From positions 1 through 47,329 of the forward strand of contig CALUXG010000049.1 of NCBI GenBank assembly GCA_944324685.1: a stretch of DNA of 47,329 bases, given 5' to 3'. A program made the position numbers and the translations under genes. How positions within the stretch are numbered: the first letter of the stretch is position 1; each line of letters opens with the position of its first letter. Positions 1-47,329 of the stretch are shown here, piece after piece. The stretch comes from an uncultured Elusimicrobiales bacterium. GTDB taxonomy: Bacteria; Elusimicrobiota; Elusimicrobia; Elusimicrobiales; Elusimicrobiaceae. The notes under the pieces were generated by a model. The model worked only from the letters and a program-made list of their open reading frames with translations, ran no database searches and had not been told where the DNA came from.

Positions 1-196
1 TGTTTTTGTTTGAGGCCTTAGGCCGAAAGGCAAAAACCGCGAGGTCCGGCCCGAAGGAAAATTCCGTCAGGAATTTTACCGCAGGGGACTCCCATTCTCG
101 GCTTAATTTATTCGCAAAGCGAATAAAAGCCGGAAAGCGGGCAAACTGCTTTTCTTTTTTTGTCTGCATTTATCCTTAATTATCATCGGAGCATAT
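1..196. other. Structured gene-free region upstream of terC
   Basis: No convincing gene is seen. The stretch is rich in short inverted repeats: GGCC-TTA-GGCC near 13-24, AAAATTCC-GTCA-GGAATTTT around 58-77, and TTATTCGC-AAA-GCGAATAA at 108-126. One plus-strand frame is open from base 3 to a stop near 179 without an initiating ATG. It translates to a basic, low-information peptide, so it is either the tail of an upstream gene or chance. TerC genes often carry the yybP-ykoY manganese riboswitch, but its conserved core could not be recognised here. A leader RNA for terC, or the 3' end of an upstream transcription unit, are both possible. Confidence 0.4.
134..161 (+). terminator. Possible weak intrinsic terminator before terC
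   Basis: A 6-bp stem with one G-T pair (AAGCGG at 135-140, CTGCTT at 146-151) is followed by a T-rich tract to 161. It lies 35 bases before the terC start. It may end an upstream transcript or act as an attenuator in a terC leader. Confidence 0.4.
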
Positions 197-1138
197 ATGG
201 AACCTGTTACCACCACCGTATCCGTTGCGATGTGGGTCTCATTTTGGATAGTCGTTTTAACCGCACTGTTTATTGACTTGGCCGTACTGAACAAACATAA
301 AGGCCACGTCTCCATTAAAGAAGCCGCCGTTATGGTAACGGCTTGGATATCTTTGGCGGCTTTGTTCGGAGGTGCGATATGGCTTTTTGAAGGGCCGCGG
401 CATGCGCTGGAGTTTTATACAGGCTACATATTGGAATATTCCTTGTCCATAGACAACATGTTCGTGTTCATTATGATTTTTGGATATTTTGCCGTACCAC
501 ACGATTTGCAGCCTAAAGTGCTGTTATGGGGCATTTTGGGAGCGGTTATCATGCGTTTTATCTTTATCTTCGTCGGCGTACAGTTAATTTCCGCTTTTGC
601 ATGGATGATTTACGTTTTCGGCGCGCTGCTGATTTTTACCGCCGCCAAAATGCTGTTGCAAAAAGAAGACGAAAAAATGGACCCCGGCAATTCGTTTATT
701 CTGAAAGTTTTCAAAAAAATAATGCCCATTAAAACCGATTATCACGGAGAGAATTTTTTCGTCAAAGAAAATGCCAAATGGATGGCTACCCCTCTGTTTG
801 CGGCGCTGTTGGTGGTGGAAATGTCCGACGTCATTTTTGCCATAGACTCCATTCCCGCCGTATTGGGCATCACGCGCGATACATTTTTGGTGTATTCTTC
901 CAATATTTTTGCCATTATAGGGCTTCGCTCGCTATACTTTCTGCTTTCGGGCATGGCGGGACGTTTCCCGTATCTCAAATACGGCATATCCGTTATTTTG
1001 TTCTTCGTGGGCGTCAAAATGCTCATCTCGCATCACGTGAAAGTACCTGTGCCGCTGTCGCTGGGCATTATCGTTTCTATTTTGGCGCTGTCTATTTTTG
1101 CCAGCAAAATTTTCCCGCCAAAAGAATCCGCCCGCTGA
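197..1138 (+). CDS. TerC/Alx-family integral membrane protein
   Basis: A 313-aa polytopic inner-membrane protein of the TerC family (Alx/YkoY type), which is linked to metal-ion (manganese) efflux or to metal loading of exported proteins. The family hallmarks are visible: SLSIDNMFVF at residues 82-91 and VEMSDVIFAIDSIPA at 207-221, each with the membrane-embedded acidic residues typical of TerC. I estimate seven to nine hydrophobic segments, with a charged cytoplasmic loop at about 153-195. The start at 197 is supported by GGAG seven bases upstream. Full length for the Alx subgroup. The stop codon touches the rpmB promoter. The exact substrate cannot be read from sequence. Confidence 0.9.
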   Translation: MEPVTTTVSVAMWVSFWIVVLTALFIDLAVLNKHKGHVSIKEAAVMVTAWISLAALFGGAIWLFEGPRHALEFYTGYILEYSLSIDNMFVFIMIFGYFAVPHDLQPKVLLWGILGAVIMRFIFIFVGVQLISAFAWMIYVFGALLIFTAAKMLLQKEDEKMDPGNSFILKVFKKIMPIKTDYHGENFFVKENAKWMATPLFAALLVVEMSDVIFAIDSIPAVLGITRDTFLVYSSNIFAIIGLRSLYFLLSGMAGRFPYLKYGISVILFFVGVKMLISHHVKVPVPLSLGIIVSILALSIFASKIFPPKESAR

Positions 1139-1167
1139 TGGACAAAAGCGAGAATATTTACTAGAAT
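1139..1167 (+). promoter_or_regulatory. Promoter for rpmB
   Basis: TGGACA at 1139-1144, 17 bases, then TAGAAT at 1162-1167: one mismatch from consensus at each box. The -35 begins directly after the terC stop codon, so rpmB can be expressed independently of terC. Confidence 0.65.
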
Positions 1168-1207
1168 ATAAAAAGCGAATTTTAACTCAATAGTAAGGAA
1201 GGAATTT

Positions 1208-1402
1208 ATGGCGTATAAATGTGCAATCTGTGGCAAAGGCCCCGTATCCGGCGGTTCTTACAGCCACTCCAACCTCAGAACCAAACGCACTTTCAACCCC
1301 AACCTGCAAAAACAGAAAGTGGTACTGGAAGGCAAAACGCAGACGGCCTACGTATGCACCAATTGCATTAAAAGCGGACTGGCCAAAAGACCGACTAAAT
1401 AA
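1208..1402 (+). CDS. rpmB: 50S ribosomal protein L28
   Basis: A 64-aa basic protein matching bacterial L28, part of the large ribosomal subunit. It opens with a zinc-type CxxC (CAICGKGP), followed by the conserved HSNLRTKRTFNPNLQK stretch, and a second CxxC pair near the end (YVCTNC). So this is the C+ zinc-binding form. AAGGAAGGA lies just upstream of the ATG. It has its own promoter (1139-1167) and is followed by a strong hairpin terminator, so it looks monocistronic, though read-through could reach bamA. Confidence 0.96.
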   Translation: MAYKCAICGKGPVSGGSYSHSNLRTKRTFNPNLQKQKVVLEGKTQTAYVCTNCIKSGLAKRPTK

Positions 1403-1438
1403 GTCGTCTTGGCGTTGTTTTTGTTTTCTGACAGTGTC

Positions 1439-1470
1439 AGCCCGCGCGGTTATATGGCGCGGGCTTTTTT
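1439..1470 (+). terminator. Intrinsic terminator after rpmB
   Basis: Perfect stem GCCCGCGC (1440-1447) with GCGCGGGC (1457-1464), followed by six T (1465-1470). It lies only about 17 bases before the bamA ribosome-binding site. Confidence 0.85.
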
Positions 1471-1496
1471 GCTGAAAATCTGCAAAGGAGCGGCTT

Positions 1497-3860
1497 ATTT
1501 TATTTCTTAAGAAGTGGACGCCTCTGCTTTTATTGTTGGCCACCCCCTATTGGGGTTGGAGCTTGGACGCGGATGATATCGATCCGAACGGCCCGTGGAT
1601 GGTGTGCGAAGTGGCCGTGGACGGTTTGCGCAATATCAGCAAAAGAACCGTTACCAAAGCCGCCCATTCCAAAAAAGGCCAGCTCTACGAACGCTATTCC
1701 GTAAATGAAGACATTATGGACGTATCGGCGCTGGGAAATTTTGACAGCGTACAAGTGGATGTATCGCGCATGCAGGGCTCCCGCAAAGACGAGTTCGGCG
1801 AAGAATATCCTTGTCATCGCATCACCTATATCGTGGAAGAAAAACCGATTTTCGACCGCATAGTTTATGAAGGCCGTAAAAAATTGGGCAAAAACGCCAT
1901 TGCCACAGCCATGACGCTGAAAATAGGAGACCCTTTCAACGAAGCCAAGCTGGAAAGCGACATGGAACGCATTAAAGCCAAATATGCGGAAAAAGGTTAT
2001 ATCAGCGCGGAAGTAAATTATGAAGTTATACCAGACGAAAAAAATAATATCGTTACCGTCAAATTGATTATAGAAGAAGGCCCGCGCATGCGCGTGGCGG
2101 CCCTGAATCTGCAAGGTTTGCCCGAAAACACACAGCTGCCGTTGGAAAAAATTCGCAAAAAGGCGTCAAACCGCCCTGACAAAATATTCAAACCCCAGAA
2201 TCTGCAGCGCGATTGGGTTAAGATGATTTTATACGCGCGCAATAAAGGTTTCGCCGAATTTAATTTAAGCCAACCTCAAGTGGACATAAACGAAGATAAA
2301 ACCGCCGTTACGCTGACCTATCAGGCTACGGACAGTCAAAAGCTGGACTTTGGAACCGTATCTTTTGAAGGCAACAACGTGTTTACCCAGCAGGAATTGG
2401 ACGACCACGTATATATCCGAGAAAACAAACAGTATAACCAAAAAGATTTTGACGACACCATTATGGCCATCCAGCAGCAATACGCCAATAAAGGCTACCT
2501 GCAGGTGCGCGTAAATCCGCAAACCACCATAGAAAACGGCAAATTGAATATCCATTACGATATTGCAGAAGGTCATATCTTTTACGTGGATCATGTAGAC
2601 GTATCAGGATACGAAAGTACAAAAAAATATGTTTTTACGCGCGAGCTTTCCATAAAACCCGGAGACTTGTACGATTCGCAAAAAATCCAGCGCAGCCAAA
2701 CCAAAATCCTCAATCTCGGTTTTATTAACGACGTACAAATAGACATACAACCGACGGCCGATCCGCAAAAAGTAGATTTGAATTTCAACGTCGTAGAAGG
2801 ACGCCCTGGCATGTTTACCGCCGGCTTGGCCATGAGTTCCTTGGACGGACTATACGGAGAAGTGTCCCTGAACCATCTTAACCTCTTTGGCCGCGCACAG
2901 CGTCTGTCTCTGCGTACCATGTTCGGCGAGGAAATTTTAGACTATACCGTCAGTTGGACCACGCCGTGGATTTACAATAAACCCACTTCTCTGGGCATTG
3001 ATTTGTTTAATACGCGCAGATACCGCTCTTTCGCAAATGAAAACCAAGCCTATACCGAAAAACGCATAGGCGGACGCATACGCATAGGCCCGCGCTTTAA
3101 CGATGATATTTATCAGCTGAGTTTTGGCTATTCGTTTGAAAATATTGACATTTATGATATTGACGACCGCTTCAAAGAACCCGTCGCCCAGCCCGGAATG
3201 GATAACTATATAGCCAAAGGCGACACCTACATGTCCACGCTAAGCGCCGACTTTGCCATAGATACGCGCGACAATATATGGGACCCGACTACGGGATGGC
3301 GTCATTCACTGGGACTGTCTTTGGCCGGAGGCCCTGTAGGGGGAGATTTGGATCTATGGTACCTGAACGCTTCCACCGTGTTTAATCATACGGTTTGGAA
3401 CGTAGGCGGCAATTATCCCATTGTGTTTGTCTGGTCAAATAAAATCGGGTCCGTACGTTCTTACGGCCGTACGGACGAAGTTCCCCCTTATGAAAAATTT
3501 TTCCTAGGCGGAGCCGACACCGTACGCGGTTATGACCGCGCGGGAGAAGTGGGGCCTGAATTCGGCGGCACCACCTATTACGTAATGAATGCGGAACTGC
3601 GCTTCCCGCTGGCACGAGAGGGACGGCGCAATATGGCTCAATTTGCCTTGTTCTTTGACTTAGGTAACTCTTGGAATCATTTTGACGACTTGGAATTTTC
3701 GCTCGGACCGGATGAAAACCAGTTCAAAGCCGGCGTGGGCGTGGGGCTGCGTTTTACTACGCCGTCCTTGCCCATACGCATTGATTGGGGTTACGGATTG
3801 AACCATAAAGGAAGCGAAGACCGCTCTCATTTCTACTTCAATGTTTCCAACATGCTGTAG
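1497..3860 (+). CDS. bamA: Outer membrane protein assembly factor BamA, probable ATT start
   Basis: BamA inserts beta-barrel proteins into the outer membrane. About 787 aa: signal peptide, five POTRA repeats (roughly 30-420) and a C-terminal 16-strand Omp85 barrel. The barrel carries the conserved substrate-handling stretch FFLGGADTVRGYDR and the typical ending FYFNVSNML. Start: the first usual start codon in frame is TTG at 1533, but that removes most of the signal peptide and has no ribosome-binding site. The in-frame ATT at 1497 lies six bases after AAAGGAG (1484-1490) and gives LFLKKWTPLLLLLA, a proper signal peptide. The only stop between here and rpmB in this frame is at 1473. First gene of the bamA-ompH-lpxD-lpxC-fabZ-lpxA-lpxI operon. 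No clear promoter of its own was seen. The fallback start is 1533. Confidence 0.93.
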   Translation: MLFLKKWTPLLLLLATPYWGWSLDADDIDPNGPWMVCEVAVDGLRNISKRTVTKAAHSKKGQLYERYSVNEDIMDVSALGNFDSVQVDVSRMQGSRKDEFGEEYPCHRITYIVEEKPIFDRIVYEGRKKLGKNAIATAMTLKIGDPFNEAKLESDMERIKAKYAEKGYISAEVNYEVIPDEKNNIVTVKLIIEEGPRMRVAALNLQGLPENTQLPLEKIRKKASNRPDKIFKPQNLQRDWVKMILYARNKGFAEFNLSQPQVDINEDKTAVTLTYQATDSQKLDFGTVSFEGNNVFTQQELDDHVYIRENKQYNQKDFDDTIMAIQQQYANKGYLQVRVNPQTTIENGKLNIHYDIAEGHIFYVDHVDVSGYESTKKYVFTRELSIKPGDLYDSQKIQRSQTKILNLGFINDVQIDIQPTADPQKVDLNFNVVEGRPGMFTAGLAMSSLDGLYGEVSLNHLNLFGRAQRLSLRTMFGEEILDYTVSWTTPWIYNKPTSLGIDLFNTRRYRSFANENQAYTEKRIGGRIRIGPRFNDDIYQLSFGYSFENIDIYDIDDRFKEPVAQPGMDNYIAKGDTYMSTLSADFAIDTRDNIWDPTTGWRHSLGLSLAGGPVGGDLDLWYLNASTVFNHTVWNVGGNYPIVFVWSNKIGSVRSYGRTDEVPPYEKFFLGGADTVRGYDRAGEVGPEFGGTTYYVMNAELRFPLAREGRRNMAQFALFFDLGNSWNHFDDLEFSLGPDENQFKAGVGVGLRFTTPSLPIRIDWGYGLNHKGSEDRSHFYFNVSNML

Positions 3861-3872
3861 TAGGATATGATT

Positions 3873-4844
3873 ATGCGCAAAAGTTTATTACTTATTTTGT
3901 TGCTGTCGGGAGCGTACGCCATGGCGCAAGAAACGTCCATAGACGAATTTACGCCGCAGGAATTGGCCGTGGTGGAAGCCATTAAAGCTAAAAACGCCGA
4001 ACTGCAACCGCCCATGCAGGCGCCTAAAACACAAATATCGGAAGACGCCAATGGAGACATCAAATTGTCCGAACAAGCCAAACAGCAGGCATGGGAAGAA
4101 CAAAAACGCGAGGAAACGGAGAGCGACCAAACCGCGACCGCAAATGCCGCGCCGCCGGATAAAACGGACGCAAAAACGGACAAAGAACCCCCGCAGGAAA
4201 ACGACGCGCAACAAAATATGACCGTCGCTTTTATAGATATTGATGAAGCTTTTAATCAGCATCCGCGCACACAGTCCGTCAAAAAACAAATTGACGAAAA
4301 AATTCGCTCCAAAGAACGCGAAGTGGACAGCGCTAAAGAAGTCATTGAGGCATTGACGGCAGAAAACGATATGCTTTCGCGCCAGCTGGCGGAACTGAAG
4401 CCGTTTTATGAAAGGATCATTACAGATCAGCCTTTGCTGCCCAAAATACCCGAAAGTGCAGACGGTTTGGATTTGCTCAACACCTTAAACCGCCTGACTT
4501 TCGCCGGAAGCGAAATGATTACCACATCGCCTCTCAATTCGCCGGCAAGGCTGGAAGATATTACGGAACGCATTACCGCCAATAAAAAAATTATTGCAGA
4601 ACGCAACTTTTTTATTGATAATTATAAGTATCAGACGCGCGAAGAAATTTTGAATTTGGAAAAAGAAGAAGTTAAAAATATATTGCAGGACATTTATACG
4701 GAAATTAAATCTTTCGCCCAAAAACGCAATATCGCGGCGGTGGTGCGAAAAGACGAGATATTATACGGACAGCAACCCGTAAATATAACAAAAGATTTCG
4801 TGAGTACGCTCAAGAAATCCAAAAAATACCGGAGCAGAAAATAA
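3873..4844 (+). CDS. Skp/OmpH-family periplasmic chaperone with a long N-terminal linker
   Basis: A secreted protein of about 323 aa with a signal peptide (MRKSLLLILLLSGAYAMAQ). A Q/E/K/P-rich, probably disordered segment covers roughly residues 20-115. A Skp/OmpH-like domain follows from about 118 (TVAFIDIDEAFNQHP), with a long charged coiled coil and a basic C-terminus. Skp carries unfolded outer-membrane proteins to BamA, which agrees with its place directly after bamA. At 323 aa it is about twice the size of enterobacterial Skp because of the linker and an insert near residues 165-215. ATG 3873 is preferred over ATG 3867 because AGGA at 3862-3865 is better spaced from it. OmpH homology is clear only in the second half. 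Confidence 0.8.
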   Translation: MRKSLLLILLLSGAYAMAQETSIDEFTPQELAVVEAIKAKNAELQPPMQAPKTQISEDANGDIKLSEQAKQQAWEEQKREETESDQTATANAAPPDKTDAKTDKEPPQENDAQQNMTVAFIDIDEAFNQHPRTQSVKKQIDEKIRSKEREVDSAKEVIEALTAENDMLSRQLAELKPFYERIITDQPLLPKIPESADGLDLLNTLNRLTFAGSEMITTSPLNSPARLEDITERITANKKIIAERNFFIDNYKYQTREEILNLEKEEVKNILQDIYTEIKSFAQKRNIAAVVRKDEILYGQQPVNITKDFVSTLKKSKKYRSRK

Positions 4845-4856
4845 CCGGAGGAAATT

Positions 4857-5882
4857 ATGGAACTGACCCTGAAAAAAATAGCCGAAATCACCGGCGCGGA
4901 ACTGAACGGAGATGAAAATTTCATCATCCGCCACATCTGCGACCTGACCGAACCCAAAGCCGACGGAGTGTGTTATGTCAGCCATATTGAAAAAGTCTCC
5001 ATTCCCGCCGGTTATACCACGGGAGCGGCTTTTCTGCCCAAAACGGCCAAAATGCTGTCCCTGCCCATAAAAACCAATTTTCTGTATGTGGACAATCCCG
5101 AATGGGCTTTCACTCAGCTTTTGCAATACTGGGACGCCCAAACCCCCAAACACACCCCGGGCATTCATCCCACGGCCGTGATCAGTCCGCTGGCACAGCT
5201 GGGAGAAAACGTCTCGGTGGGGGCATACAGCGTCATTGAAGATGACGCCGTTATTGGAGACAACACCATCATTTTTCCTCATGTATATATAGGCAAACGC
5301 GTAAAAATAGGCCAAGACTGTATTGTATATCCTCAAGTAACCATACGTGAGGACTGCGTGCTGAAAAACCGCGTTATTTTACAATCCGGCGCGCGTATTG
5401 GAGGAGATGGATTTGGCTTTATCTTTCATGAAGGACGCCACCATAAAATACCGCAAATTGGCAACGTCATTATTGAAGACGACGTGGAAATACAGGCCAA
5501 TGCCTGTGTGGACCGTGCCAAGCTGGCCCATACGGTGGTGGGAGCCAATACAAAAGTAGACAACCTCGTGCAAATTGCGCATAATGTAAAAGTGGGACAA
5601 AGCTGCATTATGTGTTCGCAAGTAGGCATAGCCGGCACAACCACGCTGGGCAACGGCGTTATCGCCGCGGGCCAAGTGGGAATTATCGGCCATTTGCATA
5701 TAGGCAACGGCGTGCAAATAGCCGCCCAATCCGGCGTTACCTGTGATATTCCGGACGGAGTGCCGTATTTCGGAACTCCCGCCAAACCCATGAAAGATAT
5801 GCTGCGCATCTTGGCGGTACAAGGCAAATTGCCGGAAATTTACAAAGAGCTGAAACTTATTAAAAAGGCCGTGGAAAAATAA
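4857..5882 (+). CDS. lpxD: UDP-3-O-acylglucosamine N-acyltransferase LpxD
   Basis: The third step of lipid A synthesis: transfers a hydroxyacyl chain from acyl carrier protein to the 2-amino group of UDP-3-O-acylglucosamine. 341 aa, full length. An N-terminal uridine-binding domain (about 1-100) is followed by a left-handed beta-helix of hexapeptide repeats (about 103-300) and a short helical tail. The catalytic His is visible in QIAHNVKVG (H242). The start is supported by GGAGG eight bases upstream. It sits between the Skp-like gene and lpxC with a gap of one base to the latter, so it is almost certainly co-transcribed. Confidence 0.96.
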   Translation: MELTLKKIAEITGAELNGDENFIIRHICDLTEPKADGVCYVSHIEKVSIPAGYTTGAAFLPKTAKMLSLPIKTNFLYVDNPEWAFTQLLQYWDAQTPKHTPGIHPTAVISPLAQLGENVSVGAYSVIEDDAVIGDNTIIFPHVYIGKRVKIGQDCIVYPQVTIREDCVLKNRVILQSGARIGGDGFGFIFHEGRHHKIPQIGNVIIEDDVEIQANACVDRAKLAHTVVGANTKVDNLVQIAHNVKVGQSCIMCSQVGIAGTTTLGNGVIAAGQVGIIGHLHIGNGVQIAAQSGVTCDIPDGVPYFGTPAKPMKDMLRILAVQGKLPEIYKELKLIKKAVEK

Positions 5883-5883
5883 T

Positions 5884-6708
5884 ATGCGTAAAACCATTCA
5901 ACGTTCCGTCAGCGTCAGCGGCATAGGACTGCATACGGGTGCGCCGTCAGTGATGACTTTTCAGCCCGCCCACAGCGGTATTCATTTTATTCGCACCGAT
6001 ATGGCGCAAAGCACCCCCATTAAGGCAGACTTGGACCATGTCGGCTCTACCCTGCGCGGTACAAACTTGAAAAACGATACCGCCGAAGTATGGACAGTAG
6101 AACATGTATTGTCCGCCTTACACGCACTGGGCATTACGGACGTAACCGTAGAAATGGACGGCCCCGAACCGCCGGTAACGGACGGTTCCGCTGCAGTATA
6201 TGTCCAATGTTTGCAAGACGCCGGCTTGAAAGAGTTAGAAGGAGACTTGCCCCTCTTGCATATAAAAAATCCCATTTCCTATTCCTGCGGTTCCGTTTTT
6301 TATTCCGCAGAACCGGCCGACAGGCTAACCATCTCTTTTGTCTATGAACACAAACATCCGCTGGTAGGAAAGCAGGAATATACGGTGGAATTTAATCGGG
6401 ACAATTATTTAAGCCAAATTTCCCGGGCGCGGACTTTTGGGTTTGAAGAGGAATTGGCTTTTCTTAAAGCCCACGGCTTGGCCAAAGGAGGCAGTCTGGA
6501 AAACGCCGTCGTAGTGGGTAAAGACAAATTTTTAAACGAACTTCGCTATGCCGATGAATTGGTCCGGCATAAGATTTTAGATTTAGTCGGCGACTTCAGC
6601 CTAACGGGTAAACGATTGGACAAGCTAAAAATTGTCTGTCGCTGCGGCGGACATAAACATAATGTACTGTTCGCACGCCTGTTGCTGGCTAATTCGGAGG
6701 AGAAATGA
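5884..6708 (+). CDS. lpxC: UDP-3-O-acyl-N-acetylglucosamine deacetylase LpxC
   Basis: The zinc deacetylase that commits the cell to lipid A synthesis. 274 aa, slightly shorter than the E. coli enzyme (about 305). The zinc ligands are visible: H74 in TVEHVLSALH, and H229 with D233 in VRHKILDLVGD. The conserved SGIGLHTG and DGPEPPVTDGSA segments are present. In several phyla LpxC is fused to FabZ; here the two are separate genes that overlap by four bases (ATGA at 6705-6708), suggesting translational coupling. Confidence 0.96.
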   Translation: MRKTIQRSVSVSGIGLHTGAPSVMTFQPAHSGIHFIRTDMAQSTPIKADLDHVGSTLRGTNLKNDTAEVWTVEHVLSALHALGITDVTVEMDGPEPPVTDGSAAVYVQCLQDAGLKELEGDLPLLHIKNPISYSCGSVFYSAEPADRLTISFVYEHKHPLVGKQEYTVEFNRDNYLSQISRARTFGFEEELAFLKAHGLAKGGSLENAVVVGKDKFLNELRYADELVRHKILDLVGDFSLTGKRLDKLKIVCRCGGHKHNVLFARLLLANSEEK

Positions 6709-7196
6709 AAGAGAAGCACCCGTCTTTGGCACCCTTGCTGGACATGCCCGCGCAGAAGGTGTTCAAATTAGACGACATAAAAAATAATATCCCGCACAGA
6801 GACCCTTTTCTGTTGGTAGATGAAGTGCATGTAATAGAAGACGGAAAAACGTGCGTGGGGATTAAATACGTAAGAGGGGACGAATACTTTTTCAAAGGCC
6901 ATTTCCCGCAAAAGCCCATTATGCCGGGCGTATTGATACTGGAAAGCATTTCCCAATCGTTCGGAGGGGCCATCATGAACAGTATTGTCAAAGACGGCAA
7001 AGGTTTGCCTCTTTTCTTAGGTGTGGAAAACGCCAAATTCAGAGGAATGGTCGTACCGGGGGACACTTTGCAAATGCCCGTGCAAATTTTACGCCTTGGC
7101 AAGCTCTCGCGCATTTACGCGGAAGCGTACGTCAACGGCAAACTTTGCACGCAGGCGTACCTGACGTTCATATTAGGAGAAAACCTAAATGCCTGA
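6705..7196 (+). CDS. fabZ: 3-hydroxyacyl-[ACP] dehydratase FabZ
   Basis: Hot-dog-fold dehydratase of fatty acid elongation; it competes with LpxA for 3-hydroxyacyl-ACP, hence its place in lpx operons. 163 aa, with about 18 extra N-terminal residues against E. coli FabZ. The catalytic pair is visible as H66 (KGHFPQKPIMPG) and E80 (LILE). The start ATG overlaps the lpxC stop, and the 3' end overlaps the lpxA start by eight bases. Confidence 0.95.
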   Translation: MKEKHPSLAPLLDMPAQKVFKLDDIKNNIPHRDPFLLVDEVHVIEDGKTCVGIKYVRGDEYFFKGHFPQKPIMPGVLILESISQSFGGAIMNSIVKDGKGLPLFLGVENAKFRGMVVPGDTLQMPVQILRLGKLSRIYAEAYVNGKLCTQAYLTFILGENLNA

Positions 7197-7995
7197 CACT
7201 CATATTCATCCCACCGCCATAGTAGATCCGAGCGCCAAGATTGATCCGACCACCGTCATTGGGCCATATACGATTATCGGTCCCAACGTTACGATGGGAA
7301 GACACAACCGCATCGGACCTTTCTGTCAAATAGAAAATACGGTGATGGGAGACGACAATGAAGTTATTTCGCACGCGTCTATAGGCGTTAAACCGCAGGA
7401 CTTGTCTTACAACGGCGTGCCAAGTATGGTGGTTATGGGAAGCCGAAACAAAATACGCGAATGCGTTACCATACACCGTTCCACCAGTGCGGAAAACCCC
7501 ACCCGTTTAGGCGACGATTGCCTGCTGATGGCCAATTCGCACGTGGCGCATGATTGCCAGCTGGGCAGTCATATTATTTTAGCCAACAGCACCGGCATCG
7601 CCGGACATGTACATTTGGCAGACCGTGTGATTACTTCCGGCATGGTGGGCATACATCAGTTTGTGCGCGTAGGCAAGCTGGCTATGCTCTCCGGAGGCGC
7701 CATGGTGCCGCTGGACATTCCGCCGTTCTGCACCGCACAAGGGGAACGCGCCAGATTGGTCGGACTAAACATAGTGGGCATGCGCCGCGCCGGTATGAAA
7801 CGCGAAGAAATAACGGCCGTCAAACACGCGTTTAAGACCCTGTTCCGCTCCAAGCTTATGCTCAAGGAAGCTATAGAGCAGCTGGAAGCGCAAAACCCGC
7901 TCCCCGCGGTAAAAGAAATGTTGGAATTTTGCAAAAATTCAAAACGCGGCATTACGTCGGCCAAACGCAAAGTCAACCAAGCTGATGACGAATGA
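7189..7995 (+). CDS. lpxA: UDP-N-acetylglucosamine acyltransferase LpxA
   Basis: The first step of lipid A synthesis: 3-O-acylation of UDP-GlcNAc (or an amino-sugar variant) by hydroxyacyl-ACP. 268 aa, standard length. Hexapeptide-repeat beta-helix to about residue 190, then a helical C-terminal domain. The catalytic His is H121 in NSHVAHDCQLG. GGAG lies upstream inside fabZ. It overlaps both fabZ and lpxI, so translation is probably coupled. Whether it makes an ester or an amide bond (GlcN3N lipid A) cannot be decided here; see the Gfo/Idh gene at 11266. Confidence 0.96.
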   Translation: MPDTHIHPTAIVDPSAKIDPTTVIGPYTIIGPNVTMGRHNRIGPFCQIENTVMGDDNEVISHASIGVKPQDLSYNGVPSMVVMGSRNKIRECVTIHRSTSAENPTRLGDDCLLMANSHVAHDCQLGSHIILANSTGIAGHVHLADRVITSGMVGIHQFVRVGKLAMLSGGAMVPLDIPPFCTAQGERARLVGLNIVGMRRAGMKREEITAVKHAFKTLFRSKLMLKEAIEQLEAQNPLPAVKEMLEFCKNSKRGITSAKRKVNQADDE

Positions 7996-8812
7996 AAAAT
8001 TGGGCATTATTGCCGGAGAAGGCAAGATGCCCGTGTATATCGCCCGTCAAGCCGCACAAAAAGGTGTGCAAGTGGTTGTGGCGGGCCTAAAAGGAAACGC
8101 GCGGGAAGAGGATTTCCGCGCAGTGGGGGCCGTATATAAGGATTTTCGTTTGGGTCAAATGGGAGCCGGACTAAAATTCTTTAAGCAACACGGCGTTACA
8201 CGCGTACTGATGGCCGGACGCGTGCAACACACGTCCATATTTTCCAACCTCATGCCGGATTTGCGCGGGGCCAAATTTTTGGCCTCGCTCAAATCCATGC
8301 AAACCAAACATATTCTTTCGCGTGTTATTGAAGAATTCAAAAAAGAAAATATGGACTTTGTCAGTTCCGCGCTATATCTGGAACATTTTATGCCGCCAGC
8401 CGGCACATTAACCCGCCGTCTGCCGACTCCAGAAGAACAAAAAATCATTCCGTATGGTTTTAAGATCGCCAAAGCCATCGCCCAGTTGGACATCGGTCTT
8501 ACTTGCGTCGTCAGTCAAAACGCGGTTATAGCCGTAGAAGGCATGGAAGGCACGGACGCCTGCATACGCCGCGCCGGTGAGCTTTATCAAAAATCCGCCG
8601 AGAAGGCCAATTGTATAGCCGTGGTAAAAGTGGCGCGGCCGAACCAAGACGACCGCTTTGATTTGCCTGTCGTCGGCAAAGGCACCATACAAGCCATGAA
8701 AGACGCCGGATTCAAACTGCTGGCTTTTGAAGCGCAAAAAACGCTGGTGCTTGACTTGGAAGAAGTGGTGGAAATGGCCGATAAAAACGGCATTTGTTTA
8801 ACGGCGGTTTAA
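7985..8812 (+). CDS. lpxI: UDP-2,3-diacylglucosamine pyrophosphatase LpxI
   Basis: Cleaves UDP-2,3-diacylglucosamine to lipid X and UMP, the role that LpxH plays in enterobacteria. 275 aa, matching the LpxI (DUF1009) family. The N-terminal domain begins LGIIAGEGKMPVYIA. The C-terminal catalytic domain carries ARPNQDDRFDLPVVG, the conserved Asp-rich active-site stretch. It starts inside the last codons of lpxA. It is the last gene of the operon. No strong plus-strand terminator was seen in the 96 bases before the convergent minus-strand unit. Confidence 0.93.
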   Translation: MTNEKLGIIAGEGKMPVYIARQAAQKGVQVVVAGLKGNAREEDFRAVGAVYKDFRLGQMGAGLKFFKQHGVTRVLMAGRVQHTSIFSNLMPDLRGAKFLASLKSMQTKHILSRVIEEFKKENMDFVSSALYLEHFMPPAGTLTRRLPTPEEQKIIPYGFKIAKAIAQLDIGLTCVVSQNAVIAVEGMEGTDACIRRAGELYQKSAEKANCIAVVKVARPNQDDRFDLPVVGKGTIQAMKDAGFKLLAFEAQKTLVLDLEEVVEMADKNGICLTAV

Positions 8813-8846
8813 CCGTTACAAATGCGTAAAGAACTCGTCCTTAAAT

Positions 8847-8876
8847 AAAAAATCCATGGGAAAACTCCCCCATGGA
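8847..8876 (-). terminator. Intrinsic terminator of the ndk minus-strand operon
   Basis: An 8-bp stem (TCCATGGG at 8853-8860 with CCCATGGA at 8869-8876). In the minus direction it is followed by six T (8852-8847). Confidence 0.75.
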
Positions 8877-8908
8877 CTATACAAAGCAAATCTTTGAAGA
8901 AAAACGCT

Positions 8909-9856
8909 TTATGACTTTTTAAAATTTCGCGCCATTTCAAACGCTTCTTTCGTGTCAAACAAATAAGCCGTTGACGTTACCACTTTGCTGATGAGCATTT
9001 CTTGGCTGGATATGCTGCGCGTAACGGCATCCACCAAACGGCCCTTGTCAAACTCTTTTTCCACCGCGTCCAATACCGCGTCCGGATTTTGTGGAGCCAA
9101 GATCATTTCTATACCGCATTCAATCATACGCAATGCGGCAGCGGCTTCCTGTTTTATGCGGCTTTTGTACAAAGGCGCTCCGATGACACAACCCTTATAG
9201 TTAAGACGCTTTTTGAGCAATTCTTTGATAATCTTATCGGACATCATGGCGCGGTTGGCGGAATCTATATTGGCAAACACCATATCCGAAGGCATAATGG
9301 CATCACAGCGGCGGAACATGTGTTTATACGGCACAAATTCCGCATCCTCCATTTGCGCCAAAGTTTTCAAAATGCCGCTGACCCCGGGAAAATACTTTAC
9401 GCAGTTTAATGCCCCGCCGTTCGCCACGCCGGCCACATAATCTCCGGCCAAATGGGCTACGGCCATGGGCGTCTCACAAAAAGCGGGACTTTGGTATCCA
9501 ATATCCACTACGGGCGAAAGCAGCCAGTCTATTCCTATACTGCGCGCCATACGGGCGCTGACAAGACCTTTGCGATAGGCGCCTTCCGTATCTTGCGCGG
9601 CGCCTAACTGCGCATTGGTGGGCAGCACGGGAGCGTCCGGCACGGTCTCCGACAAATCTTCCTCTATATCCGCGCATATCAGCAAATGGTCATAAGGAGA
9701 AGCTTCCCGTACCATCTCCGAAAACCGTTTGACCTGTTCCGCTGTACCTCCGTATACGCAAAAACCGCCAACGCCGCGCGCAGCCTGTTTTTTGGCATCG
9801 GCGAACTGACTTCGTGCAAACCAAAACCCCGGAAAGACGATACGAGCGGCTTTCAT
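8909..9856 (-). CDS. GH3 (NagZ-like) fold protein, catalytic residues lost
   Basis: A 315-aa protein that aligns by eye with family 3 beta-N-acetylhexosaminidases such as NagZ (TIM barrel): MKAARIVFPGFWF, SIGIDWLLSPVVDIG, DAIMPSDMVF and IECGIEMILAPQNPDAVLDAV all have counterparts there. The active-site motifs are degenerate. The KHFPGHG acid/base motif reads KYFPGVS (154-160), and the nucleophile motif SDDL reads GAPL (226-229). It therefore probably lacks classical GH3 hydrolysis and may bind a glycan or act structurally. The start at 9856 has AGGAGG upstream; a longer open frame reaches 9934 but has no such support. No signal peptide, so it appears cytoplasmic. Last gene of the ndk operon, 19 bases after the alpha/beta-hydrolase-like gene. 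Confidence 0.75.
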   Translation of the reverse strand: MKAARIVFPGFWFARSQFADAKKQAARGVGGFCVYGGTAEQVKRFSEMVREASPYDHLLICADIEEDLSETVPDAPVLPTNAQLGAAQDTEGAYRKGLVSARMARSIGIDWLLSPVVDIGYQSPAFCETPMAVAHLAGDYVAGVANGGALNCVKYFPGVSGILKTLAQMEDAEFVPYKHMFRRCDAIMPSDMVFANIDSANRAMMSDKIIKELLKKRLNYKGCVIGAPLYKSRIKQEAAAALRMIECGIEMILAPQNPDAVLDAVEKEFDKGRLVDAVTRSISSQEMLISKVVTSTAYLFDTKEAFEMARNFKKS

Positions 9857-9875
9857 GGCTCCTCCTATACAACCG

Positions 9876-10721
9876 TTATAATAAAACGGACGGCACCAGT
9901 GCTTCTTCCGTGGCGGACGGCGCCACGTCTTCATACGAGCCGTAAGGTTCTTCTTCTACGGACAAGTCCAATAGATCCGGTTTAATGTCGGGACGCAAAG
10001 GCGTCAGCAGCCATTGTATCAGCTCAGGCATGATCCAACGGTCCAGCAACGCATGAGCGCTTTGATCATAAGCGGTGGCAAAAACGACTTTCCCCTCTCC
10101 GGAACTTAAAAACGCCACATTACGCAACAGGCTGGCTTCCAAAAAAGTTTTTTTGTCGTCCGCTGCCGCGGCAATAAATACATTTCCTTTATACACACGC
10201 AAAGCCGGTATGGTCAGCACGTCGCGAAAATTGGTTACCGGCGTAATTAACGCCACGCCGGCTACGGACGGCCATAAACTGGCCGCTTTGGCCGCCACAT
10301 TGGCCCCCATCCCCGCGCCGACAAAAACGATGTCCTCTTCCGCAAGGTTTTTCCCTTTCAGAAAAGTCATGGCGGCGTCCACGTCGCGCGTCATTTTGTT
10401 GTAATCGTTATCCACGCCCGTCTTGGCAAAATTATCATATATATTCAAGTTGGTACTCTGTCCATGGCCGCGCAAATCCAACGCCAAAAAACCGATGCCG
10501 TTATCGGCCAACCTGTCGGAAAAGGTCGTAAATTCATGTTTATTTTTTCCCACGTCATGCAAAAGCAAAACGGTTTTTTTGTCCGCTTGGGCCGGCTGGT
10601 ATACGGCGGCGATATTCCAGCCGTCCTGCGTACGCAGACCGACCGGTGTCCCTTTTACCTGAGCCGAAGACGCAGAACCAAGACAGACAATCAAAAAAGT
10701 GACAAAAAAATATTTTCTCAT
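9876..10721 (-). CDS. Secreted alpha/beta-hydrolase-fold protein lacking the nucleophile serine
   Basis: 281 aa with a signal peptide (MRKYFFVTFLIVCLGSASSA). It then shows the alpha/beta-hydrolase order: oxyanion strand VLLLHDVGKNK (51-61), ALDLRGHGQST (80-90), the nucleophile elbow, and a late His in YDQSAHALLD. At the elbow the usual GxSxG reads GAGMG (135-139), so the catalytic Ser is Gly. It is probably not a serine hydrolase. Start 10721 overlaps the ndk stop by four bases (ATGA), and GGAAGAAG lies upstream. The partner gene downstream is also catalytically degenerate. The role is unknown. Location is probably periplasmic or outer membrane. Confidence 0.75.
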   Translation of the reverse strand: MRKYFFVTFLIVCLGSASSAQVKGTPVGLRTQDGWNIAAVYQPAQADKKTVLLLHDVGKNKHEFTTFSDRLADNGIGFLALDLRGHGQSTNLNIYDNFAKTGVDNDYNKMTRDVDAAMTFLKGKNLAEEDIVFVGAGMGANVAAKAASLWPSVAGVALITPVTNFRDVLTIPALRVYKGNVFIAAAADDKKTFLEASLLRNVAFLSSGEGKVVFATAYDQSAHALLDRWIMPELIQWLLTPLRPDIKPDLLDLSVEEEPYGSYEDVAPSATEEALVPSVLL

Positions 10722-11164
10722 GGCAACACTTCTTCCGGCCGAAACCACAAAGCGATTTCCCGTTCCGCATCCTCCGCGGAACCGGAAGCGTGCACGGCGT
10801 TTTGCATAATGCCGTCCTTTATACAGCCAAACTGGCCGCGCAGCGTCCATGGTTCAGCTTTCTCGGGATTGGTGGCGCCCAAGGCGGCACGCACACGAGA
10901 CACGGCCTTCTCCCCTCTAAGCACAAAAGCATAAATACGATGATCGGGAAGACCGTTATAATCACCCATCATAAATTTGATGACGCCGTCCACAAAATCC
11001 GTCCCCTGCAAATTGGCGTAATGTTTGCGCAACAAATCTTCTGTGGCGCGCACCGCTTTGGCCGCGGCTATTTCCAGCCCCAGCGCCTCAAAGCGGGAGA
11101 GAATGATGCCCGTCAGTTTTTTTTGTATAGCGTCGGGCTTTATTAAAATCAGCGTTTGTTCCAT
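10718..11164 (-). CDS. ndk: Nucleoside diphosphate kinase
   Basis: Transfers the gamma-phosphate from NTPs to NDPs through a phospho-histidine, balancing nucleotide pools. 148 aa, normal length. Conserved LILIKPDAIQKK at the N-terminus, GATNPEKAEPWTLRGQFG, and the active-site His H125 in NAVHASGSAEDAEREI. ATG 11164 is the expected first residue (MEQTL). A second in-frame ATG lies at 11170. There is no ribosome-binding site; instead a TATAAT box ends six bases before 11164, pointing to a leaderless mRNA. First gene of a three-gene minus-strand operon, divergent from the Gfo/Idh gene. Confidence 0.96.
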   Translation of the reverse strand: MEQTLILIKPDAIQKKLTGIILSRFEALGLEIAAAKAVRATEDLLRKHYANLQGTDFVDGVIKFMMGDYNGLPDHRIYAFVLRGEKAVSRVRAALGATNPEKAEPWTLRGQFGCIKDGIMQNAVHASGSAEDAEREIALWFRPEEVLP

Positions 11165-11170
11165 ACGCAT

Positions 11171-11179
11171 ATTATAGCA
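11171..11179 (-). promoter_or_regulatory. Extended -10 promoter of ndk (leaderless)
   Basis: In the minus direction TGCTATAAT: TG at 11179-11178 and TATAAT at 11176-11171. The expected transcription start, six to eight bases on, falls on the ndk start codon. No good -35 box was found. Confidence 0.65.
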
Positions 11180-11229
11180 ATAATTCCCGCGCGCGTACGC
11201 ACAAAGTCCGCCGCACACGCCGGTCAGTA

Positions 11230-11238
11230 TGATATAAT
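11230..11238 (+). promoter_or_regulatory. Extended -10 promoter of the Gfo/Idh-lpxB-rel operon
   Basis: TGATATAAT with TATAAT at 11233-11238. It lies 28 bases before the start codon, with GAGAGG in between as ribosome-binding site. No clear -35. Divergent from the ndk promoter. Confidence 0.6.
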
Positions 11239-11265
11239 AAGATAAATACAGAGAGGTATTTCCCC

Positions 11266-12327
11266 ATGGCAGACGAAAGCACCCTGAAGTTTGGCGTTAT
11301 CGGCGCCGGCAAAATCGGCACGTTTCATACGCGCACTTTGTCCAAAATGAAAGGCGTAACGTTGGTCGGCGTATGCGATCCGGATCTTATGCGCGCCCAA
11401 AAACTGGCTTGGCAATATAATGCAACTCCATATTCCAAAATGGAAGAACTGGTGGGACAAGTGGACGCCGTCATCGTAGCGGCACCGACGCATTTGCATC
11501 ATCAAATCGGCATGTACTGCCTTGAACACGGTGTACATACTTTGGTGGAAAAACCCATAGCTACGACATTAGACCAAGCAAGAGATCTCATCCGCACCGC
11601 CAAACTGCACGGGCTGGTGCTGCAAGTGGGTCATGTGGAACGTTTTAATCCCGCCGTAGTAGAAGCCGTCAAATACATTGAAAACCCTAAATTTATTACC
11701 ATGAACCGGCTGGGGCCTTATGACGCACGCATGTCCAACATCGGCGTCGTGCTGGATTTAATGATTCATGACATTGATTTGCTGCTGACTTTGGTCCCCA
11801 GCGAAGTGCAAAGCATTGACGCCATAGGACTGAGCGTGTTTTCCCATCATGAAGACATCGCCAACGTACGCATACGTTTTGCCAACGGCACCTTGGCCGA
11901 TCTGACCGCCAGCCGTGCCAGTTTTGAACGCGCGCGCTTCATGCATTTGTTCCAGCAGGACGCTTACATTTCCGTAGATTTTATGAATGCGCGCGTTAAA
12001 ATCTACAAAAAGGAAAAACCCGTCATTGAGTCTATGCAGGACTTGACGGTTGTCTATCCGCCCGTGCAGAAACAGTTGCCCATTACGGCGGAAATTCTGC
12101 ATTTCATTGATTGCATTAAAACCAACAAGACGCCTGCCCCCAGCGGAGAAAAAGGCAGCAAAGCGTTGGAACTGGCATTAAAAATTACAGACCAGATTAA
12201 CCGTTATGACATTCCAAAAACCGGCCATCTGCACACACCCAAGCCGTTTCAGGTAGTGCATGATGTGGCCAAAGCAGCACAAATTATGCTTGACGAAACC
12301 ATAGGCCATCTGAAACGGGAAAACTAA
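11266..12327 (+). CDS. Gfo/Idh/MocA-family NAD(P)-dependent sugar oxidoreductase
   Basis: 353 aa, full length for the family. An N-terminal Rossmann fold with FGVIGAGKIGTFHTRTL is followed by the dinucleotide/substrate loop HTLVEKPIATT, whose Lys is conserved, then the C-terminal alpha/beta domain with the DLMIHDIDLLL catalytic His segment. It is directly followed by lpxB (gap of one base) and lies near lpxA. Known precedent: GnnA, a family member, oxidises UDP-GlcNAc at C3 so that GnnB can make GlcN3N for amide-linked lipid A. Related genes sit in lpx clusters of other phyla. No aminotransferase like GnnB is in this window, so the lipid A role is inference. Confidence 0.85.
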   Translation: MADESTLKFGVIGAGKIGTFHTRTLSKMKGVTLVGVCDPDLMRAQKLAWQYNATPYSKMEELVGQVDAVIVAAPTHLHHQIGMYCLEHGVHTLVEKPIATTLDQARDLIRTAKLHGLVLQVGHVERFNPAVVEAVKYIENPKFITMNRLGPYDARMSNIGVVLDLMIHDIDLLLTLVPSEVQSIDAIGLSVFSHHEDIANVRIRFANGTLADLTASRASFERARFMHLFQQDAYISVDFMNARVKIYKKEKPVIESMQDLTVVYPPVQKQLPITAEILHFIDCIKTNKTPAPSGEKGSKALELALKITDQINRYDIPKTGHLHTPKPFQVVHDVAKAAQIMLDETIGHLKREN

Positions 12328-12328
12328 T

Positions 12329-13483
12329 ATGCCCACTATTACCCCTTTATACAAAAACATACTCATCGTCGCTGGAGACGTATCCGGCGATTTACACGCC
12401 AGTGGGCTGATTCGCGAATTAAAAAAAGCCGATCCGGACGTACGCATTACCGCTGTCGGCGGCAAGCTGATGCAAAAAGAAGCGGACGTGTTTTTGTATG
12501 ACTTAGCTTCACAAGGGGCCAGCGGATTTATTGAACCGCTGAAAAAAATGCCGTTGTGGCTGGACCTGATGAAAAAAATCCGCTCCTATATGGAAACGCA
12601 AAATCCGGCCGCGCTTATCGTGGTGGATTTTTACGGATTTAACCATCAGGTACTGGGCATGGCGGCCCACCGAGGAATACCGGCTTATTATTATGTAACG
12701 CCTCAAGTGTGGGCCAGCCGGCAGTATCGCGCAAAACAACTGGCACGGCTGACTAAAAAAATGTTTGTCATTTATCCGTTTGAAAGCGCTTTTCACAAAA
12801 AATTTGGAGGCAATGCCGTCTTTTTGGGCAATCCGCTTCTGGACATCATGCCGGAGCCTGCCGCCCGTTCCACTGACGCCGCTAACGGCAAAAACAAAGC
12901 GTGGAAACTAGGCCTCCTGCCCGGCAGCCGTATGGGAGAAATCAGCCGTCTCACTCCCGTATTTTACCAAGCCTTCAAACAGGTGCTTAAAGAATTTCCA
13001 AATACGCAAGCTTATCTGTTTTTGCTTCCGGACAGAGATGAAAAAATCATTTTGGACCTGATCGAGGAAGACCCCCATCCGAATTTTCATATTGTCAAAG
13101 ATAAAGACTACACATTAAGAAGCCAGATGGATTTTTTGTTGGCCTGCTCCGGTACCGCCACGCTGGAAAATGCGTTGCTGGGCGTACCAATGGTGGTGGC
13201 GTACAAACTCTTTTGGCCGACATACCAAATAGCCAAAATGGTGATTAAAGTGCCTTACATTTCTTTAGTCAATTTGCTGGCGGGCAAACCCGTGGTCAAG
13301 GAACTTATCCAATCCGACGCCAATGCGCGTGCGCTGGCCGCCGAAACGATGGCCATGTTCCAAAACCCCGCCAAACTGGCCGCTCAAAGAGCCGAATTGC
13401 TAAAATTACGCGCGTCTTTGGGCCAAAAAGGCGTAGCCGCGCGCGCCGCTAAAGAAATATTGGCAGATATGGTCAAAAAATAA
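12329..13483 (+). CDS. lpxB: Lipid-A-disaccharide synthase LpxB
   Basis: Joins lipid X to UDP-2,3-diacylglucosamine, forming the beta-1,6 disaccharide core of lipid A. A GT19 family membrane-associated glycosyltransferase, 384 aa, standard length. Recognisable stretches include ILIVAGDVSGDLHASGLI at the N-terminus, YYVTPQVWASR, LLPGSRMGEISRL, and LLACSGTATLENALLGVPMVVAYK. It uses the product of LpxI encoded about 4 kb upstream. It lies between the Gfo/Idh gene and rel with one-base gaps. Confidence 0.96.
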   Translation: MPTITPLYKNILIVAGDVSGDLHASGLIRELKKADPDVRITAVGGKLMQKEADVFLYDLASQGASGFIEPLKKMPLWLDLMKKIRSYMETQNPAALIVVDFYGFNHQVLGMAAHRGIPAYYYVTPQVWASRQYRAKQLARLTKKMFVIYPFESAFHKKFGGNAVFLGNPLLDIMPEPAARSTDAANGKNKAWKLGLLPGSRMGEISRLTPVFYQAFKQVLKEFPNTQAYLFLLPDRDEKIILDLIEEDPHPNFHIVKDKDYTLRSQMDFLLACSGTATLENALLGVPMVVAYKLFWPTYQIAKMVIKVPYISLVNLLAGKPVVKELIQSDANARALAAETMAMFQNPAKLAAQRAELLKLRASLGQKGVAARAAKEILADMVKK

Positions 13484-13484
13484 T

Positions 13485-14927
13485 ATGCAGCTGAGCGAAC
13501 TGGTAGCACAATTCAAAGAATATAACCCCCATGCCGACACCAGCATGCTGGAAAAAGCCTACCTTTTTGCCCAAAACGCCCACAAAGACCAAAAGAGAGA
13601 AACCGGCGAACCTTATTTTAATCACTGCTGCGCCGTGGCGCAAATCCTGCTTGATTTCAAGATGGACGAAGAAACCATCTGCGCCGGATTGCTGCACGAC
13701 ACCGTGGAGGACACCGGAGTTACGGCGGAAGAACTGAAAAAAGAATTTAACAAAGAAATCGCCCACATGGTGCAAGGGGTAACGAAAATAAGCGACCTGA
13801 AATTTTCTTCCACAGACGAAGAAACGGTGGAAAACTGGCGCAAAATGCTGGTGGCCGTGGCAGAAGACGTACGCGTCATCCTCATCAAACTGGCAGACCG
13901 CACCCACAATATGCGCACCATGGACGTCATGCCCGCGGAAAAACAAAAATTCAAATCCTATGAAACGCTGACGTTGTACGCGCCGCTGGCGCAAAGACTG
14001 GGCATGTTTACCATTAAAACCGAATTGGAAGATTTGGCTTTCAAATATTTGTATCCGGAAGAATTCAACGATTTGGTCAAGCAGGTGGAAAAACGCACAG
14101 CCGACCGAGAGGCCACCTTAAACGCTTTTAAAAAAGAATTGGAACCGGCCTTGAAAGAAGAAAAGCTGGATTACCGTCTGCTTTCACGCGCTAAAAATTA
14201 CTATTCCATTTACCGCAAAATGCAAAAACAGCACCTGACGTTCAATGAAATACAAGACTCTCTAGGTGTACGCATTATTACAAAAACCGTAGCGGACTGT
14301 TACAAAGCCTTAGGCATTGTCCATTCCCGTTTCAAACCACTGGCCGGCACGTTTACCGATTATATCGCCACGCCCAAGGCCAATATGTATCAAAGCATAC
14401 ACACCACCGTATTGGTCCCCACCGGAGATATTGTGGAAATACAAATCCGCACCGAAGAAATGCACCGCACCTGCGAGTACGGCATAGCCGCCCACTGGCG
14501 CTACAAACTGGGAGCGGGGAAAAAAGACAAAAATTTTGACGAAAAAATAAACTGGATACGCCAATGGATAGAATGGCAGCGGGACCTGACCGCTCCGCGC
14601 GAATTTCTGGAAGGCTTCCAGACTGACATTAATTTACAGCAAGTGTTTGTGTTTACGCCACAGGCGGACGTAAAACCGCTGCCGGAAGGCGCCACGCCCA
14701 TTGATTTCGCTTACGCCATTCACACCGATATCGGCGACCACTATATGGGCGCCAAAGTGAATAACCGCATGGTAAGCATGGATTATGTGTTTAAGACCGG
14801 AGACGTCTGCGAAATCATTACCAAGAAAAACGCCACTCCAAAACGAGACTGGCTGGAATTTGCAAAAACCGCCAATGCCCGCAGCCGCATTAAACGTTCT
14901 TTGCGAGCGCAAGGAGAAGACATTTAA
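13485..14927 (+). CDS. Short Rel/SpoT-type (p)ppGpp synthetase/hydrolase without ACT domain
   Basis: Bifunctional alarmone enzyme. The N-terminal HD hydrolase domain has LLHDTVEDTG (H71, D72, E75, D76) and LADRTHNMRTM. The synthetase domain follows (RAKNYYSIYRKM, DYIATPKANMYQSIHTT, VEIQIRTEEMH), then a TGS domain (about 390-455). It stops at 480 aa, right after TGS, where Rel/SpoT proteins usually run on to about 700-750 aa through helical, zinc-finger/conserved-Cys and ACT domains. The next gene is in another frame and encodes an unrelated zinc-ribbon protein, so this is not a simple frameshift of a full-length gene. Both catalytic sites look intact. Control through the C-terminal half must differ or be absent. 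Confidence 0.9.
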   Translation: MQLSELVAQFKEYNPHADTSMLEKAYLFAQNAHKDQKRETGEPYFNHCCAVAQILLDFKMDEETICAGLLHDTVEDTGVTAEELKKEFNKEIAHMVQGVTKISDLKFSSTDEETVENWRKMLVAVAEDVRVILIKLADRTHNMRTMDVMPAEKQKFKSYETLTLYAPLAQRLGMFTIKTELEDLAFKYLYPEEFNDLVKQVEKRTADREATLNAFKKELEPALKEEKLDYRLLSRAKNYYSIYRKMQKQHLTFNEIQDSLGVRIITKTVADCYKALGIVHSRFKPLAGTFTDYIATPKANMYQSIHTTVLVPTGDIVEIQIRTEEMHRTCEYGIAAHWRYKLGAGKKDKNFDEKINWIRQWIEWQRDLTAPREFLEGFQTDINLQQVFVFTPQADVKPLPEGATPIDFAYAIHTDIGDHYMGAKVNNRMVSMDYVFKTGDVCEIITKKNATPKRDWLEFAKTANARSRIKRSLRAQGEDI

Positions 14928-15232
14928 TGCCCTGCTGTTCCCGCTGCCGCCAACCCATAGAAGCAGATGATTGTTATTGCCGCCATTGCGGCAAGGCTTT
15001 GCGGCCGCGCATGGGCTTTTGGTACGACCACGGCGGCGTGTTGCTAATGACTTTAATCGTCGGGCCTTTTTCCCTAATTCCTTTATGGCTGTCTGCCAAA
15101 CTCAGCCGGAGCGCCAAATGGATTTGGACGGCCGGAATCGGATTGTTTTCCGCTTATTTTATATACGCTTTATACCGCTCTGTTTTGGCCATTCAGCAAG
15201 CTGCCGCCTATATATTGCCGCAGGGGTTATAA
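14927..15232 (+). CDS. Small zinc-ribbon membrane protein
   Basis: A 101-aa protein with an N-terminal zinc ribbon (CCSRCRQPI then CYCRHCGKAL, residues 3-24). Two hydrophobic segments follow, at about 36-58 and 65-88. Zinc-ribbon plus transmembrane proteins of this kind are common and mostly uncharacterised. It begins on the last base of the rel stop (TAATG), so translation is likely coupled. Function unknown. Being last in the lpxB-rel operon gives no clear hint. Confidence 0.7.
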   Translation: MPCCSRCRQPIEADDCYCRHCGKALRPRMGFWYDHGGVLLMTLIVGPFSLIPLWLSAKLSRSAKWIWTAGIGLFSAYFIYALYRSVLAIQQAAAYILPQGL

Positions 15233-15239
15233 AAATTTT

Positions 15240-15269
15240 TTACCACAAACTTGGTATTTTTGCTAGAAT
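15240..15269 (+). promoter_or_regulatory. Promoter of the peptide transporter
   Basis: Extended -10 TGCTAGAAT (TG at 15261-15262, TAGAAT at 15264-15269). A weak -35-like TTACCA lies at 15240-15245, 18 bases upstream. Confidence 0.6.
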
Positions 15270-15310
15270 ATGGGGTGACTTTTTAAAAAATGGCACAGTG
15301 AGGACAAACA

Positions 15311-16696
15311 ATGACAGATGAAGAAGTCAAACATAATGTAAACAAGCAAGGCCAACCAAAAGCATTGTATATGCTTTTCATGGTTGAAATGTGGGAACGT
15401 TTCAACTATTATGGTATGCGGGCGCTGCTCTCGTTATTTATGATCAGCACCGTCATAGGATACAGCAAGGCCACTTCCAGCAAAATATACGGCATGTTTA
15501 CCGCGCTGGTATATTTAACCCCCGTGTTAGGCGGCTATCTGGCCGACAGATACATCGGCAAACGCCATTCCATCACCATTGGTGCCATTCTTATGGCAGC
15601 GGGGCAGTTCACGTTGGCGGCTTATGAAATCATTCCGCCGCAGCTGGCTCTGATTACGGGCTTGGTGCTGATTATTATCGGCAATGGTTTCTTCAAACCG
15701 AACATCTCCAGTATCGTAGGCGAGCTCTATGAACCCAAAGATCCCCGCAGAGACGGCGGTTTTACCATTTTCTACATGGGCATCAACTTAGGCGCTTTCA
15801 TTGCGCCCTTTGTCTGCGGTTTCTTAGGGGAACCGCACGACCCCATGAATGCATTGGAAGCTTATAAATGGAAATACGGCTTCATGGCTGCGGGTACCGG
15901 TATGATTATCGGGCTCGTTTGGTATCTGGTCTCTCAAAATAAATACTTGGGCCATATCGGCTTGAAACCCGTTACCAAAAGCGGTGATATAGACGACGCC
16001 ACCGAAAAAGCCCGCGCCGAAGCGGCCAACAAGCCCCTGACGCAAGACGACAAAGATAAAATCAAAGCGATTTTCACGTTTGTGTTTTTCGCCGTATTCT
16101 TCTTTGCGTTCTTCGAACAGGCCGGTACGTCTTTGAACTTCTTTGCCAAAGAAGCCACCAACCTGCACCCCGTATTGCCGTTTATCGGAGAGATTACCCT
16201 GAAGGCTTCTTACTTCCAAGCGGTCAACCCCATTTTCGTGGTATTGTTCGCCCCCATCTTCGCTAGATTATGGCTGAAGCTGGGCGATAAAAACCCGACC
16301 ATCCCCACCAAATTCGGTTGGGGGTTGTTCCTGCAGGGCATTGGTTTTACGGCCATCGTTATCGGCGCAAGCTTGTTTGCGGCCAACGGCCCCGTCAGCG
16401 CTATTTGGCTGATCTTGACCTATATGTTCTGCACAATGGGTGAGCTGTGCTTGTCTCCCGTGGGCCTGTCCATGGTGTCCAAGCTGGCTCCGGCCAAATT
16501 CATGTCTCTGTTTATGGGCGTGTGGCTGATGGCCAGCTTTGGCGGAAACCTGCTTGCGGGCTGGCTGGCCAGCTACTATGAATCTTGGAGTCTGACCACG
16601 CTGTTCTCCGTTCCGGCCATTGGTTCTATCACATTCGGTATCATTATGTGGTTTATGGCCGGTAAAATCAAACGCTGGATGCACGGCGTACAATAA
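15311..16696 (+). CDS. POT/PTR-family proton-dependent di/tripeptide transporter
   Basis: 461-aa major-facilitator transporter of the POT family (DtpT/DtpA type), importing di- and tripeptides with protons. The signature ExxERFxYYG is visible as EMWERFNYYG near residues 27-36, with FYMGINLGAFIAP around 155 and the family-typical FFEQAGTSLNFFA in the second half. I estimate 12-14 transmembrane helices. It has its own promoter and its own terminator, so it is monocistronic. Codon choice (fewer rare codons, more G-C endings) suggests higher expression than its neighbours. Together with the oligopeptide-binding lipoprotein at 44365, it points to peptide use as a nutrient source. Confidence 0.93.
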   Translation: MTDEEVKHNVNKQGQPKALYMLFMVEMWERFNYYGMRALLSLFMISTVIGYSKATSSKIYGMFTALVYLTPVLGGYLADRYIGKRHSITIGAILMAAGQFTLAAYEIIPPQLALITGLVLIIIGNGFFKPNISSIVGELYEPKDPRRDGGFTIFYMGINLGAFIAPFVCGFLGEPHDPMNALEAYKWKYGFMAAGTGMIIGLVWYLVSQNKYLGHIGLKPVTKSGDIDDATEKARAEAANKPLTQDDKDKIKAIFTFVFFAVFFFAFFEQAGTSLNFFAKEATNLHPVLPFIGEITLKASYFQAVNPIFVVLFAPIFARLWLKLGDKNPTIPTKFGWGLFLQGIGFTAIVIGASLFAANGPVSAIWLILTYMFCTMGELCLSPVGLSMVSKLAPAKFMSLFMGVWLMASFGGNLLAGWLASYYESWSLTTLFSVPAIGSITFGIIMWFMAGKIKRWMHGVQ

Positions 16697-16708
16697 ACGT
16701 CAATCCTT

Positions 16709-16738
16709 AAAAACCCCGTCCGACGGACGGGGTTTTTT
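16709..16738 (+). terminator. Intrinsic terminator after the peptide transporter
   Basis: AAAA + CCCCGTC (16714-16720), short loop, GACGGGG (16726-16732), then six T. Confidence 0.85.
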
Positions 16739-16794
16739 ATTTGCGATGGGAACAGATTGCCCCTGCCAACTCCCGCCTAAAGCAATTTTCCCCC

Positions 16795-16823
16795 TTTCAA
16801 AACACGGCGTTTTATGATACTAT
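16795..16823 (+). promoter_or_regulatory. Probable promoter of the tpiA operon
   Basis: TTTCAA at 16795-16800, 17 bases, then TGA-TACTAT with the -10 at 16818-16823. The start codon lies about 60 bases downstream, so there is a short leader. Boxes are imperfect. Confidence 0.45.
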
Positions 16824-16884
16824 CTAATATAGGTTGTTCCATCGCCATATTTAAGAATATTCATTTTATACAGAGGTAAAAGAA

Positions 16885-17640
16885 ATGACTAAAAGAACTC
16901 CCATCATCGCAGGAAATTGGAAAATGCACAACACGCTGGCGGAGGCCGCCGCATTGGCAGAAGCGCTGAAAAAAGCGGAAAATAAAAACCACGCCGAAGT
17001 GATTGTGGCTCCTTCTTACACCTCTTTAGCCGAAGTGGCGCGCCTGCTTAAAGGCAGCGCCGTCAAAGTGGCAGCCCAAGACGTGCATTGGGAAGACAAA
17101 GGCGCGTTTACCAGCGCCGTATCCCCCGTTCAAGCCAAAGACGCCGGCGCCACCCACACCATTTTGGGCCACAGCGAACGCCGCAGCGTATTTGGAGATA
17201 CGGATGAGATTTTAAACAAAAAAGTAGCCGCCGCTTTGCGCCACGGTTTGACGGTCATTTTTTGCGTAGGCGAAACGCTGCAGCAACGCGAAGCTAACGA
17301 AACTTTAACCGTCATCAACGGCCAATTGGAAAACGGCTTAAAAGGCTTTACCGCCGAACAACTGGCCGGATTAATCATTGCCTATGAACCGGTATGGGCC
17401 ATCGGCACCGGCAAGACCGCCACACCGGATCAAGCGCAGGAAGTACATGCGGCCATCCGCAAATTTTTAGCCGGCAAATACGGACAGGAATTTGCCGACG
17501 CTACGCGCATTCTCTACGGAGGCAGCGTCAAAGACAGCAACGTGGACGAAATCATGGCCCAGCCGGACGTCGACGGCGCGCTGGTGGGCGGGCAGTCCCT
17601 CATCGCTGAAAAATTTACACGCATTATCAATTTTAATTAA
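16885..17640 (+). CDS. tpiA: Triosephosphate isomerase
   Basis: Interconverts dihydroxyacetone phosphate and glyceraldehyde 3-phosphate in glycolysis; cytosolic TIM-barrel homodimer. 251 aa. Catalytic residues are visible: Lys in AGNWKMH (N-terminus), His in ILGHSERR, and Glu in [23 protein letters not shown], with the mobile loop 6. The C-terminal phosphate-binding [13 protein letters not shown] and GALVGGQSL are intact. AGAGGTAAAAG precedes the ATG. It opens the 13-gene run to 33238; deoC follows after ten bases, and both make or use glyceraldehyde 3-phosphate. Confidence 0.97.
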
Positions 17641-17650
17641 GAGTAAAATT

Positions 17651-18295
17651 ATGGATTTGGCTAAATATATAGACCACACCTTGCTTAAACCGCAAGCGGA
17701 CAAAAACGCCGTGAAAACATTATGCGAAGAAGCGCGCAAATACGGTTTTTTCAGCGTTTGCGTAAATCCGTTTTGGGTCTCTTTCTGTGCGCAACAGCTG
17801 CAAGGCAGCGGCGTGAAAGTATGCACGGTCATAGGTTTTCCTTTGGGAGCCAACACGACACAAACCAAGGTGTTTGAAGCGCAAGACGCCTTGCGCTGCG
17901 GCGCTGATGAATTGGACATGGTCATCAATATCGGCGCCTTAAAAAGCGGCGATTACGATACGGTGCTGCACGATATAGCCGCCGTACGCCAAATCGGCAC
18001 GAATTTTACACTCAAGGTCATTCTAGAAACTTCCGTTTTAACGGACGAAGAAAAAATTAAAGCTTGTGAATTGGCAGTAAAAGCCGGAGCGGATTTCGTC
18101 AAAACCTCCACCGGTTTTACCGGAGGGGGCGCTACGGTACAAGACGTACACTTAATGCGTGCCCACACACCCGCCCATGTACAGGTTAAAGCCTCCGGCG
18201 GCATACGGTCGCGCCAAGATTTTGACGCCATGATTTCCGCCGGAGCCACGCGCATCGGCGCTAGCGCAGGCGTAAAAATTATAGAGGGAAAATGA
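17651..18295 (+). CDS. deoC: Deoxyribose-phosphate aldolase
   Basis: Splits 2-deoxyribose 5-phosphate into glyceraldehyde 3-phosphate and acetaldehyde, feeding deoxynucleoside carbon to TpiA. 214 aa. YIDHTLLKP at the N-terminus, [14 protein letters not shown], the catalytic Lys region TLKVILET, and the Schiff-base Lys in [11 protein letters not shown] are all visible. The start at 17651 is the first position giving the conserved N-terminus; the same frame is open further upstream inside tpiA but is not homologous there. The stop overlaps the next start (ATGA, 18292-18295). Confidence 0.95.
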
Positions 18296-21200
18296 TTACT
18301 AAGTGGGATATTATTTCCAATATCCGGCCGACAGATAATGCGCTTGCTTACGCCCTGCTTATTGACGGAACAGAGCAGGACGCGCATATTATTGCCAAAA
18401 AATTGGACGGTTATGTAAAGCAGGCTCAGCCGGCTTTGCCTCCTTACGTCTACCGCTTCCCGCTTCCGGACGATTTGGACGAAGATACGTTGGAAAAAAT
18501 CCGCGTCGCCGTACGGGAAGGCGTCAAACAAGCCAAGAAAATGAACGATTTTATTCCGGACTCTTCATTCTCCGGCATCAACGCAGAGAAAGAAGATAAA
18601 GAATTTCCCTCCTTTGTTTCATTGGATCCGTCCGACAGTTTTTTCCGTGCGGCCCATCCGGCTCCTCCTCCGCCGCCGGCGCCGCACAAACGAATTCACA
18701 AAAAAACTCCTGCAAGAGAACCCGAAGAAGAAATCCCGCAAATTGCCAAAACGCTGGAAGAGATAGACAATGAGGGATACCGCTCTGACCCTTTGACGGA
18801 GCCGGCCCCTTCGGAAAACTCGGGCGAACCATACCGTACCCATGAAGCGGCGATGCCAGCGCCGGACGCCGCTACAGATGGAGAGAGACCGGCGCCGGAA
18901 GATATTTTAACCTCCGTGGAATCGGCAGAAGAATGGCCGGATACTCCTCCTCAAACCGCCCAAGCGAACAGCTCGGACGCGGTTGCCTCTGCGGAAGGCA
19001 TGGAAGATATCCATTTGCAAGTACAAGCCGTTACGGCGCAAGAGTTGCCGGAAGAATTAAGAAATGCCGCAAAAGACGTTTCCATCCCTCACGCCGCCGT
19101 GCCGCCGCAGACACAAGCGGAGTCGGATTTACCGATCAGCGACCGCGATATGCTTATTAAAGACATGGAAGGCACCATGCTGGGGCAGTCTTTAGACGAT
19201 ATTTTTCTGGCCGAAACAAAATATGATATGTTTGTGGATTTGGATCAACTGACCCCAAAAAAAGACCAAAACGCCCCCTCCGCGCAGGCAGATGCCGCAA
19301 AACAGCAGGCTCCGCAGCAGCAAGCCGCCCCTTTATCCCGTCCGCAACCCGACGCTTCAGCCACGGAGGAAGCAGCTTTTAATATTTTTGACCAAAAAAT
19401 TAAAGATCAAACGAATTTTATTGATTTAGACGACATTAAAGGCATTACGGAGCGTATTACGCAAAAAGATTTGGAGTTTGTGAAACACGCCCAAGTATCC
19501 GACTACGCCGAAGCACCAAAACCGGAGCCGTCTGCGGAAACTTATCTGCCGGATCCGGAAAATATAGCCTTGGACAAAACGCGCGCATATATGCCGCTGC
19601 CTTCTTCGTTTGGCCGCGTGGAAGAAGATACGCAGGAAGTCATGGATCCTTTTGAACAGATGATGGCCGCGGCACAGCAGCCCAAACAGGAAACAAAACC
19701 GGCTGAAGCCGCCTCGCCAATATCACCCGAGGGAAAAAACGAACTGATTCCTCCGTCCGCACAAACGGAGCAAGCCGGAGAAGTTTCTGCAGTTGCGGAA
19801 CCTGTGCAAGAAAAACAGGAACTGACGCTGCCGCCGCAACCGGAACAAGAACCGGTGCCGCACCATGAAGACGAAATTTCTCAGGAAACGGAGCCGGTTG
19901 CTCCGCAGCCACCTGAAACGGCAGAGCCTGAGGCCGTCCTAGCGCCGCGCGCCGACGATACAGCTGCGCCGCCGACGCCTATCATATCCGAGCCTCAAAC
20001 AGCTGAGACCTTACCCGCCGAAGAAACCTCCAAGGTTCCTCCGGCCCATTCTGACCAAAACCGGCAGACAGGGACGATTGTTCCGCCCGCCAGACCTATT
20101 ATGGAGAAAGCCATGCCCGAAAATCAAGGGGATAAAAAACCGATTTTACGTATTAAGCGCAAACCCCAACCGGAACAAAATGCCGCGCAGCAGCCGCCAA
20201 AACCTGTTCCGCCTGCGCCGAAGCGGCCGCAGACCCCCCCAATGTCGGGTCAACCGCATCCGGCCGCGCCGCAACAACCGGCACCTCAGGAAGAAAAGCA
20301 TAATACCATTCTGCGCCGCCGACGGCCGGAAAGCACATTTTTAGAAAAAACGCGCACGATTGACCACTCCATTGAATTGCCGTTGTCAGAATTAAAAAAA
20401 CACAACTGGCCTTTGGAAGTACCGCTTATTCCGACGTATACGCTGGAAAACATGACCATCTCCGTCAACCGTTTTGCACACGCGACGGCGATCTCCGTCA
20501 TAGACAACCCGGGCAAACTCTACAATCCTTTGGTGCTTCACGGTTCCAGCGGCACGGGCAAAACCCATTTCTTACACGCCATAGGTTATGCGCTGTCCAA
20601 TAAATATGGCCAAGAAAATATTTTCATTACTAACGGCGTGCGCCTTTCCCGCGGCATACAGCGTTATGTCATGGAAGGCAATATGGATAAATTTGAGAAT
20701 TTTACCAATTCCGTAAAAGCCCTGCTCATTGATGATCTTCATTTGATCGCCATCAATGAACAGAACCGCACGCACCTATCCAAACTGCTTAATGATTTTC
20801 TGAAGCAACAAAAACAAATCGTTATCACTTCCAAATATCCGCCGGAAAGCTTGGCAAAATTGGAAGAATTGTTAAACTTCCGTTTGGATTCCGGTTGGAT
20901 ATCCGACTTAAAGCCCGCCACCGGCTCCGCGCGAATGCGCATTATTCAAAAAATGCTGCATGACAACAATATTGATATTACCGATGACGACGTCAACCGG
21001 TTCTTTGGCCATGCAAATATGTCCATGGGGACCGTCTCGCGGGCCATCCGCCGCGTACGCGTGTTGGAAAAACTGATTTTCCCCAATGAATCGGTGGAAA
21101 AACGTTCCGCCTCCGCTATTTTTGATCAATTATTGGCTACGGAAGGAGAAGACCAGAAAAGTTTAATTGCCCAGAAATATCCCGAAGACGTTACCTCCGC

Positions 21201-21597
21201 CCCTGTGGAAGGCAGAGGAGAGTGGGGCCGTATCGGGTTTTTCTATCCGCAAAACCACTCAAATATGATGAACTGGCTGGTTTTTGCACTGCAGCAGCGC
21301 GCCAAAGAATTGGGAATCAAAGGCGGTCCGGAACTGGCGGTGCGTTCTTCGTATTCCACGGAAAATATCATTTCTTCGGCGTTCAAAATAGCCAACCTGT
21401 GCGACAATAAAAAGCTCAAAGGCGCCGTCATACTGGGACCTGAAGTTACCGCCTGTGATCCGTCGGTCAGAGAAAACTTTTATGATATTCTGACCCACAT
21501 GCTGGAAATCATGCTCATACGCTGCGGTGTAGTCAATTACGAAAACGTCAGCGCGCCCAGCACGTATGTAAAAATATTATCGGAGCTGTTAAGATGA
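18292..21597 (+). CDS. Giant protein with DnaA/Hda-like AAA+ module, long disordered linker and novel C-terminus
   Basis: 1101 aa with four parts. (1) Residues 1-90: a small folded-looking region I do not recognise. (2) About 91-700: Pro/Glu/Ala/Gln-rich, almost certainly disordered, with two similar acidic islands, DMFVDLDQL (312-320) and NFIDLDDI (375-382). (3) About 705-945: a DnaA-type AAA+ ATPase with Walker A GSSGTGKT (751-758), Walker B LLIDDLH (811-817) and NFRLDSGW, matching the DnaA arginine-finger region. (4) About 975-1101: a conserved-looking domain I do not recognise. The DnaA domain IV DNA-binding helix-turn-helix is absent, so it is not a standard replication initiator; an Hda-like or DNA-processing role is possible. 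It overlaps deoC and the next lipoprotein gene, and sits upstream of comM, dprA, topA and xer. Confidence 0.85.
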
Positions 21598-22037
21598 AAA
21601 CATGGAGTCTGTTGTTTGCCGCTTTATTTTGTCTGGGAGCCTGTTCCGGCCAAATGAAAACCGCCGTCAAAGAAGGCGCCATTGCCCCGTCTTTCAATGA
21701 CACATTGGTAGACGATGAATATTTGTGGGTGCGCGGATTTGGCGCGGCCAACCCCAAACACACGTCCGATTCCCAGCGACGCATTCTTTCGCGCGAAGCG
21801 GCCATTGCGCACGCCTATCAGCGCGCTACGGAAGTGATTTACGGGGCCAATTTGGAAAGCAATGTACAAATTGTAGACGCCGTATCTGAAGGCTCCACCA
21901 TACATACTTCCGCCAGCGGCATATTAAACGATATGGAGCTGGTATCCACCGAGTATTTAGATGACGGAGGCTGCACGGTTATTATGCGCATTTCCCGCCA
22001 GAAACTCGGCCCCAATGCACCCGCGCAGGAGAAATAA
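21594..22037 (+). CDS. LPP20-like lipoprotein
   Basis: A 147-aa predicted lipoprotein. The signal peptide ends in the lipobox CLGAC (Cys at about residue 17). The mature part contains ILSREAAIAHAYQRATEVIYG followed by a beta-rich region with GGCTVIMRISRQKL. That pattern matches the LPP20 family, named after a Helicobacter outer-membrane lipoprotein and related to the N-terminal domain of FlgT. Function in non-flagellated bacteria is not known. The start overlaps the end of the giant AAA+ gene (ATGA), and the stop abuts the next gene with no gap. Confidence 0.7.
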   Translation: MKTWSLLFAALFCLGACSGQMKTAVKEGAIAPSFNDTLVDDEYLWVRGFGAANPKHTSDSQRRILSREAAIAHAYQRATEVIYGANLESNVQIVDAVSEGSTIHTSASGILNDMELVSTEYLDDGGCTVIMRISRQKLGPNAPAQEK

Positions 22038-23144
22038 ATGAAGAAATTATGTTTTGTCGTTTTGGTGGGACTGTTTGCTTTTTCGGCATGCCGCTCCATT
22101 CACATCGGCCCGAAAGGGGAAGGTGAATACGTGGTGGCGGAATCGCTCGTACCTTATGATGAAAACAACATAGCCGAAATGAAAAAAGAGGGCGAACTGG
22201 CGGCCCAGCGGGCGGCGGTGGAAAAAGTGGCGGGGATATTTATCTCCTCTTCCACTACGGTGGAACAGGCCCAGCTGGTGGAAGACAAAATCACTTCCAA
22301 ATCCGCTGGTTTTATCCGCCGCGGATATGTACAAAAAGCTTTCCGCAAAGGGGATCAATGGTATACCCGCGTACGCGTCATGGTATTGGTCAAAGACATC
22401 AGCGACATTATTAAAGAAACGGAAGCCGACGCTTTTGCCAAAAAAACAAATATTTTAGTGGCTTCTCGGGAAATGATAGGAGAAAACGTTTCGCTGAGCC
22501 AAGACTGCAAACAAGCCATTTACCGCGCGCTGAAAGACCAGCCTTTTGCCTTGGTCAACGGAGATAATTTAAGCCAAAATAATTTAGACAACCCGACGCC
22601 GGTCATTGATCAGGCCCGCTTGGACGGCGCACGTTTTATCATCATGGCGGACGTTGCCACCGCCCCGTTGCAAGCCTTGCCGGGCATTGCCTCGCCTTTT
22701 AAGACATACCGCGCCAGAGCCAATTTGCGTGTGGCCTCCACCAGCAATTACCAAGTGGTGGGAGAAGCGGCCGACCAAGTCAGCGGTTTGGATCCGCTGG
22801 AAAATATCGCCGCACAAAAATCCATCTCCGCCGCATGCGAGGCGGCGGCCAAACAGCTTATTGATCCCATCAATGCGGCCATCAATTCCGCCAACAAATT
22901 TAACATCGTGGTGGAAAATGTCAAAAGCATTGAACGGCTGAAAAAAGTGCAGGATATTTTTAAGGAAATGCGCGAAATAGAAGATTTCAACCTTGTCAAA
23001 TACACCAATTCCGATGCCTATTTTGAAATATCCGCCAATATTTCCTCCGGAGAAGAATTGACCGCAAAAATCATTCGCAGCTATAATGTCAACTTCACGG
23101 TTATGAATATTACGCCTCAGGAAATCGTACTGAACTTTATCTGA
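22038..23144 (+). CDS. FlgT/LPP20-like envelope lipoprotein
   Basis: 368 aa. The signal peptide ends FAFSACRS, a plausible lipobox with Cys near residue 18. Residues about 45-135 (EGELAAQRAAVEKVAG... SKSAGFIRRGYV... QWYTRVRVMVLV) look like the FlgT N-terminal/LPP20 domain. A middle alpha/beta part (about 145-250, including LDGARFIIMADVATAP) recalls the nucleotide-binding-like fold of FlgT/TolB-N/CsgG-type proteins. A further domain follows to the end. FlgT forms part of the sodium-motor flagellar ring in Vibrio. No flagellar genes are seen here, so a flagellar role is unsupported. With the preceding gene it forms a lipoprotein pair downstream of the AAA+ protein. Confidence 0.65.
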   Translation: MKKLCFVVLVGLFAFSACRSIHIGPKGEGEYVVAESLVPYDENNIAEMKKEGELAAQRAAVEKVAGIFISSSTTVEQAQLVEDKITSKSAGFIRRGYVQKAFRKGDQWYTRVRVMVLVKDISDIIKETEADAFAKKTNILVASREMIGENVSLSQDCKQAIYRALKDQPFALVNGDNLSQNNLDNPTPVIDQARLDGARFIIMADVATAPLQALPGIASPFKTYRARANLRVASTSNYQVVGEAADQVSGLDPLENIAAQKSISAACEAAAKQLIDPINAAINSANKFNIVVENVKSIERLKKVQDIFKEMREIEDFNLVKYTNSDAYFEISANISSGEELTAKIIRSYNVNFTVMNITPQEIVLNFI

Positions 23145-23145
23145 T

Positions 23146-24687
23146 ATGTTAGCCAGTGTCCGGACGTGCGCCCTTAAGGGTATAGACGGTTTTGAAGTAA
23201 CGGTAGAGGTGGACATCTCTTCGGGGATGCCCACCTTATCCGTCGTAGGCTTACCGGATGCGGAAGTAAAAGAAAGCAAAGACCGCGTCGTTGCCGCCAT
23301 TCGCAACAGCGGCTTTGATTTTCCCTTAAAACGTATTACCGTCAATCTCAGCCCCGCCGAACTTCGTAAAAGCGGCACCCAGTTTGACCTGCCTATTGCG
23401 GCGGGTATTTTGGCCGCTTCGGGCGCATTGTCGGAGCAAGCGGTTAAAAAATTAGAAAATTTATTGCTCTTGGGAGAATTGGCACTGGACGGTACGCTGC
23501 GCCCGTGTGCCGGCGTTCTGCCTATGCTGATTTCTACTAAGCCAAAAGACTATACCGCCGTTATCGCGCCGGATAATTTATTGGAAGGACGCACTGCCTC
23601 CGTCCCTTTTATCACTCCGCGCACCCTGCGGGATTTGGCAGATTGGCTGGAAGGCAAAAAGGCGGACGAGGCCGTTCAGATAACCTATATTCCTCCCGCG
23701 CAGGAAGAAGCGCCTGTACTGCTGGATTTTTCGGATGTAAAAGGCCAAACCGTAGCCAAACGCGCTTTGGAAATAGCCGCCGCCGGCGGACACAATGTAC
23801 TGATGATTGGCCTGCCGGGGACAGGCAAAAGCATGCTGGCCAAGCGTTTTCCGTATATTTTGCCTCCGCTTTCCGAAGAAGAAGCCTTAGAAATCACCAA
23901 AATTTATTCCGTATGCAATTTGGTCGGCAAAACTGTTCATTTGTTAACCCAAAGACCCTTCAGAGACCCCCATCATACGGTATCGGATGTGGCCCTTATC
24001 GGAGGAGGCACCAATCCCAAACCCGGAGAAGTGTCTTTGGCACACAACGGAGTATTGTTCCTTGATGAATTTGCGGAATTCTCCCGCGCAACGCTGGAAG
24101 TGCTGCGCCAACCTTTGGAAAACGGACAAGTAACCATTTCCCGCGCCAAAGAAACGGTAACGTATCCGGCGCGTTTTACGCTGTTGGCGGCAATGAATCC
24201 CTGCCCTTGCGGACATTTGGGAGATCCGCATAAACCTTGCACCTGCACACCGGTGCAAATCAGCCGTTATCGCTCCAAAATATCCGGCCCGCTTTTGGAC
24301 CGCATAGATTTAACCGTCAACTTAAACCCCGTTGCTTATGGAGACTGGAACAAAAACAGCGAAGGGGAAAGCTCCAGCCAAATCCGTGCGCGCGTTATCG
24401 CTGCCCGCAAACGCCAAGAAATCCGCTTTCAGGGCAGCGGCACCACGGCCAATGCGTTTATGACACAAAAACAAATCAAAGAGTTCTGCCCCCTGCCGCA
24501 GGGAGCCGACGCCATTTTAGAAGCCGCCATGCGCAAATTCGGCCTCAGTGCACGTAGCTTGGACAAAGTGCTTAAAACCGCCCGCACGATTGCGGATTTG
24601 GAAGGCAAAGAACAAATAGAAAACGTCCATCTGATTGAAGTACTGCAATACCGCCCGCTGGACAGAAAAGGGGTCCCTGATTTATGA
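23146..24687 (+). CDS. comM: ComM/YifB-family Mg-chelatase-like AAA+ ATPase
   Basis: 513 aa. An N-terminal Lon-protease-like ChlI fold (about 1-170, with SSGMPTLSVVGLPDAEVKES) is followed by the AAA+ core: Walker A GLPGTGKSMLA, Walker B LFLDEFAEF and AAMNPCPCGHLG. ComM is a hexameric helicase that drives branch migration during natural transformation and is widespread also in non-competent species. It is followed directly by dprA with a four-base overlap, as in many genomes. Full length. It starts one base after the preceding stop. Confidence 0.93.
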   Translation: MLASVRTCALKGIDGFEVTVEVDISSGMPTLSVVGLPDAEVKESKDRVVAAIRNSGFDFPLKRITVNLSPAELRKSGTQFDLPIAAGILAASGALSEQAVKKLENLLLLGELALDGTLRPCAGVLPMLISTKPKDYTAVIAPDNLLEGRTASVPFITPRTLRDLADWLEGKKADEAVQITYIPPAQEEAPVLLDFSDVKGQTVAKRALEIAAAGGHNVLMIGLPGTGKSMLAKRFPYILPPLSEEEALEITKIYSVCNLVGKTVHLLTQRPFRDPHHTVSDVALIGGGTNPKPGEVSLAHNGVLFLDEFAEFSRATLEVLRQPLENGQVTISRAKETVTYPARFTLLAAMNPCPCGHLGDPHKPCTCTPVQISRYRSKISGPLLDRIDLTVNLNPVAYGDWNKNSEGESSSQIRARVIAARKRQEIRFQGSGTTANAFMTQKQIKEFCPLPQGADAILEAAMRKFGLSARSLDKVLKTARTIADLEGKEQIENVHLIEVLQYRPLDRKGVPDL

Positions 24688-25808
24688 GTATTTCCACGCA
24701 GGAACGCTTGGCGCGCATACGCGTAAACGCCTTTTTATATTTTCGGGCGGATTGGCTGACCCGATTAATAGATATTTTCGGCTCGGCGGAAGAAATACTA
24801 AAACAAAATGCCGACACGCTGGTGCGTGAAGCGCAAATGAATCCCGCCACTGCGGCCCATTTTCTGAAAGACGCTTTTTCCGTTAATCCTAAAGAAGAAT
24901 TGGAAAAAACGGAAAAATACGGCGGACGCATTCTGGTACCGGAAGATGCCGAGTATCCGCAAAGTCTGCGCCAACTTAAAGAAGCGCCTATCGCTTTGTA
25001 TGTACTGGGATCCCTACCAAAAGAAAATCAAGCCTGCATAGGTATGGTGGGTACGCGCAAGATTACCCCTTACGGACGCCGTGCGGCCAATACGCTGGCC
25101 GAGGGGCTGGCCCAAGCAGGTGCGGTCATTGTAAGCGGTTTGGCAAGAGGCATAGACAGCGTGTGCCATGCCGCCGCCGTACGCCAACAAAAACCCACTG
25201 TGGCTTTTATCGGTACGGGTATCGGACGCTGCTACCCCGCGGAAAACCGCGATCTGGCGCGCGCCATACTCAAACACGGCGGCGCCATCGTATCGGAACT
25301 TCCGTTCAATAAACCTCCCCATGCTTTTCACTTCCCGCGCCGCAATAGGCTGATAGCCGCCTTGTCTGAAATCGTAGTCGTGGTGGAAGGAGAAGAAAAA
25401 TCGGGAGCTTTGATTACAGCCAAGCTGGCTTTGGAACAAGGCAAAGATGTTCTGGCCGTTCCGGGGCCTATAGACAGCCCGCAAAGCCGCGGCCCCAACC
25501 GGCTCATACAAGACGGAGCGGGTGTTGTTACTTGCGTAAAAGATATAATAGACTATATACCGGAGCCGGAATTGTTTAAGCTGCAAACGCCGCCGGACGC
25601 CAAAACACAGGCAGACGAACGAGAAAAAAAACTGACGGACGTACAAAAACGCGTATGGCAGCATATAGGCTCAGGCCAAGTTACCGCAGATCAGCTTGTG
25701 GAGGAATTAGGTCTGTCCGTGCCGCAGGCGGCAGCCGTACTTTTTGAGCTGGAAGTCAAAGGTTTGTTGACTTCAGAGGCCGGATTATACGGAAAAAGTA
25801 AATTTTAA
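24684..25808 (+). CDS. dprA: DNA-processing protein DprA
   Basis: 374 aa. DprA binds incoming single-stranded DNA and loads RecA in natural transformation. It contains an N-terminal helix-hairpin-helix/SAM-like part, the Rossmann core with GMVGTRKITPYGRRAAN, SGLARGIDSVCHAA, GTGIGRCYPAENRDL, HFPRRNRLIAALSEIVVVVEG and DVLAVPGPIDSPQSRGPNRLI, and a C-terminal winged-helix (DML1-like) domain from about 305. All core motifs are intact. Translationally coupled to comM. Alone it does not prove competence, but a pilin gene (33242) and comM are nearby. Confidence 0.95.
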   Translation: MSISTQERLARIRVNAFLYFRADWLTRLIDIFGSAEEILKQNADTLVREAQMNPATAAHFLKDAFSVNPKEELEKTEKYGGRILVPEDAEYPQSLRQLKEAPIALYVLGSLPKENQACIGMVGTRKITPYGRRAANTLAEGLAQAGAVIVSGLARGIDSVCHAAAVRQQKPTVAFIGTGIGRCYPAENRDLARAILKHGGAIVSELPFNKPPHAFHFPRRNRLIAALSEIVVVVEGEEKSGALITAKLALEQGKDVLAVPGPIDSPQSRGPNRLIQDGAGVVTCVKDIIDYIPEPELFKLQTPPDAKTQADEREKKLTDVQKRVWQHIGSGQVTADQLVEELGLSVPQAAAVLFELEVKGLLTSEAGLYGKSKF

Positions 25809-25823
25809 TTTTTAGGATAATTT

Positions 25824-28079
25824 ATGGCAACCAACAACCCAAAAGGCAAAAAACTTGTAATTGTAGAATCTCCGACGAAACAAAAAACCATCAGTAAGAT
25901 TTTGGGCAGCGATTATCTGGTACGCAGCTCTTTTGGCCACGTGCGGGATTTGCCCTCCCATGATATGGGGGTGGATATCGCACATGATTTCAAACCCACC
26001 TATCAACCGGTAGACAGAGCGAAAAAACTGATTAAAGAATTGGAAACGGCAGCCAAAAACGCTTCGGAAATATATTTGGCTACCGACCCTGACCGTGAAG
26101 GAGAGGCCATCGCTTGGCATTTGGTGGAATTGCTAAAACTGCCCAAAGACCGTTATCAGCGCATCTATTTTCATGAAATCACGCCTGCCGCCATTAAAGA
26201 ATCCTTTGCCCATGCGCGCAAAATAGATGAAAACCTTGTCAACGCGCAGCAGGCTCGGCGTATTCTGGACCGTATTGTGGGATATAAACTTTCCCCTCTT
26301 TTGTGGAAAAAAATCACGTCCGGTCTTTCCGCCGGACGCGTCCAATCCGTCGCGGTGCGGCTGCTGACGGAACGTGCCAAAGAAATCAAAGATTTCCAAC
26401 AGCAACCGTACTGGACCTTAAAAGCCCAGTTCGAAAAACCAAACGCCCAGCCTTTGTTTTGGGCCAGACTGTTGAAATGGAACGGCAAGAACGTGGAACA
26501 GACAAAAACCTACCATCTGTTCGCCGAAGACTATAAAGTAAAAAATACCATTTTTGACAAGCCCGAAACCTTGGCCCCCGTCGCTACGCTGCTGCGCCAA
26601 GGCCCTTGCAGCGTGGCGAAAATAGAGAAAAAAGAAGTTAAACAAAAACCGAAACCGCCGTTTATCACCAGCTCCATGCAGCAGGACGCCTATAATAAAT
26701 TAGGATTCCCCTCCCAAAAAACCATGATGACGGCCCAACACCTTTATGAAGGTATTGAAATAGCAGGCCAAACGGTGGGTTTGATTACATACATGAGAAC
26801 GGACTCCTTTAACGTTTCTAAACTGTTGCAGGACCAGACCCATAAGTTTATTGAAGAAAAATACGGCGCCGCTTATGTGCCGGCACACCCCCCCGTCTAC
26901 AAAAGCAAGGTAAAAGGCGCACAGGAAGCCCATGAATCCATACATCCCACGGACGTGCGCCGCACGCCGCAAAGCATCAAACAATATCTGACGGCGGACC
27001 AATATAAACTGTATGAATTGATTTGGCTTCGTTTCGTGGCCAGTCAAATGGCGGACGCCGTATTCAATACCGTTACGGTGGATATTCACGCCGGAACTGA
27101 AGACGGCTGCGTATTGCGGGCGGGAGGACGGACGGTAAAATTCCAAGGATACTTGTCCGTATATAAAGACGAAGAAGAAACCGAAAACGAAGACTCCGCC
27201 CTGCTGCCGGATTTGGCGGAGGGGGATGTTCTGACGCTTAAAGAAATAACAACCAAAGATCACCAGACCACACCGCCGCCGTATTATAATGAAGCCAGCC
27301 TCATCAAGACGCTTGAAAAACACGGCATTGGGCGCCCGTCCACCTATGCTCCCACCATTAAAACCATCTTGGACAGAAAATATATCGCCCGTCAGCCAAA
27401 AAGCAACAAACTGGTGGCTACGGAGTTGGGAATAACCGTAACGGAAAGCTTAAAAGATTTCTTCAAAGAAATCATGGATTTGTCCTATACGGCTGGAGTG
27501 GAAGAAAAACTGGACGAAGTGGCGGAAGGCAATCAGAAGTGGGTGGATTTGCTGAATGCTTTTTATGGTCCTTTCCAAAAAGAATTGGAAGAAGCGGACA
27601 AAGGCATGCAACGCCCTCAGGCCAAACAAACGGACGAAAAATGTCCGCTGTGCGGTAAACCCATGCTGCTCAAAACCAGCCGTTTTGGGCAATATCTGGT
27701 CTGCACCGACGCCCCCGAATGCAAAGGCAAAATCAATCTGGACAAAGAAGGGGCAAAAATCATGCCCGAAAAAACAAATGAAATCTGCGACAAATGCGGT
27801 GCGCCTATGGTCATACGCACCAGCCGCAGAGGCAAATTTCTGGCGTGTTCGGCCTACCCTAAATGCAAAAACACCTATTCGTTAGACGCCCAAGGACGTA
27901 AAGCGGGGCCCATGGTGACGGATCACATATGCGAAAAATGTGGCAAGAAAATGGTGTTGCGAAGTTCCAAACGCGGGTATTTTTTAGGCTGTTCCGGCTA
28001 TCCCGCCTGCCGCAACATTGTGAATATATCCGAAGAAGAAATTGCCCAAATTAAAGCCGCACACGAACAAAAAGCTTAA
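25824..28079 (+). CDS. topA: DNA topoisomerase I
   Basis: Type IA topoisomerase relaxing negative supercoils. 751 aa. N-terminal TOPRIM domain (KKLVIVESPTKQKTI, then ATDPDREGEAIAWH), the core with the catalytic Tyr Y323 in GLITYMRTDSF, and HGIGRPSTYAPTI. Three C-terminal four-cysteine zinc fingers follow, at about 610-735 (CPLCGKP..., CDKCGAP..., CEKCGKK...). dprA-topA-xer order is common in Gram-positive and several other phyla. A 15-base gap follows dprA and includes a short ribosome-binding region. Confidence 0.97.
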   Translation: MATNNPKGKKLVIVESPTKQKTISKILGSDYLVRSSFGHVRDLPSHDMGVDIAHDFKPTYQPVDRAKKLIKELETAAKNASEIYLATDPDREGEAIAWHLVELLKLPKDRYQRIYFHEITPAAIKESFAHARKIDENLVNAQQARRILDRIVGYKLSPLLWKKITSGLSAGRVQSVAVRLLTERAKEIKDFQQQPYWTLKAQFEKPNAQPLFWARLLKWNGKNVEQTKTYHLFAEDYKVKNTIFDKPETLAPVATLLRQGPCSVAKIEKKEVKQKPKPPFITSSMQQDAYNKLGFPSQKTMMTAQHLYEGIEIAGQTVGLITYMRTDSFNVSKLLQDQTHKFIEEKYGAAYVPAHPPVYKSKVKGAQEAHESIHPTDVRRTPQSIKQYLTADQYKLYELIWLRFVASQMADAVFNTVTVDIHAGTEDGCVLRAGGRTVKFQGYLSVYKDEEETENEDSALLPDLAEGDVLTLKEITTKDHQTTPPPYYNEASLIKTLEKHGIGRPSTYAPTIKTILDRKYIARQPKSNKLVATELGITVTESLKDFFKEIMDLSYTAGVEEKLDEVAEGNQKWVDLLNAFYGPFQKELEEADKGMQRPQAKQTDEKCPLCGKPMLLKTSRFGQYLVCTDAPECKGKINLDKEGAKIMPEKTNEICDKCGAPMVIRTSRRGKFLACSAYPKCKNTYSLDAQGRKAGPMVTDHICEKCGKKMVLRSSKRGYFLGCSGYPACRNIVNISEEEIAQIKAAHEQKA

Positions 28080-28091
28080 CAGGAGGCAAAA

Positions 28092-28979
28092 GTGAAAGAG
28101 CTGGCGGAACGATTTTTGCTGCACCTGCGGAGTAAAAACTTTTCAGCCCATACACTGCAGGGATACGGCGCCGATTTGGAAGAATTTGCCGATTTCTGCC
28201 AACGGCGGCATGCAGACACCGAGACGGCTTTTTCCCCCGCTTTTCTCCGTTCTTTTTTAGCCTCGTTGACCAATAAACAACTGGCACGCAATACGCTGTT
28301 GCGCAAAATAGCCGCACTGCGAAGTTTTACGCATTACCTGCTGGAACAAGGGACATTAACGCAAAATCCGTTCAAACTGCTGCCCGCACCCAAAAAAGAA
28401 AAGAGGCTGCCCAGATTCTTAACATTGGACGAAGTTAGACGGCTTTTGGATACCGCCTGCCAAAAAGGCCCCCTTGCCGCGCGCAACCGCGCTTTGTTTG
28501 AACTGATTTATTCCAGCGGTTTGCGGCGCAGCGAAGTAACGGGCCTTAGAATAGCAGACATGGATTTTTTCAACGGGGTAGTCAAAGTGCTGGGCAAAGG
28601 GAACAAAGAACGTTTTATCCCCGTTACGGATGAAGCACTGAAAGCGCTGCAAGACTATTTGTCCACCCGTCCCAACCCTCAGCCGCAGGACGCATTGTTT
28701 TTAAATAAAAACGGCAAACCGCTTACAGGCGACGGTTTGGCTTTTATCTTCAAAAATTTAGCCATACAATCCGGCTTGGCGCGCCGAGTCAGCCCCCACA
28801 GTTTGCGCCACTCTTTTGCCACCCATTTGTTAAATAACGGCTGTGATTTGAGAAGTTTGCAGGAAATGCTGGGCCATAAAAATTTGTCTACCACCCAAGT
28901 ATACACGCATGTGTCATTGGATCAGCTCAAAGACGTATACCAGCATGCGCATCCCAAAAACAAGGAGCCGCAAATATGA
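28092..28979 (+). CDS. Tyrosine recombinase XerC/XerD
   Basis: 295 aa. Site-specific recombinase likely to resolve chromosome dimers at dif. The N-terminal SAM-like core-binding domain (1-90) is followed by the catalytic domain with R145 (SSGLRRSE), K169 (GKGNKERF), H236 and R239 (HSLRHSFATHLL), H262 (LGHKNLS) and the nucleophile Y271 (TQVYTHVS). All residues needed are present. The GTG start at 28092 follows AGGAGG. Position after topA suggests XerC or the single Xer of the genome. It is a housekeeping type, with no element boundary nearby. Confidence 0.92.
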   Translation: MKELAERFLLHLRSKNFSAHTLQGYGADLEEFADFCQRRHADTETAFSPAFLRSFLASLTNKQLARNTLLRKIAALRSFTHYLLEQGTLTQNPFKLLPAPKKEKRLPRFLTLDEVRRLLDTACQKGPLAARNRALFELIYSSGLRRSEVTGLRIADMDFFNGVVKVLGKGNKERFIPVTDEALKALQDYLSTRPNPQPQDALFLNKNGKPLTGDGLAFIFKNLAIQSGLARRVSPHSLRHSFATHLLNNGCDLRSLQEMLGHKNLSTTQVYTHVSLDQLKDVYQHAHPKNKEPQI

Positions 28980-29938
28980 TCGGCATAGGTGTAGACATAG
29001 GCGGAACATTCGTCAAATTTTACGTCATGAACGAACACGGCGAAATACTGCGCAAAGAAAAAATGGAAACACTGCCTTCCATCGGAGCTGACGGTTTTTT
29101 GCGCCAAATAGCCTCTTTTATCAATCAAATAAAAACGCAATTTTCCGGCCAACCTATTGCCGTAGGCGTGGGTGCCCCGGGAGATGTGGACAATCAGCGA
29201 GGCATTTTGCGCTATAACCCGAATTTGCCTTTCCAAAACATAGATCATTGGCCTTTGGCCGATATTCTGCAGAAATACACCGCCATACGTCCTTATGTAG
29301 CCAATGACGCCACTTTGGCCACATGGGGCATATACGAAAGTCTGCTTAAACGCCAAGGCGACAACGTACTGGTTGTTACCTTGGGAACCGGCGTGGGCGG
29401 CGGGCTGATTTTAGGCAAAGAACTTTATCAAGGTTCAAACGGCACGGCCGGCGAAATCGGCCATACAAAGATAGACTGTTCCCCCTCCGCCCCTCTATGC
29501 GGCTGCGGCGAACGAGGATGTTTGGAAGCATTTGTGGGGACCATTGGCATACGCCGCCGCGTAATGGAAAGCATACGCCGCCAGCCTCATTCCACTTTGG
29601 CCGAAATGGTGCAGCAAGAGCAAAATTTTAAGATTGAACTTGTTTCCCGCGCGGCGGAGCAAGGCTGCCCTGTTGCCTTAAAAATATGGCAAGACACGGG
29701 GTTTTTCTTGGGAACGGGTATAGCCAATGCCGTGCTGGCATTGGATGTGGATACCGTTGTATTAACGGGAGGAGTATCCGGCGCGGCCAAATATTTCCTC
29801 TCCGAAACCCAAAACGTACTGAACCGCCAAAAAATACAAACCCCTTTCAAAAACATGAAACTCTTGGTTTCCCAAGATCCAAATATGGGCGGCGTAGGCG
29901 CCGCCATGTACGCCATTTACCAAGAATTGAAAAAATGA
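28976..29938 (+). CDS. ROK-family sugar kinase (glucokinase-like)
   Basis: 320 aa. N-terminal ATP phosphate motif GVDIGGTFVKFYV, catalytic Asp in VANDATLATWG, GTGVGGGLILG, and the ROK zinc site (GHTKIDC... CGCGERGCLE). A cytosolic kinase for glucose or N-acetyl-amino sugars; the exact sugar cannot be read from sequence. No DNA-binding domain, so it is an enzyme and not a ROK repressor. The start overlaps the Xer stop, and the stop overlaps the lptD start, so it belongs to the same run. Confidence 0.9.
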   Translation: MIGIGVDIGGTFVKFYVMNEHGEILRKEKMETLPSIGADGFLRQIASFINQIKTQFSGQPIAVGVGAPGDVDNQRGILRYNPNLPFQNIDHWPLADILQKYTAIRPYVANDATLATWGIYESLLKRQGDNVLVVTLGTGVGGGLILGKELYQGSNGTAGEIGHTKIDCSPSAPLCGCGERGCLEAFVGTIGIRRRVMESIRRQPHSTLAEMVQQEQNFKIELVSRAAEQGCPVALKIWQDTGFFLGTGIANAVLALDVDTVVLTGGVSGAAKYFLSETQNVLNRQKIQTPFKNMKLLVSQDPNMGGVGAAMYAIYQELKK

Positions 29939-32106
29939 TGAAACGCTTTTTTCTGCCCTTATTGTGCGCCTTTTTTACCGCTCCCGTCTTTGGAGCGGAT
30001 AATACGTTGCCAAAACCGGACACGGCAGAAGGATACGTATATTTTTCCTCCAATGAAGCTTCCGCCGATCCGGCGGCTAAAAAAGTCAATCTGAAAGGAA
30101 ATGTTTCCATTATACAATATACACAGGACGGCCAAACCAGAACCGCCAACGGAGAGGACCTGACGCTGGATCAAATAAATACCACCGTTTCATCCTCCGG
30201 AGCCATGACGGTAAAAGGAGAGGGCGGCACTCTCCGCGGGAACAATCTTTCCGTCAATTATGAAACCAAAGACTTTTACGCGGAAAACACCTCTACGGCC
30301 TATCCTCCTTTGCGTGTTATATCGGCGGAGAAAATTTCTTCCCAAGACGGGACACAGCGTCTGCAGGGGGCGGAGCTGACTTGCTGCGATCGTCCGGTCC
30401 CTCATTACACCATTCGCCTAGGCAGTCTGCGCGTTTCCCCTGCAAAACGTTTATTTGGCACAAACGCCGTATTCAAACTGGACGGCATCCCGTTCCTGTG
30501 GCTGCCCGTATATTGGCGCTCCCTGCAAAGCAAAAAACCGTGGACGACCTATATAGATTTTACCCAAAGCAACGATACGGGTTTTGGCGTGTTGACGTCA
30601 ACGGTGTTTAATGAAATCTGGGGTTTCCGTCCAAAAGTAAATTTAGACTTTTATACGCAGTCCGGCGTGGGCATGGGTTTGGAACTCATGGCCGTGGAAA
30701 CGGAAACACTCAGAGGTTCGGCGGAAGCCTATTACATTAATGACCACGCCGACAAAGACGAAGAATATACCATAGACGGGCATCCGTTCCAACTGCAGGA
30801 TACTAAGCGCTGGGGCATAAGGGGTGGATATTGGTGGGAAATGTATGACAGTTCCGACCATTTTAATAATTCCACAGGAGCTTTGTATCAATTCCAAACC
30901 CAATTCCGCATGGTATCAGACCCTTACTTCAATGACTCGTTCTTCCGCGGAAATCCGTACATTTTTACTCCGGATCAGGAAACAAACTTTTCGCTTTCTC
31001 GTCAAAGCCGCCGTTCCACACTGCGTTTGAGCTATGTGCAGCAGGATATTTTTTACTGGCAGCGCGGCGAATTTATAGCCAAACAGCGCAACTTGCCGCA
31101 ATTGGAATACATGTTAATGCCGTTTCAGGACCCCGTGCTGGGGCTGACGCACCGCATGGAGGTGGACTTTAACAATACTTCCTTAATGGAAGAAGATTGG
31201 AAAAAACAAGGCAGCGCACGCTGGACCACGGAAAAATCCATTCGTTTGGGCCGCGGCCTAACGTTGCTGCCCAGCGTTTTTTATGACCAGCACGTCAGTA
31301 TTGACGACAATGATTACAATGATAAAACCGCTTGGGTGGGCCGCATTGGCACGGACGTGAATTTACAAACAGATACGCCTCTGGGCACGATAGATTTCGG
31401 GTATCAATACACCAAACGTCTCTCCACCGGCACATTAAGCTCCGACACTGTCTCCGCGGACCGCGGCGAAGAGAGAAACCGTATTTATATTGAGGACTAT
31501 TTCCGCCCCTCTTTTAACACTTACGTACGTATAAGCACCGGATTTAGTTTGACCAATCACGACGGTGTGGAAAACTCATGGGACCACTTAAAACATCGCA
31601 TAGACCCTATTTTGCTGGAAGCGGGATACAATTCCCCCAGCGGGCATATTAACTTGTTTGTGCAAAATCTATATGATTTAATTGAAAAAAACCAAGCTTT
31701 CATTGCACAAACCAATTTCATCATCAAAGGCCAGTTGCTGGGATTAGGCATGACCAATTACGACACCTATCAAGACCCGTATTCCCTATATCAGACCTAT
31801 TCCAACCGCTATACGTTTACCACTTATTTTGGTTTGCGCCTGCCGGACGCGTCATGGAAGCTGGACTTGGGCGCGGATTTCCAACTGCAAGGAGGGCATT
31901 TCACTTCCTTTAATAAACTGGCCCGCTTTTCCAAACGTTTTCATGACGCCATCGCCGAAATTACCGTGCGGGACCGAAACGACAATTTATCTTTTGCGTT
32001 TCGCATCAATATCCTTTGCGGCAATATGGGCCGCCAAGCGCAGCAGCGTGAAGAAGACCAATATTGGTACCCTTGGCGCAGCGCCAATGATTTAAGAGAC
32101 ATGTAA
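29938..32106 (+). CDS. lptD: LPS-assembly protein LptD
   Basis: Outer-membrane beta-barrel that inserts LPS at the cell surface. About 722 aa: signal peptide (MKRFFLPLLCAFFTAPVFGA), an LptA-like beta-jellyroll (about 40-160, with LKGNVSI and LRGNNLSVNYETKDFYA), and a large barrel with the conserved LWLPVYWRSLQSKKPWTTYIDF-type entry. It is shorter than E. coli LptD (784 aa). The start is ATG 29938 (or 29935), inside the ROK stop. An upstream extension of this frame within the ROK gene is not real. The CC pair in ELTCCDRP may take part in disulfides, but the E. coli four-cysteine pattern is not obvious. The LptE partner is not seen. Confidence 0.85.
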   Translation: MKRFFLPLLCAFFTAPVFGADNTLPKPDTAEGYVYFSSNEASADPAAKKVNLKGNVSIIQYTQDGQTRTANGEDLTLDQINTTVSSSGAMTVKGEGGTLRGNNLSVNYETKDFYAENTSTAYPPLRVISAEKISSQDGTQRLQGAELTCCDRPVPHYTIRLGSLRVSPAKRLFGTNAVFKLDGIPFLWLPVYWRSLQSKKPWTTYIDFTQSNDTGFGVLTSTVFNEIWGFRPKVNLDFYTQSGVGMGLELMAVETETLRGSAEAYYINDHADKDEEYTIDGHPFQLQDTKRWGIRGGYWWEMYDSSDHFNNSTGALYQFQTQFRMVSDPYFNDSFFRGNPYIFTPDQETNFSLSRQSRRSTLRLSYVQQDIFYWQRGEFIAKQRNLPQLEYMLMPFQDPVLGLTHRMEVDFNNTSLMEEDWKKQGSARWTTEKSIRLGRGLTLLPSVFYDQHVSIDDNDYNDKTAWVGRIGTDVNLQTDTPLGTIDFGYQYTKRLSTGTLSSDTVSADRGEERNRIYIEDYFRPSFNTYVRISTGFSLTNHDGVENSWDHLKHRIDPILLEAGYNSPSGHINLFVQNLYDLIEKNQAFIAQTNFIIKGQLLGLGMTNYDTYQDPYSLYQTYSNRYTFTTYFGLRLPDASWKLDLGADFQLQGGHFTSFNKLARFSKRFHDAIAEITVRDRNDNLSFAFRINILCGNMGRQAQQREEDQYWYPWRSANDLRDM

Positions 32107-32126
32107 TTTTTAGGAGCGCCGAAATT

Positions 32127-32705
32127 ATGACCCCGAACCTGATGTTCAAAAAACAAGGCTGGATAGAAGTAATCTGCGGATGTATGTTCTCCGGGAAAAC
32201 CGAAGAACTCATCCGCCGCGTGCGCACCGCGCTTATCGCCAAGCAAAAAGTACAACTGTTCAATTCCAAACTGGATACCCGTTACGGCTTAGGCAGCATT
32301 ATCAGCCACAACCAAAATAAAGTGGATGCGCTTTGCGTAAAACATTCCTCGGAAATTTTGTCCTTGGTGGAAAAAGACACGCAAGTGGTAGCCATAGATG
32401 AAATCAATTTTTTTGACAAAGAAATTGTAAGCGTCTGCGAAAAATTGGCCAATGCGGGCAAACGCGTGATTGTAGCCGGTTTGGATACCGATTACCGCGC
32501 CGTGCCTTTTGAGGTTACCGCCGCTCTGCTGGCCAAAGCCGAATATGTTACCAAAAATCTTGCCGTATGTACCAAATGCGGCAATCCGGCCAGCTTTACC
32601 CAGCGCATGACAAAAGACACCAAACGCATCGTCGTAGGCACTACGGACGCTTACCAAGCCCGTTGCCGCCGATGCTATAAAAAGCCAAAGGAGCATAAAA
32701 AATGA
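32127..32705 (+). CDS. tdk: Thymidine kinase
   Basis: Type II thymidine kinase, salvaging deoxythymidine to dTMP. 192 aa. P-loop ICGCMFSGKTEELIRRV near residues 16-32, Walker-B-like VVAIDEINFFD, and the lasso/zinc region with CTKCG and CRRC cysteines. AGGAG lies about 11 bases before ATG 32127; an internal ATG at 32142 is an alternative start. It follows lptD with a 20-base gap. With deoC upstream, the run covers deoxynucleoside salvage and breakdown. Confidence 0.95.
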   Translation: MTPNLMFKKQGWIEVICGCMFSGKTEELIRRVRTALIAKQKVQLFNSKLDTRYGLGSIISHNQNKVDALCVKHSSEILSLVEKDTQVVAIDEINFFDKEIVSVCEKLANAGKRVIVAGLDTDYRAVPFEVTAALLAKAEYVTKNLAVCTKCGNPASFTQRMTKDTKRIVVGTTDAYQARCRRCYKKPKEHKK

Positions 32706-33238
32706 ATGAACCCGTCGCCAGCATAGAGCAGAAAACCGTCAGCGTATCGGCCGAACACGCCTCTTTCGGAGGTTTTTGGATACGCGCCGCCGCATTTATA
32801 GTAGACGCCATTATCATTTCTATTCCCATATCTATCGTCAGTATACCGTTTACGGGATATTGTACGTTTAAGCTGCTGCCGTATGCAGATGAATACAACT
32901 ATACGCAAACCATTTCCACGGAGATGGCATCTGCGTTGTTCTTATGTTGGGGTATAGCGCTGTTTCTGCAAATTTTCAGTCTGGCCGTTTTTTGGCTTTA
33001 CTTTGCTTTTCTTGAAAGCTCCTCCAAGCAAGCCACATGGGGAAAGCAGCTTTTCGGGCTTCGCGTAACGGACGCCTACGGCCAAAGGCTGACTTTTGCG
33101 CGGGCGACGGGACGCACCTTTGCCAAAATTCTTTCTTACATGACGTTTTATGTTGGGTTTATGATGGCCGGATGGACCCGACACAAACGCGCGCTGCATG
33201 ATATGGTCGCCGGTACGCTGGTCATGAAAATCCGCTGA
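32702..33238 (+). CDS. RDD-family integral membrane protein
   Basis: 178 aa with the RDD pattern: an early Arg in FWIRAAAFIVDAIII, a second hydrophobic segment near 80-105, and the conserved TWGKQLFGLRVTD and LHDMVAGTLVM at the end. Three or four transmembrane segments. RDD proteins are mostly uncharacterised; some act in ion or compatible-solute transport. It overlaps tdk by four bases. Last gene of the 16-kb run. The convergent prepilin gene ends only three bases away, with no terminator hairpin between them. Confidence 0.8.
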   Translation: MNEPVASIEQKTVSVSAEHASFGGFWIRAAAFIVDAIIISIPISIVSIPFTGYCTFKLLPYADEYNYTQTISTEMASALFLCWGIALFLQIFSLAVFWLYFAFLESSSKQATWGKQLFGLRVTDAYGQRLTFARATGRTFAKILSYMTFYVGFMMAGWTRHKRALHDMVAGTLVMKIR

Positions 33239-33241
33239 TTA

Positions 33242-33730
33242 TTAATAGAAATAATAGTTATTGTGTCCGTCATTATTGCTTTGGTACGTACCGCCCATGC
33301 TTAGACAGACTTGCTGGGCCGTTTTGCTGTTTTCATCGGCCATGCATATCGGTACAGGCAATGTAGGAGAAGCACTGTAGGCCAGATAAGGCGTCCCTAA
33401 CAGCTGGCAATTGGCGACGCCGCGCACGTCTCCGGAGCTTGTAGACGTAGCTGCCAGACAATAATACCTCTCAGCGACACAGCCCCTTTTTGTTTCATCC
33501 ACTTCACATCCCGCCAAGTCTATATCCAGTAAAGTAATATCCGTGGCATAGACGCCGTTTGCCATATAATATATATCCTGTGCACGGCGTATGGCGGTAG
33601 CCAACGTTACAGCCTGCATATAACGGGATTTCAGAACGGCTGCTTGATATTGTGGCAAGGCAATGGCTGATAAAATACCAATGATTAAAACAACCACCAA
33701 CAATTCAATCAAAGTAAAACCTTTTCGCAT
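33242..33730 (-). CDS. Type IV-pilin-like prepilin (N-methylated, GFTLIE)
   Basis: 162 aa. Class III/IV prepilin leader with cleavage after Gly in [29 protein letters not shown]; Glu5 of the mature protein is conserved. The globular part contains four or more cysteines that could form disulfides, and a tail rich in Asn/Tyr. Such proteins are pilins or pseudopilins of type IV pilus/type II secretion machines. No assembly genes are in the window, so it is an orphan here. Start 33730 has AGGAAG upstream. A longer frame with an earlier ATG at 33796 exists, but would give an unusual 23-residue extension. Confidence 0.85.
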
Positions 33731-34062
33731 TTTTCTTCCTATCATAGCGTTTAATTGTTCAAAAATACGTCTCAGTGGCGTTTGATTTTTCGCCATGTAT
33801 AGGGTATCAAAAAAAAAAAACGAGTCAAGGCTGGGGCGGTTTTCAACCAGCAAACGGCAACGACATAACAGCCACAACACGAGTATAGCCATCAAGGCAA
33901 GAGAGCAACGGGACGATAAGCATATCACAAAGGTCCATATCTCTCATCAAGTCCGCGCGGCTTTGCGAGGCTTCCTTTTTTTATTTATAAAGTGGAGATT
34001 TCCGGCGACAATTTTCATAAATGTTGGGCAAGTTTTCAGCGCAGTCAACCGTAACTGCCGTT
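33731..34062. other. Gene-poor interval between prepilin and tolB
   Basis: About 330 bases with no supportable gene on either strand. It holds the pilin ribosome-binding site, a 12-base homopolymer tract (33809-33820) within a probable promoter, and otherwise unremarkable sequence. A plus-strand open frame at 33795-34064 has composition unlike neighbouring proteins and no ribosome-binding site. Confidence 0.5.
33796..33828 (-). promoter_or_regulatory. Possible prepilin promoter with homopolymer spacer
   Basis: In the minus direction: TTGACT (33828-33823), a 21-base spacer containing twelve consecutive T (33820-33809), then TATACA (33801-33796). The spacer is longer than the usual 17. The expected transcription start is about 60 bases before the pilin ATG at 33730. 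Confidence 0.4.
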
Positions 34063-34094
34063 AAAAAATGCGGAGCAGCATTGCTGCTCCGCAT
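34063..34094 (-). terminator. Intrinsic terminator of the pal-cpoB-tolB operon
   Basis: 12-bp perfect stem (34068-34079 with 34083-34094, loop of three). In the minus direction it is followed by a T run (34068-34063). Confidence 0.9.
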
Positions 34095-34111
34095 GAACCT
34101 CTGAAAATCCA

Positions 34112-35407
34112 TTAAAAAGACCAATGCGGGGTAAACGTTTCCCCGGGCAGATCCGCCACTAAATGCGGCGCACTGCCGTCGGAATCCATTACATAAAGCT
34201 TGCGTTTGCCTCCAGCGCGGTTGCTGGTAAACGCAATAAAACGGCCGTCCGGAGACCACGTGGGATCTTCATTGGATCCGGCGTCCGTAGTTAGACGGCG
34301 CAATTGCGTCCCCGTCAGATCCACCAAGAAAATATCAAAGGGATGATACGGCGATTCCCGTCCGGCGAACACAATCCACTCTCCTGTAGGAGACCACTGC
34401 GGACTGTCGGACCAGTTAAATGTACGCGTAAGCGGACGCGTCTGCCCCGTGGCCAGCTCCATGACGTAAATTTGCGGATTGCCAGCACGGTTGGAAACAA
34501 AGGTAATGTATTTCCCGTCCGGCGAATAAGACGGCGATCCGTCCACAGACCGGCGGTTGGTCAGCTGCGTTTTTTCCCCCGTTTCTAAATTGTAAATATA
34601 AATACTCGGATTGGGACCTTTGGAACTGGTAAATACCAAAGCTTTCCCATCGGGGGACACCCCCCCTATGAGCGATAAACCGCCGCGAATAATAATAGGC
34701 GCGATCTTGCCCGCTTTCAAGTCAATGGCAAAAATATCGGGATTTTTATACCGGTACGTAGTATAGTAAATACGGCCGTCTTTGCTCCAGCGCGGCAGCA
34801 GTGCAATACTTTTATCATTGGTCAATTTTTTCATGTTTTGCCCGTCATAGTCCACCACATAAATCTCTTTATGTCCCGTGGAATTATTGGCAAAAGCGAT
34901 TTTTGTATCGGCAATACCGCGCCGCCCCGTAAGGGTTTGAATGATTTGGTCGGCCGCTATATGCGCCAAACGCCGAAGACTGGACTGATTGCCTTTGAAC
35001 GCTTTGGCAAATACGGGGGCCTGCGTGCTTACATCATATACATAAAGTTTAATGGTATAGTGCGGTTCTTCATAAGAAACATCCCCGCCGATCAAATACG
35101 CCGCACGCTGTTTGCCCCATCCGGACAGCGTGGCTTTTAAGTCTTGGGCGTCAAAAGCGGGGCCTTCTTCGGAAACGTCAAAATATCTTCCGTATAAAAT
35201 ATCGGCACGCAACGTATCATGTACTTGAGCGGCCTCGGAAGCAATATTTTCTTTGGCCGTAAAAGCCGGCATGGCGATAACCGGCAACCGCTTGGCTCCG
35301 GCCGACGTAATACCGATATACACATCGGTTTTAGGCGCGGCGCAAACCGCCGCAGCCAACAGCCACGGCGCAATCACCGCAAGCAGAAATTTATGAAAGT
35401 TCGTCAT
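34112..35407 (-). CDS. tolB: Tol-Pal system protein TolB
   Basis: Periplasmic beta-propeller of the Tol-Pal system, which keeps the outer membrane attached and helps it constrict at division. 431 aa with a signal peptide (MTNFHKFLLAVIAPWLLAAAVCAA). The N-terminal alpha/beta domain runs to about 165. A six-bladed propeller follows with repeated WSPDG-type motifs (SPDGKALVFTS, YSPDGKYITFVSNRAG, WSPTGEWIVFAG, WSPDGRFIAFTSNRAG). It comes last in a pal-cpoB-tolB operon, the reverse of the E. coli order. tolQ, tolR and tolA are not in the window. Confidence 0.94.
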   Translation of the reverse strand: MTNFHKFLLAVIAPWLLAAAVCAAPKTDVYIGITSAGAKRLPVIAMPAFTAKENIASEAAQVHDTLRADILYGRYFDVSEEGPAFDAQDLKATLSGWGKQRAAYLIGGDVSYEEPHYTIKLYVYDVSTQAPVFAKAFKGNQSSLRRLAHIAADQIIQTLTGRRGIADTKIAFANNSTGHKEIYVVDYDGQNMKKLTNDKSIALLPRWSKDGRIYYTTYRYKNPDIFAIDLKAGKIAPIIIRGGLSLIGGVSPDGKALVFTSSKGPNPSIYIYNLETGEKTQLTNRRSVDGSPSYSPDGKYITFVSNRAGNPQIYVMELATGQTRPLTRTFNWSDSPQWSPTGEWIVFAGRESPYHPFDIFLVDLTGTQLRRLTTDAGSNEDPTWSPDGRFIAFTSNRAGGKRKLYVMDSDGSAPHLVADLPGETFTPHWSF

Positions 35408-35410
35408 GGT

Positions 35411-36091
35411 TTATTTTAAGTTCGCCAATTCTTCTTTTGCCAAACGGGCTTCGGGACTGTTTCCAAAGTCCTGTACAATAGAGGAAAAATAGCGTTTGGC
35501 TTCTTGCGTTTTACCCAGCGGAATAATGCTGCGCGCGTATTTTAAGCGGGCGGTGGGTATTACTTTGCTTTCCGGAAATTTTTGCAAAACGGTGGCATAG
35601 GCTATAGCGGCCGGACGGGCCTGCCCCATGGCGCTATAGGCATCACCCAAATAAATATAGGCCTGTTGTATATTTTCTCCTTCCGGATATTTTGCTATAT
35701 AGAGCTTAAAGCCGGTAACCGCCGAATCGTAAGATTGTTTGGACAAATGGTTCTTGGCTTCGTTAAACACGTCTGAAGGCAGCATGACGGAGCCGGCGCC
35801 GGAAGCACCCTGCCCTCCGGTAACGACGGCGTTAATATCGTCTAATTTTGAGGAAAGATTAAACAGCTGTCCGTCCAGCTGCGACAGGTTTTCATTGGAA
35901 ACGGCCAGATTTTGATTTAATTCTTCCATCTTGCTGGCCAATTCGGCTTGGTTGCTTTGCATAAGCGCAATGGTCTCGTTTAATTCTTTAAGCTGCAATT
36001 TCAACGTCCCCATATCGCGCTCGCTGGCAAGGCAGCCGGACAACAAAAGGCCCAAACCGCCTAAACACAAGATTTTCATTTTGTTGTTCAT
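35411..36091 (-). CDS. CpoB/YbgF-like coiled-coil and TPR lipoprotein
   Basis: About 226 aa. Signal peptide with lipobox LLLSGC (Cys at about residue 20), a coiled coil at roughly 27-85 (KLQLKELNETIALMQSN...), a short linker, then TPR repeats at about 105-226 (FNEAKNHLSKQSYDSAVTGFKLYI, YIYLGDAYSAMGQARPAAIAYA). This is the CpoB/YbgF layout, a regulator linking Tol-Pal to peptidoglycan synthesis; the lipid anchor differs from periplasmic E. coli CpoB. ATG 36091 follows GGGAGG at a rather long distance; ATG 36079 is an alternative. Sits between pal and tolB. Confidence 0.85.
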   Translation of the reverse strand: MNNKMKILCLGGLGLLLSGCLASERDMGTLKLQLKELNETIALMQSNQAELASKMEELNQNLAVSNENLSQLDGQLFNLSSKLDDINAVVTGGQGASGAGSVMLPSDVFNEAKNHLSKQSYDSAVTGFKLYIAKYPEGENIQQAYIYLGDAYSAMGQARPAAIAYATVLQKFPESKVIPTARLKYARSIIPLGKTQEAKRYFSSIVQDFGNSPEARLAKEELANLK

Positions 36092-36118
36092 AACGGTTCG
36101 GGCCTCCCTGCAAAACAA

Positions 36119-36625
36119 TTAGTTCACGGTCAGAATCGTATCGGCGCGGCGGTTTTTCGCCCAGCAGGATTGCGTATTTTCATAGCAAACCGGCTTTTCT
36201 TTGCCGTAAGATACGGTGCTGATGTTGGCGGCCGGAATACCCAGACGCACATAATAAGCTTTTACTTCATTGGCTCTTTTCTCGCCCAAAGCGATATTGT
36301 AAGCAATGGTGCCGCGGGAATCGCAATTCCCTTCAATGACTACATTGTAATCGGCGCCTGCCGCTTGAGCTTTAATGGATTTGGCATTGGCTTCCACTAC
36401 CTTGCGGGCTTCATCAGACAAATTGTATTTGTCCAACGCAAAATGAACCACTCCCAAAGCAGCTTGGACAGGTTCCACTTCTTCCACCACGGTCTCTTCC
36501 AACACCATTTCCGTGGAGGGAGCAGCCATCACATCGGCATTGGCGTCCTCTTTGACGTTCTTTTTACAAGCGGTCAAACCGGCGGCCAAAGCCAGAACGA
36601 GCGTTACTTTCAACAAGTTCTTCAT
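36119..36625 (-). CDS. pal: Peptidoglycan-associated lipoprotein Pal
   Basis: 168-aa outer-membrane lipoprotein with lipobox GLTAC (Cys20), an acidic linker (about 25-55) and an OmpA C-terminal peptidoglycan-binding domain: VIEGNCDSRGTIAYNIALGEKRANEVKAYY, with the conserved Asp and Arg for diaminopimelate binding. The ending SCWAKNRRADTILTV is typical of Pal. GGAGA lies upstream of the ATG. First gene of the operon and preceded by the best promoter in this part of the window. Confidence 0.94.
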   Translation of the reverse strand: MKNLLKVTLVLALAAGLTACKKNVKEDANADVMAAPSTEMVLEETVVEEVEPVQAALGVVHFALDKYNLSDEARKVVEANAKSIKAQAAGADYNVVIEGNCDSRGTIAYNIALGEKRANEVKAYYVRLGIPAANISTVSYGKEKPVCYENTQSCWAKNRRADTILTVN

Positions 36626-36666
36626 GTATATGTCTCCGTATTACGTGTATTTGTTTCTACACATAA

Positions 36667-36696
36667 ATCATAGCAGACTTTTTGGCCTGCGGTCAA
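36667..36696 (-). promoter_or_regulatory. Promoter of pal-cpoB-tolB
   Basis: In the minus direction TTGACC (36696-36691), 18 bases, TATGAT (36672-36667) with an extended TG (TGCTATGAT). About 35 bases separate it from the pal start. Confidence 0.75.
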
Positions 36697-36809
36697 CCGA
36701 GGCGCAACGTGGAAAACTCCCGCCGCCACATTTATGTGCTTATCTTATTTATAAGATTTTATTTCGCTTGCCGTCAATGCCCCGCAAACAAAACGGCCGC
36801 GCCTTTTAT

Positions 36810-36843
36810 AAAAACGCCGCCCGAAGTCTTACTGATCGGGCGG
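36810..36843 (-). terminator. Intrinsic terminator after gatB
   Basis: 8-bp stem CCGCCCGA (36817-36824) with TCGGGCGG (36836-36843). In the minus direction a T-rich tract follows. It lies 25 bases past the gatB stop and shields the pal promoter. Confidence 0.8.
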
Positions 36844-36867
36844 GCGTAATCATAAGCTGCCAGCATG

Positions 36868-38313
36868 TTATTTGCTAAGCAGTTCCGTCAATATTTCATT
36901 CATTCGGCGCGGATTGGCCTTTCCTTTGCTTTTCTTCATGACAGCACCCACCAGCGCACCCACCGCGGCGCGATTGCCTTTTTTGAAATCCGCAACGGCC
37001 TTTGGATTTTCGCTGATGGCTTCGTTGGCCCATGCAAACAGCTGTTTCTCATCGCTTACTTGAGACAGTCCCAACTGCTGCACCAAAGCACCGGCCTGTT
37101 GGCCTGTTTTATACATTTGTTCAAATACGGTCTTGGCCTGATTGCGAGAAATAGCGCCGTTTTCCACCAACTTAATCAACTCCGCCAAATGGGCGGCGCT
37201 GACGGGACTTTGTTCTATCTCTTTTTTATCTGCGTGCAAAAGCCCCATTAAATCGGTGGTAATCCAATTGGCCGCCGCCTTGGCCGGCACGCCGCAAGCC
37301 AGCACGGCTTCAAAAAATTCCGCCGTATGACGCGTCATGGTCAGCACACCCGCATCATATGCCGAAAGTCCCACGGACATAAACTTAGCTTCTTTGGCGG
37401 CCGGAAGCTGGGGCATTTCCCGTTTGATTTGTTCCAACCGTTCCTGCCGCAAAATCAAAGGAGGCAAATCCGGCTCTGGAAAATAGCGGTAATCCAAGGC
37501 GTCCTCTTTGGAACGCATGGGTTTGGTGTAGTTGTTTTCTTTATCCCACAGCAAAGTCTGCTGAATGATTTTGCCGCCATGGTTTAAGATATCCGTTTGA
37601 CGCGCAATTTCATAATTAATAGCATCCTTAACGGCCTTAAATGAGTTCAAATTCTTAATCTCCGTACGCGTGCCGAAGGTTTCCTGTCCGACAGGACGCA
37701 AAGACACGTTTACGTCTACGCGAAGTTCTCCCTTTTCCATATCACAGTTGGATGCGTCCACCCACTGCATCAGCCTTTTGATTTCCGTTAAATACGCATA
37801 AGCTTCATCAGCGCTGCGCAAATCCGGCATGGACACAATTTCCAACAGCGGACAACCGGAACGGTTAAAATCCACCAAAGAATAATCGGAAAAATGGGAA
37901 GATTTCGCCGCATCTTCTTCCAAATGGGCGTGATGAATGCCAATCTTCTTTTTTTGCAGTTTGTCTTTTGGACCAAAAGTAATTTCTATTTCTCCCCTGC
38001 CGTTAATGGGGTGGGTGTTTTGGGTAACTTGATATCCTTTCGGCAAGTCCGGATAAAAATAATGTTTCCGCTCAAAAGACGATACTTCGTTGGTCCGGCA
38101 GCCCAGCGCCAAGCCGGCACGGACGGCCAAACGCACGGCTCCTTCGTTAATGACCGGCAGCGTGCCGGGTTGGCCGCTGCAGCGGGGACAAATTTCCGTA
38201 TTGGGGCCGGCGCTTTCGTCCATACCGTTGGGACAAGTGCAGAACATTTTTGTTTTGCTGGCCAGCTGTACATGTATTTCAAGTCCGATAACAGGTTCAA
38301 ATTGGGTGGTCAT
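36868..38313 (-). CDS. gatB: Asp-tRNA(Asn)/Glu-tRNA(Gln) amidotransferase subunit B
   Basis: The tRNA-binding kinase subunit of GatCAB, which converts mischarged Glu-tRNA(Gln) and Asp-tRNA(Asn). 481 aa, full length. FEPVIGLEIHVQL at the N-terminus, zinc cysteines in CTCPNG and CPRCSGQPG, RKHYFYPDLPKGYQVTQ, and a C-terminal YqeY-like helical tail. gatA and gatC are not adjacent, so the complex is encoded at separate loci. GAGAGG upstream of the ATG. Monocistronic between the divergent murJ and its terminator. Confidence 0.96.
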   Translation of the reverse strand: MTTQFEPVIGLEIHVQLASKTKMFCTCPNGMDESAGPNTEICPRCSGQPGTLPVINEGAVRLAVRAGLALGCRTNEVSSFERKHYFYPDLPKGYQVTQNTHPINGRGEIEITFGPKDKLQKKKIGIHHAHLEEDAAKSSHFSDYSLVDFNRSGCPLLEIVSMPDLRSADEAYAYLTEIKRLMQWVDASNCDMEKGELRVDVNVSLRPVGQETFGTRTEIKNLNSFKAVKDAINYEIARQTDILNHGGKIIQQTLLWDKENNYTKPMRSKEDALDYRYFPEPDLPPLILRQERLEQIKREMPQLPAAKEAKFMSVGLSAYDAGVLTMTRHTAEFFEAVLACGVPAKAAANWITTDLMGLLHADKKEIEQSPVSAAHLAELIKLVENGAISRNQAKTVFEQMYKTGQQAGALVQQLGLSQVSDEKQLFAWANEAISENPKAVADFKKGNRAAVGALVGAVMKKSKGKANPRRMNEILTELLSK

Positions 38314-38333
38314 GTTATATCCTCTCTCAAATT

Positions 38334-38341
38334 ATTATAAT
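38334..38341. promoter_or_regulatory. Shared palindromic -10 between gatB and murJ
   Basis: ATTATAAT is its own reverse complement, so TATAAT can be read both ways (38336-38341 plus; 38339-38334 minus). Only 35 bases separate the two start codons. Plus-strand transcription would begin at about 38348, on the murJ ATG. Confidence 0.5.
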
Positions 38342-38348
38342 ATCATAT

Positions 38349-39878
38349 ATGTTTTCCCTTTTTAAGACCACTTCATATAAAACCGGCGCGGCTTTGGCGG
38401 TAGGCGCAACGGCATTTTGGAAACTGACGTCTTTTCTCAACAGCGTGCTGATCGCCTTATATTTCGGCGCGGGTGCGGATACGGACATCTATTTTTATCT
38501 CATCATGATCATCGGCTTCGGCGTAACGTTTATGCAAAGGCTGAACAACACCATTTTAATTCCCGAAGCCATGTTTCTGGCAGAAAACAATCCCCCTCAA
38601 AGCCGCCGTTTTTTAACGCTTGGATTTTACTTTTATCTTTTGCTGGCGTTGGCTTTATGTGTGCTGGGTCTGACGTTTCCGGCGGAGCTCATCGGCTTTA
38701 TCTCCCGTTTTGATATTGTTCTGCTAAAAAACGACCAAATCTTGTTGGGAGCTGCGTTTTTCCTGTTTGCCACCAATCTGATGGTATATTACCTGACGTC
38801 CGTCGCGGAAATGTACAAATTTTTCTCCGTGGCGATACTTGCTCCGCTAAATGCCGTCTGCCCGCTTGCCTGCCTGTTGCTTTGGGGAAAACAATTGGGC
38901 ATTATCAGCATGATATATGGCTTTTTGGCGGCAAATGTTTTACAAATTCTAATGCTGATATGGCTCTTAAAAGTAAAACTGCACTGGGATTTTACCCCCC
39001 GCCCATATGTCATGCGGCCGGCGGCGTGCCAAAATATGCTGACGGGACAAACGCTGGCGGCGCTGGACATTGTCAACAATTTGCTTCCTCTGTATTTGTT
39101 AAGCGGCATGGGCGCGGGTGTGGTGAGCGCACTGAACTATTGCCGGCAGCTGACGGATTCTCCTTCTGAAATTATTACAAACCGCGTAACAAACGTATCT
39201 AAAATCGAGCTGACGGAAAACGCCGCGCGGGGACAAATCAATGTATTTAACAAAAATTTTCTTTCCACCAACCATATGCTGTTGTTTATTTTGACGCCGC
39301 TGGCCGTATTTTCTGCTTATTTTGCCACAGATATCATCGGCCTTTTCTTTCAGCGCGGTCAATTCACGGCACAGGCGGCGGCAGATACGGCCCGCTTTTT
39401 GCGACCGCTGATTTTTACGGTCATTTTTATCGTTCCGTCCAATCTGCAAGGAAATACCGTCGTAGCTTGGCTGAAAGTCAAAGAAGCCTTTCCGTATATG
39501 CTGGCGTCGGCTCTGACACTGACGGCAGGGTGGACGCTGCTGCCGTTTTTGGGCGCTTACGCGTATCCGTATATCGTATTGGGCGGCTTTGTCGTAAGTT
39601 TCACCGTTAACGCTTTTCTGTTCAAGCGTTACTTCCCCTTCGTCAATTATTTCCGTTCTTTTTGGGAGCTTTTGCGTCTGCTGGCTATCAATATTATTGC
39701 ACTCTTACCGGCGGCGGCCGTGCGTGTATTTATGGGAGAAAACGACTATTTTCTGAATTTGCTTTTCGGCGGTTCGGTGTATGTAACGGCTTTATTGCTT
39801 ATCTCTTATAAGAGCCGTGATTTACAACTGTTTCTTAAATCTACGGAAATCGCCCGCATTGCCAAGAAACTATTTTAG
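38349..39878 (+). CDS. murJ: Lipid II flippase MurJ (MVF family)
   Basis: 509-aa polytopic inner-membrane protein of the MATE/MVF superfamily, flipping lipid II to the periplasm for peptidoglycan synthesis. About 14 hydrophobic segments. Family stretches are visible: LNSVLIALYFGAGADTDIYF in the first helices, ALNYCRQLTDSPSEIITN midway, and FFQRGQFTAQAAADTARFL. No ribosome-binding site precedes ATG 38349; the TATAAT box ends eight bases before it, suggesting a leaderless mRNA. It ends nine bases inside the convergent glycosyltransferase gene. A polysaccharide flippase is less likely given the motifs. Confidence 0.88.
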   Translation: MFSLFKTTSYKTGAALAVGATAFWKLTSFLNSVLIALYFGAGADTDIYFYLIMIIGFGVTFMQRLNNTILIPEAMFLAENNPPQSRRFLTLGFYFYLLLALALCVLGLTFPAELIGFISRFDIVLLKNDQILLGAAFFLFATNLMVYYLTSVAEMYKFFSVAILAPLNAVCPLACLLLWGKQLGIISMIYGFLAANVLQILMLIWLLKVKLHWDFTPRPYVMRPAACQNMLTGQTLAALDIVNNLLPLYLLSGMGAGVVSALNYCRQLTDSPSEIITNRVTNVSKIELTENAARGQINVFNKNFLSTNHMLLFILTPLAVFSAYFATDIIGLFFQRGQFTAQAAADTARFLRPLIFTVIFIVPSNLQGNTVVAWLKVKEAFPYMLASALTLTAGWTLLPFLGAYAYPYIVLGGFVVSFTVNAFLFKRYFPFVNYFRSFWELLRLLAINIIALLPAAAVRVFMGENDYFLNLLFGGSVYVTALLLISYKSRDLQLFLKSTEIARIAKKLF

Positions 39879-41084
39879 TTTTTTATCCAATGCCGCCGAC
39901 ACGGCTTCAAACACTTTGGACACGGACAGACTTTCCATATTGCGGCAGCTTGTATAATTCAAAGCACATTGTACATGCCACGAAGTTCCCAACAGCCACA
40001 TGCAGCTGCCGCAAGGGTTTTCCTTGAGATTGATATTTTTGGAAAGACCAAAAAAATCTTTATCCGTCGGGCCGAACAAAACAACACTTTGCGTGCGCAA
40101 GAATCGCGCCAACTGCACAAGCCCGCTTTCTCCGTCTATATGCAAAAGCGCTCCCTGCAACAAAGCCGGCAAATCACACACCTGTGTCCGGCCCACCAAA
40201 TTTACGTCGGCAAAATCGTACGCGGGGCTGTTTGCACCTCCCAGCTGCACCAAAAGAATATCCGGATATTTTTCCTGAAACATCTGGGCGAATTGCCGCC
40301 AATTTTGTTCCGGCCAGCACTTTAACGGACGCCGTCCGTGCAAAGAAAACGTGGCGTCTATGCCATCGTGAAAAGTTACATATTTTTTGCCTTGCAGTCC
40401 GAAACGCTCAAGACGCGCCGTATCCGTCAATTCGTCGGGCAAAGCAGGCGCCGCCAGCGGATCAAAATCCAAACCGCTTAAATAAGACAATAAAGCCGCG
40501 CGCGGCAGTTTATGTTCCACCGCGAAAAGACCCAGCAAATCTTCCAGCAAATAATTATCAGACAGAAAAAAAGCAAATTTTTGTTGTCTTTGGTTCATCA
40601 CTTCCAACAAGGGAAGCAATTGCGGCGCGTATTTTTGGACGCGGGTGCGGTTTACATGGACCGTTTTGAAAGACTGGCAGGTTTCAAACGCCACATCGTA
40701 TTTGTACCACAAAGGCTCTCCGGCAGGCAAAAACACATTTTTTTCATCCGGCAGAAACAAAGCCGATGCGGCATGAGGAGAATCCGTATGAAAGTAAAAG
40801 ACGGCTTCAGGCAGTTTTTCGCGCAGAGACAACACCGCCAGCCGCGCCGCCGCGCAATCCCCCAGTCCTCCGCGCAAATGCCAGAATACATGCAGGCGGG
40901 CGTCCTTGGGCGGGCCTTTCTTCAGGCAAGACAACATGCGCCGCCGCCAATGCCACCAAATTCGGTTGCGCACGCGGCGATAAGCAAAAGACCAACGGAC
41001 GACGCGGCAATCCCGCCCGTACATTTGCGGAAGCATCTGCAGGGCTTTCAGGGACAGCCGCGTCTTATCGTCGTCAAAATACAT
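39870..41084 (-). CDS. Glycosyltransferase family 9 (heptosyltransferase-like) protein
   Basis: 404 aa. The GT-B fold of family 9 is visible: LHVFWHLRGGLGDCAAARLAVLSLREKLP near 65-92, then the C-terminal donor-site half with KYVTFHDGIDA, LLVQLGGANSP, LLQGALLHIDGESGLVQLARFL and VVLFGPTDKDFFG. Family 9 enzymes transfer heptose or related sugars to LPS core. A basic N-terminal segment of about 60 residues and cysteines near the end (CGSCMW, CALNYTSC) are unusual extras. It follows the GT4 gene with a six-base gap, so the pair probably builds a surface glycan. Acceptor and donor are unknown. Confidence 0.85.
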   Translation of the reverse strand: MYFDDDKTRLSLKALQMLPQMYGRDCRVVRWSFAYRRVRNRIWWHWRRRMLSCLKKGPPKDARLHVFWHLRGGLGDCAAARLAVLSLREKLPEAVFYFHTDSPHAASALFLPDEKNVFLPAGEPLWYKYDVAFETCQSFKTVHVNRTRVQKYAPQLLPLLEVMNQRQQKFAFFLSDNYLLEDLLGLFAVEHKLPRAALLSYLSGLDFDPLAAPALPDELTDTARLERFGLQGKKYVTFHDGIDATFSLHGRRPLKCWPEQNWRQFAQMFQEKYPDILLVQLGGANSPAYDFADVNLVGRTQVCDLPALLQGALLHIDGESGLVQLARFLRTQSVVLFGPTDKDFFGLSKNINLKENPCGSCMWLLGTSWHVQCALNYTSCRNMESLSVSKVFEAVSAALDKKLK

Positions 41085-41090
41085 GCAGGA

Positions 41091-42092
41091 TTATTCTTCG
41101 TCAAACAGAGCGGCAAAAGCCTCAAACGGGAAGCGTTCTTTCATGCGGCTGGCTTCTATGGCCATCCCTACGCGCTTGCCCCAGTTGACCATTAATTCGT
41201 CCAGCGCCACGGTCAACGGCTCTTCCTCTCCAGCATTCACTAGTAGCCCGCTAACGGCATTGGCCACCAGCTCATCGGCGCCTTCCACGTCCGTGGCTAC
41301 TACGGGCAATTTACTGGCCATGGCGTCCAAGAGTTCATCCAACCCTTCGGCCGCCCGCGCGGGACTGACGTAAATATCCGCATTGCGCAGCAAGCTGTAC
41401 AAATCACTGTCCGCGGAAACAATTTCCGTACTGCCGGAAAGATGATTTTTTTCAATAAATTTCTTCAATGCAGCTTTATTCAGTCCATCGCCCACGATCG
41501 TCAAATGCCATGTGGTATGCGCCGGCGCCAAGCGCGCCCATGTTTTTAACAACACGTCAAAGCCTCCGTTTTTTGCCAACTTTCCGGCAGATACGATATT
41601 ATTTTCTTTTTTGAAGCAGGCGGGCTTGTCCGTATTGTAATGCTCTACCCACACGGCGGGATTGGCCGTGCGCACGGCGCGGGGACCGTAGAGTTTTTTG
41701 TCCAGCGGTTTGTCCCCTTTGCCGATAACCACCACTTTTTCGGCTTTTTTGAGCAAAGTCTTTTTATTTTTGACGGTTTTTTCTTCCTTGAAATTTTCAG
41801 GTTCGCAATAAATATAAGGCAAACTGGCCAAGTCAGCCGCTTCGCAAGCCGCCAAAGAAGCCAGCGATATTACGCGCTCCGCTCCTTCTTTCTTAAATGC
41901 CTCAGCCATACTTTTGGCTTTGGCCGAAGCGGAAAATTCCAGCGTCTTCAAATCCGTGTTTTTAGGCAGTTTGCCTTTTACGCCGGCCAAGACGGTTTGC
42001 CGGCCCTTTTCATTCAGCACGCGGGCCAGACGGCTTCCCAGACGCAGGCCGGAAAAATGTTTATGATTCCCTACAAATACAATCGTTTTCAT
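41091..42092 (-). CDS. Glycosyltransferase family 4 protein
   Basis: 334 aa. GT-B fold: MKTIVFVGNHKHFSGLRLGSRLARVL at the start, then NIVSAGKLAKNGGFDVLLKTWARL, HLTIVGDGLNKAALKKFIE and the donor-site EX7E-type region in ADIYVSPARAAEGLDELLDAMASKLPVVATDVEGADELV. Likely transfers a nucleotide-activated sugar to LPS or another envelope glycan. Start 42092 has AAGGTG seven bases upstream; the frame is open to 42200, but that extension crosses the direct repeat and is not conserved-looking. First gene of the two-gene glycosyltransferase operon. A TTTGGCC/GGCCAAA hairpin lies just upstream at 42108-42127. Confidence 0.87.
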   Translation of the reverse strand: MKTIVFVGNHKHFSGLRLGSRLARVLNEKGRQTVLAGVKGKLPKNTDLKTLEFSASAKAKSMAEAFKKEGAERVISLASLAACEAADLASLPYIYCEPENFKEEKTVKNKKTLLKKAEKVVVIGKGDKPLDKKLYGPRAVRTANPAVWVEHYNTDKPACFKKENNIVSAGKLAKNGGFDVLLKTWARLAPAHTTWHLTIVGDGLNKAALKKFIEKNHLSGSTEIVSADSDLYSLLRNADIYVSPARAAEGLDELLDAMASKLPVVATDVEGADELVANAVSGLLVNAGEEEPLTVALDELMVNWGKRVGMAIEASRMKERFPFEAFAALFDEE

Positions 42093-42135
42093 CTGCTTCA
42101 CCTTCTTTTTGGCCTTTTTCGGCCAAACCCTTTTG

Positions 42136-42175
42136 TTTTTTAAATTGTACATAAATTTAAAAGAGGAAATAAATG
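42136..42175. repeat. Direct repeat copy A flanking the hxlR cassette
   Basis: Shares a 20-base identical core (T6-AAATTG-TACATAAA, 42136-42155) with copy B at 43511-43547, then similar sequence through a purine-rich ribosome-binding-like stretch to ATG (42173). It contains a perfect 8-bp inverted repeat, TTTAAATT and AATTTAAA around GTACATA. The ATG here opens only a 59-codon frame running into hxlR antisense. Confidence 0.65.
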
Positions 42176-42275
42176 CAGCCGTGCCCCGCATTCGGCGCAA
42201 TTATATTACGGACAAAAAAGCCGACCGTCTCTTACGGAAAATATTTTCGGATATGCCGCCTCAAAAATTGCGCTT

Positions 42276-42632
42276 TTATATGTCTCCTTTATAAGCGCAG
42301 GGAATATTTTCCTCTTTCAAATATTTCATACCCCATTTATTTAGTTCAATGACGGCCGGGACCAGACTTTTCCCCCTTTCCGTGAGAGAGTATTCCGTTT
42401 TAGGCGGTACGACAGGATACAGCTTCCTTTTGATGACTCCATCCGTCTCCAATTCCTTCAGCTGCTGTATAAGCATTTTGGGCGTAGCGTGGGAAATTAA
42501 CCGCTGCAATTCGCTGTATCTTAAGGTTTTATTAATCAAATGTCCAACAATCACTCCTTTATATTTACCACCTATAATTTCCATGGCGGCTTCCAGCGGA
42601 CATTGATATTCTTTTTGTTTTCGTTTAGCCAT
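42276..42632 (-). CDS. HxlR-family winged-helix transcriptional regulator
   Basis: 118 aa. Typical HxlR/MarR-like winged helix: QCPLEAAMEIIGGKYKGVIVGHL, LRYSELQRLISHATPKMLIQQLKELETDGVIKRK and YSLTERGKSLVPAVIEL. The N-terminal Cys11 matches the position of the redox-sensing cysteine in YodB/HypR-type members, which respond to quinones, aldehydes or disulfide stress. Divergent from the metallo-hydrolase at 42752, which is its likely target. The shared intergenic region holds operator-like repeats (42645-42698), so autoregulation is probable. Lower GC in this intergenic region than around it. Confidence 0.9.
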   Translation of the reverse strand: MAKRKQKEYQCPLEAAMEIIGGKYKGVIVGHLINKTLRYSELQRLISHATPKMLIQQLKELETDGVIKRKLYPVVPPKTEYSLTERGKSLVPAVIELNKWGMKYLKEENIPCAYKGDI

Positions 42633-42644
42633 ATATCTACCAAA

Positions 42645-42698
42645 TTACTTTATGGATATTATTATACAAAAAAGTAAGTATTATACAAATTAGTAAAT
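42645..42698. promoter_or_regulatory. Putative HxlR operator: 19-bp tandem repeats and inverted arms
   Basis: Two tandem 19-bp units, each ATTATACAAA-NN-AGTAA-NN (42661-42679, 42680-42698), identical at 16 of 19 positions. TTACTTT at 42645-42651 pairs with AAAGTAA at 42671-42677. In the minus direction the units contain TATAAT boxes that can serve hxlR. The block ends directly before the -35 of the divergent hydrolase gene. Confidence 0.6.
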
Positions 42699-42700
42699 TC

Positions 42701-42729
42701 TTGTTAAAAAAATAATTTATATCTACAAT
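42701..42729 (+). promoter_or_regulatory. Promoter of the metallo-hydrolase gene
   Basis: TTGTTA (42701-42706), 17 bases, TACAAT (42724-42729). The start codon is 22 bases further on with GGAG between. Confidence 0.6.
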
Positions 42730-42751
42730 ATGTTATACAGGAGAAACAATT

Positions 42752-43519
42752 ATGAAAATAACACAAATCCGAAATGCCACACTACACATTGTCTACAAAA
42801 ATAGAAAATTTTTAATTGACCCGTGGTTAGGGCCCAAAGAGTATATGCCCGGCTTTGAAATGGCTTATAATCCGCAGGTACGCCAGCCACGCACCGAACT
42901 GCCGCTTCCCGTGCCGGAAATTGCCCAAGCCGATGCCGTAATTTTGACCCATTTTCACCCTGACCACTGGGACCAATACGCCGCAGACGCGCTGGCAAAG
43001 AATGTTCCATTTTTCGTCCAATCCGAGACGGACAAAAAAATAATAGAAGAACTGGGCTTTACACAGGTGTACACGCTGGCGGAAAGCGGCACGGATTTTG
43101 AAGGCGTTACACTGCATAAAACGCCGACTCAGCACGGACGGCGCGAAACCGTTAAAGCGGCCTGCGAGGCCTACGGCCTGCCTTATGACGCCATGGGCAC
43201 GGTGTTTACGGCGGCCGGAGAGGAAACTTTATATTTAGTCGGGGACAGCATCTGGTGCGAAGAAGTGCAAAAAACCATTGACGCATACAAACCGCAAGTC
43301 ATCATTATCAATGCCTGCGGTGCGCGTATTACCAATGGGGAACGGCTGATTATGGTTCAGGAAGACGTAAAAGCGGTTTGCGCCTATGCGCCAAAAGCGC
43401 AAATTATCGCCAGCCATATGGATACTGTCAGCCATTTAACGGTTACGCGGGAAGATCTCCGCACGCTGCATCTGCCCAATCTGCTGATCCCGGCCGACGG
43501 AGAAACCCTGTTTTTTTAA
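42752..43519 (+). CDS. Metallo-beta-lactamase-fold hydrolase
   Basis: 255 aa with the MBL-fold metal motif THFHPDHWD (about residues 70-78), an early FLIDPWLG Asp, YLVGDSIW (third metal site) and a late His in IIASHMDTVSHL. It resembles the UlaG/YfeX-like 'MBL fold metallo-hydrolase' group often paired with HxlR or TetR regulators. Substrate unknown; a detoxification role is plausible from the neighbouring HxlR gene but is inference. CAGGAG precedes the ATG. The 3' end runs into direct repeat copy B, the stop codon being part of it. Confidence 0.87.
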   Translation: MKITQIRNATLHIVYKNRKFLIDPWLGPKEYMPGFEMAYNPQVRQPRTELPLPVPEIAQADAVILTHFHPDHWDQYAADALAKNVPFFVQSETDKKIIEELGFTQVYTLAESGTDFEGVTLHKTPTQHGRRETVKAACEAYGLPYDAMGTVFTAAGEETLYLVGDSIWCEEVQKTIDAYKPQVIIINACGARITNGERLIMVQEDVKAVCAYAPKAQIIASHMDTVSHLTVTREDLRTLHLPNLLIPADGETLFF

Positions 43520-43547
43520 ATTGTACATAAAATTAAAGGAGAAAATG
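43511..43547. repeat. Direct repeat copy B flanking the hxlR cassette
   Basis: Second copy of the repeat at 42136-42175: the T-run, AAATTGTACATAAA, then AATTAAAGGAGAAAATG. Its inverted repeat is imperfect (AAATTAAA in place of AATTTAAA). Copy B overlaps the stop codon of the metallo-hydrolase and ends on the ATG of a small ORF. Confidence 0.65.
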
Positions 43548-43634
43548 AATGAGCTCCCTGTTCAGTTGATAAAGCAAGTGTACTATAATAAAAAGAAAAA
43601 CGCTCCTCACTCGCCACGGAGGAAGTCAAAATGA
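43545..43634 (+). CDS. Possible small ORF coupled to the ICMT-like gene
   Basis: 29 codons (MNELPVQLIKQ... ending PRRKSK, basic C-terminus). AAAGGAG sits four bases before the ATG, and the TGA stop overlaps the ATG of the next gene (AATGA), the classic coupling geometry. A TATAAT at 43584-43589 lies inside it, so the downstream gene may instead have its own promoter and the ORF could be chance. No homology recognised. Confidence 0.35.
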   Translation: MNELPVQLIKQVYYNKKKNAPHSPRRKSK

Positions 43635-44119
43635 AAAACCTATTCGGATATACCGTTGGCATTGCCGTATTTTTAATCCTTCTGCCCAGTTTGCTTTATC
43701 TGGTTTCTTTGGGGCTGCCCTTGCCGATAAACAGCGTCTTGGCGGATGGGTTGGGCTGGCTGTTTGTCCTCTTTGGGATTGCTTTTATGATTTGGACCAA
43801 TATTTATATGAGAAAATACGGCAAAGGCTGCCCCGCAGACGTTTTTAATGTGCCTCTGGGAGAACGGACAAAAAAACTGTTGACAGACGGCCCGTACCGA
43901 CTGTCCCGAAATCCCATGCTTTTGGGAACGTTTGCTTTTTACACGGGTTTGGCACTGCTTCTAAACTCGTACGGCGCACTGTGCGTACCGGCGATTTTTA
44001 TTTTGTACATGACGCATTACGTAAAAAAATACGAAGAACCGCGCTTGGAGCAAGATTTCGGTCAGGAATATGTACAATACAAAAAGGCAACCCCTTTTCT
44101 TTTCCCGCGTATAAAATGA
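43631..44119 (+). CDS. ICMT/PEMT-like membrane methyltransferase
   Basis: 162 aa with four or five hydrophobic segments and the C-terminal signature shared by isoprenylcysteine carboxyl methyltransferases and phospholipid methyltransferases: LLTDGPYRLSRNPMLLGTFAFYTG followed by EEPRLEQDFGQEYVQYKKATPFLFP, with conserved Arg-Asn-Pro and Glu residues. It would use S-adenosylmethionine; the substrate is unknown, as for most bacterial members. GGAGGAAG precedes the ATG. Downstream of the metallo-hydrolase and a small ORF; no plus-strand terminator was seen after it. Confidence 0.83.
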   Translation: MKNLFGYTVGIAVFLILLPSLLYLVSLGLPLPINSVLADGLGWLFVLFGIAFMIWTNIYMRKYGKGCPADVFNVPLGERTKKLLTDGPYRLSRNPMLLGTFAFYTGLALLLNSYGALCVPAIFILYMTHYVKKYEEPRLEQDFGQEYVQYKKATPFLFPRIK

Positions 44120-44161
44120 AACGCTCCGGTCTGAAACCCGTGGCATCTCGATGGTGTTAAT

Positions 44162-44183
44162 AAAAAACCGCCCACGGGGGCGG
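44162..44183 (-). terminator. Terminator of the initiator tRNA gene
   Basis: CCGCCC (44168-44173) with GGGCGG (44178-44183), followed in the minus direction by six T. About 12 bases past the tRNA 3' end. Confidence 0.75.
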
Positions 44184-44194
44184 TATGAAATCTA

Positions 44195-44268
44195 TTGCGG
44201 GGACTGGATTTGAACCAGTGATCTCAAGGTTATGGGCCTTGCGAGATACCAGGCTTCTCTACCCCGCA
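44195..44268 (-). tRNA. tRNA-Met (CAU), probable initiator
   Basis: 74 nt. Acceptor TGCGGGG/CCCCGCA, D arm GAGA-AGCCTGGTA-TCTC, anticodon stem CAAGG/CCTTG with loop CCCATAA (anticodon CAT), T arm ACTGG-TTCAAAT-CCAGT, discriminator A. The AGCCTGGTA D loop and A11-T24 pair are initiator features. Position 1-72 is a T-A pair in place of the usual C-A mismatch, and the anticodon stem has two of the three G-C pairs. CCA is not encoded. Confidence 0.88.
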
Positions 44269-44273
44269 ATATA

Positions 44274-44282
44274 AGTATAGCA
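44274..44282 (-). promoter_or_regulatory. Extended -10 promoter of the initiator tRNA
   Basis: TGCTATACT in the minus direction, ending six bases before the tRNA 5' end. No clear -35. Confidence 0.5.
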
Positions 44283-44314
44283 AATATAAAGTGAAAATAC
44301 AATCCGTTCTAACG

Positions 44315-44348
44315 TAAAAAACGCGCGGGAGCATCCCGCGCGTTTTTT
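44315..44348. terminator. Bidirectional terminator between oppA-like gene and tRNA-Met
   Basis: 10-bp perfect stem (44321-44330 with 44334-44343, loop GCA), flanked by an A run on the left and six T on the right, so it works in both directions. It ends the oppA-like transcript. Confidence 0.9.
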
Positions 44349-44364
44349 GTGATAAAAAGATTTT

Positions 44365-46107
44365 TTACTTCTCCGTTTCTTTATACATCGGATAGAAATA
44401 AAGACCCATAAAAACGGGATTATCCTGAAACCCTTTCACGCGGCTGCGCATGGCCCACAAGCCGGTGGGATGCACCGTATAAATTTGCATGGCATCATCG
44501 TATACGATTTTATGCAGCTGTTTATAATATTCGGTCCGTTTTTTCTTATTGGTTTCGGATACGGCTTTCATCACCAACGCATCCGCTTTCGGGTTATGAT
44601 ATCCCTGCGCTTGGGCATAGCGTCCGTCGCTGTGCATAAAGTTAAAATAGAAATTATGCGGATCGGCATAATCGGCCACCCAACCGCGCACCCACAAAGG
44701 CATTTGCCGCGCGGCCGTCTTTTCCAAAAAGGAAGCCCACATAACGCCGCGTACGTCTATTTTGAATTTTGGATTTATAGACTCCACATTTCTTTTGAGC
44801 ATTTCCGCCGCCATTTGCCGCGGAAAACCGCCGGTATTATAAGTAATGGTCAAAGCAAATCCTTTGTCCCACACTTCCCCGTTCCATGCTTTTTTGAAAT
44901 GTTCCGTCGCTTTTTTCAAATCAAAACGATAATGGGGGTCGTCCGCACCGTAAAAGAGCAATCCTTCCGGCGCTGGACCAAATGCGCGGGAACCGCGGCC
45001 GTTCAGCCCCTCTTTCAAAAATGCGTTATAATCAAAAGCATACTCAAAACCGCGACGAACATCCGGATCGGAAAAAAAGTCGTTCGGAATGCCATTCCCG
45101 TCCAGTTTGCCGGACCCTACGTCCGGATTGCCTTGGGCATTAATATCCAACGTAAAGAAAATGACCGGATCGGTACGCAATCGAGGCAAATTGTCATAGA
45201 CCACCACATCCGGCCGTCCTTTCAGCTGGTCGACGTATTGCGCGGGAATTTCCGCAATGTCGGCATCACCCGCTTCCAACAAAAGACGCATGGTGCTGGG
45301 TTCCGTTACCGTACGCATATAAATGTTTTTTATGCGCGGTGCGCCCTCAAAATACGCTTCATTGGCCGCCAACTGCAAACTGCGGCCGGAAATATCCCAG
45401 CGCACCAGCTTAAAAGGTCCCGTACCGTTCATATGATCAAAAAGATACGAAGACTGTTTTTCAAAGTTGTTAAATTGTTTCCACGTTTCTTCCGTTCCGT
45501 CCCAGCCGCCATGGTCCGCCACCCACTTTTTAGGCACAATATATCCCCACCGCGCCAAAATGCCCAAAAAAGGAGCAAAGGGTTTTTTCAAGCGAATGAC
45601 GACATTGTCTCCCTGCACTTGTACAGCACGGTCCGCTTCTTGAAAATCCACCACGATATTCCCGTCGGCATCACGCGTGGAAGTATATCCCAAAATGGGT
45701 TCCAACAACAACGAAGACGGCCCTCCGGACACGTCAGATAAAATAAAACGCAAAATGGAATAACGGACGTCTTCCGGCGTCAACTCCGTACCGTCATGAA
45801 ATTTGACGCCCTTGCGTATGGGGAACGTATAAGTCAGCCCGTCGGGAGAAATCAAGCCGTTTTCCACGCTCGGCACTTGGGTAGACAGCGAGGGCAAAAA
45901 TTCCGTCATGGAACTGCCGCGGAATTTCAGCAAGGTGTCATAAACATTTATCATCATTCCCTGCGTAACGCCATCATAAGAAAACACGGGATCCAGCGAC
46001 TGCATTTCTCCGCCGTGCGCCACAATCAGCGTATCATTGTCTTGCTTTTGCGAACAAGCGCAAAGGAAACAAAGACACGCAAACAGTAAAAAAGATATTT
46101 TTTTCAT
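44365..46107 (-). CDS. Oligopeptide/dipeptide ABC transporter substrate-binding lipoprotein
   Basis: 580 aa, family 5 extracellular solute-binding protein (OppA/DppA type). Signal peptide with lipobox FLCAC (Cys18), then ADTL-like opening DTLIVAHGGEMQSLDPVFSYD. RKGVKFHDGTELTPEDVRYSILR is the family signature. C-terminal PLWVRGWVADYADPHNFYFNFMHS is typical of peptide binders. Start 46107 has GAGGAAA upstream and overlaps the stop of the C39-like gene by four bases. Permease and ATPase genes are absent here, so it is an orphan binding protein that must work with a transporter encoded elsewhere. Confidence 0.93.
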   Translation of the reverse strand: MKKISFLLFACLCFLCACSQKQDNDTLIVAHGGEMQSLDPVFSYDGVTQGMMINVYDTLLKFRGSSMTEFLPSLSTQVPSVENGLISPDGLTYTFPIRKGVKFHDGTELTPEDVRYSILRFILSDVSGGPSSLLLEPILGYTSTRDADGNIVVDFQEADRAVQVQGDNVVIRLKKPFAPFLGILARWGYIVPKKWVADHGGWDGTEETWKQFNNFEKQSSYLFDHMNGTGPFKLVRWDISGRSLQLAANEAYFEGAPRIKNIYMRTVTEPSTMRLLLEAGDADIAEIPAQYVDQLKGRPDVVVYDNLPRLRTDPVIFFTLDINAQGNPDVGSGKLDGNGIPNDFFSDPDVRRGFEYAFDYNAFLKEGLNGRGSRAFGPAPEGLLFYGADDPHYRFDLKKATEHFKKAWNGEVWDKGFALTITYNTGGFPRQMAAEMLKRNVESINPKFKIDVRGVMWASFLEKTAARQMPLWVRGWVADYADPHNFYFNFMHSDGRYAQAQGYHNPKADALVMKAVSETNKKKRTEYYKQLHKIVYDDAMQIYTVHPTGLWAMRSRVKGFQDNPVFMGLYFYPMYKETEK

Positions 46108-47063
46108 ATTTTCCTCACTAAATACGCCGCGCCGCGCTTGTGTTGCAGCCACGCACGCGCAAATTCTTCCGCAGGATAAAAACGGATTACTTCTCTGATA
46201 TTTTCCGCGGCAGGATCCGCCACCCGTATTTTACCATTTTCCCACCCGCACAGAAGCATGAGATGTCCCGGCGTCTGCGCTACGGCCGCGCCGGTCAATT
46301 CACCATGTTTATAGGATACGCTGGCCAATATCAGGCTGTTTGGCGTCAAAAACTCCTCCAACTGCGACAGACGCCGAAAACGCGTAACAAACGCTTCATA
46401 TCCACAGCGCGACGCATAGGCTGTATTAAACGTCCAGTTTCCGTAAATGCGCGCGCGGTCATCATATACAGCGGAGGCGGTTTGCAGCGGATCGTTTTTT
46501 TGGCCCAAAGCGTTTAAGGCCATGGTCAAAGAAACAGGACTGCACAGACGTACGCGGTCGGCCAGAGAAACCTCCAAACGCATTTGGGAAATGGGTTTGA
46601 CGGCTATTTTCCGTTTTCCAGAAGGCAGGATGGCGGCGCATTCGTCATACACAGCGGAGGCGTCCGTAAGAGAAACAAAGACGCGGGGAACGTCCATATC
46701 TCCGTGCAAACTCAGCCTGAAACGGTAAGCCTGCGCCGGCTTCTTGGCGCGCAAAACGTCCACCGCCAGTACAGCGGCTTCATCTTCCTGCTCGTCAAAG
46801 CTATGATTGATTTTGGGGGAATACAGAGCCAGCTTAAAAAATTTGCTCCACACGCCGTTTTGGAGAATTTGCACTTCCGACAAAAGCCACCCGTTGGTAA
46901 GCGTATGATAATTGGCCGAAAGAATAAGAGAAGAAAACTCCACCGACGTTTCAAAAACGGGAGAAACAACCGTATGAACATCTCCGTCCCCTTGAAACAG
47001 ATATCCCCTCTGCGGTCGGTGTACAAAAGTCAAATACGGCAGTTTTGGCGCTGCGCTGTTCAT
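46104..47063 (-). CDS. C39-like cysteine-peptidase-fold protein
   Basis: 319 aa with no signal peptide seen. The C-terminal half is a C39_2-type papain-like domain: Cys174 in RLCSPVSLTMAL, His267 in TPGHLMLLCGW and Asp283 in RVADPAAENI form a possible catalytic triad. The N-terminal 165 residues form a beta-rich domain (SVEFSSLILSANYHTLTNGW, VPRVFVSLTD) that I do not recognise. Similar proteins are annotated as C39 family or papain-like peptidases with unknown targets. The start at 47063 lies 14 bases after the tRNA-Pro 3' end; the frame is open into the tRNA, but that cannot be coding. Overlaps oppA-like gene by four bases. Confidence 0.75.
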   Translation of the reverse strand: MNSAAPKLPYLTFVHRPQRGYLFQGDGDVHTVVSPVFETSVEFSSLILSANYHTLTNGWLLSEVQILQNGVWSKFFKLALYSPKINHSFDEQEDEAAVLAVDVLRAKKPAQAYRFRLSLHGDMDVPRVFVSLTDASAVYDECAAILPSGKRKIAVKPISQMRLEVSLADRVRLCSPVSLTMALNALGQKNDPLQTASAVYDDRARIYGNWTFNTAYASRCGYEAFVTRFRRLSQLEEFLTPNSLILASVSYKHGELTGAAVAQTPGHLMLLCGWENGKIRVADPAAENIREVIRFYPAEEFARAWLQHKRGAAYLVRKI

Positions 47064-47077
47064 AAAAACCCTGAAAA

Positions 47078-47149
47078 TCGGGGCACCCGGGCTCGAACCG
47101 GGAACCTTCCGCTCCCAAAGCGGACGCCCTACCATTGGGCCATGCCCCG
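47078..47149 (-). tRNA. tRNA-Pro (UGG)
   Basis: 72 nt. Acceptor CGGGGCA/TGCCCCG, D arm GCCC-AATGGTA-GGGC, anticodon stem TCCGC/GCGGA with loop TTTGGGA (anticodon TGG), T arm CCCGG-TTCGAGC-CCGGG, discriminator A. CCA is not encoded. No terminator lies between it and the C39-like gene. Confidence 0.95.
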
Positions 47150-47156
47150 TGTTTTT

Positions 47157-47165
47157 ATTGTAGCA
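47157..47165 (-). promoter_or_regulatory. Extended -10 promoter of tRNA-Pro
   Basis: TGCTACAAT in the minus direction, seven bases before the tRNA 5' end. -35 not clear. Confidence 0.5.
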
Positions 47166-47183
47166 ATTTTGCCGCCGAAACAA

Positions 47184-47213
47184 ATAAAAAGAGGCCTCTT
47201 CAGCCTCTTTTTT
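47184..47213. terminator. Bidirectional terminator between the two tRNA genes
   Basis: AAAAAGAGGC (47186-47195) with GCCTCTTTTT (from 47203), loop CTCTTCA. It ends the upstream CAU tRNA transcript in the minus direction. Confidence 0.85.
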
Positions 47214-47226
47214 GTTAAAATTTACC

Positions 47227-47300
47227 TGCGCCCACCAGGACTTGAACCTGGAACCCACCGATTATGAGTCGGTTGCTCTAACCGATTGAGCTATAGGCGC
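47227..47300 (-). tRNA. tRNA with CAU anticodon (elongator Met or Ile2)
   Basis: 74 nt. Acceptor GCGCCTA/TGGGCGC (one T-G pair), D arm GCTC-AATCGGTTA-GAGC, anticodon stem ACCGA/TCGGT with loop CTCATAA, T arm CCAGG-TTCAAGT-CCTGG, discriminator A. Lacks initiator features. C4-G69 and C5-G68 in the acceptor are seen in E. coli tRNA-Ile2, the TilS substrate, so Ile2 and elongator Met are both open. CCA is not encoded. Confidence 0.93.
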
Positions 47301-47312
47301 GGAACTGCTTTT

Positions 47313-47318
47313 ATTATA
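47313..47318 (-). promoter_or_regulatory. -10 box of the CAU tRNA
   Basis: TATAAT in the minus direction, 12 bases before the tRNA 5' end. The -35 would lie beyond the window edge. Confidence 0.55.
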
Positions 47319-47329
47319 ACAAATTGCCC

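What the first reader, a model, noticed from the sequence alone, without database searches (positions are those of the whole stretch)
8909..10721. Two adjacent pseudo-enzymes in one operon
The alpha/beta-hydrolase-like protein has GAGMG where GxSxG is expected (Gly137 for Ser), and the next gene, a NagZ-like GH3 protein, has KYFPGVS and GAPL in place of KHFPGHG and SDDL. The open frames are intact and have good ribosome-binding sites, so this is not gene decay. Both may have moved to binding or regulatory roles, perhaps on the same glycan or envelope target.
Basis: partly seen in the sequence, partly recalled or inferred. Interest (0 to 1): 0.6.

Follow-up and report, generated by a model that had tools for sequence, protein, structure and literature searches.

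The report
Two conserved dead cell-wall-recycling enzymes
A gut bacterium of the phylum Elusimicrobiota, and every related genome of its genus examined, keeps two neighbouring genes for enzyme-like proteins that have lost their catalytic residues but are tightly conserved, and both trace back to an ancestral set of genes for recycling cell-wall sugars, which suggests they now work by binding rather than by cutting.

Summary
The operon is ndk–ABH–GH3 on the minus strand. ABH (281 aa, signal-peptide-like N-terminus) is an alpha/beta-hydrolase with Gly137 at the nucleophile elbow. The canonical His and the oxyanion HG are lost too. GH3 (315 aa, no signal peptide) is a NagZ-type barrel in which an 11-residue deletion removes the Asp-His acid/base loop and the nucleophile Asp is replaced. 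All 61 genomes of the genus (Candidatus Avelusimicrobium-like, Elusimicrobiaceae) carry the pair, and no sequence checked (50 distinct, plus 60 loci) has the catalytic residues back. Both genes are under purifying selection; the pseudo-GH3 changes more slowly than the intact NagZ in the same genomes. Synteny explains them: other Elusimicrobiaceae have ndk–ABH–murQ–anmK–nagZ, a peptidoglycan-recycling operon. In this genus the recycling genes sit elsewhere (ampG–murQ–anmK–nagZ in the window's genome), and a dead NagZ paralogue follows ABH. The ABH lost its Ser much earlier; a same-synteny homologue in another family keeps it. The genus's ABH ends in a conserved docking-like 12-residue tail. I infer non-catalytic binding or regulation tied to cell-wall turnover; partner and ligand are unknown.

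The parts
10718..11164 (-). ndk, nucleoside-diphosphate kinase, first gene of the operon; its stop overlaps the ABH start by 4 bases
   Evidence: NCBIfam NF001908 E 1.1e-38; neighbour in nearly all loci
9876..10721 (-). ABH: signal-peptide-bearing alpha/beta-hydrolase-fold protein without catalytic Ser, His or oxyanion HG (P0002)
   Evidence: Pfam Hydrolase_4 E 2.3e-16; alignments; AF2 pLDDT 87.4, esterase/lipase fold
10662..10721 (-). ABH signal-peptide-like N-terminus (residues 1-20)
   Evidence: present throughout the family; read by eye and hydropathy, not by a signal-peptide predictor
10305..10319 (-). ABH nucleophile elbow GAGMG (residues 135-139); Gly137 in place of Ser
   Evidence: Gly 50 of 50 in the genus
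10053..10061 (-). ABH residues 221-223 (S-A-H): canonical His column (221) lost; genus-specific His223 two residues later
9879..9920 (-). ABH conserved C-terminal tail PSATEEALVPSVLL after a variable linker of about 24 aa
   Evidence: 53 of 60 loci match S-x-T-E-[EDQ]-[AS]-L-[VIF]-P-S-[VIM]-L with free synonymous codons; one exact site in the genome
8909..9856 (-). Pseudo-GH3 (NagZ-type barrel, P0001)
   Evidence: Pfam GH3 E 4.6e-28; AF2 pLDDT 94.9, Z 38.7 to 3sql
9368..9397 (-). Pseudo-GH3 KYFPGVSGIL (residues 154-163); the acid/base loop HGxTxxDSHLA is deleted after FPG, and His of the Lys-His pair is Tyr
   Evidence: 50 of 50 in the genus; 60 of 60 loci
9170..9181 (-). Pseudo-GH3 GAPL (residues 226-229); Ala227 in place of the nucleophile Asp
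   Evidence: Phe 30, Ala 18, Pro 1, Ser 1 of 50; never Asp
8851..8878 (-). terminator-like hairpin behind the operon, between convergent lpxI and pseudo-GH3
   Evidence: 12-pair stem followed by T run; the region as a whole has no excess of such sites over shuffles

Best explanation
Both genes encode conserved non-catalytic proteins retained at the site of an ancestral peptidoglycan-recycling operon (ndk-ABH-murQ-anmK-nagZ). The pseudo-GH3 is a NagZ paralogue that lost its acid/base loop and nucleophile once, at the origin of this genus, while an intact NagZ still does the chemistry elsewhere in the genome. I think it most likely works in the cytosol as a binding or regulatory protein of the recycling pathway (muropeptide sensor, or partner of a recycling enzyme). 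The ABH is an older dead hydrolase, exported across the inner membrane, which probably acts as a scaffold or binding protein held to a partner through its conserved C-terminal tail. Shown: sequence losses, their conservation, the synteny, purifying selection, the predicted folds, the tail. Inferred: absence of activity, compartments, ligand, partner and regulatory role.
For: Loss conserved in the whole genus: 61 of 61 genomes hold the pair (in two it is cut by contig ends), 50 of 50 distinct sequences lack the residues, 60 of 60 loci from another collection lack the GH3 loop. One origin of the pseudo-GH3: 22 rows form one clade at 100/100 with a long stem of 1.22. Intact NagZ-type genes in all 62 genus genomes searched, catalytic motifs read and intact in 20 of 20. 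Purifying selection: median dN/dS 0.096 for pseudo-GH3, 0.120 for ABH; pseudo-GH3 dN is below intact NagZ dN in 168 of 190 genome pairs. Synteny: other Elusimicrobiaceae have ndk-ABH-murQ-anmK-nagZ; the window's genome has ampG-murQ-anmK-nagZ on another contig. Folds intact. ABH tail conserved at protein level.
Against: No ligand, partner or phenotype is known. Pseudo-specific conserved residues are not concentrated on the former catalytic face of the GH3 (9 of 93 versus 19 of 222 positions, p 0.83), so a preserved sugar pocket is not indicated. Of the published NagZ substrate-contact residues only Asp63, Lys154 and Phe126 remain. ndk in the same operon is a housekeeping enzyme, so operon context alone does not assign a pathway. 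The dS values behind the ratios are near saturation.
Confidence: 0.6

Rival explanations
1. Non-catalytic, but without any role in peptidoglycan recycling: the two proteins were recruited for unrelated jobs (for example periplasmic scaffold and cytosolic moonlighting protein) and only keep their old gene position.
For: murQ, anmK and the intact nagZ no longer lie beside them in this genus; ABH and pseudo-GH3 probably sit in different compartments; no enrichment of conserved residues on the old active-site face.
Against: ABH stays next to ndk, and mostly murQ, across most families of the class; the pseudo-GH3 descends from a NagZ of this family.
Confidence: 0.27
2. One or both are still enzymes with relocated catalytic residues (for ABH, Asp56, Asp189 and His223, which are nearly invariant in the genus).
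For: Asp56 and His223 50 of 50 and Asp189 48 of 50 in the genus. Same-synteny ABHs in other families carry Asp or Glu at the nucleophile position, so altered chemistry in the wider family is not excluded.
Against: No Ser, Cys, Asp or Glu at the elbow in the genus; His223 is absent in the other genera and two residues off the canonical position. In GH3 the Asp-His loop is deleted outright and the nucleophile is Phe or Ala.
Confidence: 0.1
3. Gene decay: both are pseudogenes on the way out, or assembly artefacts.
For: Loss of catalytic residues.
Against: Intact frames in dozens of independently assembled species, dN/dS about 0.1, and pseudo-GH3 slower than active NagZ.
Confidence: 0.02

Closest known systems
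NagZ, GH3 beta-N-acetylglucosaminidase of peptidoglycan recycling
   Same: GH3 barrel over the whole length (Z 38.7 to 3sql, 24% identity); 34% identity to the intact paralogue in the same genome; Asp63, Lys154 and Phe126 kept; no signal peptide
   Different: Asp-His dyad loop deleted, nucleophile Asp to Ala/Phe, His of the Lys-His pair to Tyr, Arg of the RSF motif lost, no C-terminal domain (315 versus about 470 aa)
Serine esterases/lipases of the Hydrolase_4 / feruloyl-esterase type
   Same: Alpha/beta-hydrolase core (Z about 25 at 200 aligned residues); DLRGHGxS motif; acid Asp189 kept
   Different: Nucleophile Ser, catalytic His and oxyanion HG lost; disordered linker and a conserved C-terminal tail peptide added
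The ndk-ABH-murQ-anmK-nagZ cluster of other Elusimicrobiaceae
   Same: Same first two genes, same neighbours lpxB and the Gfo/Idh oxidoreductase gene
   Different: In the window's genus murQ, anmK and intact nagZ are elsewhere, and a dead NagZ paralogue stands after ABH
Pseudoenzymes in general
   Same: Enzyme fold, catalytic residues lost, purifying selection, active paralogue retained (GH3 case)
   Different: No pseudo-NagZ was found in the open-access library: no paper held both 'NagZ' and 'pseudoenzyme'

Membership tests
GH3 beta-N-acetylglucosaminidase (NagZ) | GH3 N-terminal barrel | tested here: met
   Pfam PF00933 99 bits against cut-off 27; AF2 model and VIA-align Z 38.7
GH3 beta-N-acetylglucosaminidase (NagZ) | Catalytic nucleophile Asp | tested here: not met
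   Residue 227 is Ala here; Phe, Ala, Pro or Ser in 50 of 50; residue roles from PMC6987092
GH3 beta-N-acetylglucosaminidase (NagZ) | Asp-His acid/base dyad on the loop after KHFPG | tested here: not met
   11-residue deletion in 50 of 50 and 60 of 60 loci
GH3 beta-N-acetylglucosaminidase (NagZ) | Lys-His pair, Arg of the RSF motif and Asp that contact GlcNAc in subsite -1 | tested here: not met
   Lys154 and Asp63 kept; His to Tyr155, Arg to Pro124
GH3 beta-N-acetylglucosaminidase (NagZ) | NCBIfam equivalog cut-off (NF003740, 207 bits) | tested here: not met
   69 bits; the intact paralogue also scores below it (152 bits), so this row alone decides nothing
GH3 beta-N-acetylglucosaminidase (NagZ) | Release of GlcNAc from muropeptides | not testable with these tools
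   needs purified protein
Alpha/beta-hydrolase serine hydrolase | Alpha/beta-hydrolase core | tested here: met
   Hydrolase_4 60 bits against cut-off 27; fold search
Alpha/beta-hydrolase serine hydrolase | GxSxG nucleophile | tested here: not met
   GAGMG; Gly137 50 of 50 in the genus
Alpha/beta-hydrolase serine hydrolase | Catalytic His | tested here: not met
   canonical column is residue 221 (Thr, Ser, Lys, Ala, Met); His223 is two residues off
Alpha/beta-hydrolase serine hydrolase | Acid residue of the triad | tested here: met
   Asp189 aligns with it; Asp 48, Glu 2 of 50
Pseudoenzyme | Enzyme homologue with lost catalytic residues under purifying selection | tested here: met
Pseudoenzyme | Absence of activity | not testable with these tools
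   needs assay
Peptidoglycan-recycling operon | Linkage to murQ, anmK, nagZ | tested here: inconclusive
   met in other genera and most other families; not met in the window itself, where those genes lie on another contig

The most novel reading that the evidence does not exclude
The pseudo-GH3 is a dedicated cytosolic sensor or regulatory subunit made from NagZ: it binds imported muropeptides or a recycling enzyme and sets the rate of cell-wall recycling, while the exported dead ABH, docked through its conserved tail, reports on or organises turnover on the outer side of the inner membrane.
Probability: 0.2. Interest if true: 0.75.

Novelty: new variant of a known kind. Interest (0 to 1): 0.5.

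Why it matters
A NagZ paralogue with no catalytic machinery that changes more slowly than the active NagZ of the same cell points to a strongly selected non-catalytic role for a cell-wall-recycling fold. The stages can be read off living relatives: intact ABH beside murQ and anmK, then ABH without Ser in the ancestral recycling operon, then a dead NagZ paralogue in one genus. That makes the functions testable, and shows an unstudied cell-wall module in a phylum with few cultivated members.

Tried and rejected
Gene decay (rejected by dN/dS and breadth). His223 as the retained catalytic His (rejected: two residues off the canonical position, absent in the other genera). Preserved catalytic-face surface in pseudo-GH3 (no enrichment). 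Placing the GH3 duplication exactly: the tree puts the pseudo clade beside all other family NagZs, but a clade with the genus's own NagZ is not rejected (AU p 0.43). C-terminal tail as a sorting signal shared by many proteins: only one exact site in the genome; three two-mismatch sites against two control matches, and none is a comparable protein end. Literature: no paper in the library joins NagZ with pseudoenzyme, or Elusimicrobia with MurQ or peptidoglycan recycling. No coordinates of the models were available, so pocket geometry was not measured.

Full report
What is there. The minus strand at 11164-8909 carries ndk, an alpha/beta-hydrolase-like gene (ABH, 9876-10721) and a GH3 gene (8909-9856). 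The ABH start overlaps the ndk stop by four bases, 19 bases separate ABH from GH3, and a terminator-like hairpin lies behind GH3. The window belongs to G000, a 1.4-Mb genome whose relatives are gut bacteria of the Elusimicrobiaceae; the closest named match is Candidatus Avelusimicrobium excrementipullorum (83% for ABH).

Loss in GH3. Aligned with intact NagZ-type proteins of the same order, the 315-aa protein lacks the loop HGxTxxDSHLA after FPG, which holds the Asp-His acid/base dyad. It has Ala227 (Phe, Ala, Pro or Ser in relatives) in place of the nucleophile Asp, Tyr155 in place of the His of the Lys-His pair, and Pro124 in place of the Arg of the RSF motif (residue roles from PMC6987092). 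Asp63, Lys154 and Phe126 remain. All 50 distinct sequences of the genus agree, as do 60 loci from another collection for the missing loop. The model is a confident barrel (pLDDT 94.9) and matches GH3 beta-N-acetylglucosaminidases over its full length (Z 38.7, 2.2 A). Every one of 62 genus genomes also encodes an intact-type NagZ, with KHFPGHGxTxxDSH and TDAL in the 20 read out.

Loss in ABH. Gly137 is invariant in the genus (50 of 50). Aligned with relatives that keep a full triad, the catalytic His column falls on residue 221, which is Thr, Ser, Lys, Ala or Met. His223, invariant in the genus, is two residues later and absent in other genera. The oxyanion motif HG is HD. The acid, Asp189, remains. 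Across the class the nucleophile position is Gly in this family, Val/Ile/Trp/Leu/Asn in the sister family f2, Asp or Glu in three further families, and Ser only in one same-synteny homologue (L228, beside murQ and anmK) and in more distant homologues, most of them a separate paralogue group. On a tree built without the scored columns each of the states Ser, acid and other is one block, and Gly needs two changes. So the ABH lost its Ser long before the pseudo-GH3 appeared. The model is a lid-poor hydrolase core of the feruloyl-esterase/monoglyceride-lipase type.

Not decay. Over 190 genome pairs the median dN/dS is 0.096 for pseudo-GH3, 0.120 for ABH and 0.141 for the catalytic domain of the intact NagZ; pseudo-GH3 has the lower dN in 168 pairs. 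dS is high, so the ratios are rough, but the dN comparison does not depend on it.

Where they come from. In other genera of the family the order is ndk-ABH-murQ-anmK-nagZ (L234 shows all five genes), and in other families ndk-ABH-murQ. Products were identified with NCBIfam: MurQ, AnmK, and in the window's genome an AmpG-family permease followed by murQ, anmK and nagZ on another contig. In the window's genus only ndk-ABH stays, followed by the dead NagZ paralogue. The 22 pseudo-GH3 rows form one clade (100/100) on a long stem, as expected of one duplication, fast change and later constraint. Whether the duplication happened in the genus or earlier in the family is unresolved. Thirteen genomes of other genera of the family show no such paralogue.

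How it may work. ABH has a signal-peptide-like N-terminus throughout the family, GH3 has none, so they probably act on different sides of the inner membrane; no signal-peptide predictor was available. The ABH of this genus ends in a variable linker of about 24 residues and a 12-residue tail, S-x-T-E-[EDQ]-[AS]-L-[VIF]-P-S-[VIM]-L, in 53 of 60 loci, with free synonymous codon use: a docking peptide is the simplest reading. For pseudo-GH3 I tested whether its own conserved residues concentrate on the former catalytic face; they do not, so a preserved sugar pocket is not indicated, and binding of a protein partner is at least as likely as binding of a muropeptide. Peptidoglycan recycling by AmpG, NagZ and AnmK is described for example in Caulobacter (PMC13046382); no paper in the library reports a non-catalytic NagZ or the pathway in Elusimicrobia, as far as the searched terms reach.

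Verdict. The reading as conserved pseudoenzymes is well supported; a glycan or envelope connection is supported by history, not by direct evidence; a common target is doubtful.

Noticed in passing
L224-L230 (same-synteny ABH of other Elusimicrobiota families): ABH homologues beside ndk/murQ carry Asp or Glu at the nucleophile position (GADVG, GAEVG), some with a GHG or EHG motif at the His position: possible Asp-nucleophile hydrolases. L228 is the exception, with Ser.
   Followed up: partly
window 9879-9920: Conserved C-terminal 12-residue tail of the ABH, one exact copy in the genome.
   Followed up: partly
G000:C34 (locus L101): Operon ampG-murQ-anmK-nagZ: peptidoglycan-recycling genes together on another contig of the window's genome.
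   Followed up: yes
window 5884-13483: lpxC, fabZ, lpxA, lpxI and, beyond the ndk operon, a Gfo/Idh gene close to UDP-GlcNAc 3-dehydrogenase (NF040723, below its cut-off) next to lpxB; this may mean a lipid A with a 3-amino sugar.
   Followed up: no
L103:7006-7635: Type IV pilin-like gene ([21 protein letters not shown]) behind the pseudo-GH3 in Ca. Avelusimicrobium excrementipullorum, absent at that place in the window.
   Followed up: no
L003 / L102 (G000:C11): A third GH3 gene in the genome, 550-aa frame with a signal-peptide-like N-terminus and an intact KHFPGHGDTSVDSH motif.
   Followed up: no

Follow-up and report, generated by a model that had tools for sequence, protein, structure and literature searches.

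A DnaA-type AAA+ protein without domain IV in Elusimicrobiota, with orphan end domains and a possible role beside type IV pili

Domain IV of DnaA reads DnaA boxes, and Hda is a DnaA relative that does without this domain. Among cytosolic regulators of the type IV pilus motor, FimX and PilZ are reported to act with the pilus assembly ATPase PilB (PMC5595344, PMC8389850). Here we analyze a stretch of 47,329 nucleotides from an uncultured Elusimicrobiales bacterium (the window), in which one gene encodes a giant protein with a module in common with DnaA (Table 1). Its architecture is that of a DnaA-type AAA+ protein without domain IV, flanked on linkers by two orphan end domains, and our literature search, which covered listings and passages of PMC8809381, PMC6279821, and PMC7561715, found no description of it.

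The frame had been read as a giant DnaA-like AAA+ protein, and this reading holds: Pfam Bac_DnaA covers residues 714–870 (E = 3.8e-31), and the protein is present in the window's own genome and in 60/60 relatives. Therefore, the open reading frame is not a chance frame. Below, f1 denotes the window's own family, and f2, f7, f8, f10, and f11 through f22 denote other Elusimicrobiota families sampled; our guess is that f10 corresponds to the Endomicrobia.

Table 1. Features of the gene, its protein, and its neighbors in the window
Feature	Coordinates	Strand	Basis or remark
tpiA, upstream, recurrent neighbor in several lineages	16885..17640	+	Pfam TIM for the L160 cluster member
deoC, sharing 4 bases with the gene; its start codon was picked by eye	17651..18295	+	Pfam DeoC for the L160 cluster member
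Giant DnaA-type AAA+ protein P0001, 1101 aa	18292..21597	+	no internal stop
N-terminal domain, ~residues 1-93	18292..18570	+	alignment; f2 model
Pro/Glu/Gln/Ala-rich linker, residues 94-690	18571..20361	+	composition; f2 model
DnaA domain III-type AAA+ module, ~residues 700-950	20389..21141	+	Pfam, PDB sequence search; f2 model
Walker A, residues 751-758	20542..20565	+	
Walker B, residues 811-817	20722..20742	+	
Arginine-finger site, R864	20881..20883	+	
Sensor II site, G913	21028..21030	+	
C-terminal (beta-alpha)4 domain, predicted MID-like fold, ~residues 976-1101	21217..21594	+	
Putative lipoprotein, small (147 aa), sharing 4 bases with the gene end	21594..22037	+	no Pfam match at E 0.01
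Putative lipoprotein, 368 aa, relatives in f2, f7, f8 loci	22038..23144	+	no Pfam match at E 0.01
comM (presumed), downstream	23146..24687	+	name from the original prediction
dprA (presumed), downstream	24684..25808	+	name from the original prediction

The NCBIfam models of DnaA and Hda both match the window's protein, each below its own cut-off (150.5 bits against 343.9 for DnaA; 53.3 bits against 194.8 for Hda). The top PDB sequence match of the AAA+ module is DnaA, which is also the best fold match of the module in the predicted model of an f2 homologue (TM 0.80 and 0.83, normalized by the domain III chains). We conclude that the module is DnaA domain III, as judged by sequence for the window's protein and by predicted fold for the f2 model. 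In a tree of AAA+ modules, the DnaA rows group together (support 84/89) and the window's class sits on long branches; with 6 of the 20 fetched dnaA loci fitting the pattern used, the tree is too weak for dating the duplication.

The catalytic residues were counted in 110 homologous segments, the window's included, which were left when identical segments were removed from the frames collected (132 matching the C-domain profile, 128 of these also matching the DnaA query). The Walker A lysine and the Walker B DD are kept in all 110, and in the window's protein both motifs lie intact exactly where the original prediction had put them. The DnaA-like arginine finger that it also described stands only in part: the site does hold an arginine in the window's protein, but this is true of only 16 of the 35 f1 rows (lysine in 14, another residue in 5), and all 35 lack the arginine that the own genome's DnaA has at sensor II. 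The finger is also not conserved in f2 and f7, whereas finger and sensor II arginine are both intact in 16/16 deep homologues. Since both are eroded in the window's family, the sequences indicate that its protein is probably an ATP-binding switch. Along this gradient, from intact AAA+ residues in deep lineages to finger-less forms in f2, f7, and part of f1, the loss of DnaA-type catalysis can be put to a direct test.

The window's own genome has a separate, canonical dnaA of 458 aa, which scores above the DnaA cut-off, has domain IV, and is the only protein there matched by the domain IV helix-turn-helix profile PF08299. As had been proposed, the window's protein lacks domain IV (PF08299 is unmatched) and ends in a different domain. 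A separate open frame of 451–476 aa with domain IV was found in 25 of the 26 genomes tested, all of which carry the DnaA-type protein without domain IV. The separate canonical dnaA rules out the window's protein as the replication initiator, and the non-initiator reading is further upheld by a C-terminal part in which no known DNA-binding domain was matched by sequence (Pfam and PDB sequences). The two deep members tested score 373.3 and 369.7 bits, above the 343.9 cut-off of the NCBI DnaA equivalog model; therefore, deep members have probably been annotated as DnaA, the initiator of replication, although domain IV is absent.

In the f2 model, the N-terminal domain, anticipated to be folded, has the predicted order strand-strand-helix-strand-helix. 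M1 and W5 are invariant across 21 aligned N-terminal sequences, and the deep member L155 has F at the W5 place. The linker that follows is rich in P, E, and Q (34% vs 14% in residues 691–1101), poor in ILVFMWY (19% vs 35%), and poorly conserved except for islands at about residues 281–318 and 361–380; the equivalent f2 segment has a pLDDT below 50. Its predicted length of about 600 residues is correct for the window but not general, given that the f2 proteins (536–762 aa) have linkers of 70–297 residues, and deep-lineage forms measure 448–672 aa. The long linker is an elaboration within the window's family, outside the core of the protein. A candidate linear motif common to the linkers was dropped as not general (12 of 94 proteins, mostly close relatives, vs 2.1 expected; 112 proteins were found, and 18 were left out because the start pattern failed or the linker was short).

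The C-terminal domain of the window's protein is modeled by AlphaFold as folded (pLDDT 88.5), and F984, P986, Y1021, G1049, P1050, and F1063 are invariant across 38 aligned C-domains. Neither end domain has a credible Pfam match that would give its origin, and for the C-domain there is also none among PDB sequences, in keeping with the earlier description of this domain as unrecognized. By VIA-align, the best 50 alignments listed are all to Argonaute or PIWI proteins, over the MID domain (Z 14.8–11.7, rmsd 2.3–4.0 over 114–127 residues). Foldseek placed a designed cage protein at the top, followed by hits including a C. difficile lipoprotein, Argonautes, and lumazine synthases. The C-domain is therefore predicted to have a MID fold of the Argonaute type on the strength of the best 50 VIA-align alignments, Foldseek alone having ranked the cage protein first. 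Searches of Pfam and of PDB sequences with window-type and deep profiles of the domain gave no match to Argonaute.

The C-domain profile matches 159 of the 247 sampled Elusimicrobiota genomes and none of the f10 genomes sampled. A single scan of genome contigs, whose f2/f7 and deep C-domain queries leave room for members in other phyla, returned 48 loci: 40 titled Elusimicrobia, Elusimicrobiales, or Elusimicrobiota, 2 Elusimicrobium, and 6 "bacterium" only. A scan of viral contigs with C-domain queries returned no loci. Several lineages also have AAA-less paralogues, whose C-domains are homologous to that of the DnaA-type protein by profile comparison, with an hhalign probability of 97.5 and a score of 68.6 (best of 100 column-shuffled controls, 16.2). 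Six comparisons with broader profiles gave probabilities of 97.5, 96.7, 95.9, 89.9, 69.9, and 2.0, the weakest (A11 vs A9) scoring 18.2 against 17.3 for the best shuffle; an earlier, narrower comparison with the f2 partner C-domain had been weak (probability 3.3). The partner C-domain occurs in 39/40 f2 genomes and 0/41 f1 genomes, and was not found in the window's own genome; in the window's family, where no separate partner turned up, the linker has lengthened to hundreds of residues. The spread of the family over most of the Elusimicrobiota lineages sampled, its paralogues, and the gene cluster that recurs around it support the suggestion of a possibly undescribed system.

Outside f1 and f2, the gene is frequently clustered with PilT, the motor of pilus retraction, and a GAF-HisKA histidine kinase. 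Among 24 such loci, PilT lies just upstream in 13 (same strand, at most 2 genes between), the other 11 being without the PilT cluster, and the kinase cluster, identified by Pfam, is present in 14; the pilT_fam cut-off was passed by 6/6 PilT members tested. Every C-domain-positive genome also has a PilT match at E 1e-119 or better (rows compared by eye). The best pilT match of the window's own genome is on another contig, and the stretch of the window from tpiA to topA has no kinase gene. A strong PilT match also occurs in some f10 genomes that lack the DnaA-type protein, so that pili do not require it. Furthermore, since the cluster also sits among deoxynucleoside genes, the co-location may be operon hitch-hiking. 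Of the overlaps originally described, those with deoC and the first lipoprotein gene exist (4 bases each), but the second lipoprotein gene does not overlap.

From gene clustering and co-occurrence, we infer a link to pili, and we tentatively favor, at somewhat less than an even chance, a dedicated non-initiator ATPase of an undescribed assembly that controls type IV pili or DNA uptake. DnaA domain III would have been turned into a dedicated ATPase; the origin-reading domain IV is gone, and flexible linkers join the module to the small N-terminal and the C-terminal MID-like domains. The protein would be cytoplasmic and would form, together with its paralogues, an assembly of which it is the nucleotide-dependent core and which couples the sensory kinase to retraction of the type IV pilus or to DNA uptake driven by it. 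The state of this assembly would depend on ATP binding, and the C-domain may bind a ligand or a nucleic-acid end at the conserved rim where its strands have their C-terminal ends. For the window's family, the expected role is that of a switch or scaffold that binds ATP, not that of an active oligomeric ATPase. The more specific picture, an Elusimicrobiota signaling or DNA-uptake machine of a new kind, with up to three adjacent MID-like-ended and possibly nucleic-acid-end-binding proteins, of which one has a DnaA-type AAA+ motor to drive it, coupled to PilT and the GAF histidine kinase, is quite unlikely in this full form.

The strongest alternative, which we consider rather unlikely, is the handling of imported DNA. 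Here, the ATPase would bind incoming single-stranded DNA, as is reported for DnaA domain III (PMC7561715), and the MID-like domain would hold the 5' end, feeding recombination by ComM and DprA or deoxynucleoside catabolism. The best structural alignments of the predicted C-domain, to Argonaute MID regions, are consistent with this, but a MID-like fold by itself proves no function. In the window-type C-domain, no basic residue is invariant or nearly so; the deep alignment does have conserved basic residues (K38, invariant; K29, H39, and K42, nearly so), which could not be placed in a pocket. The genes presumed to be comM and dprA, with topA, recur downstream in f1, in the majority of f2 loci that extend far enough to show them, and in part of the f7 loci; however, their clusters are missing from the f11 through f22 loci examined. 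The deep locus L160, in which deoC, rpiB, a Metalloenzyme-family protein (presumably DeoB), and two nucleoside-phosphorylase-type proteins lie beside the gene, would fit the catabolic outlet. A DNA-processing role of the window's protein, as originally suggested, is possible. Separately, Endomicrobium keeps the competence genes comEC, comM, and dprA (PMC8809381), which counts against an uptake role if it belongs to the f10 group, where the C-domain profile has no match.

A very unlikely alternative is that the protein helps to regulate deoxynucleoside catabolism, whether or not a microcompartment is involved; its Rossmann-like C-domain would sense a metabolite together with the GAF kinase, and pilT would be a bystander. 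The presence of deoC or other pathway genes near the gene in numerous loci, those of deep lineages and the window's own included, argues for it, and the conserved rim of the C-domain would suit a small ligand. In contrast, deoC is in no f2 locus examined, yet the protein is kept in f2, and a DnaA-type AAA+ module would be an odd choice as a metabolic sensor.

Least probable, and highly unlikely, is an Hda-like regulator of replication timing that would pair with DnaA by its AAA+ face and alter the nucleotide state of DnaA: the AAA+ family is in common and the intact finger and sensor II of deep homologues make such pairing possible there, but these residues are eroded in the window's family, the neighbors are pilus, kinase, and nucleoside genes, and neither the Hda identity nor the originally suggested replication control is supported, given the sub-cut-off Hda score and the absence from the window's protein of a match to the clamp-binding pattern Q[LM][SDP]L[PF]. 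A defense system was likewise rejected, PADLOC giving weak AAA-region matches only.

Returning to the favored non-initiator ATPase, a DnaA-family ATPase would have departed from replication to another process and been kept in 159/247 genomes. If the machine described above exists, DnaA's ATPase was recruited from replication to control of pili or DNA uptake, and the Argonaute MID fold is used in bacteria independently of Argonaute. FimX and PilZ would then be similar in role, as cytosolic regulators beside a pilus ATPase; their partner is reported to be PilB, and no Pfam match of FimX or PilZ type was found in the window's protein. The MID domain of Argonaute and PIWI proteins is alike in predicted fold, whereas here neither sequence kinship nor a Pfam match to PIWI was detected. 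Hda is likewise a DnaA relative without domain IV, but its model is a lone AAA+ module of 226 positions, to which the window's protein adds two domains and long linkers. With DnaA itself, the protein has AAA+ domain III in common by sequence and predicted fold and, in deep lineages, the arginine finger and sensor II as well; it differs in that the window-type protein has another N-terminal domain, a predicted MID-like C-domain in place of domain IV, and a canonical dnaA alongside it.

The ATPase is a DnaA-type AAA+ protein that is distinct from the replication initiator. It scores under the cut-offs of both the NCBIfam DnaA and Hda models, DnaA chains are its top PDB relatives by sequence, and Walker A and Walker B lie at residues 751-758 and 811-817, where the original prediction had placed them. 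The same prediction's non-initiator reading is borne out by a canonical dnaA elsewhere in the genome: a further Bac_DnaA protein (458 aa) scores 470.7 bits, above the DnaA equivalog cut-off of 343.9, and carries domain IV, which rules out the ATPase as replication initiator. Among 26 genomes chosen across the phylum, all hold the present protein, and in 25 there is also an open frame of 451-476 aa that has domain IV; the exception, G106, is 93% complete. Two deep homologues without domain IV nevertheless exceed the 343.9-bit cut-off (see table) and are probably called DnaA by genome annotation. Weak Bac_DnaA_C (domain IV) matches also occur in open frames, mostly of about 320-356 aa, in genomes G126 (five frames), G096, G120, G148, and G118; these may encode transposase-like proteins whose DNA-binding domain is of the DnaA type.

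Coordinates of the features, in nucleotides for genes and residues for proteins
Feature	Location	Strand	Remark
ATPase gene	window 18292-21597	+	1101 residues
Two putative lipoproteins	window 21594-23144		following the ATPase gene; no Pfam match at E 0.01
Pfam Bac_DnaA match	ATPase 714-870		E 3.8e-31
Conserved linker islands	ATPase, near 281-318 and 361-380		17 proteins of window's family; rest poorly conserved
C-terminal part, modelled alone	ATPase 965-1101		pLDDT 88.5, pTM 0.82; 38 sequences
Segment between N-domain and AAA+ module	L098 protein 79-153		pLDDT < 50
Deep homologue without domain IV	L155:7940-9631		DnaA equivalog 373.3 bits
Deep homologue without domain IV	L147:7418-9184		DnaA equivalog 369.7 bits
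BMC shell protein beside deoC	L147:3184-3495, L147:1591-3099		near pilT and ATPase cluster

None of the 110 distinct homologous AAA+ segments, among them the window's, has lost the Walker A lysine or either of the Walker B acids, so ATP binding looks conserved. The arginine finger, whose role in DnaA is set out with that of domain IV in passages of PMC7561715, is arginine in 16/16 segments of the deep lineages (f11-f22), 1/1 of family f9, and 2/2 of f8, and in 16/35 of the window's family, 0/49 of its sister family, and 0/7 of f7. For sensor II, the corresponding counts are 16/16, 1/1, 0/2, 0/35, 5/49, and 0/7. Given these losses, catalysis of the DnaA type appears to have been eroded in most members of the window's class.

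The window's linker spans 597 residues (34% P+E+Q). Among the rows compared, linkers measure 70-297 residues in the sister family and 1019-1156 in four loci of genus g12 of the window's family (L056, L058-L060), where the homologue reaches 1487-1624 aa. Sixteen deep loci have forms of 448-672 aa as called, and at two (L149 and L150) the N-domain is missing from the same frame.

We modeled a full-length sister-family homologue (L098, 548 aa) from 43 sequences, obtaining a mean pLDDT of 80.1; the N-domain and C-domain are folded and, between them, the low-confidence segment is followed by the AAA+ module. The best PDB matches were to DnaA domain III (TM 0.80 and 0.83, normalized by target). The window's C-domain is modeled as four beta-alpha units. 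Across 38 aligned C-domains, F984, P986, Y1021, G1049, P1050, and F1063 are unchanged, and P986, Y1021, G1049, and P1050 sit at or just past the C-terminal ends of strands 1-3, which would be the usual ligand edge in such folds. In a phylum-wide alignment (29 sequences), the P986 column alone is invariant, and three more reach 90%. Pfam searches with either terminal domain, and a PDB sequence search with the C-domain, gave nothing credible. Foldseek results were mixed (a designed cage protein, then Argonautes and lumazine synthases among others), and the best 50 VIA-align entries listed were all Argonaute/PIWI, with Z from 14.8 to 11.7; the tool's note gives a best Z of typically 7-8 for models without clear match. 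Because structural alignments favor Argonaute but no sequence match is credible, we describe the predicted fold as MID-like rather than as a MID domain. In most prokaryotic Argonautes, the MID pocket binds the first phosphate of the guide (PMC6279821).

The C-domain also appears in AAA-less paralogues. Aligned with hhalign, paralogue and ATPase C-domains gave a probability of 97.5 and a score of 68.6, against at most 16.2 in 100 shuffled controls and 11.1 in the reversed control. Four of five other profile pairs agree with homology and one does not, and an f11 paralogue matches the ATPase C-domain profile at E 2e-4; by sequence comparison, then, these domains are homologous. The partner profile matches 39/40 sister-family genomes and 0/41 of the window's family, where the partner must be lost or changed beyond recognition. 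The ATPase itself is present in the window's genome and 60/60 relatives (37 genus genomes, own included, plus 24 of the sister family). Its C-terminal region as a single query detects 75/198 sampled phylum genomes, and the C-domain profile 159/247, with f10, which we guess to be Endomicrobia, absent from the positives; some of the 88 genomes without a match are incomplete. Scanning genome contigs gave 48 loci, 40 titled Elusimicrobia, Elusimicrobiales, or Elusimicrobiota.

The gene order tpiA-deoC-gene-lipoproteins-comM-dprA-topA-xer is recurrent within the window's family. Overlaps of 4 bases each join the ATPase gene to the end of deoC and to the beginning of a gene for a small putative lipoprotein, which suggests a single operon. 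The equivalent region of sister-family locus L138 also holds CsgG-like and GNA1162-like proteins. At three annotated sister-family loci, a GAF/HisKA/HATPase kinase follows the ATPase gene, and a long protein with no Pfam match and a related C-domain at its end precedes it; the kinase recurs in an f7 locus. Among 24 loci outside the window's family and its sister family, 14 carry the kinase cluster and 13 a PilT cluster on the same strand with at most two genes between (6/6 PilT proteins tested exceed the pilT_fam cut-off). Two f11 loci read PilT, two AAA-less proteins with related C-domains, ATPase, kinase, and receiver protein; the second AAA-less protein groups with the ATPase by BLAST, and the N-domain of the first was judged by eye. 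Several other loci have one such protein between PilT and ATPase, and L071, L152, L153, and L160 have none.

We tentatively propose, at somewhat below even confidence, that the ATPase may be the nucleotide-dependent core of an undescribed assembly through which a sensory kinase would be coupled to pilus retraction or DNA uptake. The analysis shows the architecture, the non-initiator status, the conservation, the paralogues, and the clustering, and from these the assembly, its ligand, the coupling, and every function are inferred. Against this count the top pilT match of the window's genome, which sits on another contig, the 11/24 loci missing the PilT cluster, and PilT without the present protein in some f10 genomes. 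We also list against it Endomicrobium, which keeps competence genes while, among the species studied in PMC8809381, a complete DNA translocation system of the pilus type is found in none. That the ATPase handles imported DNA, with comM and dprA downstream, we consider rather unlikely. A role in sensing deoxynucleoside catabolism appears improbable. In its favor, deoC adjoins the gene in the window, and the L160 cluster is surrounded by TIM, rpiB, deoC, transketolase, and Metalloenzyme-family and nucleoside-phosphorylase-type proteins (presumably deoB, punA, and deoA). The BMC shell protein adjoining deoC at L147 suggests that some lineages have a locus for a deoxyribose microcompartment. Regulation of DnaA, with which the ATPase co-occurs, is the least probable alternative.

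Searches of open-licence PubMed Central found no description of this architecture, of either orphan domain, of the set of paralogues, or of the gene cluster; the AAA+ module is of an already known kind.
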